From Bacteroidales bacterium (GTDB lineage Bacteria; Bacteroidota; Bacteroidia; Bacteroidales; P3): a stretch of 40,026 nucleotides of DNA. Each line of letters starts with the position of its first letter. Positions within the stretch are counted from its first letter, which is position 1. Below, piece after piece: positions 1 through 40,026 of this stretch. The notes below the pieces were generated by a model. It worked only from the letters and a program-made list of their open reading frames with translations, ran no database searches and was not told the origin of the DNA. The DNA is taken from contig JAGCUU010000021.1 in NCBI GenBank assembly GCA_017962665.1, forward strand, positions 1 to 40,026. The letters are read 5' to 3'. The translations under genes were made by a program, and so were the position numbers.

Positions 1-1
1 C

Positions 2-277
2 GAGACCAAGGTGCAGGCCGCCCGCCTGCTTTGCCGCTCGGCCCACTACAAGAAAGACCACGGCATCCCCTACTCTGCCGATGCCGCCATGGCCAAGCTC
101 TTCAGCGCCGAGACCGCTATGGAGGTGACCACCAAGGCCGTCCAGTTCCACGGCGGCTACGGCTACACCCGCGAGTACCCCGTCGAGCGTATGATGCGCG
201 ATGCCAAAATCACCGAGATCTACGAAGGCACCAGCGAAGTGCAGCGCATGGTGATTGCCGGAAAAATTTTCAAGTAA
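2..277 (+). CDS. acyl-CoA dehydrogenase, C-terminal fragment (cut by window edge)
   Basis: The reading frame is open from the left edge to a TAA stop, giving the last ~91 residues. The fragment carries the hallmark end of short-chain acyl-CoA dehydrogenases: a GGYGYTREYPVER stretch, then an EIYEGTSEVQRMVIAG ending. In this family that segment contributes to the FAD and dimer contacts, and the Glu of IYEGT is commonly the catalytic base in short-chain enzymes. The family oxidises acyl-CoA to enoyl-CoA, or runs in reverse as a butyryl-CoA dehydrogenase, with electron transfer flavoprotein as partner. The etfB and etfA genes directly downstream support that partnership. Chain-length specificity cannot be read from this fragment. 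Confidence 0.93.
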   Translation, partial: ETKVQAARLLCRSAHYKKDHGIPYSADAAMAKLFSAETAMEVTTKAVQFHGGYGYTREYPVERMMRDAKITEIYEGTSEVQRMVIAGKIFK

Positions 278-283
278 AGACAA

Positions 284-347
284 CAAGACATCAAGACATC
301 AAGTCATCAAGACCGCTCGAAGTCTCGAAGTCTTGAAGTCTCGAAGA
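284..347. repeat. 8-bp periodic spacer repeat (8 units)
   Basis: Between the acyl-CoA dehydrogenase stop and etfB there are four units of CAAGACAT type (284, 292, 300, 308), followed immediately by four units of CTCGAAGT type (316, 324, 332, 340), all in the same 8-bp phase. Single-base variants occur within each block. The repeat fills almost the whole 89-nt spacer. It does not form an obvious terminator, so the genes are probably still co-transcribed. Function is unknown. Confidence 0.8.
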
Positions 348-366
348 CCCCAAAAACTAAAGAAGA

Positions 367-1152
367 ATGAACATAGTAGTTTGCATAAAGCAAGTGCCGG
401 ACACCACCGAGGTTAAAATCAACCCGCAAACCGGTACGCTCATCCGCGAGGGAGTGCCCTCGATTATGAACCCCGACGACAAGGGCGGCCTCGAGTACGC
501 CCTGCAGCTGAAGGACAAGTACGGTGCCCACGTCACCGTCATCACCATGGGTCTGCCTCAGGCAGAGGCCATCCTCCGCGAGGCTCTCGCCATGGGCGTC
601 GACCGCGCCATCCTGCTCACCGACCGCAAGCTCGGCGGCGCCGATACCCTCGCCACCTCCAGCGCCATCGCCGGTGCCCTCCGCACCATGGACTTCGACC
701 TCATCATCACCGGCCGCCAGGCCATCGACGGCGACACCGCCCAGGTGGGTCCCCAGATTGCCGAGCACCTCGACCTGCCGCAGGTCTCCTACATGGAAGA
801 CCTCCAGTACAACGAGGCCACCAAGACCTTCACGATTAAGAAACAGCTCGAGGACGGCTACCAGGTGCTCGAGATGCAGGCCCCCTGCGTCGTCACCGCC
901 CTGGCCTCCAGCGTGCAGCCCCGCTACATGACCGTCAGCGGCATCGTCACCGCCTTCGACAAGGAAGTTGAGGTGTGGGGCGCCGACCGCATCAACGTGC
1001 CCGAAGAGCACATCGGCAAGGCCGGCTCGCCCACGAGCGTCTTCAAGTCGTTCCCCAAGCAGCTCAAGCCCGCCGGCCAGACCTTCGAGGTTACCCCCGA
1101 AGAGGCCGTCGAACTGATAGTCAACAAGCTCAAAGAAAAGCATATCATCTAA
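367..1152 (+). CDS. etfB: electron transfer flavoprotein subunit beta
   Basis: A 261-residue protein, the usual EtfB length. It opens with MNIVVCIKQVPDT, the classic EtfB start, and contains the adenine-nucleotide-binding region GRQAIDGDTAQVGPQIAEHL near residues 118-137, plus the family pattern LREALAMGVDRAILL. EtfB pairs with EtfA to form the soluble FAD-containing heterodimer that accepts or donates electrons to acyl-CoA dehydrogenases. Gene order acyl-CoA dehydrogenase, etfB, etfA fits one operon. Codon use is strongly G/C-ending, unlike the AT-rich cluster downstream, as expected for a highly expressed metabolic gene. Whether the complex bifurcates electrons cannot be decided here. Confidence 0.96.
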   Translation: MNIVVCIKQVPDTTEVKINPQTGTLIREGVPSIMNPDDKGGLEYALQLKDKYGAHVTVITMGLPQAEAILREALAMGVDRAILLTDRKLGGADTLATSSAIAGALRTMDFDLIITGRQAIDGDTAQVGPQIAEHLDLPQVSYMEDLQYNEATKTFTIKKQLEDGYQVLEMQAPCVVTALASSVQPRYMTVSGIVTAFDKEVEVWGADRINVPEEHIGKAGSPTSVFKSFPKQLKPAGQTFEVTPEEAVELIVNKLKEKHII

Positions 1153-1153
1153 C

Positions 1154-1184
1154 CTAGACAATCTAGAACTTCTAGATAATCTAG
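1154..1184. repeat. 9-bp periodic CTAGA spacer repeat
   Basis: The etfB-etfA spacer holds CTAGA-type tetramers/pentamers starting at 1154, 1163, 1172 and 1181, exactly 9 bp apart. CTAG is itself palindromic, so the repeat reads similarly on both strands. It is analogous in placement to the 8-bp repeat in the preceding spacer but has a different sequence and period. Confidence 0.75.
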
Positions 1185-1201
1185 CAAAAAAGCAAAGAAC
1201 A

Positions 1202-2212
1202 ATGAATTTATCAGAATATAAAGACGTTTACGTGTTTGCCGAGCAGCGCGACGGCAAACTGCAGAATGTGGCTCTTGAGCTGTTGGGTAAGGCTCGCGAG
1301 CTCGCCGACGCCAACAACGAGAAGGTCGTTGCCATGCTCCTCGGCAAGGACATCAAGCCCCTCGCAAACACCCTTATCGAGCACGGTGCCGACAAGGTCC
1401 TTGTCGTCGACCACGACTTGCTGAAGGACTATCTCACAGAGCCCTACACCGAGGCCATCACCCAGATCATCACTGAGCATAAGCCTAGCATCATGCTCAT
1501 CGGCGCCACCACCATCGGACGTGACCTCGGCCCCCGTGTTTCCGCCCGCAACCGCACCGGCCTTACCGCTGACGCCACCAAGCTGGAGATCAGCGACGAC
1601 GAAGCCCACGAGTTCCGCATGACACGTCCCGCTTTCGGCGGCAACCTCATGGCCACCATCCTCTGCAAGAACAACCGACCGCAGATGTCCACCGTCCGCC
1701 CCGGTGTCATGCAGAAAATGGCCGCTGACCCCAGCCGCAAAGGCGAGGTTGTCGATTACAAGGTCACCTTCGACGAGAAGAAGATTGCCCGCGTCAAGCT
1801 GGTAAAGACCGTCAAGGAAGAGAAGACCATCACTGACATCAGCCAGGCCAAGGTGCTTGTCTCCGGTGGTCGCGGTGTCGGCACCAAGGATGGCTTCAGC
1901 AAGCTCGAGGCCCTCGCTAACGAACTCGGCGGCGAAGTCTCCAGTAGCCGTGCTATGGTCGACGCCGGCGTCATGGACGCCAGCCGTCAGGTCGGCCAGA
2001 CGGGAAAGACAGTCCGTCCCGCCCTCTATATGGCTTGCGGCATCAGCGGCGCTATCCAGCACCTCGCCGGCATGGAGGAGAGCGAACTCATCATCGCCAT
2101 CAACAAAGACAAGTTCGCCCCCATCTTCCAAGTGGCAGACCTCGGCATCGTCGGCGACCTCCACAAGATTGTCCCGATGCTCACGGAGAGACTCCGCACC
2201 ATGCAGAAATAA
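1202..2212 (+). CDS. etfA: electron transfer flavoprotein subunit alpha
   Basis: A 336-residue protein, full length for EtfA. The C-terminal FAD-binding signature is intact: a Ser-Arg pair (SSRAMVDAG), then [30 protein letters not shown] and an [21 protein letters not shown] ending segment around residues 245-325. The N-terminal half is the nucleotide-binding-like domain shared with EtfB. It binds FAD and forms the heterodimer with EtfB in the cytoplasm, linking acyl-CoA oxidation or reduction to the cell's electron carriers. It lies 49 nt after etfB and is followed by a strong terminator, marking the end of this operon. Confidence 0.96.
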
Positions 2213-2233
2213 CTATTGTGCATGATAGTATTC

Positions 2234-2270
2234 AAAAAAGTGGCATCTTTTTTCGATGCCACTTTTTTTT
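2234..2270 (+). terminator. rho-independent terminator after etfA
   Basis: Left arm 2234-2247 (AAAAAAGTGGCATC) pairs perfectly with 2255-2268 (GATGCCACTTTTTT), with a 7-nt loop and an eight-T tail starting at 2263. The A-run before the stem also gives a U-run on the other strand, so it may work in both directions. Confidence 0.92.
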
Positions 2271-2416
2271 ATCATTTCTATCTTTGAATTTTGGAAAGGA
2301 TTTGTCAAATAGTACTTTATGGCAACTTGACGCAGAAAAGCACTCATCCTCAATGGCATTTTACGGACGCGATAGAATGGTAGAGAAACATTTTTTAAAA
2401 TTAATTGAAATAATAT

Positions 2417-2447
2417 TTTGTCAATTCGATAATTATTTGTAACTTTG
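2417..2447 (+). promoter_or_regulatory. Bacteroidetes-type promoter for the 2616-13146 cluster
   Basis: TTTG at 2417-2420, a 19-bp spacer and TAACTTTG at 2440-2447 match the known Bacteroidetes sigma-A consensus (TTTG, 19-21 bp, TAnnTTTG). Transcription would begin near 2453, leaving an AT-rich leader of about 160 nt before the first start codon at 2616. No riboswitch-like fold was recognised in that leader. Confidence 0.75.
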
Positions 2448-2615
2448 CACTCGTTTTTAATAGACAAAAGAGGTTAATTCAAAATAGGATTTCTATAAAT
2501 TGCCCGTTTGATTTTTATATAGTCAAATATTTATTCTATAATATTTTGCCAATTGGGATTTTAAAAAAAACAATTAATATAACCCTCCAATAGTGTTTTA
2601 TAAAATATTTTAATT

Positions 2616-3587
2616 ATGTCAGAAATTCAAACAGCTAACTATCCATCCAGTGCTAAAGTGTTGGTTCGTAGTGAGAATATGAGTCGTACAGCCTTAGGAA
2701 TTGCCCACGCCTATATGCTAATCCACCCCGATTCGACGGTTGAGAGCCTCAACAAAGCATTTCCAAAAGATAAGTTCAACCAAGGCAGCCCCCTGTTCCT
2801 CGGTCCTGCTGAACGCAAGGAGTACATTGCCTCGCATAATAATGACGATAAGAGTCTTTGCACTAACTATTTTTATGAGGAGAAGAACGCAATGTTACAT
2901 CTTAAAGATGGTTCGGAGGTTGCTGTAATGCAGATGTGGACTGGTGACAAGTTCCCACTGTTGGTGGAATGGGCCAAAAAGTATGACATCTATGTCGCAG
3001 AGTTTACCAAAGGCGCACGCGGTAAGCTGGGTTTCTTCGAACTCGAATATCTTAACAACTGGAAACCAGCCGCAGAAAAGAAAGGTGGCTTGGCATGGTT
3101 GTGGATACTGTTGGGTCTCATACTTGCAGCTATCATTATCTTCTTGCTGTTGCGCTCGTGCAACAAGGAGCCCGAAACAATTTTGGTGCGCGATACTGTG
3201 ATACAGACCGTTGAGATACACGATACTTTATATATCCAACAGTTGGCTGAGATTGAGGATAACTTTAATGCTGCAGAATTCATGAAAGGCAAGGCCGACC
3301 TAAGCAGAGATGCTGAGTTCGTATTACACGACCTTGCAAAGCTTATGAATGATTATCCCGAATTGCGTCTTCGTATTGAAGGACACACTAGTGCAGAAGG
3401 TAATGCCGATCTGAATCAAAAACTCTCGGAGGCCCGTGCACAAGCTGCAGTCACTTTTCTCGTGGAACATGAAGGTATCTCTGCGGAGCGCCTTGAGGCT
3501 GCAGGTTTTGGCAGCAGCAAGCTGAAAAACGTTGATGATCCTATGGCTCCGGAGAACCGTCGTACCGAGTTTGAGATTATAAAGTAG
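2616..3587 (+). CDS. single-pass membrane protein with C-terminal OmpA domain
   Basis: 323 residues in three parts. Residues 1-155 form a soluble N-terminal region I do not recognise, with no signal peptide. Residues 159-179 are a clear transmembrane helix (AWLWILLGLILAAIIIFLLL) followed by Arg-Ser-Cys. Residues 220-322 are an OmpA/MotB-type peptidoglycan-binding domain with IEGHTSAEGN (254-263), NQKLSEARA (267-275) and ENRRTEF (313-319). The expected topology is N-terminus in the cytoplasm and OmpA domain in the periplasm holding peptidoglycan. It is the first gene after the cluster promoter and lies 25 nt before the next gene. The fusion of a cytoplasmic domain to an inner-membrane OmpA module could carry signals between cell wall and cytoplasm; that is inference. 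Confidence 0.88.
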   Translation: MSEIQTANYPSSAKVLVRSENMSRTALGIAHAYMLIHPDSTVESLNKAFPKDKFNQGSPLFLGPAERKEYIASHNNDDKSLCTNYFYEEKNAMLHLKDGSEVAVMQMWTGDKFPLLVEWAKKYDIYVAEFTKGARGKLGFFELEYLNNWKPAAEKKGGLAWLWILLGLILAAIIIFLLLRSCNKEPETILVRDTVIQTVEIHDTLYIQQLAEIEDNFNAAEFMKGKADLSRDAEFVLHDLAKLMNDYPELRLRIEGHTSAEGNADLNQKLSEARAQAAVTFLVEHEGISAERLEAAGFGSSKLKNVDDPMAPENRRTEFEIIK

Positions 3588-3612
3588 TTATTTTGTTCAA
3601 TAATACTCGACT

Positions 3613-3774
3613 ATGGCAACAACAAAGAAAACCACGACAAAAAAGGCTGTTGTGAAGAAAACCAAAGACGGCTCTGTCGATAAGCGTACCAAGGAGGGCA
3701 AGGCAATCTGTGCTCGTATGGCCAAAGCTCGCAAGGCTGCCGCCAAAGCTCGCAAACTGGCCAAGAAAAAATAA
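3613..3774 (+). CDS. tiny Lys-rich basic protein A
   Basis: A 53-residue open frame (ATG at 3613, TAA at 3772-3774), too short for most gene finders. It starts MATTKKTTTKKAVVKKTKDG and is nearly half Lys, Arg and Ala. Its core, TKDGSVDKRTKEGKAICARM followed by AKARKA, is repeated almost exactly in the next gene, which supports it being real, as does its position between two genes with 24-25 nt gaps. The composition resembles bacterial histone-H1-like or nucleoid-binding tails, so nucleic-acid or polyanion binding is plausible but unproven. No transmembrane or signal sequence is present. Confidence 0.75.
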   Translation: MATTKKTTTKKAVVKKTKDGSVDKRTKEGKAICARMAKARKAAAKARKLAKKK

Positions 3775-3798
3775 TGAACCTCTAATATTATTGTTATT

Positions 3799-3993
3799 AT
3801 GGCAGAGAAAAAAACAACTACAAAAAAATCCCCAGCCAAAAAGACTCCAGCAAAGAATACGTCTGTTAAGAAGACCAAAGACGGCAAAGTTGACAAACGT
3901 ACCAAGGAGGGCAAGGAAATATGCGCCCGTATGGCTAAAGCTCGCAAGGCCCAAGGTAGCCTGAAGAACCGTATAAAAAGACTGTTTAAATAA
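3799..3993 (+). CDS. tiny Lys-rich basic protein B (paralogue of A)
   Basis: 64 residues, beginning MAEKKTTTKKSPAKKTPAKN. It shares the core TKDGxVDKRTKEGKxICARMAKARKA with the upstream 53-residue protein and then diverges to a basic end (KNRIKRLFK). The conserved core in two neighbouring genes, with different flanking tails, indicates a gene duplication and selection on the core. A single Cys is conserved in the ICARM motif. The role is unknown; the strong positive charge suggests binding to DNA, RNA or another polyanion. It is followed 18 nt later by the TerB-like gene. Confidence 0.8.
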   Translation: MAEKKTTTKKSPAKKTPAKNTSVKKTKDGKVDKRTKEGKEICARMAKARKAQGSLKNRIKRLFK

Positions 3994-4011
3994 GAAAGGA
4001 GACCTTAAGAG

Positions 4012-4425
4012 ATGAAAACACGTATTGAAGATATAGCAACGATCATCGCCTCCGCTATCTGGGCTGACAACGTATATGACGAGGCCGAGAAGATTACCGT
4101 TGAGGAGATTGCCGACGCATTGGAACTGAACGAGGCCGCCTTCAAGAAAGCTGTCGATGCACAGTTGAAAGCCATGTCGAAGATGAGCGACAACCACGCC
4201 AACGCCGCCTTGATGGATGCCGCTGAAGCAGTGGACGACGAAGAGATAGGCATTGTATTTGAGGCTGCCATGCAGATGCTGCTGGCTGACGGGGAACTGA
4301 GTGTCTCCGAAGTGAGCAACCTGCTCGTCGTGGCCAACGCCCTCGGCATCGAGGAAGAGATGGCTATCTTGCTGCTGGCCGATATGGTTAAGACAGAGCC
4401 AGAATTGGCAATTGAAATAAAATAA
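4012..4425 (+). CDS. TerB-like all-helical protein
   Basis: 137 residues, acidic and predicted all-helical. Two halves each begin with an acidic helix start of the type ADNVYDEAEKITVEEIADAL (residues ~19-38) and ADGELSVSEVSNLLVVANAL (~90-109). This repeated D-x-x-x-[ST]-x-x-E pattern is the signature of the TerB fold (tellurite-resistance-associated, proposed metal-binding). TerB domains are known from stress and phage-response gene clusters in many bacteria, often next to membrane or C-terminal effector modules. A GGAG-type ribosome site (AGGAGA at about 3998-4003) precedes the start. The family assignment is from motif reading and is moderate. Confidence 0.65.
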   Translation: MKTRIEDIATIIASAIWADNVYDEAEKITVEEIADALELNEAAFKKAVDAQLKAMSKMSDNHANAALMDAAEAVDDEEIGIVFEAAMQMLLADGELSVSEVSNLLVVANALGIEEEMAILLLADMVKTEPELAIEIK

Positions 4426-4445
4426 TTCAACAAAACGTTATACTT

Positions 4446-4793
4446 ATGGAAATTAAAGTAGATGGACGCCTATTGGTGTCGACGCTCTGCGAGCGTTTCA
4501 AAGAAGAGTTTGGTGGCACGCTTCGCGTGTACCAAGGAAATAAACGCCTAACCGGTACCGAGAAGGTGAGCGAGATCGCCACCAAGACAGGCAGCTACGA
4601 GTGCCGTGGCAGCAAGACCGTCGGTGGTTTCGAGAAAGACATGATGGAGAACTTCGGCCTCAAAGTCCAGGTGGCTTCGGCTGACGACTGGGTGCTTGCT
4701 CTCGACGAGATGACCCTCGCCAAACTGCCCGAAATCCCCAAGAATGCCAAGAAGGCCGACATGGATGCCCTCAAGGCAAAATATGCAAAATAA
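4446..4793 (+). CDS. duplicated FG-module protein 1
   Basis: 115 residues with no family name that I recognise. It contains two copies of a ~26-residue module with pattern G-x3-V-x2-[LF]-x3-[FM]-x3-FG-x2-[LV]-x-V. Copy 1 is residues ~5-29 (DGRLLVSTLCERF then EEFGGTLRVY) and copy 2 is ~53-77 (RGSKTVGGFEKDM then ENFGLKVQVA). A SADDWVLALDEMTL segment follows, matching NADDSALADNSATL in the next gene. The alternating pattern suggests strand-helix-strand units, giving a small symmetric alpha/beta fold. The next two genes carry the same module, so this is a local expansion. It is cytoplasmic (no signal sequence). Confidence 0.8.
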   Translation: MEIKVDGRLLVSTLCERFKEEFGGTLRVYQGNKRLTGTEKVSEIATKTGSYECRGSKTVGGFEKDMMENFGLKVQVASADDWVLALDEMTLAKLPEIPKNAKKADMDALKAKYAK

Positions 4794-4845
4794 AACAAAC
4801 CTTTAATTAACCCAATTTATTAACCCCCAAAAAAAACAAAATATT

Positions 4846-5160
4846 ATGGCAGAAATAGCATTAAAAGGTGGCATGAAGGTGAAAACCCTCAAGGCTGATT
4901 TTAAAAAGGCTTTTGGTTCGACGCTCCGCGTGTACATGAGCCCCACTTGCAAAGGTCGCATGGCTGACGACGACGCTACCCTCGCTTCCATCCGCGCAAA
5001 AGACGCTAAAGGTGGAGAATTAAAGGTGGTCGGCCACATGCAGGTCGGCAACTTCGAAAAGAAGATTGCTGAGATGTACGGCATAGGCGTCCAAGTGGCA
5101 AACGCCGACGACAGCGCCCTCGCTGATAATAGTGCAACCCTTGTGGCTGCTGGCAAATAA
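4846..5160 (+). CDS. duplicated FG-module protein 2
   Basis: 104 residues, a clear paralogue of the upstream 115-residue protein. Module 1 spans residues ~7-30 (KGGMKVKTLKADF, KAFGSTLRVY) and module 2 ~62-85 (VGHMQVGNFEKKI, MYGIGVQVA). Between them lies ADDDATLASIRAKD, matching the DKTLASVRRAD linker of the third paralogue. After module 2 comes NADDSALADNSATL. I recall sequences of this kind in many bacterial genomes labelled hypothetical, but give no name. It ends just before a strong terminator at 5175-5214, so it may be the last gene of the short transcript from the cluster promoter. Confidence 0.8.
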   Translation: MAEIALKGGMKVKTLKADFKKAFGSTLRVYMSPTCKGRMADDDATLASIRAKDAKGGELKVVGHMQVGNFEKKIAEMYGIGVQVANADDSALADNSATLVAAGK

Positions 5161-5174
5161 TAAAAAAGCCAAAT

Positions 5175-5214
5175 AAATCCGGCGGACGGGGAGACCCTCC
5201 GCCGGATTTTATTT
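5175..5214 (+). terminator. internal rho-independent terminator or attenuator
   Basis: Left arm 5175-5185 (AAATCCGGCGG) pairs with 5199-5209 (CCGCCGGATTT), enclosing a short loop and followed by TTTTATTTTA. The stem is GC-rich and perfect. Only ~27 nt separate the end of the T-tract from the next start codon, too little room for a full promoter, so downstream genes probably depend on readthrough. Confidence 0.85.
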
Positions 5215-5241
5215 TATAAACCCCTTAAAAAAAAAACTAAT

Positions 5242-5862
5242 ATGGCAACAACCGTTAAGAAAACAACTACAAAAAAAACAACAACAAAGTCGGTCGCAAA
5301 GAAGACAACAACAGCTAAACCTGCTGCAAAGAAAACAACTACTGCAAAACCTGCTGCAAAGAAAACCACTACTGCAAAACCAGCAGCAAAGAAGACAACA
5401 ACTGCAAAACCTGCCGTAAAGAAAACCACAACAAAATCCGTGGCAAAGAAGACTGCACCGGTAAAGACCGCCGTCGAAATATCGGTGAACGGAAACAAGA
5501 AGATAGGTACTCTGATGAAGGAATTCAACAAACAGTTCCCCTATCTCCGTTTAGGCATCTTCTACAGCTATGCCCGTCAGGAAGTGGCGAAGGGTGGCAC
5601 TATATACAATATTGATAGAGACAAGACTCTTGCTTCTGTCCGCCGTGCCGATTCGGGTGGTGACATTTCCATCAGTGGAAACAAGAAAATCAAGACACTG
5701 GAGAAGGAGTTTGACAAAGTTTTCGGTCTCTATGTCCAGGTTTGCTACACCGATAAAGATGGTGGTCGCTACTACACCAATGGCTACAAAGACGATTTGA
5801 CTCTCTCCGCCTTCAACAAGAAGTGCGAAGCTGACGGCTGCAAAAAAGGCGAGTGGAAATAA
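5242..5862 (+). CDS. H1-like Lys/Thr/Ala tail fused to a duplicated FG-module domain
   Basis: 206 residues. Residues 1-73 are a low-complexity basic tail built from AKKTTTAKPA decapeptides, very like the tails of bacterial histone-H1-like proteins (HctB, AlgP type). Residues ~79-206 hold two FG modules: ~81-108 (SVNGNKKIGTLMKEFNKQF) and ~144-168 (ISGNKKIKTLEKEFDKVFG, LYVQV), with the shared DKTLASVRRAD linker. It therefore joins the basic-tail theme of the small Lys-rich genes to the module of the two preceding genes. A plausible reading is a nucleic-acid-anchored version of the module; that is inference. It is the first gene after the internal terminator. Confidence 0.82.
   Translation: MATTVKKTTTKKTTTKSVAKKTTTAKPAAKKTTTAKPAAKKTTTAKPAAKKTTTAKPAVKKTTTKSVAKKTAPVKTAVEISVNGNKKIGTLMKEFNKQFPYLRLGIFYSYARQEVAKGGTIYNIDRDKTLASVRRADSGGDISISGNKKIKTLEKEFDKVFGLYVQVCYTDKDGGRYYTNGYKDDLTLSAFNKKCEADGCKKGEWK
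5302..5421 (+). repeat. 30-bp coding tandem repeat, four copies
   Basis: Four in-frame 30-bp units encode KTTTAKPAAK-type decapeptides (residues 21-60 of the gene at 5242). The units differ at synonymous positions (for example act/aca for Thr and cct/cca for Pro), so the peptide is kept while the DNA has drifted. Copy number may vary by slippage between strains. Confidence 0.8.
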
Positions 5863-5880
5863 TTATAAATACAACGATTA

Positions 5881-6243
5881 ATGGCTTACAAAAAATCAGC
5901 AATCAACGGTGAGTACATGCTGGGTGTACTCGACAGCGGCAGCATTGAGGTGTACCGCGTGTACGACAACACTAAAGGCGCCCTGCGCGAGATAGCAGAG
6001 CTGGAAAACTTCGAGTACGACCCCAACTGGAACACCCGCCAGTTCGGCGACGGAAAAGAGGCTTCGGTGGGTTGCTATAACATCTACCTTCGTGACAGCG
6101 GCACCGTGGAGGTGTATCGCACCTACGACAACGTGAAAGGTGCTCTGCGCGAGGTGGCCGAGAAAGAAGGCTTCGTGTTTGACCCCGCATGGAACACCCG
6201 CCAGTTCGGGAGCAAGCTTATCGACTTCCTTACCACGAAGTAA
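5881..6243 (+). CDS. small protein of two ~45-residue repeats (WNTRQFG protein)
   Basis: 120 residues made of two tandem copies of one unit. Repeat 1 (~12-56) and repeat 2 (~66-110) share DSGxxEVYRxYDNxKGALRE, then a D-P-x-W-N-T-R-Q-F-G ending. Aromatic and charged residues are conserved between the copies, indicating two copies of a small fold or an intramolecular dimer. No signal or membrane segment is seen. I do not recognise the family. It is 18 nt after the H1-tail fusion gene and 12 nt before the Cys/His repeat gene, so it belongs to the same transcript. Confidence 0.78.
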   Translation: MAYKKSAINGEYMLGVLDSGSIEVYRVYDNTKGALREIAELENFEYDPNWNTRQFGDGKEASVGCYNIYLRDSGTVEVYRTYDNVKGALREVAEKEGFVFDPAWNTRQFGSKLIDFLTTK

Positions 6244-6255
6244 AGTTTATAGGTT

Positions 6256-7077
6256 ATGGATCATAAACACAAAATCAAAACAGATGGCAATGTCACCTAC
6301 TGCACTGTGTGTGGTAAGAAATCTCCGTCAAACTATGATACATGCTATGGCTATGACAACAAGCACTCTTTCAAGTTGCAGCCCAATGGCGATATAATTT
6401 GTACAAAATGTGGAAAAGGTTCTTCATCTTCGTACAATAGTTGTTATGGTGAGAATAATAAACATCATTACAAAAAATTGAGCAATGGCGATGTGATATG
6501 TACGAAATGCGGGAGGAGTGAAAGCAAAGCTTATTCCAGTTGTTACGGAGAAGACAAGGGACACAATTACGATATTGACAAGGACGGTAATATCGTATGC
6601 AAGAAATGTGGTAAAGACACTGGCGGCGTATTCGATGTCTGTAATCCTGCCAACAAACCCAAAAGAGAGAAGAAATCCCCAACATACGCAAGCTATGTCG
6701 CCAAAAGCATTGTTATGCTTGATCCCCATAAAGTGGAATTTTTAGCATCGTTGGTATATATCAAGGGCGGTTGGAGCCGTACATGTCTCAGAGGTAGTAG
6801 CGGATTCGATAAAGAGCTTTTCCAGAACCTTCGCGAAAATATAAAAGAGGCCTATGAGGCATTACAGTCGCGCTCAATGGACTATGTGTTGTCTCACATG
6901 TACGATTCATTCAAAAAAGCAGAAGACGATACCGATAGAACGAGACTGTTGTCGTGGGCGGCAGAGTTGGTTTCTGACCGTGTAAAACGACTTATTATTT
7001 CAAAAGCCCTGCACTATAAAGATCCTGTTTGGGATACTTTGGACGAACATCTGAAGTACTTCGCTATTCATAAATAA
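6256..7077 (+). CDS. protein with four Cys/His (zinc-ribbon-like) repeats and a helical C-terminal domain
   Basis: 273 residues. The N-terminal 130 residues hold four repeats of about 33 residues with spacing C-x2-C-x10-C-x6-H: Cys16/19/30-His37, Cys49/52/63-His70, Cys82/85/96-His103 and Cys115/118/129 (the last lacks an obvious His). Each has a CTKCG-type knuckle and a SCYG turn and is preceded by NGDxxC. Such ligand sets usually bind zinc structurally and often mediate nucleic-acid or protein contacts. A basic linker (PKREKK, ~134-140) leads to a helical domain to residue 273 that I cannot name. The gene is AT-rich. A fourth knuckle without its His could be a degenerate or three-ligand site. 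Confidence 0.8.
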   Translation: MDHKHKIKTDGNVTYCTVCGKKSPSNYDTCYGYDNKHSFKLQPNGDIICTKCGKGSSSSYNSCYGENNKHHYKKLSNGDVICTKCGRSESKAYSSCYGEDKGHNYDIDKDGNIVCKKCGKDTGGVFDVCNPANKPKREKKSPTYASYVAKSIVMLDPHKVEFLASLVYIKGGWSRTCLRGSSGFDKELFQNLRENIKEAYEALQSRSMDYVLSHMYDSFKKAEDDTDRTRLLSWAAELVSDRVKRLIISKALHYKDPVWDTLDEHLKYFAIHK

Positions 7078-7109
7078 TGGGATGGTTCTATTAATTAAAA
7101 AAAAATATC

Positions 7110-7370
7110 ATGAGTGTAGAATACTATCGTAAACGCCTTATCGACCTCAGGGCCGATGTCGCCAAAGAGCGCGAGGCAAAGAAAAAAGACAACGAACGTT
7201 ATGCCGGCTACATCAAGAGTGCCAGCAGTACCAGCAGCAAGGCCAGCTACCGCAAGCAGAAGATTGATCACGCTGCCAGTCACGACCGACGCATAGAAAG
7301 TCTGAAACGCGAAATTGAAAGAGCTAAAGAAAGCTTGGCTCGTGAGCGGGCAGCGGCAAAACGCAAATAG
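7110..7370 (+). CDS. small charged coiled-coil protein
   Basis: 86 residues, rich in Lys, Arg, Glu and Ala. Residues ~5-35 and ~55-86 have heptad-like helical patterns (RKRLIDLRADVAKEREAKKK; then SLKREIERAKESLARERAAA), separated by a Ser-rich hinge (SASSTSSKAS). This suggests a helical hairpin. No signal or membrane segment is present. It lies 3 nt before the channel gene, close enough for translational coupling, and might act as a soluble partner of the channel; that is inference from position only. Confidence 0.72.
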   Translation: MSVEYYRKRLIDLRADVAKEREAKKKDNERYAGYIKSASSTSSKASYRKQKIDHAASHDRRIESLKREIERAKESLARERAAAKRK

Positions 7371-7373
7371 TAT

Positions 7374-9098
7374 ATGAAAAAAATAAAGCTTGAGCTTGCG
7401 CGGGTGTTCGACGACAACCTGCACACCAAACAATGGCATAACTGGGTTGACTACACCATCATAGGACTTATCATAGTCAGTACGGTGGAGGTGTTCCTCA
7501 GTACTTTTGATGGCATCGCCCAACGTTATGGCGCTTGGTTGCAGGCTGTAGACATCTTTACCACGGTCTTTTTTACCATTGAGGTCTCATTGCGTATCTG
7601 GTGTGCCGACTTGATTGATCCTAAATATAAAGGATTCTGGGGCCGTGTGCGATATTGTCTGTCGTTTTACGGACTTATAGATTTCCTGTCCACATACACA
7701 TTCTATATCGCTTTCCTGGTGCCGATTCCGTACGTGTTGCTCAAAGGACTGCGAATAGCTCGTCTGATGCGTGTGTTCCGCTATATGAAGGCGTTTAGGC
7801 TGTTGTCGGCAGCCATTAGTTCTAAGAAACGTGAACTTTGGGTGTCGCTGCAGTTCCTCGGTATCGTGACACTCATCTTGTCCTTTATACTTTTCTTTGT
7901 TGAGCATGCAGTGCAGCCGGAGGTGTACGACAATGGCTGGACGTCTGTTGCTTGGGCTTTCGCACAGTATATCGGCGATCCGGGTGGCTTTGCCGACCAG
8001 CCTCCAATCACTCTGGCAGGTCAGATAATCGCTTGTATTGTGGGTTTGCTGGGCATAGCCATCTTCGCAGTGCCAGCAGGCTTGGTGGGCTCGGCCTTCA
8101 GTGACGTAATGGATGATGAGAAGAAAGCTCAAGAACATAAAGAATTTGCATTGGCTATCAATGAAATGATGCTTGTAAAAAGCATAAAGCGTGAAGGTCT
8201 TTTCTGGCCTGCTAAAAATATTAGCTTTGGCGATTTGAAGCTGAATTTGAGTCTGACGGAGGAGGAGGTCCTGAAATCTGTTGATGCTTCCAATAACTTG
8301 CGTATTAAGAATTTGGCATCGGCAGTACTGGATGGCCCTAAAAACGATATGATGGTTGTCAATCAGTTCTTCGTCAACGAAGAATATGGCAGCCATATTG
8401 AACGTGGATCCAGTGTCACCATCGTTAATCCTCTTGGTGTGGGCGATAATGGGTTGAGCTTCTTTGACTGGCACATTGCTCAGCTGGGCGGATTCAACTA
8501 TGTTGCCAACGAGAAATTCTCGCGGCAAATATCAGACAGAAGTAAACGCTATAACTTTTACTCTGTTGACGATGAGACCGAAGGCAACAGCACGTTCCAG
8601 TCTTTTGTCAATGACATCGTCGCCAAACGTGGCAAAGGTGATTGGATCGTTGTCATTGCGGGTGAACAGATCGTCAAGAACAAGACTCATCTGCACTTTG
8701 AATTTGGAGGGGAAAAAGGGGAGGAACGCTTTGATTTCGAAGGCGGCATAGCCCCTGACCGCGAAATGGTGAAGATCTTGTTTGACGATATGCAGAAAAC
8801 TATGGAACAAAAAGCCGGTCTCGTCGTCGATGCCCACAAGGTACAGCCAAAACTGGCCCCTCAGAACATAGCACGATACCTGCAGGCAAGAACAGAGGCG
8901 AATGTGCTACTGCTTACTGTGTCTTATAAACTAATGGTATTCTATAATGAGGTGCATAGCGCAATAGTGAATATTGCCGAAGTGCTGAACCGTAACCTCG
9001 AGAACATGAAGCCACACGAATTGCACAAAGAGGAATACACGGTTCGTCCAATAAACTCGGACTATTGGAAAAAACTTTATTTTGTCACTGAAGACTAA
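7374..9098 (+). CDS. voltage-sensor-type ion channel with atypical pore and large cytoplasmic domain
   Basis: 574 residues. Six membrane segments fit the voltage-gated cation channel plan: S1 ~25-43, S2 ~58-77, S3 ~97-115, S4 ~122-144 with charges every third residue (R127, R130, R133, R136, K139, R142), S5 ~155-178 and S6 ~216-242 (LLGIAIFAVPAG). The pore loop (~189-214) reads AWAFAQYIGDPGGFADQPP instead of the potassium-filter TVGYGD. The remaining ~330 residues are a cytoplasmic domain I cannot name, containing a GDWIVVIAGEQIV strand near 422-434 and a helical end. It is tightly spaced with both neighbours (3 nt each side). The channel fold is well supported; ion selectivity is not predictable. 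Confidence 0.85.
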   Translation: MKKIKLELARVFDDNLHTKQWHNWVDYTIIGLIIVSTVEVFLSTFDGIAQRYGAWLQAVDIFTTVFFTIEVSLRIWCADLIDPKYKGFWGRVRYCLSFYGLIDFLSTYTFYIAFLVPIPYVLLKGLRIARLMRVFRYMKAFRLLSAAISSKKRELWVSLQFLGIVTLILSFILFFVEHAVQPEVYDNGWTSVAWAFAQYIGDPGGFADQPPITLAGQIIACIVGLLGIAIFAVPAGLVGSAFSDVMDDEKKAQEHKEFALAINEMMLVKSIKREGLFWPAKNISFGDLKLNLSLTEEEVLKSVDASNNLRIKNLASAVLDGPKNDMMVVNQFFVNEEYGSHIERGSSVTIVNPLGVGDNGLSFFDWHIAQLGGFNYVANEKFSRQISDRSKRYNFYSVDDETEGNSTFQSFVNDIVAKRGKGDWIVVIAGEQIVKNKTHLHFEFGGEKGEERFDFEGGIAPDREMVKILFDDMQKTMEQKAGLVVDAHKVQPKLAPQNIARYLQARTEANVLLLTVSYKLMVFYNEVHSAIVNIAEVLNRNLENMKPHELHKEEYTVRPINSDYWKKLYFVTED

Positions 9099-9101
9099 CC
9101 T

Positions 9102-9866
9102 ATGAGATTATTTAAATCCGGAGATAAGAAAAGAGTCTCTCGCTGGTGGATTGATCTGGCTATCAATCTTGTGGTTACGCTAATAGCATTTACACTTTCT
9201 CTGTTTGCCTCTGAAAGGAGTAAAATTAATGCGAAAAAGGCAACGGCATGGAATGTGGCACAGGTCACGCTCAGTAATATAGATGAACTCATTAACAACT
9301 ACGAGGTTGTGACTACCTATTACGATGATTTCCGTGACCAATACAACCTTATCAAGGAATATTATAAAAGAAATGAACGAGTTCCGGACTCTACCTGTAA
9401 CGAATTTGTGGACTATATTGAAGGGTGGGATGTTTTTGCAACCAACAGGTCGCCGGAAATGACTTTCAACACGACTTTTGAGTTGTGGGACTATCTTGAA
9501 AACATACCGTTGATTCGTCGTATCGGCAACTGCTATGCCTACAGTAATGCTTTTCAGGAACTCTATAACCGAGACCTGCAATTGATTGCAAATCTTTCGT
9601 TGTCAGGGCAGCTTGACAAACTGCTTGATCCTCACCAGAAACTGCATGCCATTATGAACCATATACCATTCCGTAACTACATGGAACGCAGTGGTGCCAC
9701 TTCGTCGGCATACCATAGTATGATTGAACGAATGAAGATTATGAACAATCAAAATAAAATTGACATGGGGGTAAGCGATAAGGATCTCGATGATTTGATA
9801 GCACCACTCCATTGGGCTGCAGGAGAAGACGAAGACTGTATCTTTATTGTAGGTCCATCATTATAG
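9102..9866 (+). CDS. membrane-anchored protein of unknown function
   Basis: 254 residues. A basic start (KSGDKKRVSR) precedes one transmembrane helix at ~17-36 (IDLAINLVVTLIAFTLSLF). The rest is a long helical region with many Asn, Asp and Tyr residues. The layout of a short N-terminal anchor followed by a helical body resembles small Bacteroidetes membrane proteins, but I cannot assign a family. It starts 3 nt after the channel stop codon, so co-translation is likely and the two products may associate in the membrane. The sequence is AT-rich, similar to its neighbours. Confidence 0.75.
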   Translation: MRLFKSGDKKRVSRWWIDLAINLVVTLIAFTLSLFASERSKINAKKATAWNVAQVTLSNIDELINNYEVVTTYYDDFRDQYNLIKEYYKRNERVPDSTCNEFVDYIEGWDVFATNRSPEMTFNTTFELWDYLENIPLIRRIGNCYAYSNAFQELYNRDLQLIANLSLSGQLDKLLDPHQKLHAIMNHIPFRNYMERSGATSSAYHSMIERMKIMNNQNKIDMGVSDKDLDDLIAPLHWAAGEDEDCIFIVGPSL

Positions 9867-9936
9867 GTAAAGGTTAAAGTTTATGGTTTAACGGTTAATG
9901 ATTAGTTCTTGCTAAAAATCAATGAAATAACTATTT

Positions 9937-12900
9937 ATGAGGACTATAAATGTTTTTTTGGCATCGTCAGACGAACTTAAGGATGAACGAATAGAGTTTG
10001 GCAACCTGATACGGCAACTTGATGATATTTTCCTCAAAGAACGAGGAATACATATTAAATTGTTGGTATGGGAGGATATGGATCCCTGTTATAACAACTG
10101 CCGTAAACAGGATGAATACAATGCATGGATACGGGATAGTCAGATTTTCGTGGCTTTGTTTTACACCCATGCAGGCCAATATACACTGGAGGAGTTTGAG
10201 GTGGCAAAAACCGAGAGTCTTCGACGAAAGGAGCCAAAGCTGTTTATCTGTTGTAGGGAGCCGAAGAATGACGAGGTGGAGGAGAAGGACCTGACTGCAT
10301 TCAAGCAAGAGTTGGAGAAGAAACTTGGACATTTCCCGTTGAAGTATACAACAACGGACAAGTTACACCATGATTTTACCATGTTTTTCCTACGTTTGAC
10401 TATGGGATCCCTTGATGCGTTGAAAATTGAGAATGGAAAGGTGATGCTCAGTTCATTTATAGTGGCGAATATGGACAATCTTCCATTTGCGTCGGGTAAT
10501 GTCAGCTATCAAGAAATAAAGCAGGATATTTGTAAAAAGACGGCAGATTTGGAGATGTTGAGGGCTGCGATGCAACAGTCTCCAGGATTGGAAGGTTTGT
10601 ATCAGAATACCATCAAAGAACTAAACGCAAAAAAAGAGATGTATGCCCAGCTGCAGCAGGCGCTGTTGGCCACCGCCAAGCGTGTCTCTGAGATGCAAAT
10701 GGAAAATGTCGGCAGTGAACTGCGTAGAGCCGTTGAAGCATTTGAAAGTGGGCATATAGAGGCTGCCAACGCCATACTTGACGGTATCGAACTTGAAGCC
10801 AAACGGCACGAGGTCCAGCTGGACACAAACAGAGAATTGGTCCATCAGGACATCGAGGCTTTTTTGCTTCAGGCAAAGACCATCATGGCTGATGCAAAAA
10901 TTCCTATCGAAACGAGAATAGAACGAGTGACTGCAAAATATGCCGATGCTGACAGACTGGCGGAAAAGAGTGCATGGAATAGTGAAAAATATGCTGACCT
11001 ATTATGCGACTATGCCATCTTTATGTATGATTATGCCTTCTATGAAGAGGCTTTGGAAATCATTCAGAGACAGATGGCATTGACAACAGACAAGGTGAAA
11101 TCATATAATATCAAGGGAAAAATACTATTCCGTCTTGACAGATACCAGGATGCATTAGAGATATTCAAAGAAGCCTTGAGACTGCTGAAGGAAAATGATT
11201 CAGCAGACCAGTACATGATAGGCTATACATATAATAATATTGGCCAGGTGCTCATCAGAATAGGAGAGTATGAGAATGCAATGGAGCAGGCAGAGAATGC
11301 GCTTAAAACCAACGAGACAGAAGGTGAAGGGGAGTCTTCGAACTTTGCAAAATCATACGAGAACATAGCAAACGGATTGCTTTGGTCTCAAGGGAGAGAA
11401 GAGGAGGCACTTGAAATATTTAACAAGACGCTTGAAATAGAGAGTCGGATTTATGGAGAAGAATCAAAAGAGGTCGCAGTGGTGCATCGACATATAGGAG
11501 ATGTCTATAGATGCAAATCTGACGACAACAAAGCATTGGACCATTACAAAACAGCATTGTCAATATTCGAAAAAACATTAGGAGAAAGGAATCCCGAGAC
11601 AGGACTCACATACGGATGTATAGGCGTCTCTTACATGAACCGGCATCGATACAAAGAGGCATTGGAAAATACACTTAAAGGTTTGAAAATAAGAGAAGAG
11701 ACTCTTGGGGCGGATAATACCAATATGGCAGAATCATACTATTGGCTCGGAGAGATCTATTCGAAAATGAGTGAATTGCAGAATTACGAGACAGCGCTAA
11801 ACTACTACAGCAAGGCAAAGGATATTAGAATAAGAAAATATGGGCTGTCACACCACGATACACTTGCAGTAGAATATGCTATTGCCAGAGTATTTATCAA
11901 ACAAGGTGAAAAAGCGAAAGCTGTGGAGTATTTCAGTGACTTTGTCGAGGCACTTGAAAAGGAGAAAACTGGTGAGAAAACCTTGGTACTTGCATATTAT
12001 TATTTAGGAGTTATTTACGGGTCTGTCGGTGAATACGACAAATCAATTTACAGCCTTGAGGTATCATTAAAACTATCCAAAACAGAAGACTACATTCGGG
12101 GATACATCCATTTGTATATAGCCTCCATCTTCAAGTTAAAGGGAGATTATTCAAGCTTGATAAATCACACAGTCAACGCATTGTCGATATTGGAGAAAAT
12201 AAAAGGGAAAGAAGACAACGATGTCGCATACCTGCGTTTCCAAATAGGAGAGATATACGAGAAGATGAGCGATTATGACCATGCGATAGAATATTACAAA
12301 TTAATTTTGCAAGATGGATTTAATGATACCGAAGATTTTAGCACAGCTGGAATCTATTACCATCTTGGGATGGTGTATTATTCTATAGAGAATTACCCAC
12401 AGGCAATTGACTATTATAATAAGGCATTGGAGTGGGTGAATAAGCACGAGATAAATGATGTCAGTATAGCCATTATATTATTCTATATAGGATTGACATA
12501 TTTCAATCAGAAGTCATATCCTGAAGCATTAGAGTGCATGCTCAAAGCAGAAAAAGCGGAAGAAGAGACCTGCATAATAGATTCAATCTATTTTATTATT
12601 GCCAATATTTATAATATCCAAAACGACCTGATACATGCTCAGGAATATTATATTAAGTCACTCCAGCACAAAGAGAAAATGTTGGGAACAACACATCCTG
12701 ACGTAGTCAATCTATATAGAACTATCGGATTGCTATATTGTACTATGGAAAAATATCCTGAATCGATGGAGTATCTTGAAAAACTGTTGAAATCATATAA
12801 GGACTATGAAAGTGGTTCAGAACTGGATGATTCTACGATATTGTTGTACATAGATGCAATTGGCACAATATACTATAATAATGGGGACTACAGAAATGCA

Positions 12901-13146
12901 CTTTATTATTATTACAAATGCATGGAGATAAGAGAGAAAATGTATGGGGTTGATGATATTGAGACGGCAGGAACATACGTTAATTATGGTGCATCATGTT
13001 GTATGAACGGCAGTTATATTACTGCCTTGGAATACTTTAATAAGGCAAAAGAGGTCTTTCATGAGAAACTTGGAGCAACGGCACCGGAAACACAAAACGC
13101 ACAGAAGTGGATAGAAATAATAACTCCCCTTATCCGCAACAATTAA
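9937..13146 (+). CDS. DUF4062 domain followed by TPR array
   Basis: 1069 residues. Residues 1-~150 match the DUF4062 pattern: an IxVFLASSDELKDER start, IRDSQIFVALFYTHAGQYT, then EEFEVA and a KLFICCRE strand. DUF4062 is a Rossmann-like TIR/SEFIR-related module commonly placed at the N-terminus of STAND-type sensors. A coiled-coil linker (~190-300) precedes roughly 15-20 tetratricopeptide repeats of 34-42 residues running to the C-terminus, many of the YxxALxYYxKALxI type with repeat lengths like kinesin-light-chain TPRs. No NTPase P-loop is seen, so it is DUF4062-TPR without a STAND core. A 70-nt AT-rich gap with GGTTAA-like repeats separates it from the previous gene. A sensor or scaffold role is likely. 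Confidence 0.85.
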   Translation: MRTINVFLASSDELKDERIEFGNLIRQLDDIFLKERGIHIKLLVWEDMDPCYNNCRKQDEYNAWIRDSQIFVALFYTHAGQYTLEEFEVAKTESLRRKEPKLFICCREPKNDEVEEKDLTAFKQELEKKLGHFPLKYTTTDKLHHDFTMFFLRLTMGSLDALKIENGKVMLSSFIVANMDNLPFASGNVSYQEIKQDICKKTADLEMLRAAMQQSPGLEGLYQNTIKELNAKKEMYAQLQQALLATAKRVSEMQMENVGSELRRAVEAFESGHIEAANAILDGIELEAKRHEVQLDTNRELVHQDIEAFLLQAKTIMADAKIPIETRIERVTAKYADADRLAEKSAWNSEKYADLLCDYAIFMYDYAFYEEALEIIQRQMALTTDKVKSYNIKGKILFRLDRYQDALEIFKEALRLLKENDSADQYMIGYTYNNIGQVLIRIGEYENAMEQAENALKTNETEGEGESSNFAKSYENIANGLLWSQGREEEALEIFNKTLEIESRIYGEESKEVAVVHRHIGDVYRCKSDDNKALDHYKTALSIFEKTLGERNPETGLTYGCIGVSYMNRHRYKEALENTLKGLKIREETLGADNTNMAESYYWLGEIYSKMSELQNYETALNYYSKAKDIRIRKYGLSHHDTLAVEYAIARVFIKQGEKAKAVEYFSDFVEALEKEKTGEKTLVLAYYYLGVIYGSVGEYDKSIYSLEVSLKLSKTEDYIRGYIHLYIASIFKLKGDYSSLINHTVNALSILEKIKGKEDNDVAYLRFQIGEIYEKMSDYDHAIEYYKLILQDGFNDTEDFSTAGIYYHLGMVYYSIENYPQAIDYYNKALEWVNKHEINDVSIAIILFYIGLTYFNQKSYPEALECMLKAEKAEEETCIIDSIYFIIANIYNIQNDLIHAQEYYIKSLQHKEKMLGTTHPDVVNLYRTIGLLYCTMEKYPESMEYLEKLLKSYKDYESGSELDDSTILLYIDAIGTIYYNNGDYRNALYYYYKCMEIREKMYGVDDIETAGTYVNYGASCCMNGSYITALEYFNKAKEVFHEKLGATAPETQNAQKWIEIITPLIRNN

Positions 13147-13150
13147 CCTA

Positions 13151-15409
13151 ATGGAACAAACTAATTCCTTTGACTGTATCATCGTTCGCGATGCGACGGA
13201 GAATAACCTGAAGCACGTCACGGTCCGCATTCCCAAAGGGAAAATCACGGTGGTGACGGGTGTGTCGGGGTCGGGCAAGTCGTCACTGGTACTGGACACC
13301 ATCGCCGCCAAGTCGCGTCGCGAACTCAACGACACCTTCCCCTCCTTCACGCAGCAGTACCTTCCCAAATACGGTCGTCCACATGTGGGCGACATCGAAA
13401 ACCTGCCCATCGCCATCGTCATTGAACAACGCAAACCGGCCTCCAACTCGCGCTCCACGGTGGGTACCTATACCGACATTTACGCTCTGCTGCGCCTGCT
13501 TTTCTCGCGAATAGGAAAACCTTTCGTGGGCTACAGCGACGCCTTCTCGTTCAACCACCCATCAGGCTCCTGTCCGCGATGCGGAGGGTTGGGTGAGATA
13601 CGCGAGCTTGACATTCACAAGTTGGTGGACTTCGACAAGTCGCTCAACGACGAGGACACCATTCATTACATCGCCTTCGGAAAAGGCGGTTGGCGTTGGA
13701 TACGCTATGCCCATAGTGGTCTCTTCGATCTCGACAAGAAAATCAAGGACTACTCGCCAGAGGAGCTCGACCTTTTCCTCAACTCGCCACAAATCAGGCT
13801 GAAGAACCCGCCCTCGAACTGGCCGAAGACAGCCAAATACGAGGGCCTGATTCCACGCATGTATCGAAGTATCATTAACTCGGAGGAAGGTTTGCTTCAC
13901 GCCGCCGTGCTAAACCCGATGCTGCGGATGGGCATCTGTCCCGACTGTGGCGGCACGCGACTCAACGAGAAGATACGCTCCTGCAAGATTTTGGGACTCA
14001 ATATTGCCGATGTCACCGCAATGAGTATCAGCGATGCGAGAAAATGGATGGAGACTGTCGACAACCCATTGGCGGAGGACATCAAGCATGCCACCCTTGA
14101 ACGGCTTGCAGCACTGGAGGAGATAGGACTTGGCTACCTCACCCTCGATCGCGCCATCGGTACCCTCTCGGGCGGCGAGGCCCAGCGCTGCAAGATTGCC
14201 AAATACATCAACTCGCCGCTGTCGGATGTGATGTACATCCTCGATGAGCCCAGCGTGGGCCTCCACAACCACGATATCCTGCTGATGCAGAAGTCGGTGC
14301 AGAAACTGAAAAACCACGGAAATACCGTCATCCTTGTAGAACACCACAAGGAGATGATTAAGATTGCAGACCATATTATCGACATGGGACCTGGTGCCGG
14401 CATGAAAGGCGGCGAGATTGTCTTTGAGGGCAGTTACGAAGAACTGCTGCTGAGTCATACGCTTACGGGTACCATGCTCAGCGCAACGAGTGCCATCAAA
14501 GAGACGGTGCGGACACCTAAGGTATTTTTCAAGATTGAGAACGCCACATTGCACAACCTCAAAGACCTGAGTGTAAACCTTCCCTTAGGCGTGATGTGCG
14601 GCATCGCCGGTGTGGCAGGTTCGGGCAAGAGCTCGCTGATGGAATGCTTTAGGAATGCTTGGCCACATCCGGAGGAGATAGTTTACATCAGTCAGAAGAA
14701 CATAGGCATCAGCCTGCGTTCCACTCCAGCCACCTATCTGGACGTGGCCGATGATATTCGCAAACTCTTCGCCAAGACCAACAAGACCAAATCCGACCTC
14801 TTCTCTTTCAACGGCAAAGGAGGATGTCCTGTCTGTCAAGGTAAGGGTGTTATCGTCAACGACATGGCCTTCATGGATGCCATCGAGACCACCTGCGAGG
14901 CCTGTGGTGGGTTGCGCTATTCACCCGAGGTGCTCTCCTACAAGGTATTAGGACTCAATATCGCCGAGGTGATGAATCTAACCGCCAACAAAGCTTCCGA
15001 GCTGTTCGCCGGCACGGTGATAGCTGAAAAACTGGAGCCACTGCGCAAAGTCGGCTTGGGGTATCTGCATCTGAACCAGTCGCTTTCGACCCTCTCGGGC
15101 GGCGAGCTGCAACGCATCAAGCTGGCCTCCTATCTGCGTGACGAGAGCAAAATCTTCATAATGGATGAGCCTTCTGACGGCCTCCATGCGAGCGACATCA
15201 GGCGTATACTCGACCTCTTTGATACCATGGTGGAGGCAGGCAACACCATCTTCCTCATCGAGCACAACATCGAGATGCTGAAAGCCTGCGACTACCTCGT
15301 TGAGCTTGGCCCCGGAGGTGGCGCAATGGGGGGAGATGTCATTTTCACCGGGACACCCAAGGCAATGTCGGAAAGTTCTGTTTCCGTCACAGGACCCTAT
15401 CTGCGGTGA
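13151..15409 (+). CDS. UvrA-family ATPase, short (UvrA2-like) form
   Basis: 752 residues against ~940 for canonical UvrA, the length of UvrA2/drug-resistance-type proteins that lack the UvrB-binding insertion. Two ABC ATPase halves are present: Walker A GVSGSGKSS (37-45) and GVAGSGKSS (second half), two LSGGE signatures and two Walker B/DEPS motifs. Zinc-binding pairs CPRCGG (141-146), CPDCGG and CPVCQG mark the UvrA zinc modules. UvrA2 proteins bind DNA and give tolerance to some DNA-damaging compounds. The start codon lies 4 nt after the DUF4062-TPR stop codon, so the two are likely co-translated. Its GC content and codon use are clearly higher than the upstream cluster, suggesting a different history. 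Confidence 0.92.
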   Translation: MEQTNSFDCIIVRDATENNLKHVTVRIPKGKITVVTGVSGSGKSSLVLDTIAAKSRRELNDTFPSFTQQYLPKYGRPHVGDIENLPIAIVIEQRKPASNSRSTVGTYTDIYALLRLLFSRIGKPFVGYSDAFSFNHPSGSCPRCGGLGEIRELDIHKLVDFDKSLNDEDTIHYIAFGKGGWRWIRYAHSGLFDLDKKIKDYSPEELDLFLNSPQIRLKNPPSNWPKTAKYEGLIPRMYRSIINSEEGLLHAAVLNPMLRMGICPDCGGTRLNEKIRSCKILGLNIADVTAMSISDARKWMETVDNPLAEDIKHATLERLAALEEIGLGYLTLDRAIGTLSGGEAQRCKIAKYINSPLSDVMYILDEPSVGLHNHDILLMQKSVQKLKNHGNTVILVEHHKEMIKIADHIIDMGPGAGMKGGEIVFEGSYEELLLSHTLTGTMLSATSAIKETVRTPKVFFKIENATLHNLKDLSVNLPLGVMCGIAGVAGSGKSSLMECFRNAWPHPEEIVYISQKNIGISLRSTPATYLDVADDIRKLFAKTNKTKSDLFSFNGKGGCPVCQGKGVIVNDMAFMDAIETTCEACGGLRYSPEVLSYKVLGLNIAEVMNLTANKASELFAGTVIAEKLEPLRKVGLGYLHLNQSLSTLSGGELQRIKLASYLRDESKIFIMDEPSDGLHASDIRRILDLFDTMVEAGNTIFLIEHNIEMLKACDYLVELGPGGGAMGGDVIFTGTPKAMSESSVSVTGPYLR

Positions 15410-15419
15410 ATTGGTATGA

Positions 15420-17768
15420 TTAGAAATCCAGTCCTAGACCAATATAAAAGCCCAGCGATTTGCTGATATCAGACCAGTGAATGTTGGCGCGGATCGGTCC
15501 CAGAATGGATTTGTAGGCATACTCAAAGGCAAATCCGTAGAAGGTGTTCGAGGTTTCGCTTCCAAAGAATTCAATTATCTCCTGCGATTCGTGCAGCACC
15601 TGTGCGGAGAGAGTGAAGTAGTGCTGCTTGCCGAAACGCCGCCTGAGGTTGATTCCTGTTGTGCCGAGAGTACGAAATGCCGATACTGGAGTATTGATGC
15701 CGATAAAGACTATCTGCTGGTCGAGAATCTTGTTTGCCTCGCTGACAGCGAGCATGTTGATGTATGGTACCACCATTGCATTTACATGCCGTGCTTCGAT
15801 AAAAGGAATGAAAGTGAGTCGGTTATGTGTGTGTGCGGAGCGGTAGCCGACCTGTATGGCGTGAACGGGTTCAGTTTCGTGAAGAAGCCCTTTTGGATAC
15901 CAGTTATATGAACTCTTGAACTGTACGCCGCTGGTTGGGAAGTAGTGGTCGTCAAACGAATCGGATCGCAGTTCGGTATATGGACCTGCGTAGATGTTGG
16001 ATTTTGCCATCTGATCCCAGTTGTAGTTGACTATGTTGTAGTCGTACAGCATTGAGACGCGGTAGAAGTAGTCGAGACGCGCTCCTATGCGGAAGACCAT
16101 CATCTTCCACGGGGAGAACGACAGATGGGCGTCGGCACGTCCGCGGTTGAAATCGATGCGGAAGTCGTATGCTTCAATTCGGAAAGCTCCGTTGCGGGCG
16201 GCTTGGAACGATAATTCGGTGCCAATCTCCGTGGCACGACCGGTGCGAATCAAATATTCAGCCTTGAGCAGGGTGTTGAGTCCGAGCCTGGCCGATAAGT
16301 TGAGCCGGCTTCCTGTAAGTTGGTGGGCGTTGAAGCCGACACCTAAAAGCAGAGAGGCATAATCCACCGCATCAAAACGGGCACTGATGCCGAATTCGTT
16401 GGCCGGCGCCGGCGAACAATTGAATTGGATTGTGTATGGTTCGCTCTCGCCAAGTATACGGTAGGTGACCTTTTCAAAGGCCTGAGTACCCATAATGGTG
16501 GCGATGGCATCCTCCAATTCCATGATATGTATCTCGTTACCTTTGCTCCGAAGCAATTTATTCAGGTATTTTTCTTCTTTTTCGCTAAGGCCGTTGAATT
16601 GGATTTTGTCAATCCTTATTGTTCTTCCGTTGAGGTTTATTGCCTTGTGGATAAAAGGGTTGTGAGAGTTTCGTATATATATGTTTCCCAACTGCTCTTT
16701 CAGGCGGCCAAACTCGTCGGAATGGGTCTCCACAGCCACTCTTCCGCGTTCGATAATGCTGTCTATGCTTTCGCTGTCGAAACTTAAAAGGGAGAAGTCT
16801 GAGAGAGAAGGCTGGATATAAATGTCTGTGGCTTTAAGGGCGGCGACATATGATTCTCGTCCGAGCACATCGGTGGTCTGGTATACAATGTCAAGCAGGT
16901 TGTTCATCTCACCGGCATTTAGGGCGGCAGCCGACACATCGACACCAATGACGATATCGGCACCGAGTTCTTTGGCTAACACCGCAGGAAAGTTGTTGCG
17001 CATTGCTCCGTCGGTAAGCACCATGTGGTTTTCTTTGACAGGAGTGAATAGGCCGGGTATTGACATGGTGGAACGCAGAGCGGTGACGAGGTTGCCGGAG
17101 TGCCAGACCTTGGGTTTGGCGCTCACCATATCGGTGGCAACACAGACGAACGGTATGGGGAGTTTGAAGAAATCGGTCTCGTCGCCATAGCCTACAGTGA
17201 GACAGCTGAAGAGGTCCTCGATGTTGCGTCCATGAACAAGTCCGTCGTATAATATTCTGCGGTTGTTGATTGTGCTATTGCGTTGCTGTGAAAGTAGTTT
17301 GTATTTGCCGAATGCCTTACTGAACAGGTATTGGCGATTGTAGTCTTTCTGCCACAAGGCATCGAATTGCCTGGGATAGCTGTCGCGCAAAAGGTAGTTC
17401 CAGTTGCGGTCACGTATGATGACTTCGAGTTCCTCGCTGTTGTAGCCACAGGCGTAAAGACCTCCTACGAGGCCTCCAATGCTGGTGCCTACGACGAGGT
17501 CAACAGGGATGCCTTCTTTTTCAAGGTATCGAATCACGGGGATGTGAGCAGCACCTTTAGCACCGCCGCCGCTGAGAACCAGGGCTACAGTTGGACGTTC
17601 GGCACGAATGCTGTCCATGTGTAGACGGAAGTTGGCGTAGGCTGCAGAGTCACGTTCTTGGTCAATGCCGTAACTCAGCGTTTGCGCATGGAGAGAGGGA
17701 AGTATGGCCAGCAGCAGGACGGCCAGTACTATTCTTGGAATCCGTATTTCGAACAATTTATTATTCAC
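15420..17768 (-). CDS. patatin-like phospholipase with POTRA and outer-membrane barrel domains
   Basis: 782 residues. A signal peptide ends near LHAQ (~26-29). The patatin catalytic core has the oxyanion loop LSGGGAKG (65-72), the nucleophile motif GTSIGG with Ser96 and the DGA motif with Asp253. Around 375-435 a POTRA-like segment (IRIDKIQFNGLSEKEEKYL) follows, then about 330 residues of alternating aromatic/polar strands ending in an aromatic residue (LGLDF), typical of a BamA/Omp85-type barrel. This is the PlpD-like architecture in which the lipase domain is delivered through its own barrel. Its stop codon faces the uvrA-like stop across 10 nt. The start overlaps punA by 8 nt, showing translational coupling in a four-gene minus-strand operon. 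Confidence 0.92.
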   Translation of the reverse strand: MNNKLFEIRIPRIVLAVLLLAILPSLHAQTLSYGIDQERDSAAYANFRLHMDSIRAERPTVALVLSGGGAKGAAHIPVIRYLEKEGIPVDLVVGTSIGGLVGGLYACGYNSEELEVIIRDRNWNYLLRDSYPRQFDALWQKDYNRQYLFSKAFGKYKLLSQQRNSTINNRRILYDGLVHGRNIEDLFSCLTVGYGDETDFFKLPIPFVCVATDMVSAKPKVWHSGNLVTALRSTMSIPGLFTPVKENHMVLTDGAMRNNFPAVLAKELGADIVIGVDVSAAALNAGEMNNLLDIVYQTTDVLGRESYVAALKATDIYIQPSLSDFSLLSFDSESIDSIIERGRVAVETHSDEFGRLKEQLGNIYIRNSHNPFIHKAINLNGRTIRIDKIQFNGLSEKEEKYLNKLLRSKGNEIHIMELEDAIATIMGTQAFEKVTYRILGESEPYTIQFNCSPAPANEFGISARFDAVDYASLLLGVGFNAHQLTGSRLNLSARLGLNTLLKAEYLIRTGRATEIGTELSFQAARNGAFRIEAYDFRIDFNRGRADAHLSFSPWKMMVFRIGARLDYFYRVSMLYDYNIVNYNWDQMAKSNIYAGPYTELRSDSFDDHYFPTSGVQFKSSYNWYPKGLLHETEPVHAIQVGYRSAHTHNRLTFIPFIEARHVNAMVVPYINMLAVSEANKILDQQIVFIGINTPVSAFRTLGTTGINLRRRFGKQHYFTLSAQVLHESQEIIEFFGSETSNTFYGFAFEYAYKSILGPIRANIHWSDISKSLGFYIGLGLDF

Positions 17769-18588
17769 AGTTTACAATTTCTCTAAAAATCTCTGTCATC
17801 TTGTCGGCGGCTTTGTCGGCAGCGCGTACAACGTCATCACCGTCGTTCATGCATTCTTCTCCGAGGTCTTTGGCGCAGTTGGTAATAACGCTCATGCCGA
17901 AAATCTCCATGCCGCAATGGCGGGCAGCGATGACTTCGGGGACAGTCGACATACCTACGGCGTCGCCTCCCATCATCCTGTACATGCGGTATTCGGCGGG
18001 AGTTTCGTATGTAGGTCCGGTCTCGGCGACGTATACACCTTCGCGTAAAGTCAACCCCATAGATGAGGCTTTTTCTATGGCGACACGGCGCAGTTTGCTG
18101 CTGTAAACGGTGGTCATGTCAGGGAAACGGGTGCCCAACTCGTCGATATTCTTTCCGATAAGGGGGTTGGGCATAAAACTGATATGGTCGGTGATGATCA
18201 TCATGTCGCCGACTTCGAATTCGGGGTTGATTCCTCCGGCGGCATTGGAGACCAGCAGGCGTTTCACTCCAAAGCGGCACATGACGCGGACAGGCAGTGT
18301 GACATCCTGCATGGAGTAACCTTCGTAGTAGTGGAATCGTCCTTGCATGGCCACTACCTCTTTGCCGTTGAGTCTTCCAAAGATGAGGTTACCTTTGTGA
18401 CCTACTGCAGTGCTTGCTTTGAAATGCGGAATTTCGCGGTAGGGAATAATGTCGGGTTCTTCAATGGCGTCGGCAAGTTTGCCCAGTCCACTTCCGAGTA
18501 TTATACCTGTCGAAGGACGGTATTTGGTGCGACTGCGCAGATATTCCGCGCTCTCGTCGAAGATTTCTATAGGCTTTTTTTCGTTCAT
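17761..18588 (-). CDS. punA: purine nucleoside phosphorylase (trimeric, PNP-I type)
   Basis: 275 residues, the normal length. It shows the family signatures: GIILGSGLGKLAD near residue 28, GRFHYYEGYSM, SNAAGGINPEFEVGDMMIITDHI, ETGPTYETPAEYRM and the base-binding Asn in SVITNCAKD. It splits inosine, guanosine and their deoxy forms with phosphate to give the base and ribose-1-phosphate in the cytoplasm, feeding purine salvage. It overlaps the upstream bifunctional-nuclease-family gene by 4 nt and the downstream patatin gene by 8 nt. Co-transcription with RdgB links it to purine nucleotide quality control. Confidence 0.96.
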   Translation of the reverse strand: MNEKKPIEIFDESAEYLRSRTKYRPSTGIILGSGLGKLADAIEEPDIIPYREIPHFKASTAVGHKGNLIFGRLNGKEVVAMQGRFHYYEGYSMQDVTLPVRVMCRFGVKRLLVSNAAGGINPEFEVGDMMIITDHISFMPNPLIGKNIDELGTRFPDMTTVYSSKLRRVAIEKASSMGLTLREGVYVAETGPTYETPAEYRMYRMMGGDAVGMSTVPEVIAARHCGMEIFGMSVITNCAKDLGEECMNDGDDVVRAADKAADKMTEIFREIVNCE

Positions 18589-19136
18589 TTCCTTTTTTTA
18601 AGTTTTTTGATTTTGTCCATGATTTCCGCGGCACGTTCGTAGTCCTCGTTTTCCTCGCATTGACGGAGCTCCTCTTCGAGGCTTTCGATGGATTCTTCCA
18701 GGGTGTCGCTGATGTTGATGTCGTCGTCCTGTGGAGTGAAGCCGGTATCCATAATAACCTGTTGGGATATCTCGATATCCACAGACTGGTGTAGGGCAAG
18801 GACCACGGCGTCGCTGGCGCGGGAGTCTATTTCTTGTGTGTTGAAACCGTCGCTGACGATGAGAGTGGCGTAGAAAATGCCCTCTTCGAAACGGTCGATG
18901 CGAACCATCTTGAGAGACAGTTCAAACTTATCCATGATCGATATGATAAGTTGGTGCGTCATCGGACGGCGTACCTGCTGTTGCCCCTGTTCGATAAGAA
19001 TCATCTCGGCTTCGTGTTTGCCTATCATGACAGGGATTTTCTTGTTGCCTAACGGATCGTAGAGCATGAGTACATACATGCTGGTGTCGGTAAATCCCTG
19101 AAGGACCTCGGTAGGATAGACTTTTGTGTAGTTCAT
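18585..19136 (-). CDS. bifunctional nuclease family (DUF151) protein with C-terminal UVR-like motif
   Basis: 183 residues. The N-terminal ~130 residues match the DUF151/BFN family: a MLYDPLGNKKIPVMIGKHEA stretch and a later IDSRASDAVVLALH block, both diagnostic. The C-terminal ~40 residues form an acidic linker and a UvrB/UvrC-type helical hairpin (LEEELRQCEENEDYERAAEI). In plants and some bacteria the family has weak RNase and DNase activity; in Bacteroidetes its role is unsettled. The ATG at 19134-19136 is preceded by RdgB 33 nt upstream and the gene overlaps punA by 4 nt. Confidence 0.92.
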   Translation of the reverse strand: MNYTKVYPTEVLQGFTDTSMYVLMLYDPLGNKKIPVMIGKHEAEMILIEQGQQQVRRPMTHQLIISIMDKFELSLKMVRIDRFEEGIFYATLIVSDGFNTQEIDSRASDAVVLALHQSVDIEISQQVIMDTGFTPQDDDINISDTLEESIESLEEELRQCEENEDYERAAEIMDKIKKLKKRK

Positions 19137-19169
19137 TTTTGTGACTTTTTCTCCTGATTTTTCAGCTTA

Positions 19170-19766
19170 TTACTTCATCCGAAGATATTCCACCAGTTTG
19201 GCTATTGCCCGTCCTCGGTGGCTGATGCGGTTCTTTACCTCCAAAGGCATCTCGGCAAAGCTTACTGCGAAGCGGTCGGGCATAAAAATAGGATCGTAGC
19301 CGAAGCCCTCTTTGCCGTGGCGTTCGGTCAAAATTTCGCCGTCCACACGCCCTTCGAAGAATTGGGGCTTGCCGTCTTCAATCAGGCAGATGACGGTGCG
19401 GAAACAGGCACGGCGGTTTGTCTTGCCTTCCATCTCGCCGAGCATCTTGTTTATGTTGTCGTCGAACGAGCAATGTTCGCCTGCGTATCGAGCCGAATAG
19501 ACGCCAGGGCGTCCGTCAAGTGCCTCCACTTCGAGACCAGTGTCATCGGCGAAGCATCCGCAAATATTTGATTTGCAGTCGACAGAACGTTCATAAACCC
19601 ACATTGCTTTTTGAAGTGCGTTGCCTTCCAAGGTGTCGGCTGTTTCTGGAATCTCGCCAGACAGACCAGACTCCTCAAGACTTTTTATCTGTACGATACC
19701 GTTTAGCATCTCACTGACTTCTTGCAGCTTGTGTTTATTGTTTGTGGCAAAAATCATTTTTTTCAT
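19170..19766 (-). CDS. rdgB: RdgB/HAM1 non-canonical purine NTP pyrophosphatase
   Basis: 198 residues from the chosen ATG. The start gives MKKMIFATNNKHKLQEV, the family's phosphate-binding opening (ATNNxxKxxE); a longer frame upstream to 19811 adds 15 residues unlike the family. Further signatures are FADDTGLEVEALDGRPGVYSARYAG and EGFGYDPIFMP, with SHRGRA near the end. The enzyme hydrolyses dITP, ITP and XTP to the monophosphate, removing deaminated purines. It heads the four-gene minus-strand operon. A -7 type element sits only 5 nt upstream of the ATG, so a very short or absent leader is possible. Confidence 0.95.
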   Translation of the reverse strand: MKKMIFATNNKHKLQEVSEMLNGIVQIKSLEESGLSGEIPETADTLEGNALQKAMWVYERSVDCKSNICGCFADDTGLEVEALDGRPGVYSARYAGEHCSFDDNINKMLGEMEGKTNRRACFRTVICLIEDGKPQFFEGRVDGEILTERHGKEGFGYDPIFMPDRFAVSFAEMPLEVKNRISHRGRAIAKLVEYLRMK

Positions 19767-19771
19767 GATTG

Positions 19772-19803
19772 CAAAAATAATTATTTTTTGTCGTTTCCGC
19801 AAC
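19772..19803 (-). promoter_or_regulatory. candidate promoter abutting rdgB
   Basis: On the minus strand TATTTTTG (complement of 19772-19779) matches TAnnTTTG, and GTTG (19800-19803) lies 20 bp upstream, one mismatch from TTTG. Transcription would then start about at the rdgB ATG, giving a leaderless or near-leaderless message. Confidence 0.4.
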
Positions 19804-20115
19804 AATATCAAAAATTAAGTAAAGGTTATAGTTTAAATGTTAAAGAACATTCCATATTTTTTTATTTGACTATACTGAAAGAACCGAAAATGTATGTTTC
19901 ATTCGCTAAAAAGTTTTTCTATTGCGAAAAAATGCGGAAAAGCGAAATTATTCGAAAATGTTTTTTGCACTTTTTTTTCGCATTTTTTTGCATTTATAAT
20001 AGACTTTCAGTTTTATGCGGATAACCATTTTTTTGAATATTAATTTTTTTTCATTAATGTTGCAAGTCTTTAATAATAAGATTCTGACTGTTTCTGCCAA
20101 ATATTTTTATTCGTC
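19804..20115. other. AT-rich intergenic stretch, no gene seen
   Basis: This gap between divergent rdgB and the three-repeat lipoprotein gene is very AT-rich, with long T and A runs. It contains only short open frames without family features or start context. No RNA gene or inverted repeat was recognised. Confidence 0.6.
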
Positions 20116-20148
20116 TGTGTATTAATCAAAAAAAAAAGTGTAAATTTG
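20116..20148 (+). promoter_or_regulatory. promoter for the three-repeat lipoprotein gene
   Basis: TAAATTTG at 20141-20148 fits the -7 consensus, and TGTG at 20116-20119 stands 21 bp upstream as a three-of-four match to TTTG. The start would fall near 20154, about 130 nt before the ATG at 20288. Confidence 0.55.
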
Positions 20149-20287
20149 CAGTCCTGAAGTAGTTTTTATTTCTGTTGTATTATTTGTTGTATTACAAGTG
20201 GTAGAAGAAATATGTTTTGTTTTTTTTGTGTTTGTATATTAGTTAAACCGATGGTCTGATGATATAATATAAGTTCTATGTAATATT

Positions 20288-21178
20288 ATGAAGAAAAATG
20301 TATTGGTTATTATTGTTGTGATTTCCACATTATTTTTTTCTGGATGTTTTGGAGGAGGCGAAGGGTCAATTCCTTCTGTTACTCCTGACGGGTGGAATTT
20401 CTTATCGAGCGAGACTGCCTGGTCTTCGGATTCGCATTCTAGCGATATATATATTTATTACAAAGAGGGCAACGGTGAAAAAAAATATGCTTATTCTCTA
20501 AATAAAAAAAGAGGTCCATCAAGTAATAATCTGATAACGGCTAACCAGTTGTACAGAAGTCAAGATTGTAATGACTTTAGAAGTGGTTACCAATATAAGG
20601 CAGGCTCGTTGTATTTTGATTGCAATTATAGTATACAATTGCCTGCTTGTAAAGATGGATGGGTTTTTCATTCGACAGCGACAGCATGGTATTCGGCGAC
20701 AGAGTCAAGGATTGTTTTTATATATTATAAAGAGGGTAATGGTGAACGAAAATATGGCTATTCAATTAGAGAGGATTGTGTTCCCGACTGGGATGACAAT
20801 GTGACAACAAACTATCTGTACAACAGTCGGGATTGTGACGATTTTAGAAAGAATTACCGTTATATGGCTGGTCCGTGCTGGTATTTTGGAGACAATGTGG
20901 ATCTCCATATTTCGTCTGACATTAACGAATGGAAATTCTATTCTACGGCAACAGCATGGCATTCAGCTACAGAACCTGTAATCATCTATATCTTTTACAA
21001 GGAAGGCAATGGTCGTAGGAAATACTATTATTCCACTGAGAATGGGAAAAATCCGCATTGGCTAGACTTAGTTGAGCGTAATGAAGAATACAATAATGGC
21101 AATTACTCAGATTACAGAAGCCGTTATCCATATAAGGCCGGTTATAGAGTCTTTGATTTGCCAGGCTTTAGTCTTTAA
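20288..21178 (+). CDS. lipoprotein made of three ~80-residue repeats
   Basis: 296 residues. A lipoprotein signal (MKKNVLVIIVVISTLFFSGC) puts the acylated Cys at residue 20, followed by a GGGEG stretch that resembles a Bacteroidetes lipoprotein export signal for surface display. The body is three tandem repeats at ~34-110, ~123-200 and ~213-290. Each has D/NxW-x-F-x-S-x-TAW, then YKEGNGxxKYxYS, then a DxDFRxxYxYxAG ending. Each repeat is Tyr- and Trp-rich, suggesting a beta-rich ligand- or glycan-binding unit. I do not recognise the family. It is on the same strand as pfp but 62 nt away. Confidence 0.85.
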   Translation: MKKNVLVIIVVISTLFFSGCFGGGEGSIPSVTPDGWNFLSSETAWSSDSHSSDIYIYYKEGNGEKKYAYSLNKKRGPSSNNLITANQLYRSQDCNDFRSGYQYKAGSLYFDCNYSIQLPACKDGWVFHSTATAWYSATESRIVFIYYKEGNGERKYGYSIREDCVPDWDDNVTTNYLYNSRDCDDFRKNYRYMAGPCWYFGDNVDLHISSDINEWKFYSTATAWHSATEPVIIYIFYKEGNGRRKYYYSTENGKNPHWLDLVERNEEYNNGNYSDYRSRYPYKAGYRVFDLPGFSL

Positions 21179-21240
21179 TGAAATGATAGTTGAACATATT
21201 ATTAACTGTTTCAAATAATTTACTTAAAATAAAACATATT

Positions 21241-22473
21241 ATGGCTAAATCTATTGCAATTTTGACGGGCGGCGGTCCCGCTCCTGGAATGAATACAGTA
21301 GTGGCTTCTGTTGCCAAAACATTTCTTCGCGACGGCTTCCGCGTCATAGGACTTCATGGCGGTTACTCGGCTTTGTTCACTGAGAATCCCCGTATGCAGG
21401 ATTTGAACTTCCTCATTGCTGACGAAATATTCAACAAGGGTGGCTCGCTGTTGAAGATGAGCCGTTTCAAACCAACCGACGAAGATTTTGAGAAACGATT
21501 CAATCTCAAGCTGTTTACCGACAATGAGATAAAACTTCTTGTCACTGTGGGTGGCGATGACACTGCTTCTACAGCCAACCGCATTGCCAAGTTCCTTGAG
21601 AGCAAGCATTATCCCATTGCAAACATTCACGTCCCCAAGACTATAGACAACGACTTGCCGTTGCCTAACAGCAGTCCCACCTTTGGCTACAACAGCGCTA
21701 AGGCACAAGGTTGCGTATTGGCAACTGCAGTCATGGAAGATGCCCGCACCAGCGAGAACTGGTTTGTGGTCAGCGCTATGGGACGTTCGGCAGGACATTT
21801 GGCTCTCGGTATCGCCGGCGCATGCCACTATCCAATGGTTATCATCCCCGAATTCTTCAACAAGAGCGAAATCACCGTCGAGAAGATTGTCAACATGGTT
21901 ATATCTTGCATCGTAAAACGCAAGATTATGGGTATCAACTACGGTGCTGCTATGATTTCGGAAGGTGTCTTCCACAGCCTCAGTGACGAAGAGATAGCCA
22001 AGTCGGGTATCCATTTCAGCTACGACGAACATGGCCATCCGGAACTCGGCAAGGTGTCGAAAGCACATATCTTTAACGACCTGCTGGAACGCAAGGTTAA
22101 AGAACTGGGCCTGAAGGTGAAGTCGCGTCCTGTGGAGATTGGTTACGAGATACGCTGCCATACGCCTATTGCCTTCGACCTCACTTATTGTTCGCTGATG
22201 GGTATGGGTGTCCATACGCTCTTCAACCAGGGATGCACAGGATGCATGGTATACTGTGACCACCAAGGAACGGTTACTCCGCTCTATCTGAAAGACCTTC
22301 AGGATCCCAAGACAGGAAAGATACCTCCGCGTTTGGTCAACGTCAACAGCAACAAGGTGATGTCCTACGTCAATGACATCATGGACTATATCACACCTGC
22401 AGACTATGAGGCCGCCAAGAAGTATCTCCCCAACCCGGAGGCTTACGATTTCAAAAAGATTCTGAACTGGTAA
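21241..22473 (+). CDS. pfp: 6-phosphofructokinase, PPi-dependent type
   Basis: 410 residues from the ATG at 21241 (MAKSIAILTGGGPAPGMN, the family start; an upstream in-frame ATG at 21190 adds unrelated residues). The phosphoryl-donor loop is GGDDT rather than GGDGS, and the catalytic motif is PKTIDND rather than PGTIDND; both changes are the recognised markers of pyrophosphate use. MGRSAGHLAL and the sugar-phosphate-binding EIRC region are also present. The enzyme interconverts fructose-6-phosphate and fructose-1,6-bisphosphate with PPi, reversibly, in glycolysis. A terminator follows at 22490-22556. Confidence 0.93.
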   Translation: MAKSIAILTGGGPAPGMNTVVASVAKTFLRDGFRVIGLHGGYSALFTENPRMQDLNFLIADEIFNKGGSLLKMSRFKPTDEDFEKRFNLKLFTDNEIKLLVTVGGDDTASTANRIAKFLESKHYPIANIHVPKTIDNDLPLPNSSPTFGYNSAKAQGCVLATAVMEDARTSENWFVVSAMGRSAGHLALGIAGACHYPMVIIPEFFNKSEITVEKIVNMVISCIVKRKIMGINYGAAMISEGVFHSLSDEEIAKSGIHFSYDEHGHPELGKVSKAHIFNDLLERKVKELGLKVKSRPVEIGYEIRCHTPIAFDLTYCSLMGMGVHTLFNQGCTGCMVYCDHQGTVTPLYLKDLQDPKTGKIPPRLVNVNSNKVMSYVNDIMDYITPADYEAAKKYLPNPEAYDFKKILNW

Positions 22474-22489
22474 TTTTAGCCAGTCGATT

Positions 22490-22556
22490 GGACGGTTCAT
22501 TTTAGCGCGATGTGGTTGATTTATCGCTGCGTGGCGGGAGACGAACCGTCCTTTTT
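22490..22556 (+). terminator. long-looped terminator after pfp
   Basis: GGACGGTTC (22490-22498) pairs perfectly with GAACCGTCC (22543-22551), followed by TTTTT. The 44-nt loop has its own partial pairing (CGAT near 22508-22511 with ATCG near 22523-22526), so the structure is larger than an ordinary terminator. Confidence 0.75.
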
Positions 22557-22649
22557 CTTGTAGTGAACCTCTATGGAAGGCTGAATATTCAATTAGAGAA
22601 ATATATAGTTCATTTTTATTCTAGTACACAGTTCAAAATATATACAGCA

Positions 22650-24209
22650 ATGAACGTTCATATAGTCCAGCACAATATCATCACCAACAATCCTGAAGAG
22701 AACATGAAATGGATACAGGCGGAGCTTGATACACAGGAGTCACGTGAGGCTCTGCTCACTGTATTTCCGGCATGCACGCTTTGTGGCTATCCTCTGTTTG
22801 GCTCTGCAGCCTATACCGATATCCAAAAACGGGCACAGGCGGTTCTTCAGGAGCTAATACAGATTTCCGAACATCGGGCATTCCTCGTAGGGCTTCCTCT
22901 CCAGGTGCAGGACAAGGGGCTCTGCAACGCAATAGTATTTGTCCAGAACTGCGCAGTACGTGCCATTGTCACAAAGAAGTATCTTGCACCTGACGAGCAG
23001 AAGTATTTCGTGCGAGGAGAGGGTGTCCAGATGGTTAATTTCCAGGGCCAACAGATTGCGATAGGCTTTTACGAGGATTTGAAGGAGCTCTCCAAAGGAC
23101 ACTCCGAACAGCCGGACATGATAATCTGCTGTGGATGTAATATCTTCGAGTACAACAAGCCGTACAGCATCCGTTACCGCATGAGCAAGATTGTGGAGAA
23201 TCTCAACGCTTCGCTGGTTTTCGTCAATCGGATAGGAGGGGAGAGCTCGTTCCTGTTTGCAGGAGGCTCTATGGCTCTTAATGCTGCCGGAACTGTCTTG
23301 TGCCAGTTCCCCTATTTCGAGGAATGCAGCCGGAGTGTCGACTTGCAGATGCTTTCCTCCGCTTCCGACGATGAGAAGCCGGAGGTGGTTGAATTGGTAT
23401 ATAAGGCTCTTGTCATGGGCTTGCGTGAGTATTTTTCCAAAAACGGCTTGCAGCGCTGTGTGCTTGGTCTCAGCGGAGGCATCGATTCAGCATTGGTGTG
23501 CGCTTTGGCTGCAGCGGCATTGGGTCCTGAGAACGTTCATGGCATTCTTATGCCGTCACAGTATTCTACCAACCACTCTGTAAAGGATGCGGAGGATTTG
23601 GCCAACAACCTCGGAGTGAAATATGATATTGTGCCGATAAAGGACTGCTTTGATGCACTGCGTGCCACGATGAAGCCCGTCTTTGGCGACCGCGCAGAGG
23701 ATGTCACAGAAGAGAATATGCAGGCTCGCATCCGAGGCACCATACTGATGTCGTATGCCAACAAATTCGGTGCTCTGGTTCTCAACACTACAAACAAGAG
23801 TGAGGCTGCCATGGGATATGGAACGCTTTACGGCGACAGCTGTGGAGCGATCTCAGTGATTGGTGACCTATACAAGACAGAAGTATACGAGTTGTCGGAG
23901 TGGATAAACAGGGAAAAAGAGATTATTCCTTGGAACTCAATCAAGAAAGCGCCATCCGCAGAGTTGCGTCCCGGACAGAAAGACAGTGACTCTTTGCCGG
24001 ACTATGCAGTGCTTGACGCCATCTTGAACCTCCATATCGAGGAGCAGATGTGCTTTGATGAGATTGTCGAGGATGGCTATGATGCGGAATTGGTAAAGAC
24101 TGTGCTTCGAAAGGTGCGTCAGAACGAATGGAAACGTTTGCAGTTCGCTCCGCAACTGAAAGTCTCCCCGATGTCGTTCGGCCTCGACCGCAGGGTGCCT
24201 ATTTCGTGA
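22650..24209 (+). CDS. nadE: NAD(+) synthetase with degenerate glutaminase domain
   Basis: 519 residues from ATG 22650 (MNVHIVQHN, the usual nitrilase-domain start; the frame extends upstream but without family similarity). The C-terminal synthetase half is intact: the PP-loop LSGGIDSALV, then NTTNKSEAAMGYGTLYGD, GDLYKTEVYEL and APSAELRPGQKDSDSLPDY. The N-terminal nitrilase-type glutaminase half has changed at catalytic sites. The Glu of VFPE is Ala in VFPACTLCGYP, and the nucleophile Cys of ICED is Tyr in GFYEDLKE; the Lys before YLAPDEQKYF is kept. It should still adenylate deamido-NAD, but probably uses free ammonia or another amide source. It precedes a sugar-kinase gene by 16 nt. Confidence 0.9.
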   Translation: MNVHIVQHNIITNNPEENMKWIQAELDTQESREALLTVFPACTLCGYPLFGSAAYTDIQKRAQAVLQELIQISEHRAFLVGLPLQVQDKGLCNAIVFVQNCAVRAIVTKKYLAPDEQKYFVRGEGVQMVNFQGQQIAIGFYEDLKELSKGHSEQPDMIICCGCNIFEYNKPYSIRYRMSKIVENLNASLVFVNRIGGESSFLFAGGSMALNAAGTVLCQFPYFEECSRSVDLQMLSSASDDEKPEVVELVYKALVMGLREYFSKNGLQRCVLGLSGGIDSALVCALAAAALGPENVHGILMPSQYSTNHSVKDAEDLANNLGVKYDIVPIKDCFDALRATMKPVFGDRAEDVTEENMQARIRGTILMSYANKFGALVLNTTNKSEAAMGYGTLYGDSCGAISVIGDLYKTEVYELSEWINREKEIIPWNSIKKAPSAELRPGQKDSDSLPDYAVLDAILNLHIEEQMCFDEIVEDGYDAELVKTVLRKVRQNEWKRLQFAPQLKVSPMSFGLDRRVPIS

Positions 24210-24225
24210 ATGTTTGGTTATACCG

Positions 24226-25161
24226 ATGAACAAGAGACGTGTAATAGGTATAGGTGAGACGGTATTGGATATCCTTTTCAAGGATGACCAGCCACAGAAG
24301 GCCATTCCAGGAGGCTCGACCTTCAACAGCATCGTCTCGCTTGGACGTGCCGGTGTACCTTGCGCCATAGTGACAGAAGCGGGCGGTGACCATGTGGGTG
24401 ACTTGATTTGCAACTACCTAAAGGAGAACGGCGTGTCGACGGAGTATGTCTGCCGCCATGAGCATGTTAAGTCCCACATCTCGCTGGCTTTCCTCGATGA
24501 AAACAATGATGCGCAATATGTGTTCTACAAGGATCATGCGTCGGTGTCGCTGGACGGGAATCTGCCTGAGATTCACCGAGACGACATCGTGCTTTTTGGC
24601 TCCTTCTTCGCCATCAATCCTGTGATAAGGCCTGTCGTGGGTGGGATGCTGCATGCCGCACGCGAGACGGGAGCTTGGCTATACTACGATGTCAACTTCC
24701 GCAAGAACCATATTGCCGACCTGCCCGACGTGATGTGTAACATAGAGGAGAATATGTCATTGGCGGATGTGGTACGCGGTTCGATGGAGGACTTCGGCTA
24801 TTTATATGGGTTGCATGACGGAGAGGCCATCTATGAAAGGGTTAGTCGCCAGTTTAACAAAACCGCAGGCGAGTTGTCTGCGTACCAAACGCTGATATTG
24901 ACAGACGGTGCCAACCCCATACGTGTATACACCCCTGAAGGATGCGAAACCTTTCCTGTGCAGCCTGTGGAGACCGTCAGTACCGTGGGAGCCGGAGACA
25001 ACTTCAACGCCGGCTACGTCTACGCCATGATACAGGGGATGCAGGACCAAGCCGCACGTATTGAGATGGCTCAACGGTGGAGTCAAGATGTATGTCGCCA
25101 GATAGGAAACAACATAAGCGATGAGTTGGTCGCATTTATTGATACACTCAAGGGTAGGTGA
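24226..25161 (+). CDS. PfkB-family carbohydrate kinase
   Basis: 311 residues from ATG 24226; a TTG four codons earlier is possible but gives no family residues. It begins RRVIGIGETVLDILF and has the PfkB substrate motif PGGSTFNSIVSLGRAG and the C-terminal signature STVGAGDNFNAGYVYAM, whose Asp is the catalytic base. A YYDVNFRKN stretch in mid-protein is typical of fructokinase-like members. It phosphorylates a sugar, probably fructose or a related ketose, with ATP; the exact substrate cannot be read. It is 16 nt after nadE, so likely in the same transcript. Confidence 0.9.
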   Translation: MNKRRVIGIGETVLDILFKDDQPQKAIPGGSTFNSIVSLGRAGVPCAIVTEAGGDHVGDLICNYLKENGVSTEYVCRHEHVKSHISLAFLDENNDAQYVFYKDHASVSLDGNLPEIHRDDIVLFGSFFAINPVIRPVVGGMLHAARETGAWLYYDVNFRKNHIADLPDVMCNIEENMSLADVVRGSMEDFGYLYGLHDGEAIYERVSRQFNKTAGELSAYQTLILTDGANPIRVYTPEGCETFPVQPVETVSTVGAGDNFNAGYVYAMIQGMQDQAARIEMAQRWSQDVCRQIGNNISDELVAFIDTLKGR

Positions 25162-25176
25162 TGACACTGAAAAAAA

Positions 25177-25208
25177 TTTCTGTTATTGTCGGATTAACAT
25201 TATCTTTG
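25177..25208 (+). promoter_or_regulatory. promoter for ftcD
   Basis: TATCTTTG at 25201-25208 matches the -7 consensus exactly. TTTC at 25177-25180, 20 bp upstream, is one base from TTTG. The expected start near 25214 leaves about a 50-nt leader before ATG 25267. Confidence 0.7.
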
Positions 25209-25266
25209 CAAAACTGACAAGGAATAAACAAATATATATAGAATTCTAAAAATAAATATAATAGAT

Positions 25267-26964
25267 ATGAAACAATTGATAGAATGTGTACCCAATATCA
25301 GCGAGGGACGCGACATGAATATCATCAATCAGGTTACTGCCGAGATCGAAAAGGTCGAGGGTGTAAAACTGCTTGACGTTGATCCCGGTGCAACAACCAA
25401 CCGTACGGTTATTACATTTGTTGGAGAACCCGAACAGGCTTGTGAGGCCGCTTTCCGCGTTGTCAAAAAAGCTGCCGAACTTATTGATATGCGTCAGCAT
25501 CACGGTGCTCATCCGCGTCAGGGTGCCACCGATGTCTGCCCCCTCATTCCCGTGAGCAATATCTCTATGGAAGAGACTGTCGAGTATGCCCATAAGTTGG
25601 CTGAACGTATTGGCAATGAGCTGCAAATACCTATTTATTGCTACGAGAATGCCGCCAAGCTGCCCGAGCGCCGCAATCTGGCTTACTGCCGCACCGGCGA
25701 GTATGAGAGCCTCTCTACACGTCTGGGCAGTGACCAATGGAAACCTGACTATGGTCCCAACGCATGGAACGACCATGTGGCACAAACCGGTGCTACACAG
25801 GTGGGTGCACGCGATTTCCTCGTGGCCATCAACTATAACCTCAACACAACTTCCACCCGCCGTGCCAACGCCATAGCTTTTGACGTTCGTGAGAAGGGTC
25901 GTCCTATGCGTGAAGGCGGTAAGCCCTCCGGCAAGCCGATGAAGGACGAAATTGGCAAGACTATCATGATTCCCGGCACACTCAAAGGTACCAAGGCTAT
26001 AGGCTGGTATATTGAGGATTACGGTATCGCACAGGTTTCTATGAATATCACTTCCATCAAGGTTGCTCCTGTACATCTCTGTTTCGACGAGGTGTGTCGT
26101 TGTGCTGCAAACAGGGGACTGCGTGTTACTGGATGCGAGATTGTCGGTCTGATTCCTAAGAGCGTTCTTATTGATGCCGGCAAATATTACCTTGCAAAAC
26201 AGCGTCGTTCCCTTGGTGTCAGCGAGGATGAAATTATGAAGGTCGCTATCAAGTCTATGGGTCTTGACGATCTTAAACCCTTCAATCCCAAAGAGAAAGT
26301 TATTGAATTCCTTATCGAGGACAATAGTCAGAAGAAGCTTGTTGACTTGACCTGCACCGGTTTCTGTGAAGAGACGGCTTCGGAAAGTCCCGCCCCGGGT
26401 GGTGGTTCGGTGAGCGCATATATGGGTGCCCTTGCTGCTTCCCTGGGAACAATGGTTGCCAACCTTACTGGTGGTAAGGCTGCCTACGATGACGAATGGG
26501 AGAAGTTCAGCGACGTCGCAGTACATGGACAGCAACTCAAAAACGACTTGTTGCACCTTGTCGACGAGGATACCAATGCGTTCAACAAGATTATGAATGC
26601 CTTCGGACTTCCTAAAAAGACCGACGAGGAGAAAGCTGCCCGCAGTGCCGCCATTCAGGAGGCCACCAAGTTCGCTACGGAGGTTCCTTTCCAGACCATG
26701 CAAAAGGCTTTCGAGACTTTCGAGGTCTGCCGTGCTATGGTAGAGTGGGGCAATCCCGCCAGTGTCACTGACGGAGGCGTTGGTGCTCTTGCTGCACGCA
26801 GCGCCGTCATGGGTGCCCACCTCAATGTCAAGATTAATGCCAGTAGCCTAAAGGACGAAGCTTTCAAGAACGACATCCTCTCCAAGGCTGCAGCTATCGA
26901 GGCGGCAGCAATTAAGGAAGAATCTGAAATTCTGGTAATTGTCAACGAGAAGATAGGTCTCTGA
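25267..26964 (+). CDS. ftcD: bifunctional glutamate formimidoyltransferase / formimidoyl-THF cyclodeaminase
   Basis: 565 residues, the full fused length. Residues 1-~325 are the transferase: LIECVPNISEGRD opening, HHGAHPRQGATDVCPLIPV with the catalytic His near position 80, and RPMREGGKPSGKPMKDE. Residues ~335-565 are the cyclodeaminase: CEETASESPAPGGGSVSAYM and the Asp-rich helix of the four-helix family. The fused protein moves the formimino group from formiminoglutamate (histidine breakdown) to tetrahydrofolate and then releases ammonia, feeding 5,10-methenyl-THF into one-carbon metabolism. It stands alone with its own promoter and terminator; other histidine-degradation genes are not in this window. 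Confidence 0.96.
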   Translation: MKQLIECVPNISEGRDMNIINQVTAEIEKVEGVKLLDVDPGATTNRTVITFVGEPEQACEAAFRVVKKAAELIDMRQHHGAHPRQGATDVCPLIPVSNISMEETVEYAHKLAERIGNELQIPIYCYENAAKLPERRNLAYCRTGEYESLSTRLGSDQWKPDYGPNAWNDHVAQTGATQVGARDFLVAINYNLNTTSTRRANAIAFDVREKGRPMREGGKPSGKPMKDEIGKTIMIPGTLKGTKAIGWYIEDYGIAQVSMNITSIKVAPVHLCFDEVCRCAANRGLRVTGCEIVGLIPKSVLIDAGKYYLAKQRRSLGVSEDEIMKVAIKSMGLDDLKPFNPKEKVIEFLIEDNSQKKLVDLTCTGFCEETASESPAPGGGSVSAYMGALAASLGTMVANLTGGKAAYDDEWEKFSDVAVHGQQLKNDLLHLVDEDTNAFNKIMNAFGLPKKTDEEKAARSAAIQEATKFATEVPFQTMQKAFETFEVCRAMVEWGNPASVTDGGVGALAARSAVMGAHLNVKINASSLKDEAFKNDILSKAAAIEAAAIKEESEILVIVNEKIGL

Positions 26965-27012
26965 TGATGATACTGCCGATTCCTTCACGAGAATCGAATA
27001 TTTTATAACAGC

Positions 27013-27054
27013 AAATGCGTGAGGTTTGAATTTTCAAATCTCACGCATTTTTTT
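27013..27054 (+). terminator. rho-independent terminator after ftcD
   Basis: AAATGCGTGAGGTTTGAA (27013-27030) pairs with the complementary arm ending at 27050 (TTCAAATCTCACGCATTT) across a 2-nt loop, with one G-U pair, and is followed by a T-run through 27054. It is one of the strongest hairpins in the window. Confidence 0.93.
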
Positions 27055-27122
27055 AGAAACAGTTTTTAATTGTCTCTATAGGGTGGGGTAGAGGTTTCTT
27101 TCCCCGCGGTTGACTGTTATGC

Positions 27123-27245
27123 TTATTCCGTCACAACATTTTCTGCAATAGAGCCACGATAGGCCGGGCAGGTTTTGTGTGAACAAGAGGATACCAAAAC
27201 GGCAAACAGCAAAACAACAGATGCGATAGCAATGCTTTTTTTCAT
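27123..27245 (-). CDS. 40-residue lipoprotein
   Basis: A short open frame from ATG (complement of 27243-27245) to TAA (27123-27125). The peptide begins MKKSIAIASVVLLFAVLVSS and then has the lipobox Cys21, followed by SHKTCPAYRG and ending VVTE. The n-region, hydrophobic core and lipobox VSSC are textbook. The mature part has only 20 residues, with a second Cys (Cys26). Bacteroidales genomes carry many such miniature lipoproteins without known role. It sits opposite the XRE regulator across a ~590-nt region full of operator-like sites, so it may be co-regulated. Confidence 0.68.
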   Translation of the reverse strand: MKKSIAIASVVLLFAVLVSSCSHKTCPAYRGSIAENVVTE

Positions 27246-27433
27246 TGTTTGATGTATTAATATTTTTTATTGTTAGACATAACGCATTTTTTTTGTTTAG
27301 CGTATACAACAAGCAAAAAAAAATTAATCAGTCCCTGCTTGCAAAAATTTGCTTCTAATAGACGATTGGACTCTGGAACGACAAATAATATGCAAATAGG
27401 GGAGATAAGCGATTATACGCGTTTTTTTTATAA

Positions 27434-27514
27434 TTACAAATGTGTATTACGTTCATATATTACAAATGTAAATACATACAAATGTCATTACATTTGTAAT
27501 GTTTACAAATGTAA
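27434..27514. promoter_or_regulatory. operator array, upstream cluster of five sites
   Basis: Five copies of the dyad TTACA-N2-TGTAA: 27434-27445 (right arm imperfect), 27460-27471 (perfect), 27476-27487 (imperfect), 27488-27499 (perfect, TT centre) and 27503-27514 (perfect). Two adjoin without a gap. The sites sit between the divergent 40-residue lipoprotein gene and the XRE regulator gene. Iterated dyads before an XRE gene suggest self-regulated cooperative binding. Confidence 0.7.
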
Positions 27515-27740
27515 TCGATATATTTATGTATTTCACTCATTGTAATGTACTCTAATATTTTAAATATAGTTTAAAATATTAATTTTATACATATTATATA
27601 AATATATTAAAGTGATTATATAACAATTTGTCTGATTCTATGGCAGAATTACTCCGCTATTTTATAATTATAAATAATTGTATGTATAACATTGAGATAA
27701 CTCTATATATTTAAAGTTATGATTTGATATTACTATGTGT

Positions 27741-27822
27741 TTACAAATGTACGATTATAGATATTACAAATGTTTTTAAAAATATTTGTATTTTTGTAAA
27801 ATTAAACTATTTACAAATATAA
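27741..27822. promoter_or_regulatory. operator array, promoter-proximal cluster, and XRE promoter
   Basis: Three more TTACAAATGT-type sites lie at 27741-27752, 27764-27775 and 27811-27822 (TTACAAATATAA variant). A -7 element TATTTTTG stands at 27789-27796, so the site at 27764-27775 covers the -33 region and the one at 27811-27822 lies just after the expected start near 27802. This placement fits autorepression of the gene at 27833. Confidence 0.65.
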
Positions 27823-27832
27823 ATGTAAAAAT

Positions 27833-28324
27833 ATGGTTGACAGGATAAATCTTATTTTAAAGGCCAAAAATATCACTCCAAAACAGTTTGCGGAAGAGAT
27901 AGGAATACAGCCTTCCGGAATGTCTCATATTTTGTCGGAGCGTAACAGGCCGAGTTTGGATTTTGTAATGAAGGTCATCAACCGCTATCCGGAGATAGAT
28001 ATAAAATGGTTAATACTTGGAGAGGGAGAAATGTATACCTCGGTGTCGTCTCCTCAACAAAGGATGCCTGTCCCCGATCTTTTCAGTCTGTCGGAAAGCG
28101 AACCTGAAGTTATAGTCGAGGAGAATCCCGTAGAGTCGGCCACCCCTGCTGACGAAGTCGTGGAGGAGCCTCAGAAAGAGGAAAAAATAGTTGAGGAATG
28201 CAAGGTTGAGGAACGTAATAATGCTGAATGTCAAGTTGTTCAGTCGGAAAAAAGGATTCAAAAAATCCTTATTATCTACGACGATCAGACGTTCTCAATG
28301 ATATATCCTGAAAAGAGGGAATAA
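27833..28324 (+). CDS. XRE-family helix-turn-helix regulator with acidic linker
   Basis: 163 residues. Residues 1-~65 are a Cro/C1-type HTH: INLILKAKNITPKQFAEEIG, then IQPSGMSHILSERNRPSLDF and INRYPEIDIKWLILGEGEMY, typical of Bacteroidetes XRE regulators. Residues ~95-145 are a low-complexity Glu/Val/Pro linker (VEEPQKEEKIVEECKVEE). The last ~20 residues (KRIQKILIIYDDQTFSMIY) form a short conserved-looking tail. It probably binds the TTACA-N2-TGTAA dyads directly upstream. Its stop codon overlaps the T-tract region of the SRP RNA gene on the other strand. Confidence 0.88.
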   Translation: MVDRINLILKAKNITPKQFAEEIGIQPSGMSHILSERNRPSLDFVMKVINRYPEIDIKWLILGEGEMYTSVSSPQQRMPVPDLFSLSESEPEVIVEENPVESATPADEVVEEPQKEEKIVEECKVEERNNAECQVVQSEKRIQKILIIYDDQTFSMIYPEKRE

Positions 28325-28330
28325 AAAAAA

Positions 28331-28426
28331 GGGTAAGCTGTTTATATCGCGCCGCTACAACCAAACACCCTTGCTGTATTCCTACCCTGGGGGATTCAAT
28401 GGGAGCTGGCCGTATAAGACTTACCC
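28331..28426 (-). ncRNA. ffs: SRP RNA (4.5S-type)
   Basis: Read on the minus strand, the ends GGGTAAG (28426-28420) and CTTACCC (28337-28331) close the molecule. The apical region reads CAGGGTAGGAATACAGCAAG: the invariant SRP core AGG - stem - GGAA tetraloop - stem - AGCA, with GTA/TAC as the small stem. About 96 nt long, followed by a U-run on the minus strand (28330-28323). It binds Ffh and targets membrane and secreted proteins co-translationally. Confidence 0.88.
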
Positions 28427-28431
28427 GAATG

Positions 28432-28462
28432 CAAAAGTACTATTTTTTTGTAATGTGGCAAA
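28432..28462 (-). promoter_or_regulatory. promoter of the SRP RNA gene
   Basis: On the minus strand TTTG (complement of 28459-28462), a 19-bp spacer and TACTTTTG (28439-28432) match the Bacteroidetes consensus with no mismatch. The predicted start, 5-6 nt on, coincides with the first G of the RNA at 28426. Confidence 0.85.
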
Positions 28463-28518
28463 TTAATTTTTTCAATTAAAATATATTTGCCTAAAATCCA
28501 AAAATATAAAAAATGAAC

Positions 28519-28552
28519 AAAAAACCGGTGGACTGTTTTTGCCACCGGTTTT
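28519..28552 (-). terminator. terminator after mltG
   Basis: AAAACCGGTGG (28521-28531) pairs with CCACCGGTTTT (28542-28552) around a 10-nt loop. On the minus strand the stem is followed by a T-run (TTTTTTG at 28524-28518), placing it at the end of mltG. Confidence 0.88.
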
Positions 28553-28563
28553 AGTATCTGTTT

Positions 28564-29631
28564 TCAGTAGATTTTACGCCGATTCAGGGCGTCATGGAAA
28601 GCTTGGGCGTTGGCGTTGTGCTGTGCGAGGTTGGTGGCGAAAGCATGCCGTCCCGAGAAGTCTGCTTTGGCACAGAAGTAAAGATAGTCACTTTGTCTGT
28701 CGGCCAATACTGCATCGATTGAAGATGTTCCTGGAATGCAAATTGGTCCCGGAGGCAACCCTCTATATTTGTAGGTGTTGTATGGGCTCTCGGTCTCCAT
28801 GTGTTTGTTGAGTATGCGTTTGAGGGTGAAATCCCCTACTGCGTATTTCAATGTCGGATCGGCTTGAAGTAGCATATTCTTTCTTAGTCTGTTAAGATAT
28901 ACGCTGGCAATTAGTTCCTTTTCATCGTCTTTGTTTGTCTCTTCGTCAACAATTGATGCAAGAGTGGTCACTTCTACAGGTGTTAGTTTCATGGCCTTGC
29001 ATTTGGAGAGGCGCTTGTCCCAGAATTTCTCGCTTTCGCGATGCATACGGTCGAGGAATTTGCCTGTAGAGGTATTCCAGTATATGTCGTATGTATTGCG
29101 GGCAAACATGGCGATAATTGTTTTGGGAGTGTAGCCGTATGAGGCGCAGACGCTGTCGTCTTCAAGTAACGCGAGTAAAGTGTCACCGTTGAATTCCAGT
29201 CTTTTGCCAAGGTAATCGCACATTTGTTTTTTCGTGCGGTATTTCCCAATGGTGACATGGATTGGATCCTGGTTGCCATAGTAAAGTTTTGTAAGAGTGT
29301 TCCATAGGTTCATCTCGGGTTTTAGTATATAGCATCCACCCTTGACATTGTCTTTGTAGTGGCGCAGTCGTGCCATAATGTTGAATAAGGTTTGGCTTCC
29401 GATGCAGTTGTTGACGGTTAGTGAATCAACAACAGCCTCGTACGTTGAGCCTGAAGGAATGTAGAGGGTGACTGTTTCGCGGTTCGACAACTTTTGTCCT
29501 TTCATGAACAAGAGGGAGGCGACAATGCCTGCGAGTATCAGTATGGCTATGACGGCGACAATAGTGTTAAGCTTTTTGCCGCTTTTCTTCTTTTTATTGT
29601 TTTTCTTTGTTTTAACTCTTTTCTTCGTCAT
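28564..29631 (-). CDS. mltG: endolytic murein transglycosylase MltG (YceG-like)
   Basis: 355 residues from ATG at 29629-29631, which gives MTKKRVKTKKNN, a basic cytoplasmic start before the transmembrane helix (~23-43, TIVAVIAILILAGIVASLLF). The longer frame upstream overlaps the GNAT gene and has no family match. The catalytic region reads LASIVDEETNKDDEKELIAS, then VYLNRLRKNMLLQADPTLKYAVGDF and YNTYKYRGLPPGPICIPG, all diagnostic. It cleaves nascent glycan strands and so sets glycan length in the periplasm. Where many relatives have Glu-Glu or Glu-Lys after SIV, this one has Asp-Glu. Its 5' end overlaps the GNAT gene by 20 nt. Confidence 0.93.
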   Translation of the reverse strand: MTKKRVKTKKNNKKKKSGKKLNTIVAVIAILILAGIVASLLFMKGQKLSNRETVTLYIPSGSTYEAVVDSLTVNNCIGSQTLFNIMARLRHYKDNVKGGCYILKPEMNLWNTLTKLYYGNQDPIHVTIGKYRTKKQMCDYLGKRLEFNGDTLLALLEDDSVCASYGYTPKTIIAMFARNTYDIYWNTSTGKFLDRMHRESEKFWDKRLSKCKAMKLTPVEVTTLASIVDEETNKDDEKELIASVYLNRLRKNMLLQADPTLKYAVGDFTLKRILNKHMETESPYNTYKYRGLPPGPICIPGTSSIDAVLADRQSDYLYFCAKADFSGRHAFATNLAQHNANAQAFHDALNRRKIY

Positions 29632-30136
29632 TATCAAGTATTTTCTGGTATGAGAAGGCGTCTGCCCATGAGCCGTTGGCCCAAACCCAATCGTGCAGAG
29701 TACCACATCTGAGATACCCTGCCTTTTCGAACAGACTGATGCTTTCGTTGTTGTCGGCTGTTACAATGCTGTGGAGTTGGTGGAGCGCGAGGTGGGTGGA
29801 TGCAAATTCTTCAAGTGCATGAAGTATGGCAAAGCCATAGCCTTTGTTGCGCATGGAGCTGTCGACCAAAATGCCTACGGATGCCCTATGGTGAAATGGG
29901 TCAAAGTCGTAAATGTCGACGCATCCTACAGGCTCGCCTGTTTCGTTGTCAGCCATAAGACGCAGTTGACGGGATGTATAGATGTCAGTGTCGCTGCTTT
30001 CGTCGATGAATTTCTGGAGTGCATGACGGGAAAAAGGCTGATGTGCGGCACTGTATATCCATATTGCAGGGTCGTTCTCCCAGCGGTAGATGGCGTCGAT
30101 ATCGCCAGGCTCAATAGCTCTTAATGTGATTTTCAT
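29612..30136 (-). CDS. GNAT-family N-acetyltransferase
   Basis: 174 residues. It starts with MKITLRAIEPGDIDAIYRWEN, typical of RimJ/RimL- or SpeG-like GNATs. The acetyl-CoA-binding motif A is VGILVDSSMRNKGYGFAILH near 87-106, and SISLFEKAGYLRCGTLHDWV follows at 131-151. It transfers an acetyl group from acetyl-CoA to an amine; in this subgroup the substrate may be a polyamine or a protein N-terminus, which the sequence does not settle. It overlaps mltG by 20 nt and is divergent from nfeD. Confidence 0.88.
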   Translation of the reverse strand: MKITLRAIEPGDIDAIYRWENDPAIWIYSAAHQPFSRHALQKFIDESSDTDIYTSRQLRLMADNETGEPVGCVDIYDFDPFHHRASVGILVDSSMRNKGYGFAILHALEEFASTHLALHQLHSIVTADNNESISLFEKAGYLRCGTLHDWVWANGSWADAFSYQKILDNDEEKS

Positions 30137-30229
30137 TCTTTGAAAACGACCTTAAATATTATTTATTGTATTCAATATATAATAAAAACGCCAAGATGTC
30201 GTTTAAGAAAAAGCAATAATAGTCAATAT

Positions 30230-31585
30230 ATGAATAAAAAATCAGGTTTTTGGAAATCGTTTTTTATCGCTGTGCTCATGGTGTTGCCGATGGTGTCTCA
30301 TGCACAGAACGGTAAGAAATTAGTTTATCAGTTTGCTATAGACGAAGAAATAGCACCTCCGGCATCGCTGCGTGTAGAGAAAGCCATGGAGGAGGCCAAG
30401 GAAATTAAGGCCGACATAATCGTTGTGCATATCAACACATTTGGAGGCACTCTTGACGATGCTGACAAGATTCGTACTGCATTTTTGGAATCTGAAATAC
30501 CCATATATGCTTATATTGACAACAATGCCGCATCTGCAGGTGCGCTGATTTCGATTGCCTGTGATTCCATATATATGCACAGCGGTTCGTCGATAGGGGC
30601 TGCCACCGTGGTGAACCAGACAGGAGAGGTGCAGCCTGACAAATACCAGAGTTATATGCGTTCGCTTATGCGTGCCACCGCTGAAGCCCGCGGTCGCCGC
30701 CCCGATATCGCACAGGCAATGGTGGACCCTGACATCTTTGTGGCAGGTATCAGTGACAGCGGCAAGGTGCTGACTTTCACTACAAGTGAGGCTGTTCAAT
30801 ATGGATTCTGCGAGGCCGAGGTCGAGAATGTCAAAACGTTGCTGAGCCATGCCGGTGTCAATGAGTATACTATCCAGGAACAGCGTTATACGTTTATAGA
30901 CAAGGTTATAGGTTTTCTTGTTAATCCTATAGTCTCGGGATTATTGATAATGCTGATTATCGGTGGTATCTATTTTGAACTGCAGCAACCTGGTATAGGG
31001 TTCCCGCTTATATTAGCCCTTTCTGCGGCAGCACTCTATTTCGCACCGCTTTATCTTGACGGACTGGCGACCTATTGGGAGATAATTATTTTTATCATAG
31101 GTCTGGTTTTGATAGCTTTGGAGATATTTGTTTTTCCGGGATTCGGTGTCTCCGGAGTTATGGGCATAATCTGCGTTGTGACGGGGCTGGCGTTTAGTAT
31201 GGTGGGTAATGTAGGATTCGATTTCTCGGGCGTACCCACAGGAATGTTCGGTAACAGGTTGATGGTAACTTTGGTCTCGTTTGCTGTAGCATTGCCGCTG
31301 AGCATGTATTTGGGGAAAAAACTGTTTGAGAGTACACTGTTTGGTGGGCTGGCACTGAACACGGTGCAGAACACGAACGAGGGTTATACCGTAGCCGTAG
31401 AGCAGGAAAAGACGCTGATGGGCAAAGAGGGCATTGCGGCGACGATATTGCGTCCTGCAGGAAAGATTGTGATTGATGGCAAATATTATGATGCTGTCGC
31501 TCAGATAAGTTACATTGAGAAGGGGACACCGGTGGAAGTGATAGACTATGTGAACGGCAGTTTGGTGGTTAACATAAAGGGATAG
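30230..31585 (+). CDS. NfeD-type membrane serine protease
   Basis: 451 residues from ATG 30230 (MNKKSGFWKSFFIAVLMVLP, a signal peptide ending near SHAQ). The upstream in-frame ATG at 30140 would add 30 unrelated residues. The N-terminal ~210 residues are a ClpP-like S49 fold with INTFGGTLDDADKI and NAASAGALI carrying the likely catalytic Ser; a Lys in PDKYQSYMRSLMRATAEARG is the likely dyad partner. Several membrane helices follow (~235-370) and an NfeD OB-fold domain ends the protein (~385-451). The family cleaves hydrophobic segments of stomatin partners. The ABC transporter gene starts 2 nt after its stop codon. Confidence 0.92.
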   Translation: MNKKSGFWKSFFIAVLMVLPMVSHAQNGKKLVYQFAIDEEIAPPASLRVEKAMEEAKEIKADIIVVHINTFGGTLDDADKIRTAFLESEIPIYAYIDNNAASAGALISIACDSIYMHSGSSIGAATVVNQTGEVQPDKYQSYMRSLMRATAEARGRRPDIAQAMVDPDIFVAGISDSGKVLTFTTSEAVQYGFCEAEVENVKTLLSHAGVNEYTIQEQRYTFIDKVIGFLVNPIVSGLLIMLIIGGIYFELQQPGIGFPLILALSAAALYFAPLYLDGLATYWEIIIFIIGLVLIALEIFVFPGFGVSGVMGIICVVTGLAFSMVGNVGFDFSGVPTGMFGNRLMVTLVSFAVALPLSMYLGKKLFESTLFGGLALNTVQNTNEGYTVAVEQEKTLMGKEGIAATILRPAGKIVIDGKYYDAVAQISYIEKGTPVEVIDYVNGSLVVNIKG

Positions 31586-31587
31586 CT

Positions 31588-33225
31588 TTGAAAAAGACAC
31601 TTCTATTAATATGGCGATGTGACAGGAGAAGGTTTTTGTTGAAACTTCTCTATACGGCTGTCGCCAGCCTGCTCCCGCTGGCCAATCTCTATGTGTTGAA
31701 GATGTTGGTTGACACCGTCATGCAATGTGTGGGAGATGGCTTTGGTGTACTTGGAGAATCGCTCATATTCTATATTCTGCTCTTTTGTGGCATAACACTT
31801 CTTGTTAGGCTTACAGGTGTGCTGAATACAGTGAACAGCGATGTGCTGACACAGAAACTGGTCGACTATATCAATGGTTTGATACAGGATCAGTCGATAG
31901 CGTTGGATATGTCGTATTACGACAACCCAGAATATCACGACACGTTCCACCGTGCCCAGCAGGAGGCGGCGTATCGACCTATACGCATCATGGAAAGCAT
32001 GATGGCTGTTTTCGGATCTGTGCTTTCGCTTGCTGGTATCGTTGTGATGCTGCTGTCGGTGTCGTGGGAGATAATAGTCGTAATGATTGTTGCCATACTG
32101 CCGACTTTCGTGGTGAGGCTCTACAAGTCGCGCCGTATCTATCGTTTCAGGCGCGAGACAACGCAGCTGCAGCGTCGAAGCAACTATTTTGGCAGTCTTC
32201 TTACTAACCGCGTATATGCCAAAGAGGTGCGGGCTTATGGGCTTGCCGGCTTTTTTAGGAAATCTTATATGAATATTCGCCGTACAATGGTGAATAAGCT
32301 GATGAAAATCTCCCGTCGTATGGCTTTCCTCGACGCTACGACAGCGATTGTCGAGGCTTGTGCATTGGCTGCCGTGATGTTTCTGCTGATACGTCCTGTT
32401 GCAGAAGGAATACTAACTATAGGAACTTTCGTGATGCTGTTTGAGGCTTTCCGTCGCGGACAGGGATATCTTGGAAGCCTTGTTGGGGGTGTGAGTGGAG
32501 TATATGAACACAAATTATTTATATACAATCTGTTTGAGTTCTTGGAACTTAAGCCCCTGATAAAATCTCCTGAAGAGCCTGTTGTTTTCCCTGAGATAAT
32601 CGAAGAGGTCTCGTTCAACGATATCACTTTCAGTTATCCGGACATGAAGCAACCGGTCTTGTCGCACTATTCTCTAAAGGCTGCAAGAGGTGAGATTACT
32701 TATATAGAGGGGGAGAACGGCTTTGGGAAAACAACGTTGCTCAAACTGTTGCTTCGCCTCTATGATCCGCAGCAGGGATCGGTGTGTATCAACGGAATAG
32801 ACATCAGGCGGTTTGATGTGGCGGAGTTGCGTCACGGAATAAGTGCCATATTCCAGGATTATGTCAATTATTGTTTTACCGTCCGTGACACTGTGGCTTT
32901 GGGCGATATAGGAAGAGATGTCGATGAGAGCCGTATTGCCGAGGCCATAAGAATGGCAGATGCCGAACGGGTTGTCCAGCGTCTTGGCAAAGGTCTTGAC
33001 ACAATGCTGGGACGCCAGTTTGAGGGTGGGGAAGATCTAAGTATGGGGCAATGGCAGCGTATCGCCTTGGCTCGCCAACTCTACTCAAATGCGCAGGTGC
33101 TGCTGTTCGACGAGCCTATGGCATGGATGGATGCTGAGGCGTGTAAACAGTTCATGCATACTCTTGAAGAGTTGAGACAAAATCATGTGGTAATCTTGGT
33201 ACGTCACATTGAACATGCTGTATGA
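31588..33225 (+). CDS. ABC transporter, fused permease and ATPase
   Basis: 545 residues with a TTG start (31588-31590), 2 nt after the nfeD stop, the only start giving MKKTLLLIWRCDRRRF. Six transmembrane segments fill the first ~310 residues. The ATPase half has Walker A GENGFGKTTLLK, Q-loop FQDYVNY, signature LSMGQWQRIALARQ (Met instead of the usual Gly), Walker B VLLFDEPMAWMD and an H-loop His in LVRHIEH. This is the lipid/peptide/drug exporter architecture; a homodimer is expected. The substrate is unknown. Coupling to nfeD suggests joint expression. Confidence 0.92.
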   Translation: MKKTLLLIWRCDRRRFLLKLLYTAVASLLPLANLYVLKMLVDTVMQCVGDGFGVLGESLIFYILLFCGITLLVRLTGVLNTVNSDVLTQKLVDYINGLIQDQSIALDMSYYDNPEYHDTFHRAQQEAAYRPIRIMESMMAVFGSVLSLAGIVVMLLSVSWEIIVVMIVAILPTFVVRLYKSRRIYRFRRETTQLQRRSNYFGSLLTNRVYAKEVRAYGLAGFFRKSYMNIRRTMVNKLMKISRRMAFLDATTAIVEACALAAVMFLLIRPVAEGILTIGTFVMLFEAFRRGQGYLGSLVGGVSGVYEHKLFIYNLFEFLELKPLIKSPEEPVVFPEIIEEVSFNDITFSYPDMKQPVLSHYSLKAARGEITYIEGENGFGKTTLLKLLLRLYDPQQGSVCINGIDIRRFDVAELRHGISAIFQDYVNYCFTVRDTVALGDIGRDVDESRIAEAIRMADAERVVQRLGKGLDTMLGRQFEGGEDLSMGQWQRIALARQLYSNAQVLLFDEPMAWMDAEACKQFMHTLEELRQNHVVILVRHIEHAV

Positions 33226-33295
33226 TAAGGATATAGACCTTGTCGGTAGGTGAAGAGCTTTTTTTTGTACAGCTGATTTGCAGTTTCTGAAAGAT

Positions 33296-33333
33296 ACTCC
33301 TTTGGCTATATTATTGTCTAAGGAGTTTTTTTT
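33296..33333 (+). terminator. terminator after the ABC transporter
   Basis: ACTCCTT (33296-33302) pairs with AAGGAGT (33320-33326), followed by an eight-T run. The stem is short and the loop is 17 nt, so strength is moderate. Confidence 0.65.
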
Positions 33334-33353
33334 GTTTTCTTCCATAAAAGAGT

Positions 33354-33384
33354 TTTGCTAATTCTAAATATTGTCGTACCTTTG
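33354..33384 (+). promoter_or_regulatory. promoter for the lipoprotein gene at 33539
   Basis: TTTG (33354-33357), 19-bp spacer and TACCTTTG (33377-33384) are a perfect Bacteroidetes promoter. The start near 33390 leaves a ~150-nt leader, in which no recognised riboswitch was seen. Confidence 0.82.
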
Positions 33385-33538
33385 CAATTGTTAATCTATG
33401 AATGCAGAATAGGGTAGTGGTTGTTGTTGATTGATTCTGACGTGTTTAGAAGGGGAGGTGGAGACGAGCAATTGATGTATGGCATTTTTTTCGAAATCTT
33501 GTAATTAAAAGAGTATTAACCCTAAAACAATTCATACA

Positions 33539-34321
33539 ATGAAAAAAGTATTATCCATCATGATGGTCGCGATGTTCGCGATGGCAATGGTGTCGTGTGA
33601 GAAAGACGACCCAGAGGATAACCCTGGCGGTAACTCCAGCAGTGGAGAGGGTAGTGTAAGTATTACCATCGACGAGACGAGGGTAGACCAAGGTCTCGGT
33701 GTCGTTACATGGCACATTGACCTCAACAACATGAATCTGCGTACCTTCACTGAAGGTGGAAAGACCTACAGTTTCGGCATTTGCTATGTCGAGGATGGAA
33801 CACCGCAATACTCAGATCAGGCGGATCCGGACAGCTGGACTGGATTAGAGAGTGTGAACAATGACAGCACTCGGCTCAACTTTACCTCCTACTGCTGGGT
33901 CTACCCACGCAAGGTAGCTCGGCTCTTCGTCTACCTCAGCGACGGCCAGTTCCACTACAGCGAACCTTTTGTCCTTGACCTGCCGGCAAATCCCGACCAG
34001 GGTGACCTCGGAATCGGCACCGCAGATCTTGTCGAAAGCACTGAAAGTTCGATTACCGTGACGGCACATATTACCGGCTCTGTCGACAACTATCTATGGC
34101 AATATCCGAACTATTCGTGCGGCTTTATCTGGTCGACCAGCGGCACGCCAACGATGAACAGTAATGTGATTGACAAGGGACACAGCGAGTATTTTGAAGC
34201 CACCATCAGCGGCCTCGGTGCAGGAACGGAATGCAGTGTAGCCGCTTGGCTGAAACTTACTCCTGACAGCCAGCCTATTATCAGCGATGTACGTACCTAT
34301 TCACCTGGACAGAACAAATAG
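33539..34321 (+). CDS. predicted surface lipoprotein
   Basis: 260 residues. The signal MKKVLSIMMVAMFAMAMVSC ends in the acylated Cys20, followed by EKDDPEDNPGG, an acidic stretch of the kind that directs Bacteroidetes lipoproteins to the cell surface. The body appears to be two beta-sandwich-like halves, each with repeated aromatic and Thr/Ser strands and FGICYVEDGTP / CGFIWSTSGTP motifs that look homologous to each other (~80 and ~200), as in Fn3-like tandem domains. I cannot name the family. It has its own perfect promoter and a bidirectional hairpin after it. Confidence 0.85.
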   Translation: MKKVLSIMMVAMFAMAMVSCEKDDPEDNPGGNSSSGEGSVSITIDETRVDQGLGVVTWHIDLNNMNLRTFTEGGKTYSFGICYVEDGTPQYSDQADPDSWTGLESVNNDSTRLNFTSYCWVYPRKVARLFVYLSDGQFHYSEPFVLDLPANPDQGDLGIGTADLVESTESSITVTAHITGSVDNYLWQYPNYSCGFIWSTSGTPTMNSNVIDKGHSEYFEATISGLGAGTECSVAAWLKLTPDSQPIISDVRTYSPGQNK

Positions 34322-34323
34322 CC

Positions 34324-35025
34324 TCAGAAAACAGGTATAAAAAAGTCTGGCATAAAAATAGAAAGGTTACCTTTTGGGAAAGAAAGGTAACCTTTTTTCT
34401 CCAGTTCGCTGCCGGGTTCCAGTTTGGTGGCCATAAAATAGAGTTGTTTTACCTTACGACGCACCAGCTCCACACCCGTCAGCGGCGAATATTGGTCGGC
34501 GCCGGATGTGAGGAGGTTGGCTATCGTCGAAGCGATGCCGGTAAGCATGATGGTTACGCTGCCGTCGGGGGCGTTGGCCAGCAGGCAGCGGTAGAGGACG
34601 TAACCGTCGGGGAGCGACGAATAGTCGCTGTAGGTGCGGACGAACAGCGGGTTGCCGTTCGTGTCGGTGGCCTGAGCAATGGGAGTATAGTTGATATAAC
34701 TAAAGCGTTCGTAGGCGCCGTTGCGTTCCAGTCCGATAGGAAGTGTCGGAAAACCATAGTAGTTATTCATCAGGTCGGCGACGGCGGCATTGGTGTCGCC
34801 CATACGGTCAACCACCACGCCCAGCAGACCGCATCGTCCTTGCGAGGCATAGCGATATAGCATTTGCATTGCGAAAAGGTCGTCGGTCGAGCTGCCGATG
34901 TCGGTGTCTAGGATAATTTGCGGCACTGACGGCGGTTGCGGTTCCGGCTTAAGATTCTCTCTCACACACGAAAACAGCAACAAGGCCACAAACGCAATGA
35001 ATATAAGACTCTTCGTCTGTTTCAT
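34324..35025 (-). pseudogene. nucleoside hydrolase-like lipoprotein, 3' truncated
   Basis: The frame gives 233 residues from ATG 35023-35025. A lipoprotein signal (KSLIFIAFVALLLFSC) is followed by ILDTDIGSSTDDLFAMQM, the calcium/ribose-binding Asp cluster of the nucleoside hydrolase family, and by ANLLTSGADQYSPLTG, then VELVRRKVKQLYFM. At this point family members continue for a further ~100 residues or more, including the late His/Asp catalytic part. Here the frame instead reads through a terminator hairpin (34362-34395), giving KKGYLSFPKGNLS, and stops. It is therefore likely a gene fragment. It is 17 nt after the AbiEii toxin gene on the same strand. Confidence 0.7.
34362..34399. terminator. 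bidirectional terminator hairpin
   Basis: AAAGGTTACC (34362-34371) pairs with GGTAACCTTT (34386-34395), followed by TTTT on the plus strand. It would end the lipoprotein transcript and lies inside the 3' end of the truncated nucleoside hydrolase frame on the opposite strand. Confidence 0.85.
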
Positions 35026-35042
35026 GATTAAAATGTTATTGT

Positions 35043-35843
35043 TCATTTATGGTTGAGTTGTAACTTGTCGTCGATAAAAGCCGGGAAAAGCAGAATCTGT
35101 TTGCAGCGAGACGGATTGAACAACAGGTGCTCAAAATCGCGCTGCTTCTGCTTCAAGTCGGTTGTTGACAGCTTGTCGAGTAATGCCGATTTCAATTCGT
35201 CAGGCGAGGCTATTCCATTACGTTCACCCAGAAACTTGTAGTCAGGTTCAACTTGTTGCCAGAGAAATATGGTGTCGTAGAAGTCTCTTCCCTTGGCGCG
35301 TGCAAGCAATGCGGATAGCTTCATCGACAGCAGAACCTCTTTGGAGGGGACTGTTATAGGAAACATGAAACCACAGCGATTGACGATGACCGTCTGTGGT
35401 GTATACATAACGTTTTGATCTTGTGCTTCAATTTTCATCAGGAAGCGTTCCTCGCGATGGCCCGTCAGGTTCATATCAAACAGCAGACCAGGGAAATAGA
35501 TATTGCGACGGAATGCTGACAGCTTAGGGTTGTCTTTGTCGCGAAGTTCTACTTGCAACCCGTTCCCCCTGAGATAGTCTACCAACTTGTCTGTCATCTT
35601 GATAAACTCTGCTTCCGAAAGATTCTTGCAGTCGAAGTCCAAGTCTTCGGAAAATCGGTCGACACCATGGATAATGCGCAGATTTGTTCCTCCGATGAAA
35701 ACAATCTTCGAAGCGTAAGGTGTCTGAGAAAGAAACTCCAACGCCAGCAACTCGATATATTCCTTCAGAATATACTTGTGAAATGCAGCATGTTCCGCAA
35801 TTGTTTGTGGATAGTATGGCAATAGAGATTTTATGTCAATCAT
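35043..35843 (-). CDS. abiEii: AbiEii-type nucleotidyltransferase toxin
   Basis: 266 residues. The nucleotidyltransferase core is IVFIGGTNLRIIHGVDRFSE followed by DLDFD, the GG-x-N/S and D-x-D signature of the AbiEii/AbiGii toxin family (DUF1814, type IV toxin-antitoxin). A later LSMKLSALLARAKGRDFYDT segment carries the conserved K-x-x-A-x-x-x-R-x-K-D helix. Relatives block growth by adding nucleotides to tRNA acceptor ends and act in phage abortive infection. It overlaps the AbiEi antitoxin gene by 8 nt, the usual arrangement. Confidence 0.9.
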   Translation of the reverse strand: MIDIKSLLPYYPQTIAEHAAFHKYILKEYIELLALEFLSQTPYASKIVFIGGTNLRIIHGVDRFSEDLDFDCKNLSEAEFIKMTDKLVDYLRGNGLQVELRDKDNPKLSAFRRNIYFPGLLFDMNLTGHREERFLMKIEAQDQNVMYTPQTVIVNRCGFMFPITVPSKEVLLSMKLSALLARAKGRDFYDTIFLWQQVEPDYKFLGERNGIASPDELKSALLDKLSTTDLKQKQRDFEHLLFNPSRCKQILLFPAFIDDKLQLNHK

Positions 35844-36456
35844 GGCAATAGGTTTTTAATAATAGTTCAACCCTGTTTTGAATACTCTTCTTCCCACATT
35901 GGGCAGCAAAAGCCAAGAGGCGCTCCTTGTCTAACTCGTTATGCATCCACCACTCGTCAAAACGCAGGTCCAGCATAGCCTCCTCGGTATTGTACTCTGG
36001 ATACAAATACAGCAGATCCATGATGGCCTTTTCCGGCAATGCCAACTGATAGAATCCACCGTAAGTTACTGGCACCTGCTTGTATCCGAAATATAAATCC
36101 GGCTTAATTGATTGATAACTGAATTCTCCCAGGGCATTGCTGTAGGAGGTTGTGCGGCTAGTGGTAACAGAGGTAATCCTTGATACGGCCTCGGGAATAA
36201 TTCCGTAGATTGATAAAGCCGAGTGAAGGCTGATGTATGATGGTTGATAAATCTTGTAGGCTATATATCTGGGTGCTTCTGGTTCGGACAAAATATCGCT
36301 AAAAGCATACCAATCTTGCCGGATTTTGAGCAAATAACCCTGCTTCACCCATCGGCTAAGATTGGTGCGGTCGAAGTCATTTTGCCATGCGCGAAGCTGA
36401 TATATATTGAAACATCCCACCTTGCGCCATTGTTCTCTAAACTGTATATACGTCAT
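35836..36456 (-). CDS. abiEi: AbiEi-type antitoxin and transcriptional repressor
   Basis: 206 residues. A winged-HTH N-terminus (FNIYQLRAWQNDFDRTNLSR, then WVKQGYLLKIRQDWYAF) is followed by the COG5340-type core (ISLHSALSIYGIIPE, SVTTSRTT, LALPEKAIMDLLYLYP). AbiEi proteins neutralise the AbiEii toxin and repress their own operon by binding inverted repeats. A fitting 15-bp inverted repeat lies right upstream around the -7 element (36465-36502). The stop codon overlaps the start of the toxin gene. Confidence 0.88.
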   Translation of the reverse strand: MTYIQFREQWRKVGCFNIYQLRAWQNDFDRTNLSRWVKQGYLLKIRQDWYAFSDILSEPEAPRYIAYKIYQPSYISLHSALSIYGIIPEAVSRITSVTTSRTTSYSNALGEFSYQSIKPDLYFGYKQVPVTYGGFYQLALPEKAIMDLLYLYPEYNTEEAMLDLRFDEWWMHNELDKERLLAFAAQCGKKSIQNRVELLLKTYCHD

Positions 36457-36464
36457 TTTATTTC

Positions 36465-36502
36465 ATTCAAGAAACGTTGCAAAAATACAACTTTTCTTGA
36501 AT
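36465..36502 (-). promoter_or_regulatory. abiE promoter with operator arms around the -7 box
   Basis: Arms ATTCAAGAAACGTTG (36465-36479) and CAACTTTTCTTGAAT (36488-36502) are inverted repeats with 14 of 15 matches. The 8-bp centre, 36480-36487, is exactly the minus-strand -7 element TATTTTTG. A repressor dimer on these arms would cover the promoter. Transcription would start ~18 nt before the abiEi ATG. Confidence 0.75.
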
Positions 36503-36515
36503 ATAATAAAATATT

Positions 36516-36547
36516 TTTCAGAATTCAGAAATAAATATGTATCTTTG
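36516..36547 (+). promoter_or_regulatory. plus-strand promoter for the structured RNA region
   Basis: TATCTTTG (36540-36547) fits the -7 consensus and TTTC (36516-36519) lies 20 bp upstream, one base off TTTG. It is back-to-back with the abiE promoter and points to the rod-like RNA and, further on, to the 36899 operon. Confidence 0.6.
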
Positions 36548-36620
36548 CAGCGTGAAATTGAAAGAATTGTTATGATATAAAACGTAGAAATAGTAAAAGA
36601 AAATAATTGAGCTTGAAGTG

Positions 36621-36755
36621 CTTGTTCTCCTAAACTGAAGACTGGTAATCTAACGGAGCGGGAATAAGAATACGGAAGGTTCACGCCTTGGCGTGGAATA
36701 TTCGTACCTTATTTGTTCCAAGGGTATTTACCAGTCACCCAGTTTAGAAATAAGG
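36621..36755 (+). ncRNA. rod-shaped structured RNA (6S-like candidate or leader element)
   Basis: Nested complementary arms form one long hairpin: CTTGTT/AATAAG (36621-36626 with 36750-36755), CTAAACTG/CAGTTTAG (36630-36637 with 36740-36747), CTGGTAA/TTACCAG (36642-36648 with 36728-36734), AATAAG/CTTATT (36663-36668 with 36708-36713), GAATA/TATTC (36668-36672 with 36699-36703) and CACGC/GCGTG at the tip (36682-36695). An unpaired 12/8-nt bubble lies in the middle. The region has no credible frame and has its own promoter. A long rod with a central bubble is reminiscent of 6S RNA; the identity is not established. Confidence 0.55.
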
Positions 36756-36769
36756 ATTGTTTTTACAGA

Positions 36770-36847
36770 CGAAGGTTTCGCGCCTTTTTCATATCCTTAC
36801 CCCAACATCGGCTTCCGGCTCTACGGCCGGAAGCCGAAATTTGTTTA
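36770..36847 (+). terminator. two hairpins downstream of the structured RNA
   Basis: A weak hairpin GAAGG...CCTTTTTC (36771-36790) with a T-run could end the RNA. A second, perfect 12-bp GC-rich hairpin, TCGGCTTCCGGC/GCCGGAAGCCGA (36808-36819 with 36826-36837), follows, with only AAATTTGTTT after it. Either may stop or slow transcription towards the gene at 36899. Confidence 0.5.
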
Positions 36848-36898
36848 ATCATTATAAAACTGAAGAGCCCAACAGGATAAAAAGGGGCACAAAGAATT

Positions 36899-37111
36899 AT
36901 GAGTACAGCAGCTAAAGTATTAGTAACAATCGGAGCTATCTTTGCCTACATTCTTATTGCTACGCCAATCACAGCTGCAATGAAAGAGTCGGGATCGTCA
37001 CCCGGTTTCATTGGTTTGATACTGCTTGTTGCATTAATTGGCGCAATTAGAGCAATATGGAAAAAACCTAAAAACAATAAAGACAATAATTCTTCAATGC
37101 TCCAAAAATAA
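36899..37111 (+). CDS. small two-helix membrane protein
   Basis: 70 residues with two hydrophobic helices (~6-28, VLVTIGAIFAYILIATPIT; ~36-52, FIGLILLVALIGAIRAI) and a polar Lys/Asn tail. No family recognised. It is 3 nt before the DnaJ-domain gene, which itself has a C-terminal membrane helix, so the two may sit together in the inner membrane. The upstream region holds the structured RNA and no separate promoter was found. Confidence 0.72.
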   Translation: MSTAAKVLVTIGAIFAYILIATPITAAMKESGSSPGFIGLILLVALIGAIRAIWKKPKNNKDNNSSMLQK

Positions 37112-37114
37112 TTT

Positions 37115-37630
37115 ATGTTTAAGGATTACTATAAGATTCTTGGAATCACCTGCTTTGCCAGTCCTGCAGAAATAAAGAGAGCATATAGGGAGATGTCAAT
37201 GAAATGGCATCCTGACCGCAATCCTAACGTGGATGTTACCTCGATGATGCAGGATATTAATGAGGCTTATGCTATTCTGAAAAACGAGGAAAAGAAAGCC
37301 AGATACAACCAAGAGTACGCTAAATTTAATAGAGAATTTTTTGGGAATGACAATATTAGAGGAAATACACAAGAAGAAAAACAGAGAAAAGAGACCCAAA
37401 AAGATTGGGACTATGACTACGAAGTAAAAGATGACCACCTCAAAGAAGACATAAATAATGCACGTGAGTATGCAAAAGCATTAGTCGAAGAGTTTTTGAA
37501 ATCATTCAGAGAATCCTCGGTTGCAGCCGTTAAAGGTGCAGCTACAAATGCAGCCACCTATGCATTTGGATGGGTCGTGGCTGGTATTATTCTCTCATTA
37601 TTAGGAATACTTATTAAATCTTGTAATTGA
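37115..37630 (+). CDS. membrane-anchored DnaJ-domain protein
   Basis: 171 residues. Residues 1-~68 are a J-domain: DYYKILGITCFASPAEIKRA, then YREMSMKWHPDRNPN with the HPD tripeptide at ~33-35, then INEAYAILKNEEKKARYN. A charged region (~70-125) leads to a helical segment and a C-terminal transmembrane helix (~148-167, FGWVVAGIILSLLGILI) ending in KSCN. The intact HPD means it can stimulate a DnaK ATPase. It lacks the Gly/Phe and zinc regions of DnaJ, so it is a specialised co-chaperone. It overlaps neither neighbour but is spaced by only 3 and 1 nt. Confidence 0.88.
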   Translation: MFKDYYKILGITCFASPAEIKRAYREMSMKWHPDRNPNVDVTSMMQDINEAYAILKNEEKKARYNQEYAKFNREFFGNDNIRGNTQEEKQRKETQKDWDYDYEVKDDHLKEDINNAREYAKALVEEFLKSFRESSVAAVKGAATNAATYAFGWVVAGIILSLLGILIKSCN

Positions 37631-37631
37631 T

Positions 37632-38129
37632 ATGAAAAAAACACATATTGTATGTATGGCACTCGTATTATCACTTTGTAGTTGCCATAATGGAAGTAAA
37701 AAAGAAATTGATAATTTAAAGGATTGTTGTATGTCAGATTCTGCAATGTGTTTCAAAGTACCCTCCTATATGTACAAGCAGAAAGAGGATACGAAATCCG
37801 TTCTTTATAATGGGAATAAAAAATTAGTCCAAATTATGAAAACGGAATTACCTGACAAATGGAATATGCATTCTTTCGCCCAACATATGATTGGCGATAG
37901 ACGAGCGGATATGACGCTAGTTTCACAGAATGATTCTCTATTAGTGTATGAGATTCAAAAAGGAATAACGCATCTATCTGCTTTTGCTTTTTCACTCCAT
38001 GAAAGAAATGGATACTCTGTATTGTTAACCACATATGGTTTAAATAAAGAGTTGCATATAGCAATAGGAGAGTCAATACGATGCAAAGGCAAAGAACCCG
38101 TTACGGCGGATTTGCAATCATGCAACTAA
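37632..38129 (+). CDS. predicted lipoprotein of unknown function
   Basis: 165 residues with the signal KKTHIVCMALVLSLCSC (lipobox LCSC, Cys18), then HNGSKKEIDN. The rest is a ~140-residue soluble domain with mixed strands and helices, with no recognised family; its phrases MCFKVPSYMYKQKE and GYSVLLTTYGLNKELHIAIG recall the PsbP/DUF-type small alpha/beta folds, but that is a weak impression. It is the last gene of the three-gene operon and starts 1 nt after the DnaJ-domain stop codon. Confidence 0.78.
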   Translation: MKKTHIVCMALVLSLCSCHNGSKKEIDNLKDCCMSDSAMCFKVPSYMYKQKEDTKSVLYNGNKKLVQIMKTELPDKWNMHSFAQHMIGDRRADMTLVSQNDSLLVYEIQKGITHLSAFAFSLHERNGYSVLLTTYGLNKELHIAIGESIRCKGKEPVTADLQSCN

Positions 38130-38150
38130 ATATTCTTGCGACCAGAGAGG

Positions 38151-38254
38151 TGTGTGGAATAATAACTCACACAGAACCCACCAAGAAGGCATAAAGTGCT
38201 ATGCCCCGCGAGCTAGATGAGCGAAGGGAGCGTCAATTCTGGCGCTCCCTTTTC
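38151..38254 (+). terminator. three consecutive hairpins ending in a terminator
   Basis: Hairpins TGTGTG/CACACA (38151-38156 with 38168-38173), GGCATA/TATGCC (38188-38193 with 38200-38205) and AAGGGAGCG/CGCTCCCTT (38224-38232 with 38243-38251) lie in series. The last is followed by TTTTC and is a credible rho-independent terminator. The first two could be a structured 3' end. The rest of 38255-38430 holds no gene that I can support. Confidence 0.65.
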
Positions 38255-38430
38255 TGTTGGATGTGTAAAGAATCTCTTTACTTCACCTCTTCTTATATAA
38301 TCGGTAATGGTTATCAGGATTTCCCAATTTTGTGGTACAATTATGGAACAAAAACAAGGTTTTTACTCCATATTTTGACAGGCAATACCTTCAAAGAACT
38401 TTCTCCGACATCGCGACAAGAAAGCACAAT

Positions 38431-39372
38431 TCATCGTAGCCTTTCCAACATACGTGAGATGTATCCGATATACTCCGTTTGGAGAGTTTGGGGGAGGAAC
38501 GACTGGTGAATAAACGACTCCCAAGATGGAAAGATCCGGATGAATTTCTTTATCATACGTTCTGTTACCACGGCATCGATATCCGAACGGAGCATGGCTG
38601 CTACAAAGTCGGCTTTCTTTATGTTGCTCTTTTTCCCATTGAGCGTAAGTGCAAGTTCTTCGGTGTCGGTCGGCATCGCCAACCGCACTGACAGAAGGTC
38701 GTATGCAGGTGCCAACTGCCATCGCCCGCCATTGGGTTTATACAACGAAAAGTTCTTCAGGTGCATGTCCGAGTTGCCTGTCAGCCAACAGAACATCACC
38801 ACCTCCCAATAGTTCACAAGGTCTAGCTTACCAACATCGGAATAACGTTTGAGTGTCTTTGCCACCTGCTCGTAGGAAGAGTGATATTTGTCTTCAGTCA
38901 GACGTTCCGACAATTGACATGTATCCTCCATGGCCACTTTCATTCCCGTGGCTTCTCGGTCGATACGTCGTGTAAGATAGCACAACTCGCCGTCGGCCAT
39001 CCGCGATAGCGTGTGAGGCACCACCTTGATGCCTGCAATCTCGGCCAGATGCATCGTCAAGTCTTCGTTTTCGGGCAGACAGGTATAGGCCTTCGCCTGT
39101 GGTTTGAGGATATAGCTTCCCTCCATCCCCACCAGAGTCAACCGGTCCGGTTCGTTGCGTTCCCCTTTGGCCAAATGTAACGATAGCTTGGGTTGCACAC
39201 CTGTGACGGTGGTCTGACTCTGCACCAAGTTGCGCGCCAAATCATTGATATTGTCGCGCGAATAGGGCATTTGCGGCACTCCTTTGGTGCCGAACGCTTT
39301 TTTGACACATCCAGCATGATAGTCGTGCTCTCCTGCCGCCAGTTCATTATAACAATACAGACAACGTTCCAT
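38431..39372 (-). CDS. hipT: HipT-type kinase toxin (HipA core)
   Basis: 313 residues. An N-terminal CLYCYNEL...HAGC segment (Cys4, Cys7, Cys22) may hold a metal. The HipA kinase core follows with TVTGVQPKLSL (55-65), a GNSDMHLKNFSLY catalytic loop and LAPAYDLLSVRL. Compared with one-piece HipA, the N-subdomain-1 is missing and is encoded by the next gene upstream, which is the known HipBST split. Related HipT toxins phosphorylate tryptophanyl-tRNA synthetase and stop translation. The regulatory Ser-x-Ser before GVQPK is Thr-x-Thr here. The gene starts 2 nt after hipS. Confidence 0.9.
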   Translation of the reverse strand: MERCLYCYNELAAGEHDYHAGCVKKAFGTKGVPQMPYSRDNINDLARNLVQSQTTVTGVQPKLSLHLAKGERNEPDRLTLVGMEGSYILKPQAKAYTCLPENEDLTMHLAEIAGIKVVPHTLSRMADGELCYLTRRIDREATGMKVAMEDTCQLSERLTEDKYHSSYEQVAKTLKRYSDVGKLDLVNYWEVVMFCWLTGNSDMHLKNFSLYKPNGGRWQLAPAYDLLSVRLAMPTDTEELALTLNGKKSNIKKADFVAAMLRSDIDAVVTERMIKKFIRIFPSWESFIHQSFLPQTLQTEYIGYISRMLERLR

Positions 39373-39374
39373 AA

Positions 39375-39695
39375 CTATTCTTCAAAGGGTTCAACACTCA
39401 CTGCCCCGATACAGTCGCGACAGCATGTCATCAACAGCCCCATGCGATCCCTGGGGTCGAGCTTCCAGTTTTGCACCGAGATGTCAAGAAGCCACCCTTC
39501 CGGAATCAGACCGTCAAAAAAAGGAAACAGGACATTCGACTCAAACTCTTTTTGCGAGAGGGGCATAGTAAGGCTGACAGGAATGGCACCGGGTTGCCGT
39601 AAATAGTCATTATCGTACACGAAACGGTAGCCTGTATCTTCTTCGCTCAGAACGCCAGCCAGCCGCGACTGATGATATATCTTGGCACGTCTCAT
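39375..39695 (-). CDS. hipS: HipS (HipA N-subdomain-1 protein)
   Basis: 106 residues matching the couple_hipA N-terminal domain: ARLAGVLSEEDTGYRFVYD-type start (residues ~10-30), AIPVSLTMPLSQKEFESNV and FPFFDGLIPEGWLLD. In HipBST systems this separate protein is the antitoxin-like partner that inhibits HipT. It overlaps hipB by 4 nt (ATGA-type) and lies 2 nt before hipT, so all three are co-translated. Confidence 0.9.
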   Translation of the reverse strand: MRRAKIYHQSRLAGVLSEEDTGYRFVYDNDYLRQPGAIPVSLTMPLSQKEFESNVLFPFFDGLIPEGWLLDISVQNWKLDPRDRMGLLMTCCRDCIGAVSVEPFEE

Positions 39696-39904
39696 CCTTC
39701 AATCTCCCTTTCTTTAGATACCACACCCAACTGAGTACCGAACATTTCCAGTACCATATTCACTTTGTCCATACGAAGCGTGGGCTTATCGGCCTCCAAT
39801 TCACGCAGAAACCGTAATCCAACACCCGACTTCGCAGCAAGCTGTTCCTGCGTCAGACCATATTGCTTGCGCATATCCTTAACATAATTACCACAAGTTT
39901 TCAT
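39692..39904 (-). CDS. hipB: HipB HTH DNA-binding antitoxin
   Basis: 70 residues from the ATG at 39902-39904 (MKTCGNYVKDMRKQYGLTQE). An earlier ATG six codons upstream would begin inside the -7 element and is less likely. The Cro/C1-type HTH reads LTQEQLAAKSGVGLRFLREL, ending in the usual TLRMDKVNMVLEMFGTQLGV. It should bind the repeated operators at 39945-40000 and repress the operon, as HipB does in related systems. Confidence 0.9.
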   Translation of the reverse strand: MKTCGNYVKDMRKQYGLTQEQLAAKSGVGLRFLRELEADKPTLRMDKVNMVLEMFGTQLGVVSKEREIEG

Positions 39905-39919
39905 CTCCGAATTTTTTTG

Positions 39920-40000
39920 CAAAGATACTATTATTTTTCAAATAATACCCTATCGGGTATAAAATAATAACATTTTAACCAAATCACCCCTATCGGGTAT
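39920..40000 (-). promoter_or_regulatory. hipBST promoter and two operators
   Basis: The minus-strand -7 element is TATCTTTG (complement of 39920-39927). Operator 1 is ATACCC-TATC-GGGTAT (39945-39960), overlapping the -33 region. Operator 2 is the imperfect copy CACCCC-TATC-GGGTAT (39985-40000), 40 bp centre to centre. This is the arrangement expected for cooperative HipB binding. Confidence 0.75.
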
Positions 40001-40026
40001 AATGTTATGATTTAAACAACAAATAC

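Follow-up and report, generated by a model that had tools for sequence, protein, structure and literature searches.

A block of 13 co-directional genes in a Bacteroidales genome contains an unnamed multigene system that combines an envelope-anchored protein with an ion channel. The block lies in a stretch of 40,026 nucleotides (the window). It is real, and its borders need changing: the recurring core extends from position 2616 to 9098 and comprises an OmpA anchor, Lys-rich peptides, TerB, FG proteins, RepY, g10 and the ion channel (Table 1). As originally predicted, these belong together: numerous Bacteroidales have the core genes close to one another, and the channel gene ends the series. 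From its genes, we predict a modular envelope-anchored conflict system, probably anti-phage, a reading whose chances we regard as evenly balanced. No paper on this gene set was recognized among the titles and abstract openings listed by searches of open-access literature.

Table 1. Positions and properties of the features in and next to the gene block
Feature	Position	Strand	Properties
Bacteroidetes-type promoter	2417..2447	+	TTTG-N19-TAACTTTG, exact pattern match
g1, anchor, core	2616..3587	+	1N domain on the cytoplasmic side (about 13-145), a single hydrophobic helix seen by eye, and an OmpA/Pal-type domain (222-309)
g2, Lys-rich peptide K1	3613..3774	+	53 aa; K profile in 8/80 loci; no Pfam match
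g3, Lys-rich peptide K2	3799..3993	+	64 aa; HC2 E 0.049, below cutoff
g4, TerB protein, core	4012..4425	+	PF05099, 26.5 bits (cutoff 24.4); 17/80 loci
g5, FG1, core	4446..4793	+	FG family in 55/80 loci
g6, FG2, core	4846..5160	+	Same FG family as FG1; no Pfam family
Hairpin with U-rich tail, possible terminator	5175..5209	+	-27.2 kcal/mol, z -5.7; tail UAUUUUAU; 3' of FG2
g7, Lys/Ala-rich H1-like tail fused to FG module	5242..5862	+	FG profile match; HC2 and H1-like matches below cutoff
g8, RepY protein, recurring	5881..6243	+	One module twice (two domains in window copy); profile in 23/80 loci
g9, Cys/His-rich repeat protein	6256..7077	+	N-terminal half in 1/80 loci, C-terminal half in 0/80
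g10, charged protein, core signature gene	7110..7370	+	86 aa; 50/80 loci; 21/149 genomes, all FG positive
g11, ion channel, core	7374..9098	+	YIGDPG filter; C-terminal amidohydrolase-like domain, 302-544
g12, probable membrane protein (by eye), cargo	9102..9866	+	No Pfam match; 0/80 loci
g13, DUF4062-like and TPR protein, cargo	9937..13146	+	PF13271 E 0.0028, below cutoff; TPR match; 0/80 loci
g14, UvrA-like ABC ATPase, cargo, same insertion as block	13151..15409	+	TIGR00630 1.5e-202, 675.4 bits, below cutoff 729.8

According to the ORF listing, all ORFs between 2616 and 13146 are on the plus strand, with intergenic gaps of 3 to 81 nt. The original prediction of twelve co-directional genes behind one perfect promoter was thus correct as to direction, spacing and promoter; the count rises to 13 because there are two Lys-rich ORFs. 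The promoter is the only exact pattern match inside the block, and the window as a whole contains 4 such matches versus 0.84 expected in shuffled sequences. Since a strong hairpin is present inside the block, downstream of FG2, the idea of one promoter and one unit may hold only partly. This hairpin was absent from the list of a simple terminator scan, which gave 13 sites versus 11.9 in shuffles. Across loci, terminator-like sites were found 3' of 12/55 FG genes versus 55/506 other genes and 0/22 anchors (gaps of at least 35 nt), a mild difference. Sigma-70-like sites inside the block (46 versus 23 in shuffles, including a perfect match at 11080) were disregarded because promoters of Bacteroidales differ from the sigma-70 type. 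Finally, the block does not end with the DUF4062-TPR protein as proposed, because the run continues 4 nt later into the UvrA-like gene g14.

Recurrence was analyzed in 80 named Bacteroidales loci (81 for gene-cluster counts) and in 149 genomes of the family. When both genes of a pair were on the plus strand, the channel was preceded by the anchor in 32/32 scorable loci, by FG in 53/53 and by g10 in 49/49. The anchor also preceded g10 in all 26 loci having both on this strand. The order of the adaptors varied (anchor-FG, 22/28; FG-g10, 37/42; TerB-FG, 9/13; RepY-g10, 8/11), and g10 came first in two loci lacking the channel (L139 and L142). All 23 copies of g10 in the family genomes were located within 4.4 kb of an FG gene. 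With related genomes treated as independent, co-occurrence with FG in the 149 genomes gave Fisher values of 6.5e-22 for g10 and 3.3e-13 for the channel. The long channel itself is patchy (16/149 genomes). Core co-occurrence with the channel last was found in tens of genomes from several families; the core genes cluster beyond chance and are not scattered homologues. The alternative that unrelated genes came to share one transcript by chance, with which the internal hairpin and the local nature of g12, g13, g14 and half of g9 would agree, is contradicted for the core by this co-occurrence and by the channel-last order. It could still apply to g12 to g14, and as an account of the block we consider it very improbable.

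The genes downstream of the channel look like cargo in the case of g12 and g13. Both were rejected as system parts, being absent from the 80 loci. Only 1 of 11 copies of the N-terminal part of g13 in the 149 genomes, that of the window, shares a contig with an FG gene. This distribution does not support the proposal that the DUF4062-TPR protein is the sensor of the system. The DUF4062 match of g13 reached 18.3 bits, below the Pfam cutoff of 24.7. The UvrA-like protein was rejected as a partner as well: it had strong matches in FG-free genomes, and etfA did not adjoin its relatives in the five relatives' loci examined (L153 to L157).

Four recurring families, FG, g10, RepY and 1N, matched no Pfam model above the cutoff, and every zinc-ribbon match of g9 was below it. 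A sequence search of PDB with FG2 gave no useful match, and neither FG nor 1N nor the C-terminal domain of the channel had a solved-structure relative by sequence at a useful E value. In a fold search with an FG-1N-OmpA model, OmpA matches filled the match list. The predicted secondary structure of FG, strand-helix-strand twice, would fit a ferredoxin-like fold. FG1 shares 97.4% protein identity with two other species, while 33 and 38 of 115 codons are synonymously changed, which points to strong purifying selection.

In its overall logic, the block resembles Zorya, in which an inner-membrane ion path is likewise combined with a one-helix protein bearing a periplasmic OmpA-type peptidoglycan domain and with exchangeable cytoplasmic effectors. 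The OmpA domain of the anchor scored 60.6 bits (Pfam cutoff 27.2), but the anchor matched the PADLOC ZorB models only in part of this domain (residues 251-322; best E 3e-6). According to PMC11890865, H141 and S143 of ZorB II are required for peptidoglycan binding and defense. The GHTS motif of the anchor looks like this ZorB II motif, with a residue correspondence that we infer. Unlike Zorya, the block gave no match to the MotA-like ZorA among the 10 proteins scanned (g1, g4 to g9 and g11 to g13), its channel belongs to Ion_trans and is KCNQ/Kv-like, and it adds the cytoplasmic 1N domain, FG, TerB, RepY and g10. TM-OmpA parts also occur in a subset of iSTAND systems, as described in PMC7159879.

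The channel scored 68.3 bits for Ion_trans (Pfam cutoff 25), and its membrane part resembles KCNQ/Kv voltage-gated K+ channels (phmmer 4.9e-19 to KCNQ3). It differs from these channels in the cytoplasmic domain and in the filter, which reads Y(I/V/L)GDPG in 84 of 86 block-type channels and is of the GYGD type (G-Y/F-G-D) in none of the 86. A fold search with a model of the C-terminal domain matched N-formylglutamate amidohydrolase and poly-gamma-glutamate hydrolase. No His was seen at the HGG-E position among 19 of the 56 alignment rows inspected by eye (e.g., PLGVGD, TSGYSE and PSSLVD; 6 of the 19 had no pattern match). We take HGG-E to be the zinc-binding catalytic His/Glu motif of the amidohydrolase fold, and the modeled domain is possibly catalytically dead. 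The fold raises the question of a peptide/glutamate metabolic or signaling unit, in which a C15 enzyme and an M20/M42-like aminopeptidase would generate or eliminate a glutamyl ligand that acts on the channel. Indeed, at or beside the channel, a C15-type (pyroglutamyl peptidase) cluster was found in 48/81 loci (PF01470, 4.2e-70) and an M20-like cluster in 21/81 (PF01546, 1.4e-4, below cutoff). However, neither enzyme has a match among the block proteins of the window, the domain has no sequence match to the N-formylglutamate or poly-gamma-glutamate hydrolase families, and a common fold proves no function; we regard this explanation as improbable. Spread of the block by plasmid or phage was rejected, since 72,556 plasmid and 50,697 phage records contained no match that spanned 80% of the channel, either at E 1e-20 or at 1e-10; their matches were ion transporters resembling the pore part only.

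The core modules recombine. We found FG-1N-OmpA (L080), RepY-1N-OmpA (L105, L107 and L112), FG-RepY within longer proteins (L063, L070 and L092) and FG-TerB-TerB (L084). The 1N domain of the anchor is also present at the end of KAP proteins in the same kind of locus. Locus L118 carries on one strand a GIY-YIG protein with a weaker 1N-like end, an FGE protein, SIR2, a 1N-ending protein, FG, KAP-1N and the channel. Outside the operon, 1N-like ends occur on a GIY-YIG protein and on HSDR_N-type proteins. Thus, 1N shows the pattern of an effector-associated domain (EAD), with one module on a core protein and others on effectors of the same operon. Modular conflict systems with such domains (VMAP and iSTAND ternary systems) similarly distribute small modules between core proteins and the enzymes encoded alongside them in one operon, according to PMC7159879. 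Unlike in EAD-coupled systems, an FG module seldom has its closest relative within its own locus. In loci with several FG copies this applied to 4 of 93 modules, and FG was rejected as a homotypic adaptor on these counts. Another difference is that no VMAP, iSTAND, vWA or MoxR Pfam family was found in the window block (for g13, among 25 of the 30 families listed).

In other loci, the accompanying enzymes include GIY-YIG, PvuRts1I-like, KAP/PifA-like and SIR2 proteins, so that the earlier statement that no nuclease is present applies to the window copy and not to the family. Cargo proteins matched the PADLOC methyl-directed restriction enzyme (4.7e-80), UzuA (1.4e-65), PD-T4-3 (4.5e-44, two members) and PifA (1.8e-33). 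In total, 75 accessory proteins matched 135 PADLOC families versus 45 for 75 flanking controls. This enrichment is weak and suggestive only, because the controls also match (AbiEi and DndH among them) and a single generic AAA protein accounts for 57 families even at the stricter threshold of 1e-5. The AriA match of an AAA protein was not counted as PARIS, as it proved to be of a generic AAA/PtuA type. Among the block proteins, FG1, FG2, RepY, the channel and g12 had no match in PADLOC 2.0.0 at E 0.1, and TerB had a partial match (PDC-S48, 3.2e-7).

The insertion site provided further information. About 190 nt separate etfA from patatin in one relative, and in the window the block and the UvrA-like gene occupy that site. 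In three other relatives, the site 3' of etfA contains SspBCD, type I restriction-modification or a Snf2-type helicase. The expected proximity to known defense genes was therefore seen in two of the relatives (Ssp or type I restriction). The scan covered 10 proteins chosen by hand, which came from 6 of the 42 regions; 2 of the 10 had no match and 2 had weak matches only.

An envelope or ion-homeostasis stress system would account for the same parts differently: the anchor would sense wall stress, TerB and FG would be stress components, the channel would control ion flux, and defense genes would hitchhike in a variable site. TerB is classically tied to tellurite and other stress. The block shares the TerB domain with Ter systems but has no TerC or TerD match, and neither was among the 25 Pfam families (of 63) listed for the other loci. 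Judged by eye, the FG-like proteins of four further genomes from the class (L196 to L199) adjoin universal-stress-like proteins, with CBS-domain-like neighbors in L198 and L199 and a P-type-ATPase-like one in L196. The selection on FG1, a Ser/Thr kinase cluster (F7, 23/81 loci; PF00069, 3.4e-18) and a putative regulator cluster (F12, 14/81) also speak for a stress role. This is the main rival reading, and we consider it less likely than the conflict reading, given the patchy presence inside one genus, the defense genes at the insertion site in some relatives and the occurrence of the core 1N module on nuclease and KAP proteins.

For the conflict reading count the channel-last order, the g10-FG pairing, module recombination, defense-type cargo, the etfA site and patchiness. 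Against it count the weak PADLOC enrichment, the small etfA-site sample, the stress-type FG neighbors, the nonhomotypic FG, the variable adaptor order and the lack of a full-length channel in the plasmid and phage collections.

If the locus is a conflict system, the OmpA domain of the anchor would grip peptidoglycan, and 1N would signal wall disturbance to the cytoplasm. The TerB, FG and RepY proteins could form a scaffold at which enzymes dock, some via their own 1N copies. As the end response, the inner-membrane channel would open under the control of a ligand or partner bound to the amidohydrolase-like domain, and the enzymes of the locus would add to it; in the window, these may be g12, g13 and the UvrA-like protein. 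More tentatively, a peptidoglycan-tethered transmembrane sensor, an FG/TerB/RepY scaffold, a hydrolase-fold-gated channel and interchangeable, module-carrying enzymes may constitute an unnamed type of immune apparatus.

If immune, the system would represent a further envelope-tethered design beside Zorya in rumen and gut Bacteroidales, with a voltage-channel-like pore replacing the MotA-type motor. If it is a stress system, it would offer a starting point for understanding FG proteins, which are sparsely distributed in Bacteroidota and have universal-stress-like proteins as neighbors. In both cases, the channel, which combines a non-GYGD filter with an amidohydrolase-fold domain, lends itself to direct testing.

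The window is one entire contig (40,026 bases) from a draft genome of 1.88 Mb and 76.6% completeness, and the relatives of that genome are Bacteroidales. The original prediction of a co-directional run held, but the run comprises 13 plus-strand ORFs separated by 3 to 81 nt rather than twelve genes mostly 3 to 80 nt apart. The perfect promoter expected ahead of it was borne out. OmpA, TerB and Ion_trans exceeded the Pfam cut-off among the block proteins, which agrees with the predicted identities. The scores for DUF4062 and zinc ribbons were under the cut-off, and FG1, FG2, RepY, g10 (an 86-aa charged protein), g12 (a probable membrane protein) and 1N, the cytoplasmic domain of the OmpA-type anchor, had no Pfam family above it.

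Coordinates of the features in the window and in related loci
Feature	Location	Remark
3' side of etfBA	window 2213-2416	variable site in this genus
Terminator-like hairpin	window 2234-2268	upstream of promoter
Bacteroidetes-type promoter	window 2417-2447	perfect match; pattern match
Block plus UvrA-like gene	window ~2417-15409	insertion relative to G045
13 ORFs	window 2616-13146	plus strand
Second strong hairpin with U-rich tail	window 5175-5209	3' of FG2; absent from simple terminator scan
Ser/Thr kinase gene divergent from ~190-aa putative regulator	L035:12522-14523	adjoins locus
Short peptide gene beside ATP-grasp-looking protein (by eye)	L041:5725-7010	channel locus
Same arrangement (by eye)	L046:10955-12748	channel locus
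Second long channel copy in the window's own genome	L049 (G000:C19), 7869-10561	adjoins 313-aa protein, FtsZ/tubulin-like by eye
990-aa Ion_trans protein	L139:11126-14098	N-terminal channel; ~750 residues without Pfam match

When 149 genomes of the family were searched with the channel as query, a long relative matching past the pore domain was found in 16, a count reached by judgement that leaves out two genomes with short fragments alone (G028 and G136). FG profile matches were present in 25 genomes (67 places), 1N matches in 21 (several weak) and g10 matches in 21 (23 places). Every one of the 21 g10-positive genomes also had FG (Fisher, 6.5e-22), and the distance to an FG was 283 to 4367 nt for all 23 copies of g10. 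Channel and FG occurred together in 15 genomes, the channel alone in 1 and FG alone in 10 (3.3e-13); in channel genomes, 42 of 48 FG places were within 15 kb of a channel. FG is therefore found with g10 and with the channel beyond chance, as had been proposed for checking, although these P-values overstate the evidence because the genomes are not independent and phylogeny was ignored. The contig G000:C19, home of the second channel copy, had no FG match.

A channel-alignment scan of named genomes gave 170 relatives, and the best 80 were analyzed. They were mostly from ruminant-gut Bacteroidales, with Paludibacteraceae, Bacteroidaceae, Muribaculaceae, Alistipes and two Porphyromonas uenonis isolates among the record names. 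Each locus reached at most 10 kb from the channel and many were cut by contig ends; nearly all genomes in the analysis are metagenome assembled. Labels came from profiles iterated on the same loci. The number of loci with a match, out of 80, was 55 for FG, 50 for g10, 41 for 1N, 32 for the OmpA part, 23 for RepY, 17 for TerB, 8 for the Lys-rich peptides and 1 for the N half of the Cys/His protein. The small-gene counts are lower bounds, since even in the window g10, TerB and the Lys-rich ORFs were not recovered by the ORF picker. Its simple longest-ORF script may also yield spurious small genes. Within 10 kb of the channel, g12, g13 (DUF4062-like plus TPR) and the Cys/His C half were found in none of the 80. 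In loci with plus-strand scores for both genes of a pair, the channel followed the anchor (32/32), FG (53/53), g10 (49/49), TerB (15/15) and RepY (13/14). The anchor preceded g10 (26/26) and, mostly, FG (22/28); FG preceded g10 in 37/42, TerB preceded FG in 9/13 and RepY preceded g10 in 8/11. P. uenonis 60-3 has the order anchor, Lys-rich, TerB, FG, two unlabelled genes, RepY, g10, another gene and channel.

Twelve further stretches of the family (L134 to L145), mostly around FG matches without a long channel, carry the same families in other combinations. A short channel-like ORF lies 3' of g10 in two of them (L135 and L137), and KAP proteins are present in L138 and L141, the latter from a genome without a g10 match. 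L139, which lacks the long channel, encodes the 990-aa Ion_trans protein. Since g10 comes first in L139 and L142, gene order is not universal.

The regions bounded by the outermost core genes contained, over the 80 loci, 235 non-core ORFs of at least 90 aa. These fell into 75 clusters, each scanned through a single representative. The first 25 of 63 Pfam families included pyroglutamyl peptidase, KAP NTPase, GIY-YIG, a PvuRts1I-like enzyme, DUF2779, AAA, FGE-sulfatase and LRR proteins. PADLOC matched 135 families, the 25 listed including mREase_II, UzuA, PD-T4-3 and PifA; 75 flanking ORFs used as a control matched 45, including AbiEi and DndH. The same-strand ORF clusters from 81 loci included a C15-type peptidase (48 loci), a Ser/Thr kinase (23), an M20-like peptidase (21), a putative regulator (14) and a KAP-type protein (11); by Pfam, none of these types was matched by the window's block proteins. 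A glutamyl-peptide role of the block is quite improbable. The divergent kinase/putative-regulator pair also adjoins L138, L143 and L144 and was not seen in the window's block. The short peptide and ATP-grasp-like arrangement of L041 and L046 resembles graspetide clusters by eye, and L046 also has a GNAT-like protein (by eye).

Small domains swap between proteins, as in FG-1N-OmpA (L080), RepY-1N-OmpA (L105, L107 and L112), longer FG-RepY proteins (L063, L070 and L092) and FG-TerB-TerB (L084). Furthermore, 1N is terminal in ~580- to 590-aa proteins of the KAP cluster, with KAP shown for L133 and L118. L118 carries, all on one strand, a GIY-YIG protein whose end is 1N-like, an FGE protein that by eye includes Lys-rich and TerB-like parts, SIR2, a protein that looks LRR/TerB-like by eye and ends in 1N, and then FG, KAP-1N and the channel; L043 is homologous but has one opposite-strand ORF ahead of FG. 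The L118 GIY-YIG and KAP proteins matched PD-T4-3 (3.3e-33) and PifA (9.3e-30) in PADLOC, whereas its SIR2 and LRR-like proteins had no match at 1e-5. Nine 1N-like places outside the operon were read in the family. The six scanned gave one GIY-YIG and one HSDR_N above the cut-off, two HSDR_N-type below it (one with DUF4357) and two without a match. The anchor's cytoplasmic domain therefore has a partly nuclease-linked background. The predicted lack of a nuclease holds for the window's block, which had no such match, but not for other loci, with their GIY-YIG and PvuRts1I-like enzymes.

In the window the block lies between etfA and patatin. These two genes are ~190 nt apart in G045, which marks the block and the UvrA-like gene as an insertion relative to that genome; patatin starts ~0.8 kb after etfA in G180 and ~2.4 kb after it in G160. 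Of 44 stretches fetched downstream of etfA, two were too short; patatin was present in 3 of the 42 used, and the other 39 vary. PADLOC matched 8 of ten promising ORFs chosen from six stretches, a selection and not a census: SspB, SspC and SspD came from one genome, type I methylase and restriction subunits from a second and a Snf2-type helicase from a third, with weak matches from two more. Known defence genes thus occupy this site in some relatives; two of the ten ORFs were without a match.

At E ≤1e-8, FG was found in 6 of 395 genomes drawn from the phylum, including the window's own. One, of another class, has its FG match near a 1N protein (1N E value, 8.4e-30; L195). In four genomes of the same class (L196 to L199), by eye, universal-stress-like proteins adjoin FG-like single proteins, two of these genomes (L198 and L199) also show CBS-domain-like proteins, and one shows a P-type-ATPase-like protein. 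FG may be an old family with a link to stress. Mainly because of the universal-stress-like neighbors, a role of the block in envelope or ion stress is conceivable, if rather doubtful.

Neither the PADLOC matches of the ten scanned block proteins nor the open-access literature searched included a named system with this core. By sequence, the core offers an OmpA-type anchor with cytoplasmic 1N, a channel, a channel-last order and modules that it shares with enzymes. Such a system would sense the wall, assemble a scaffold, open the channel under gating by a ligand or partner and recruit cargo enzymes. With middling confidence, we suggest that the block may well have a role in defence.
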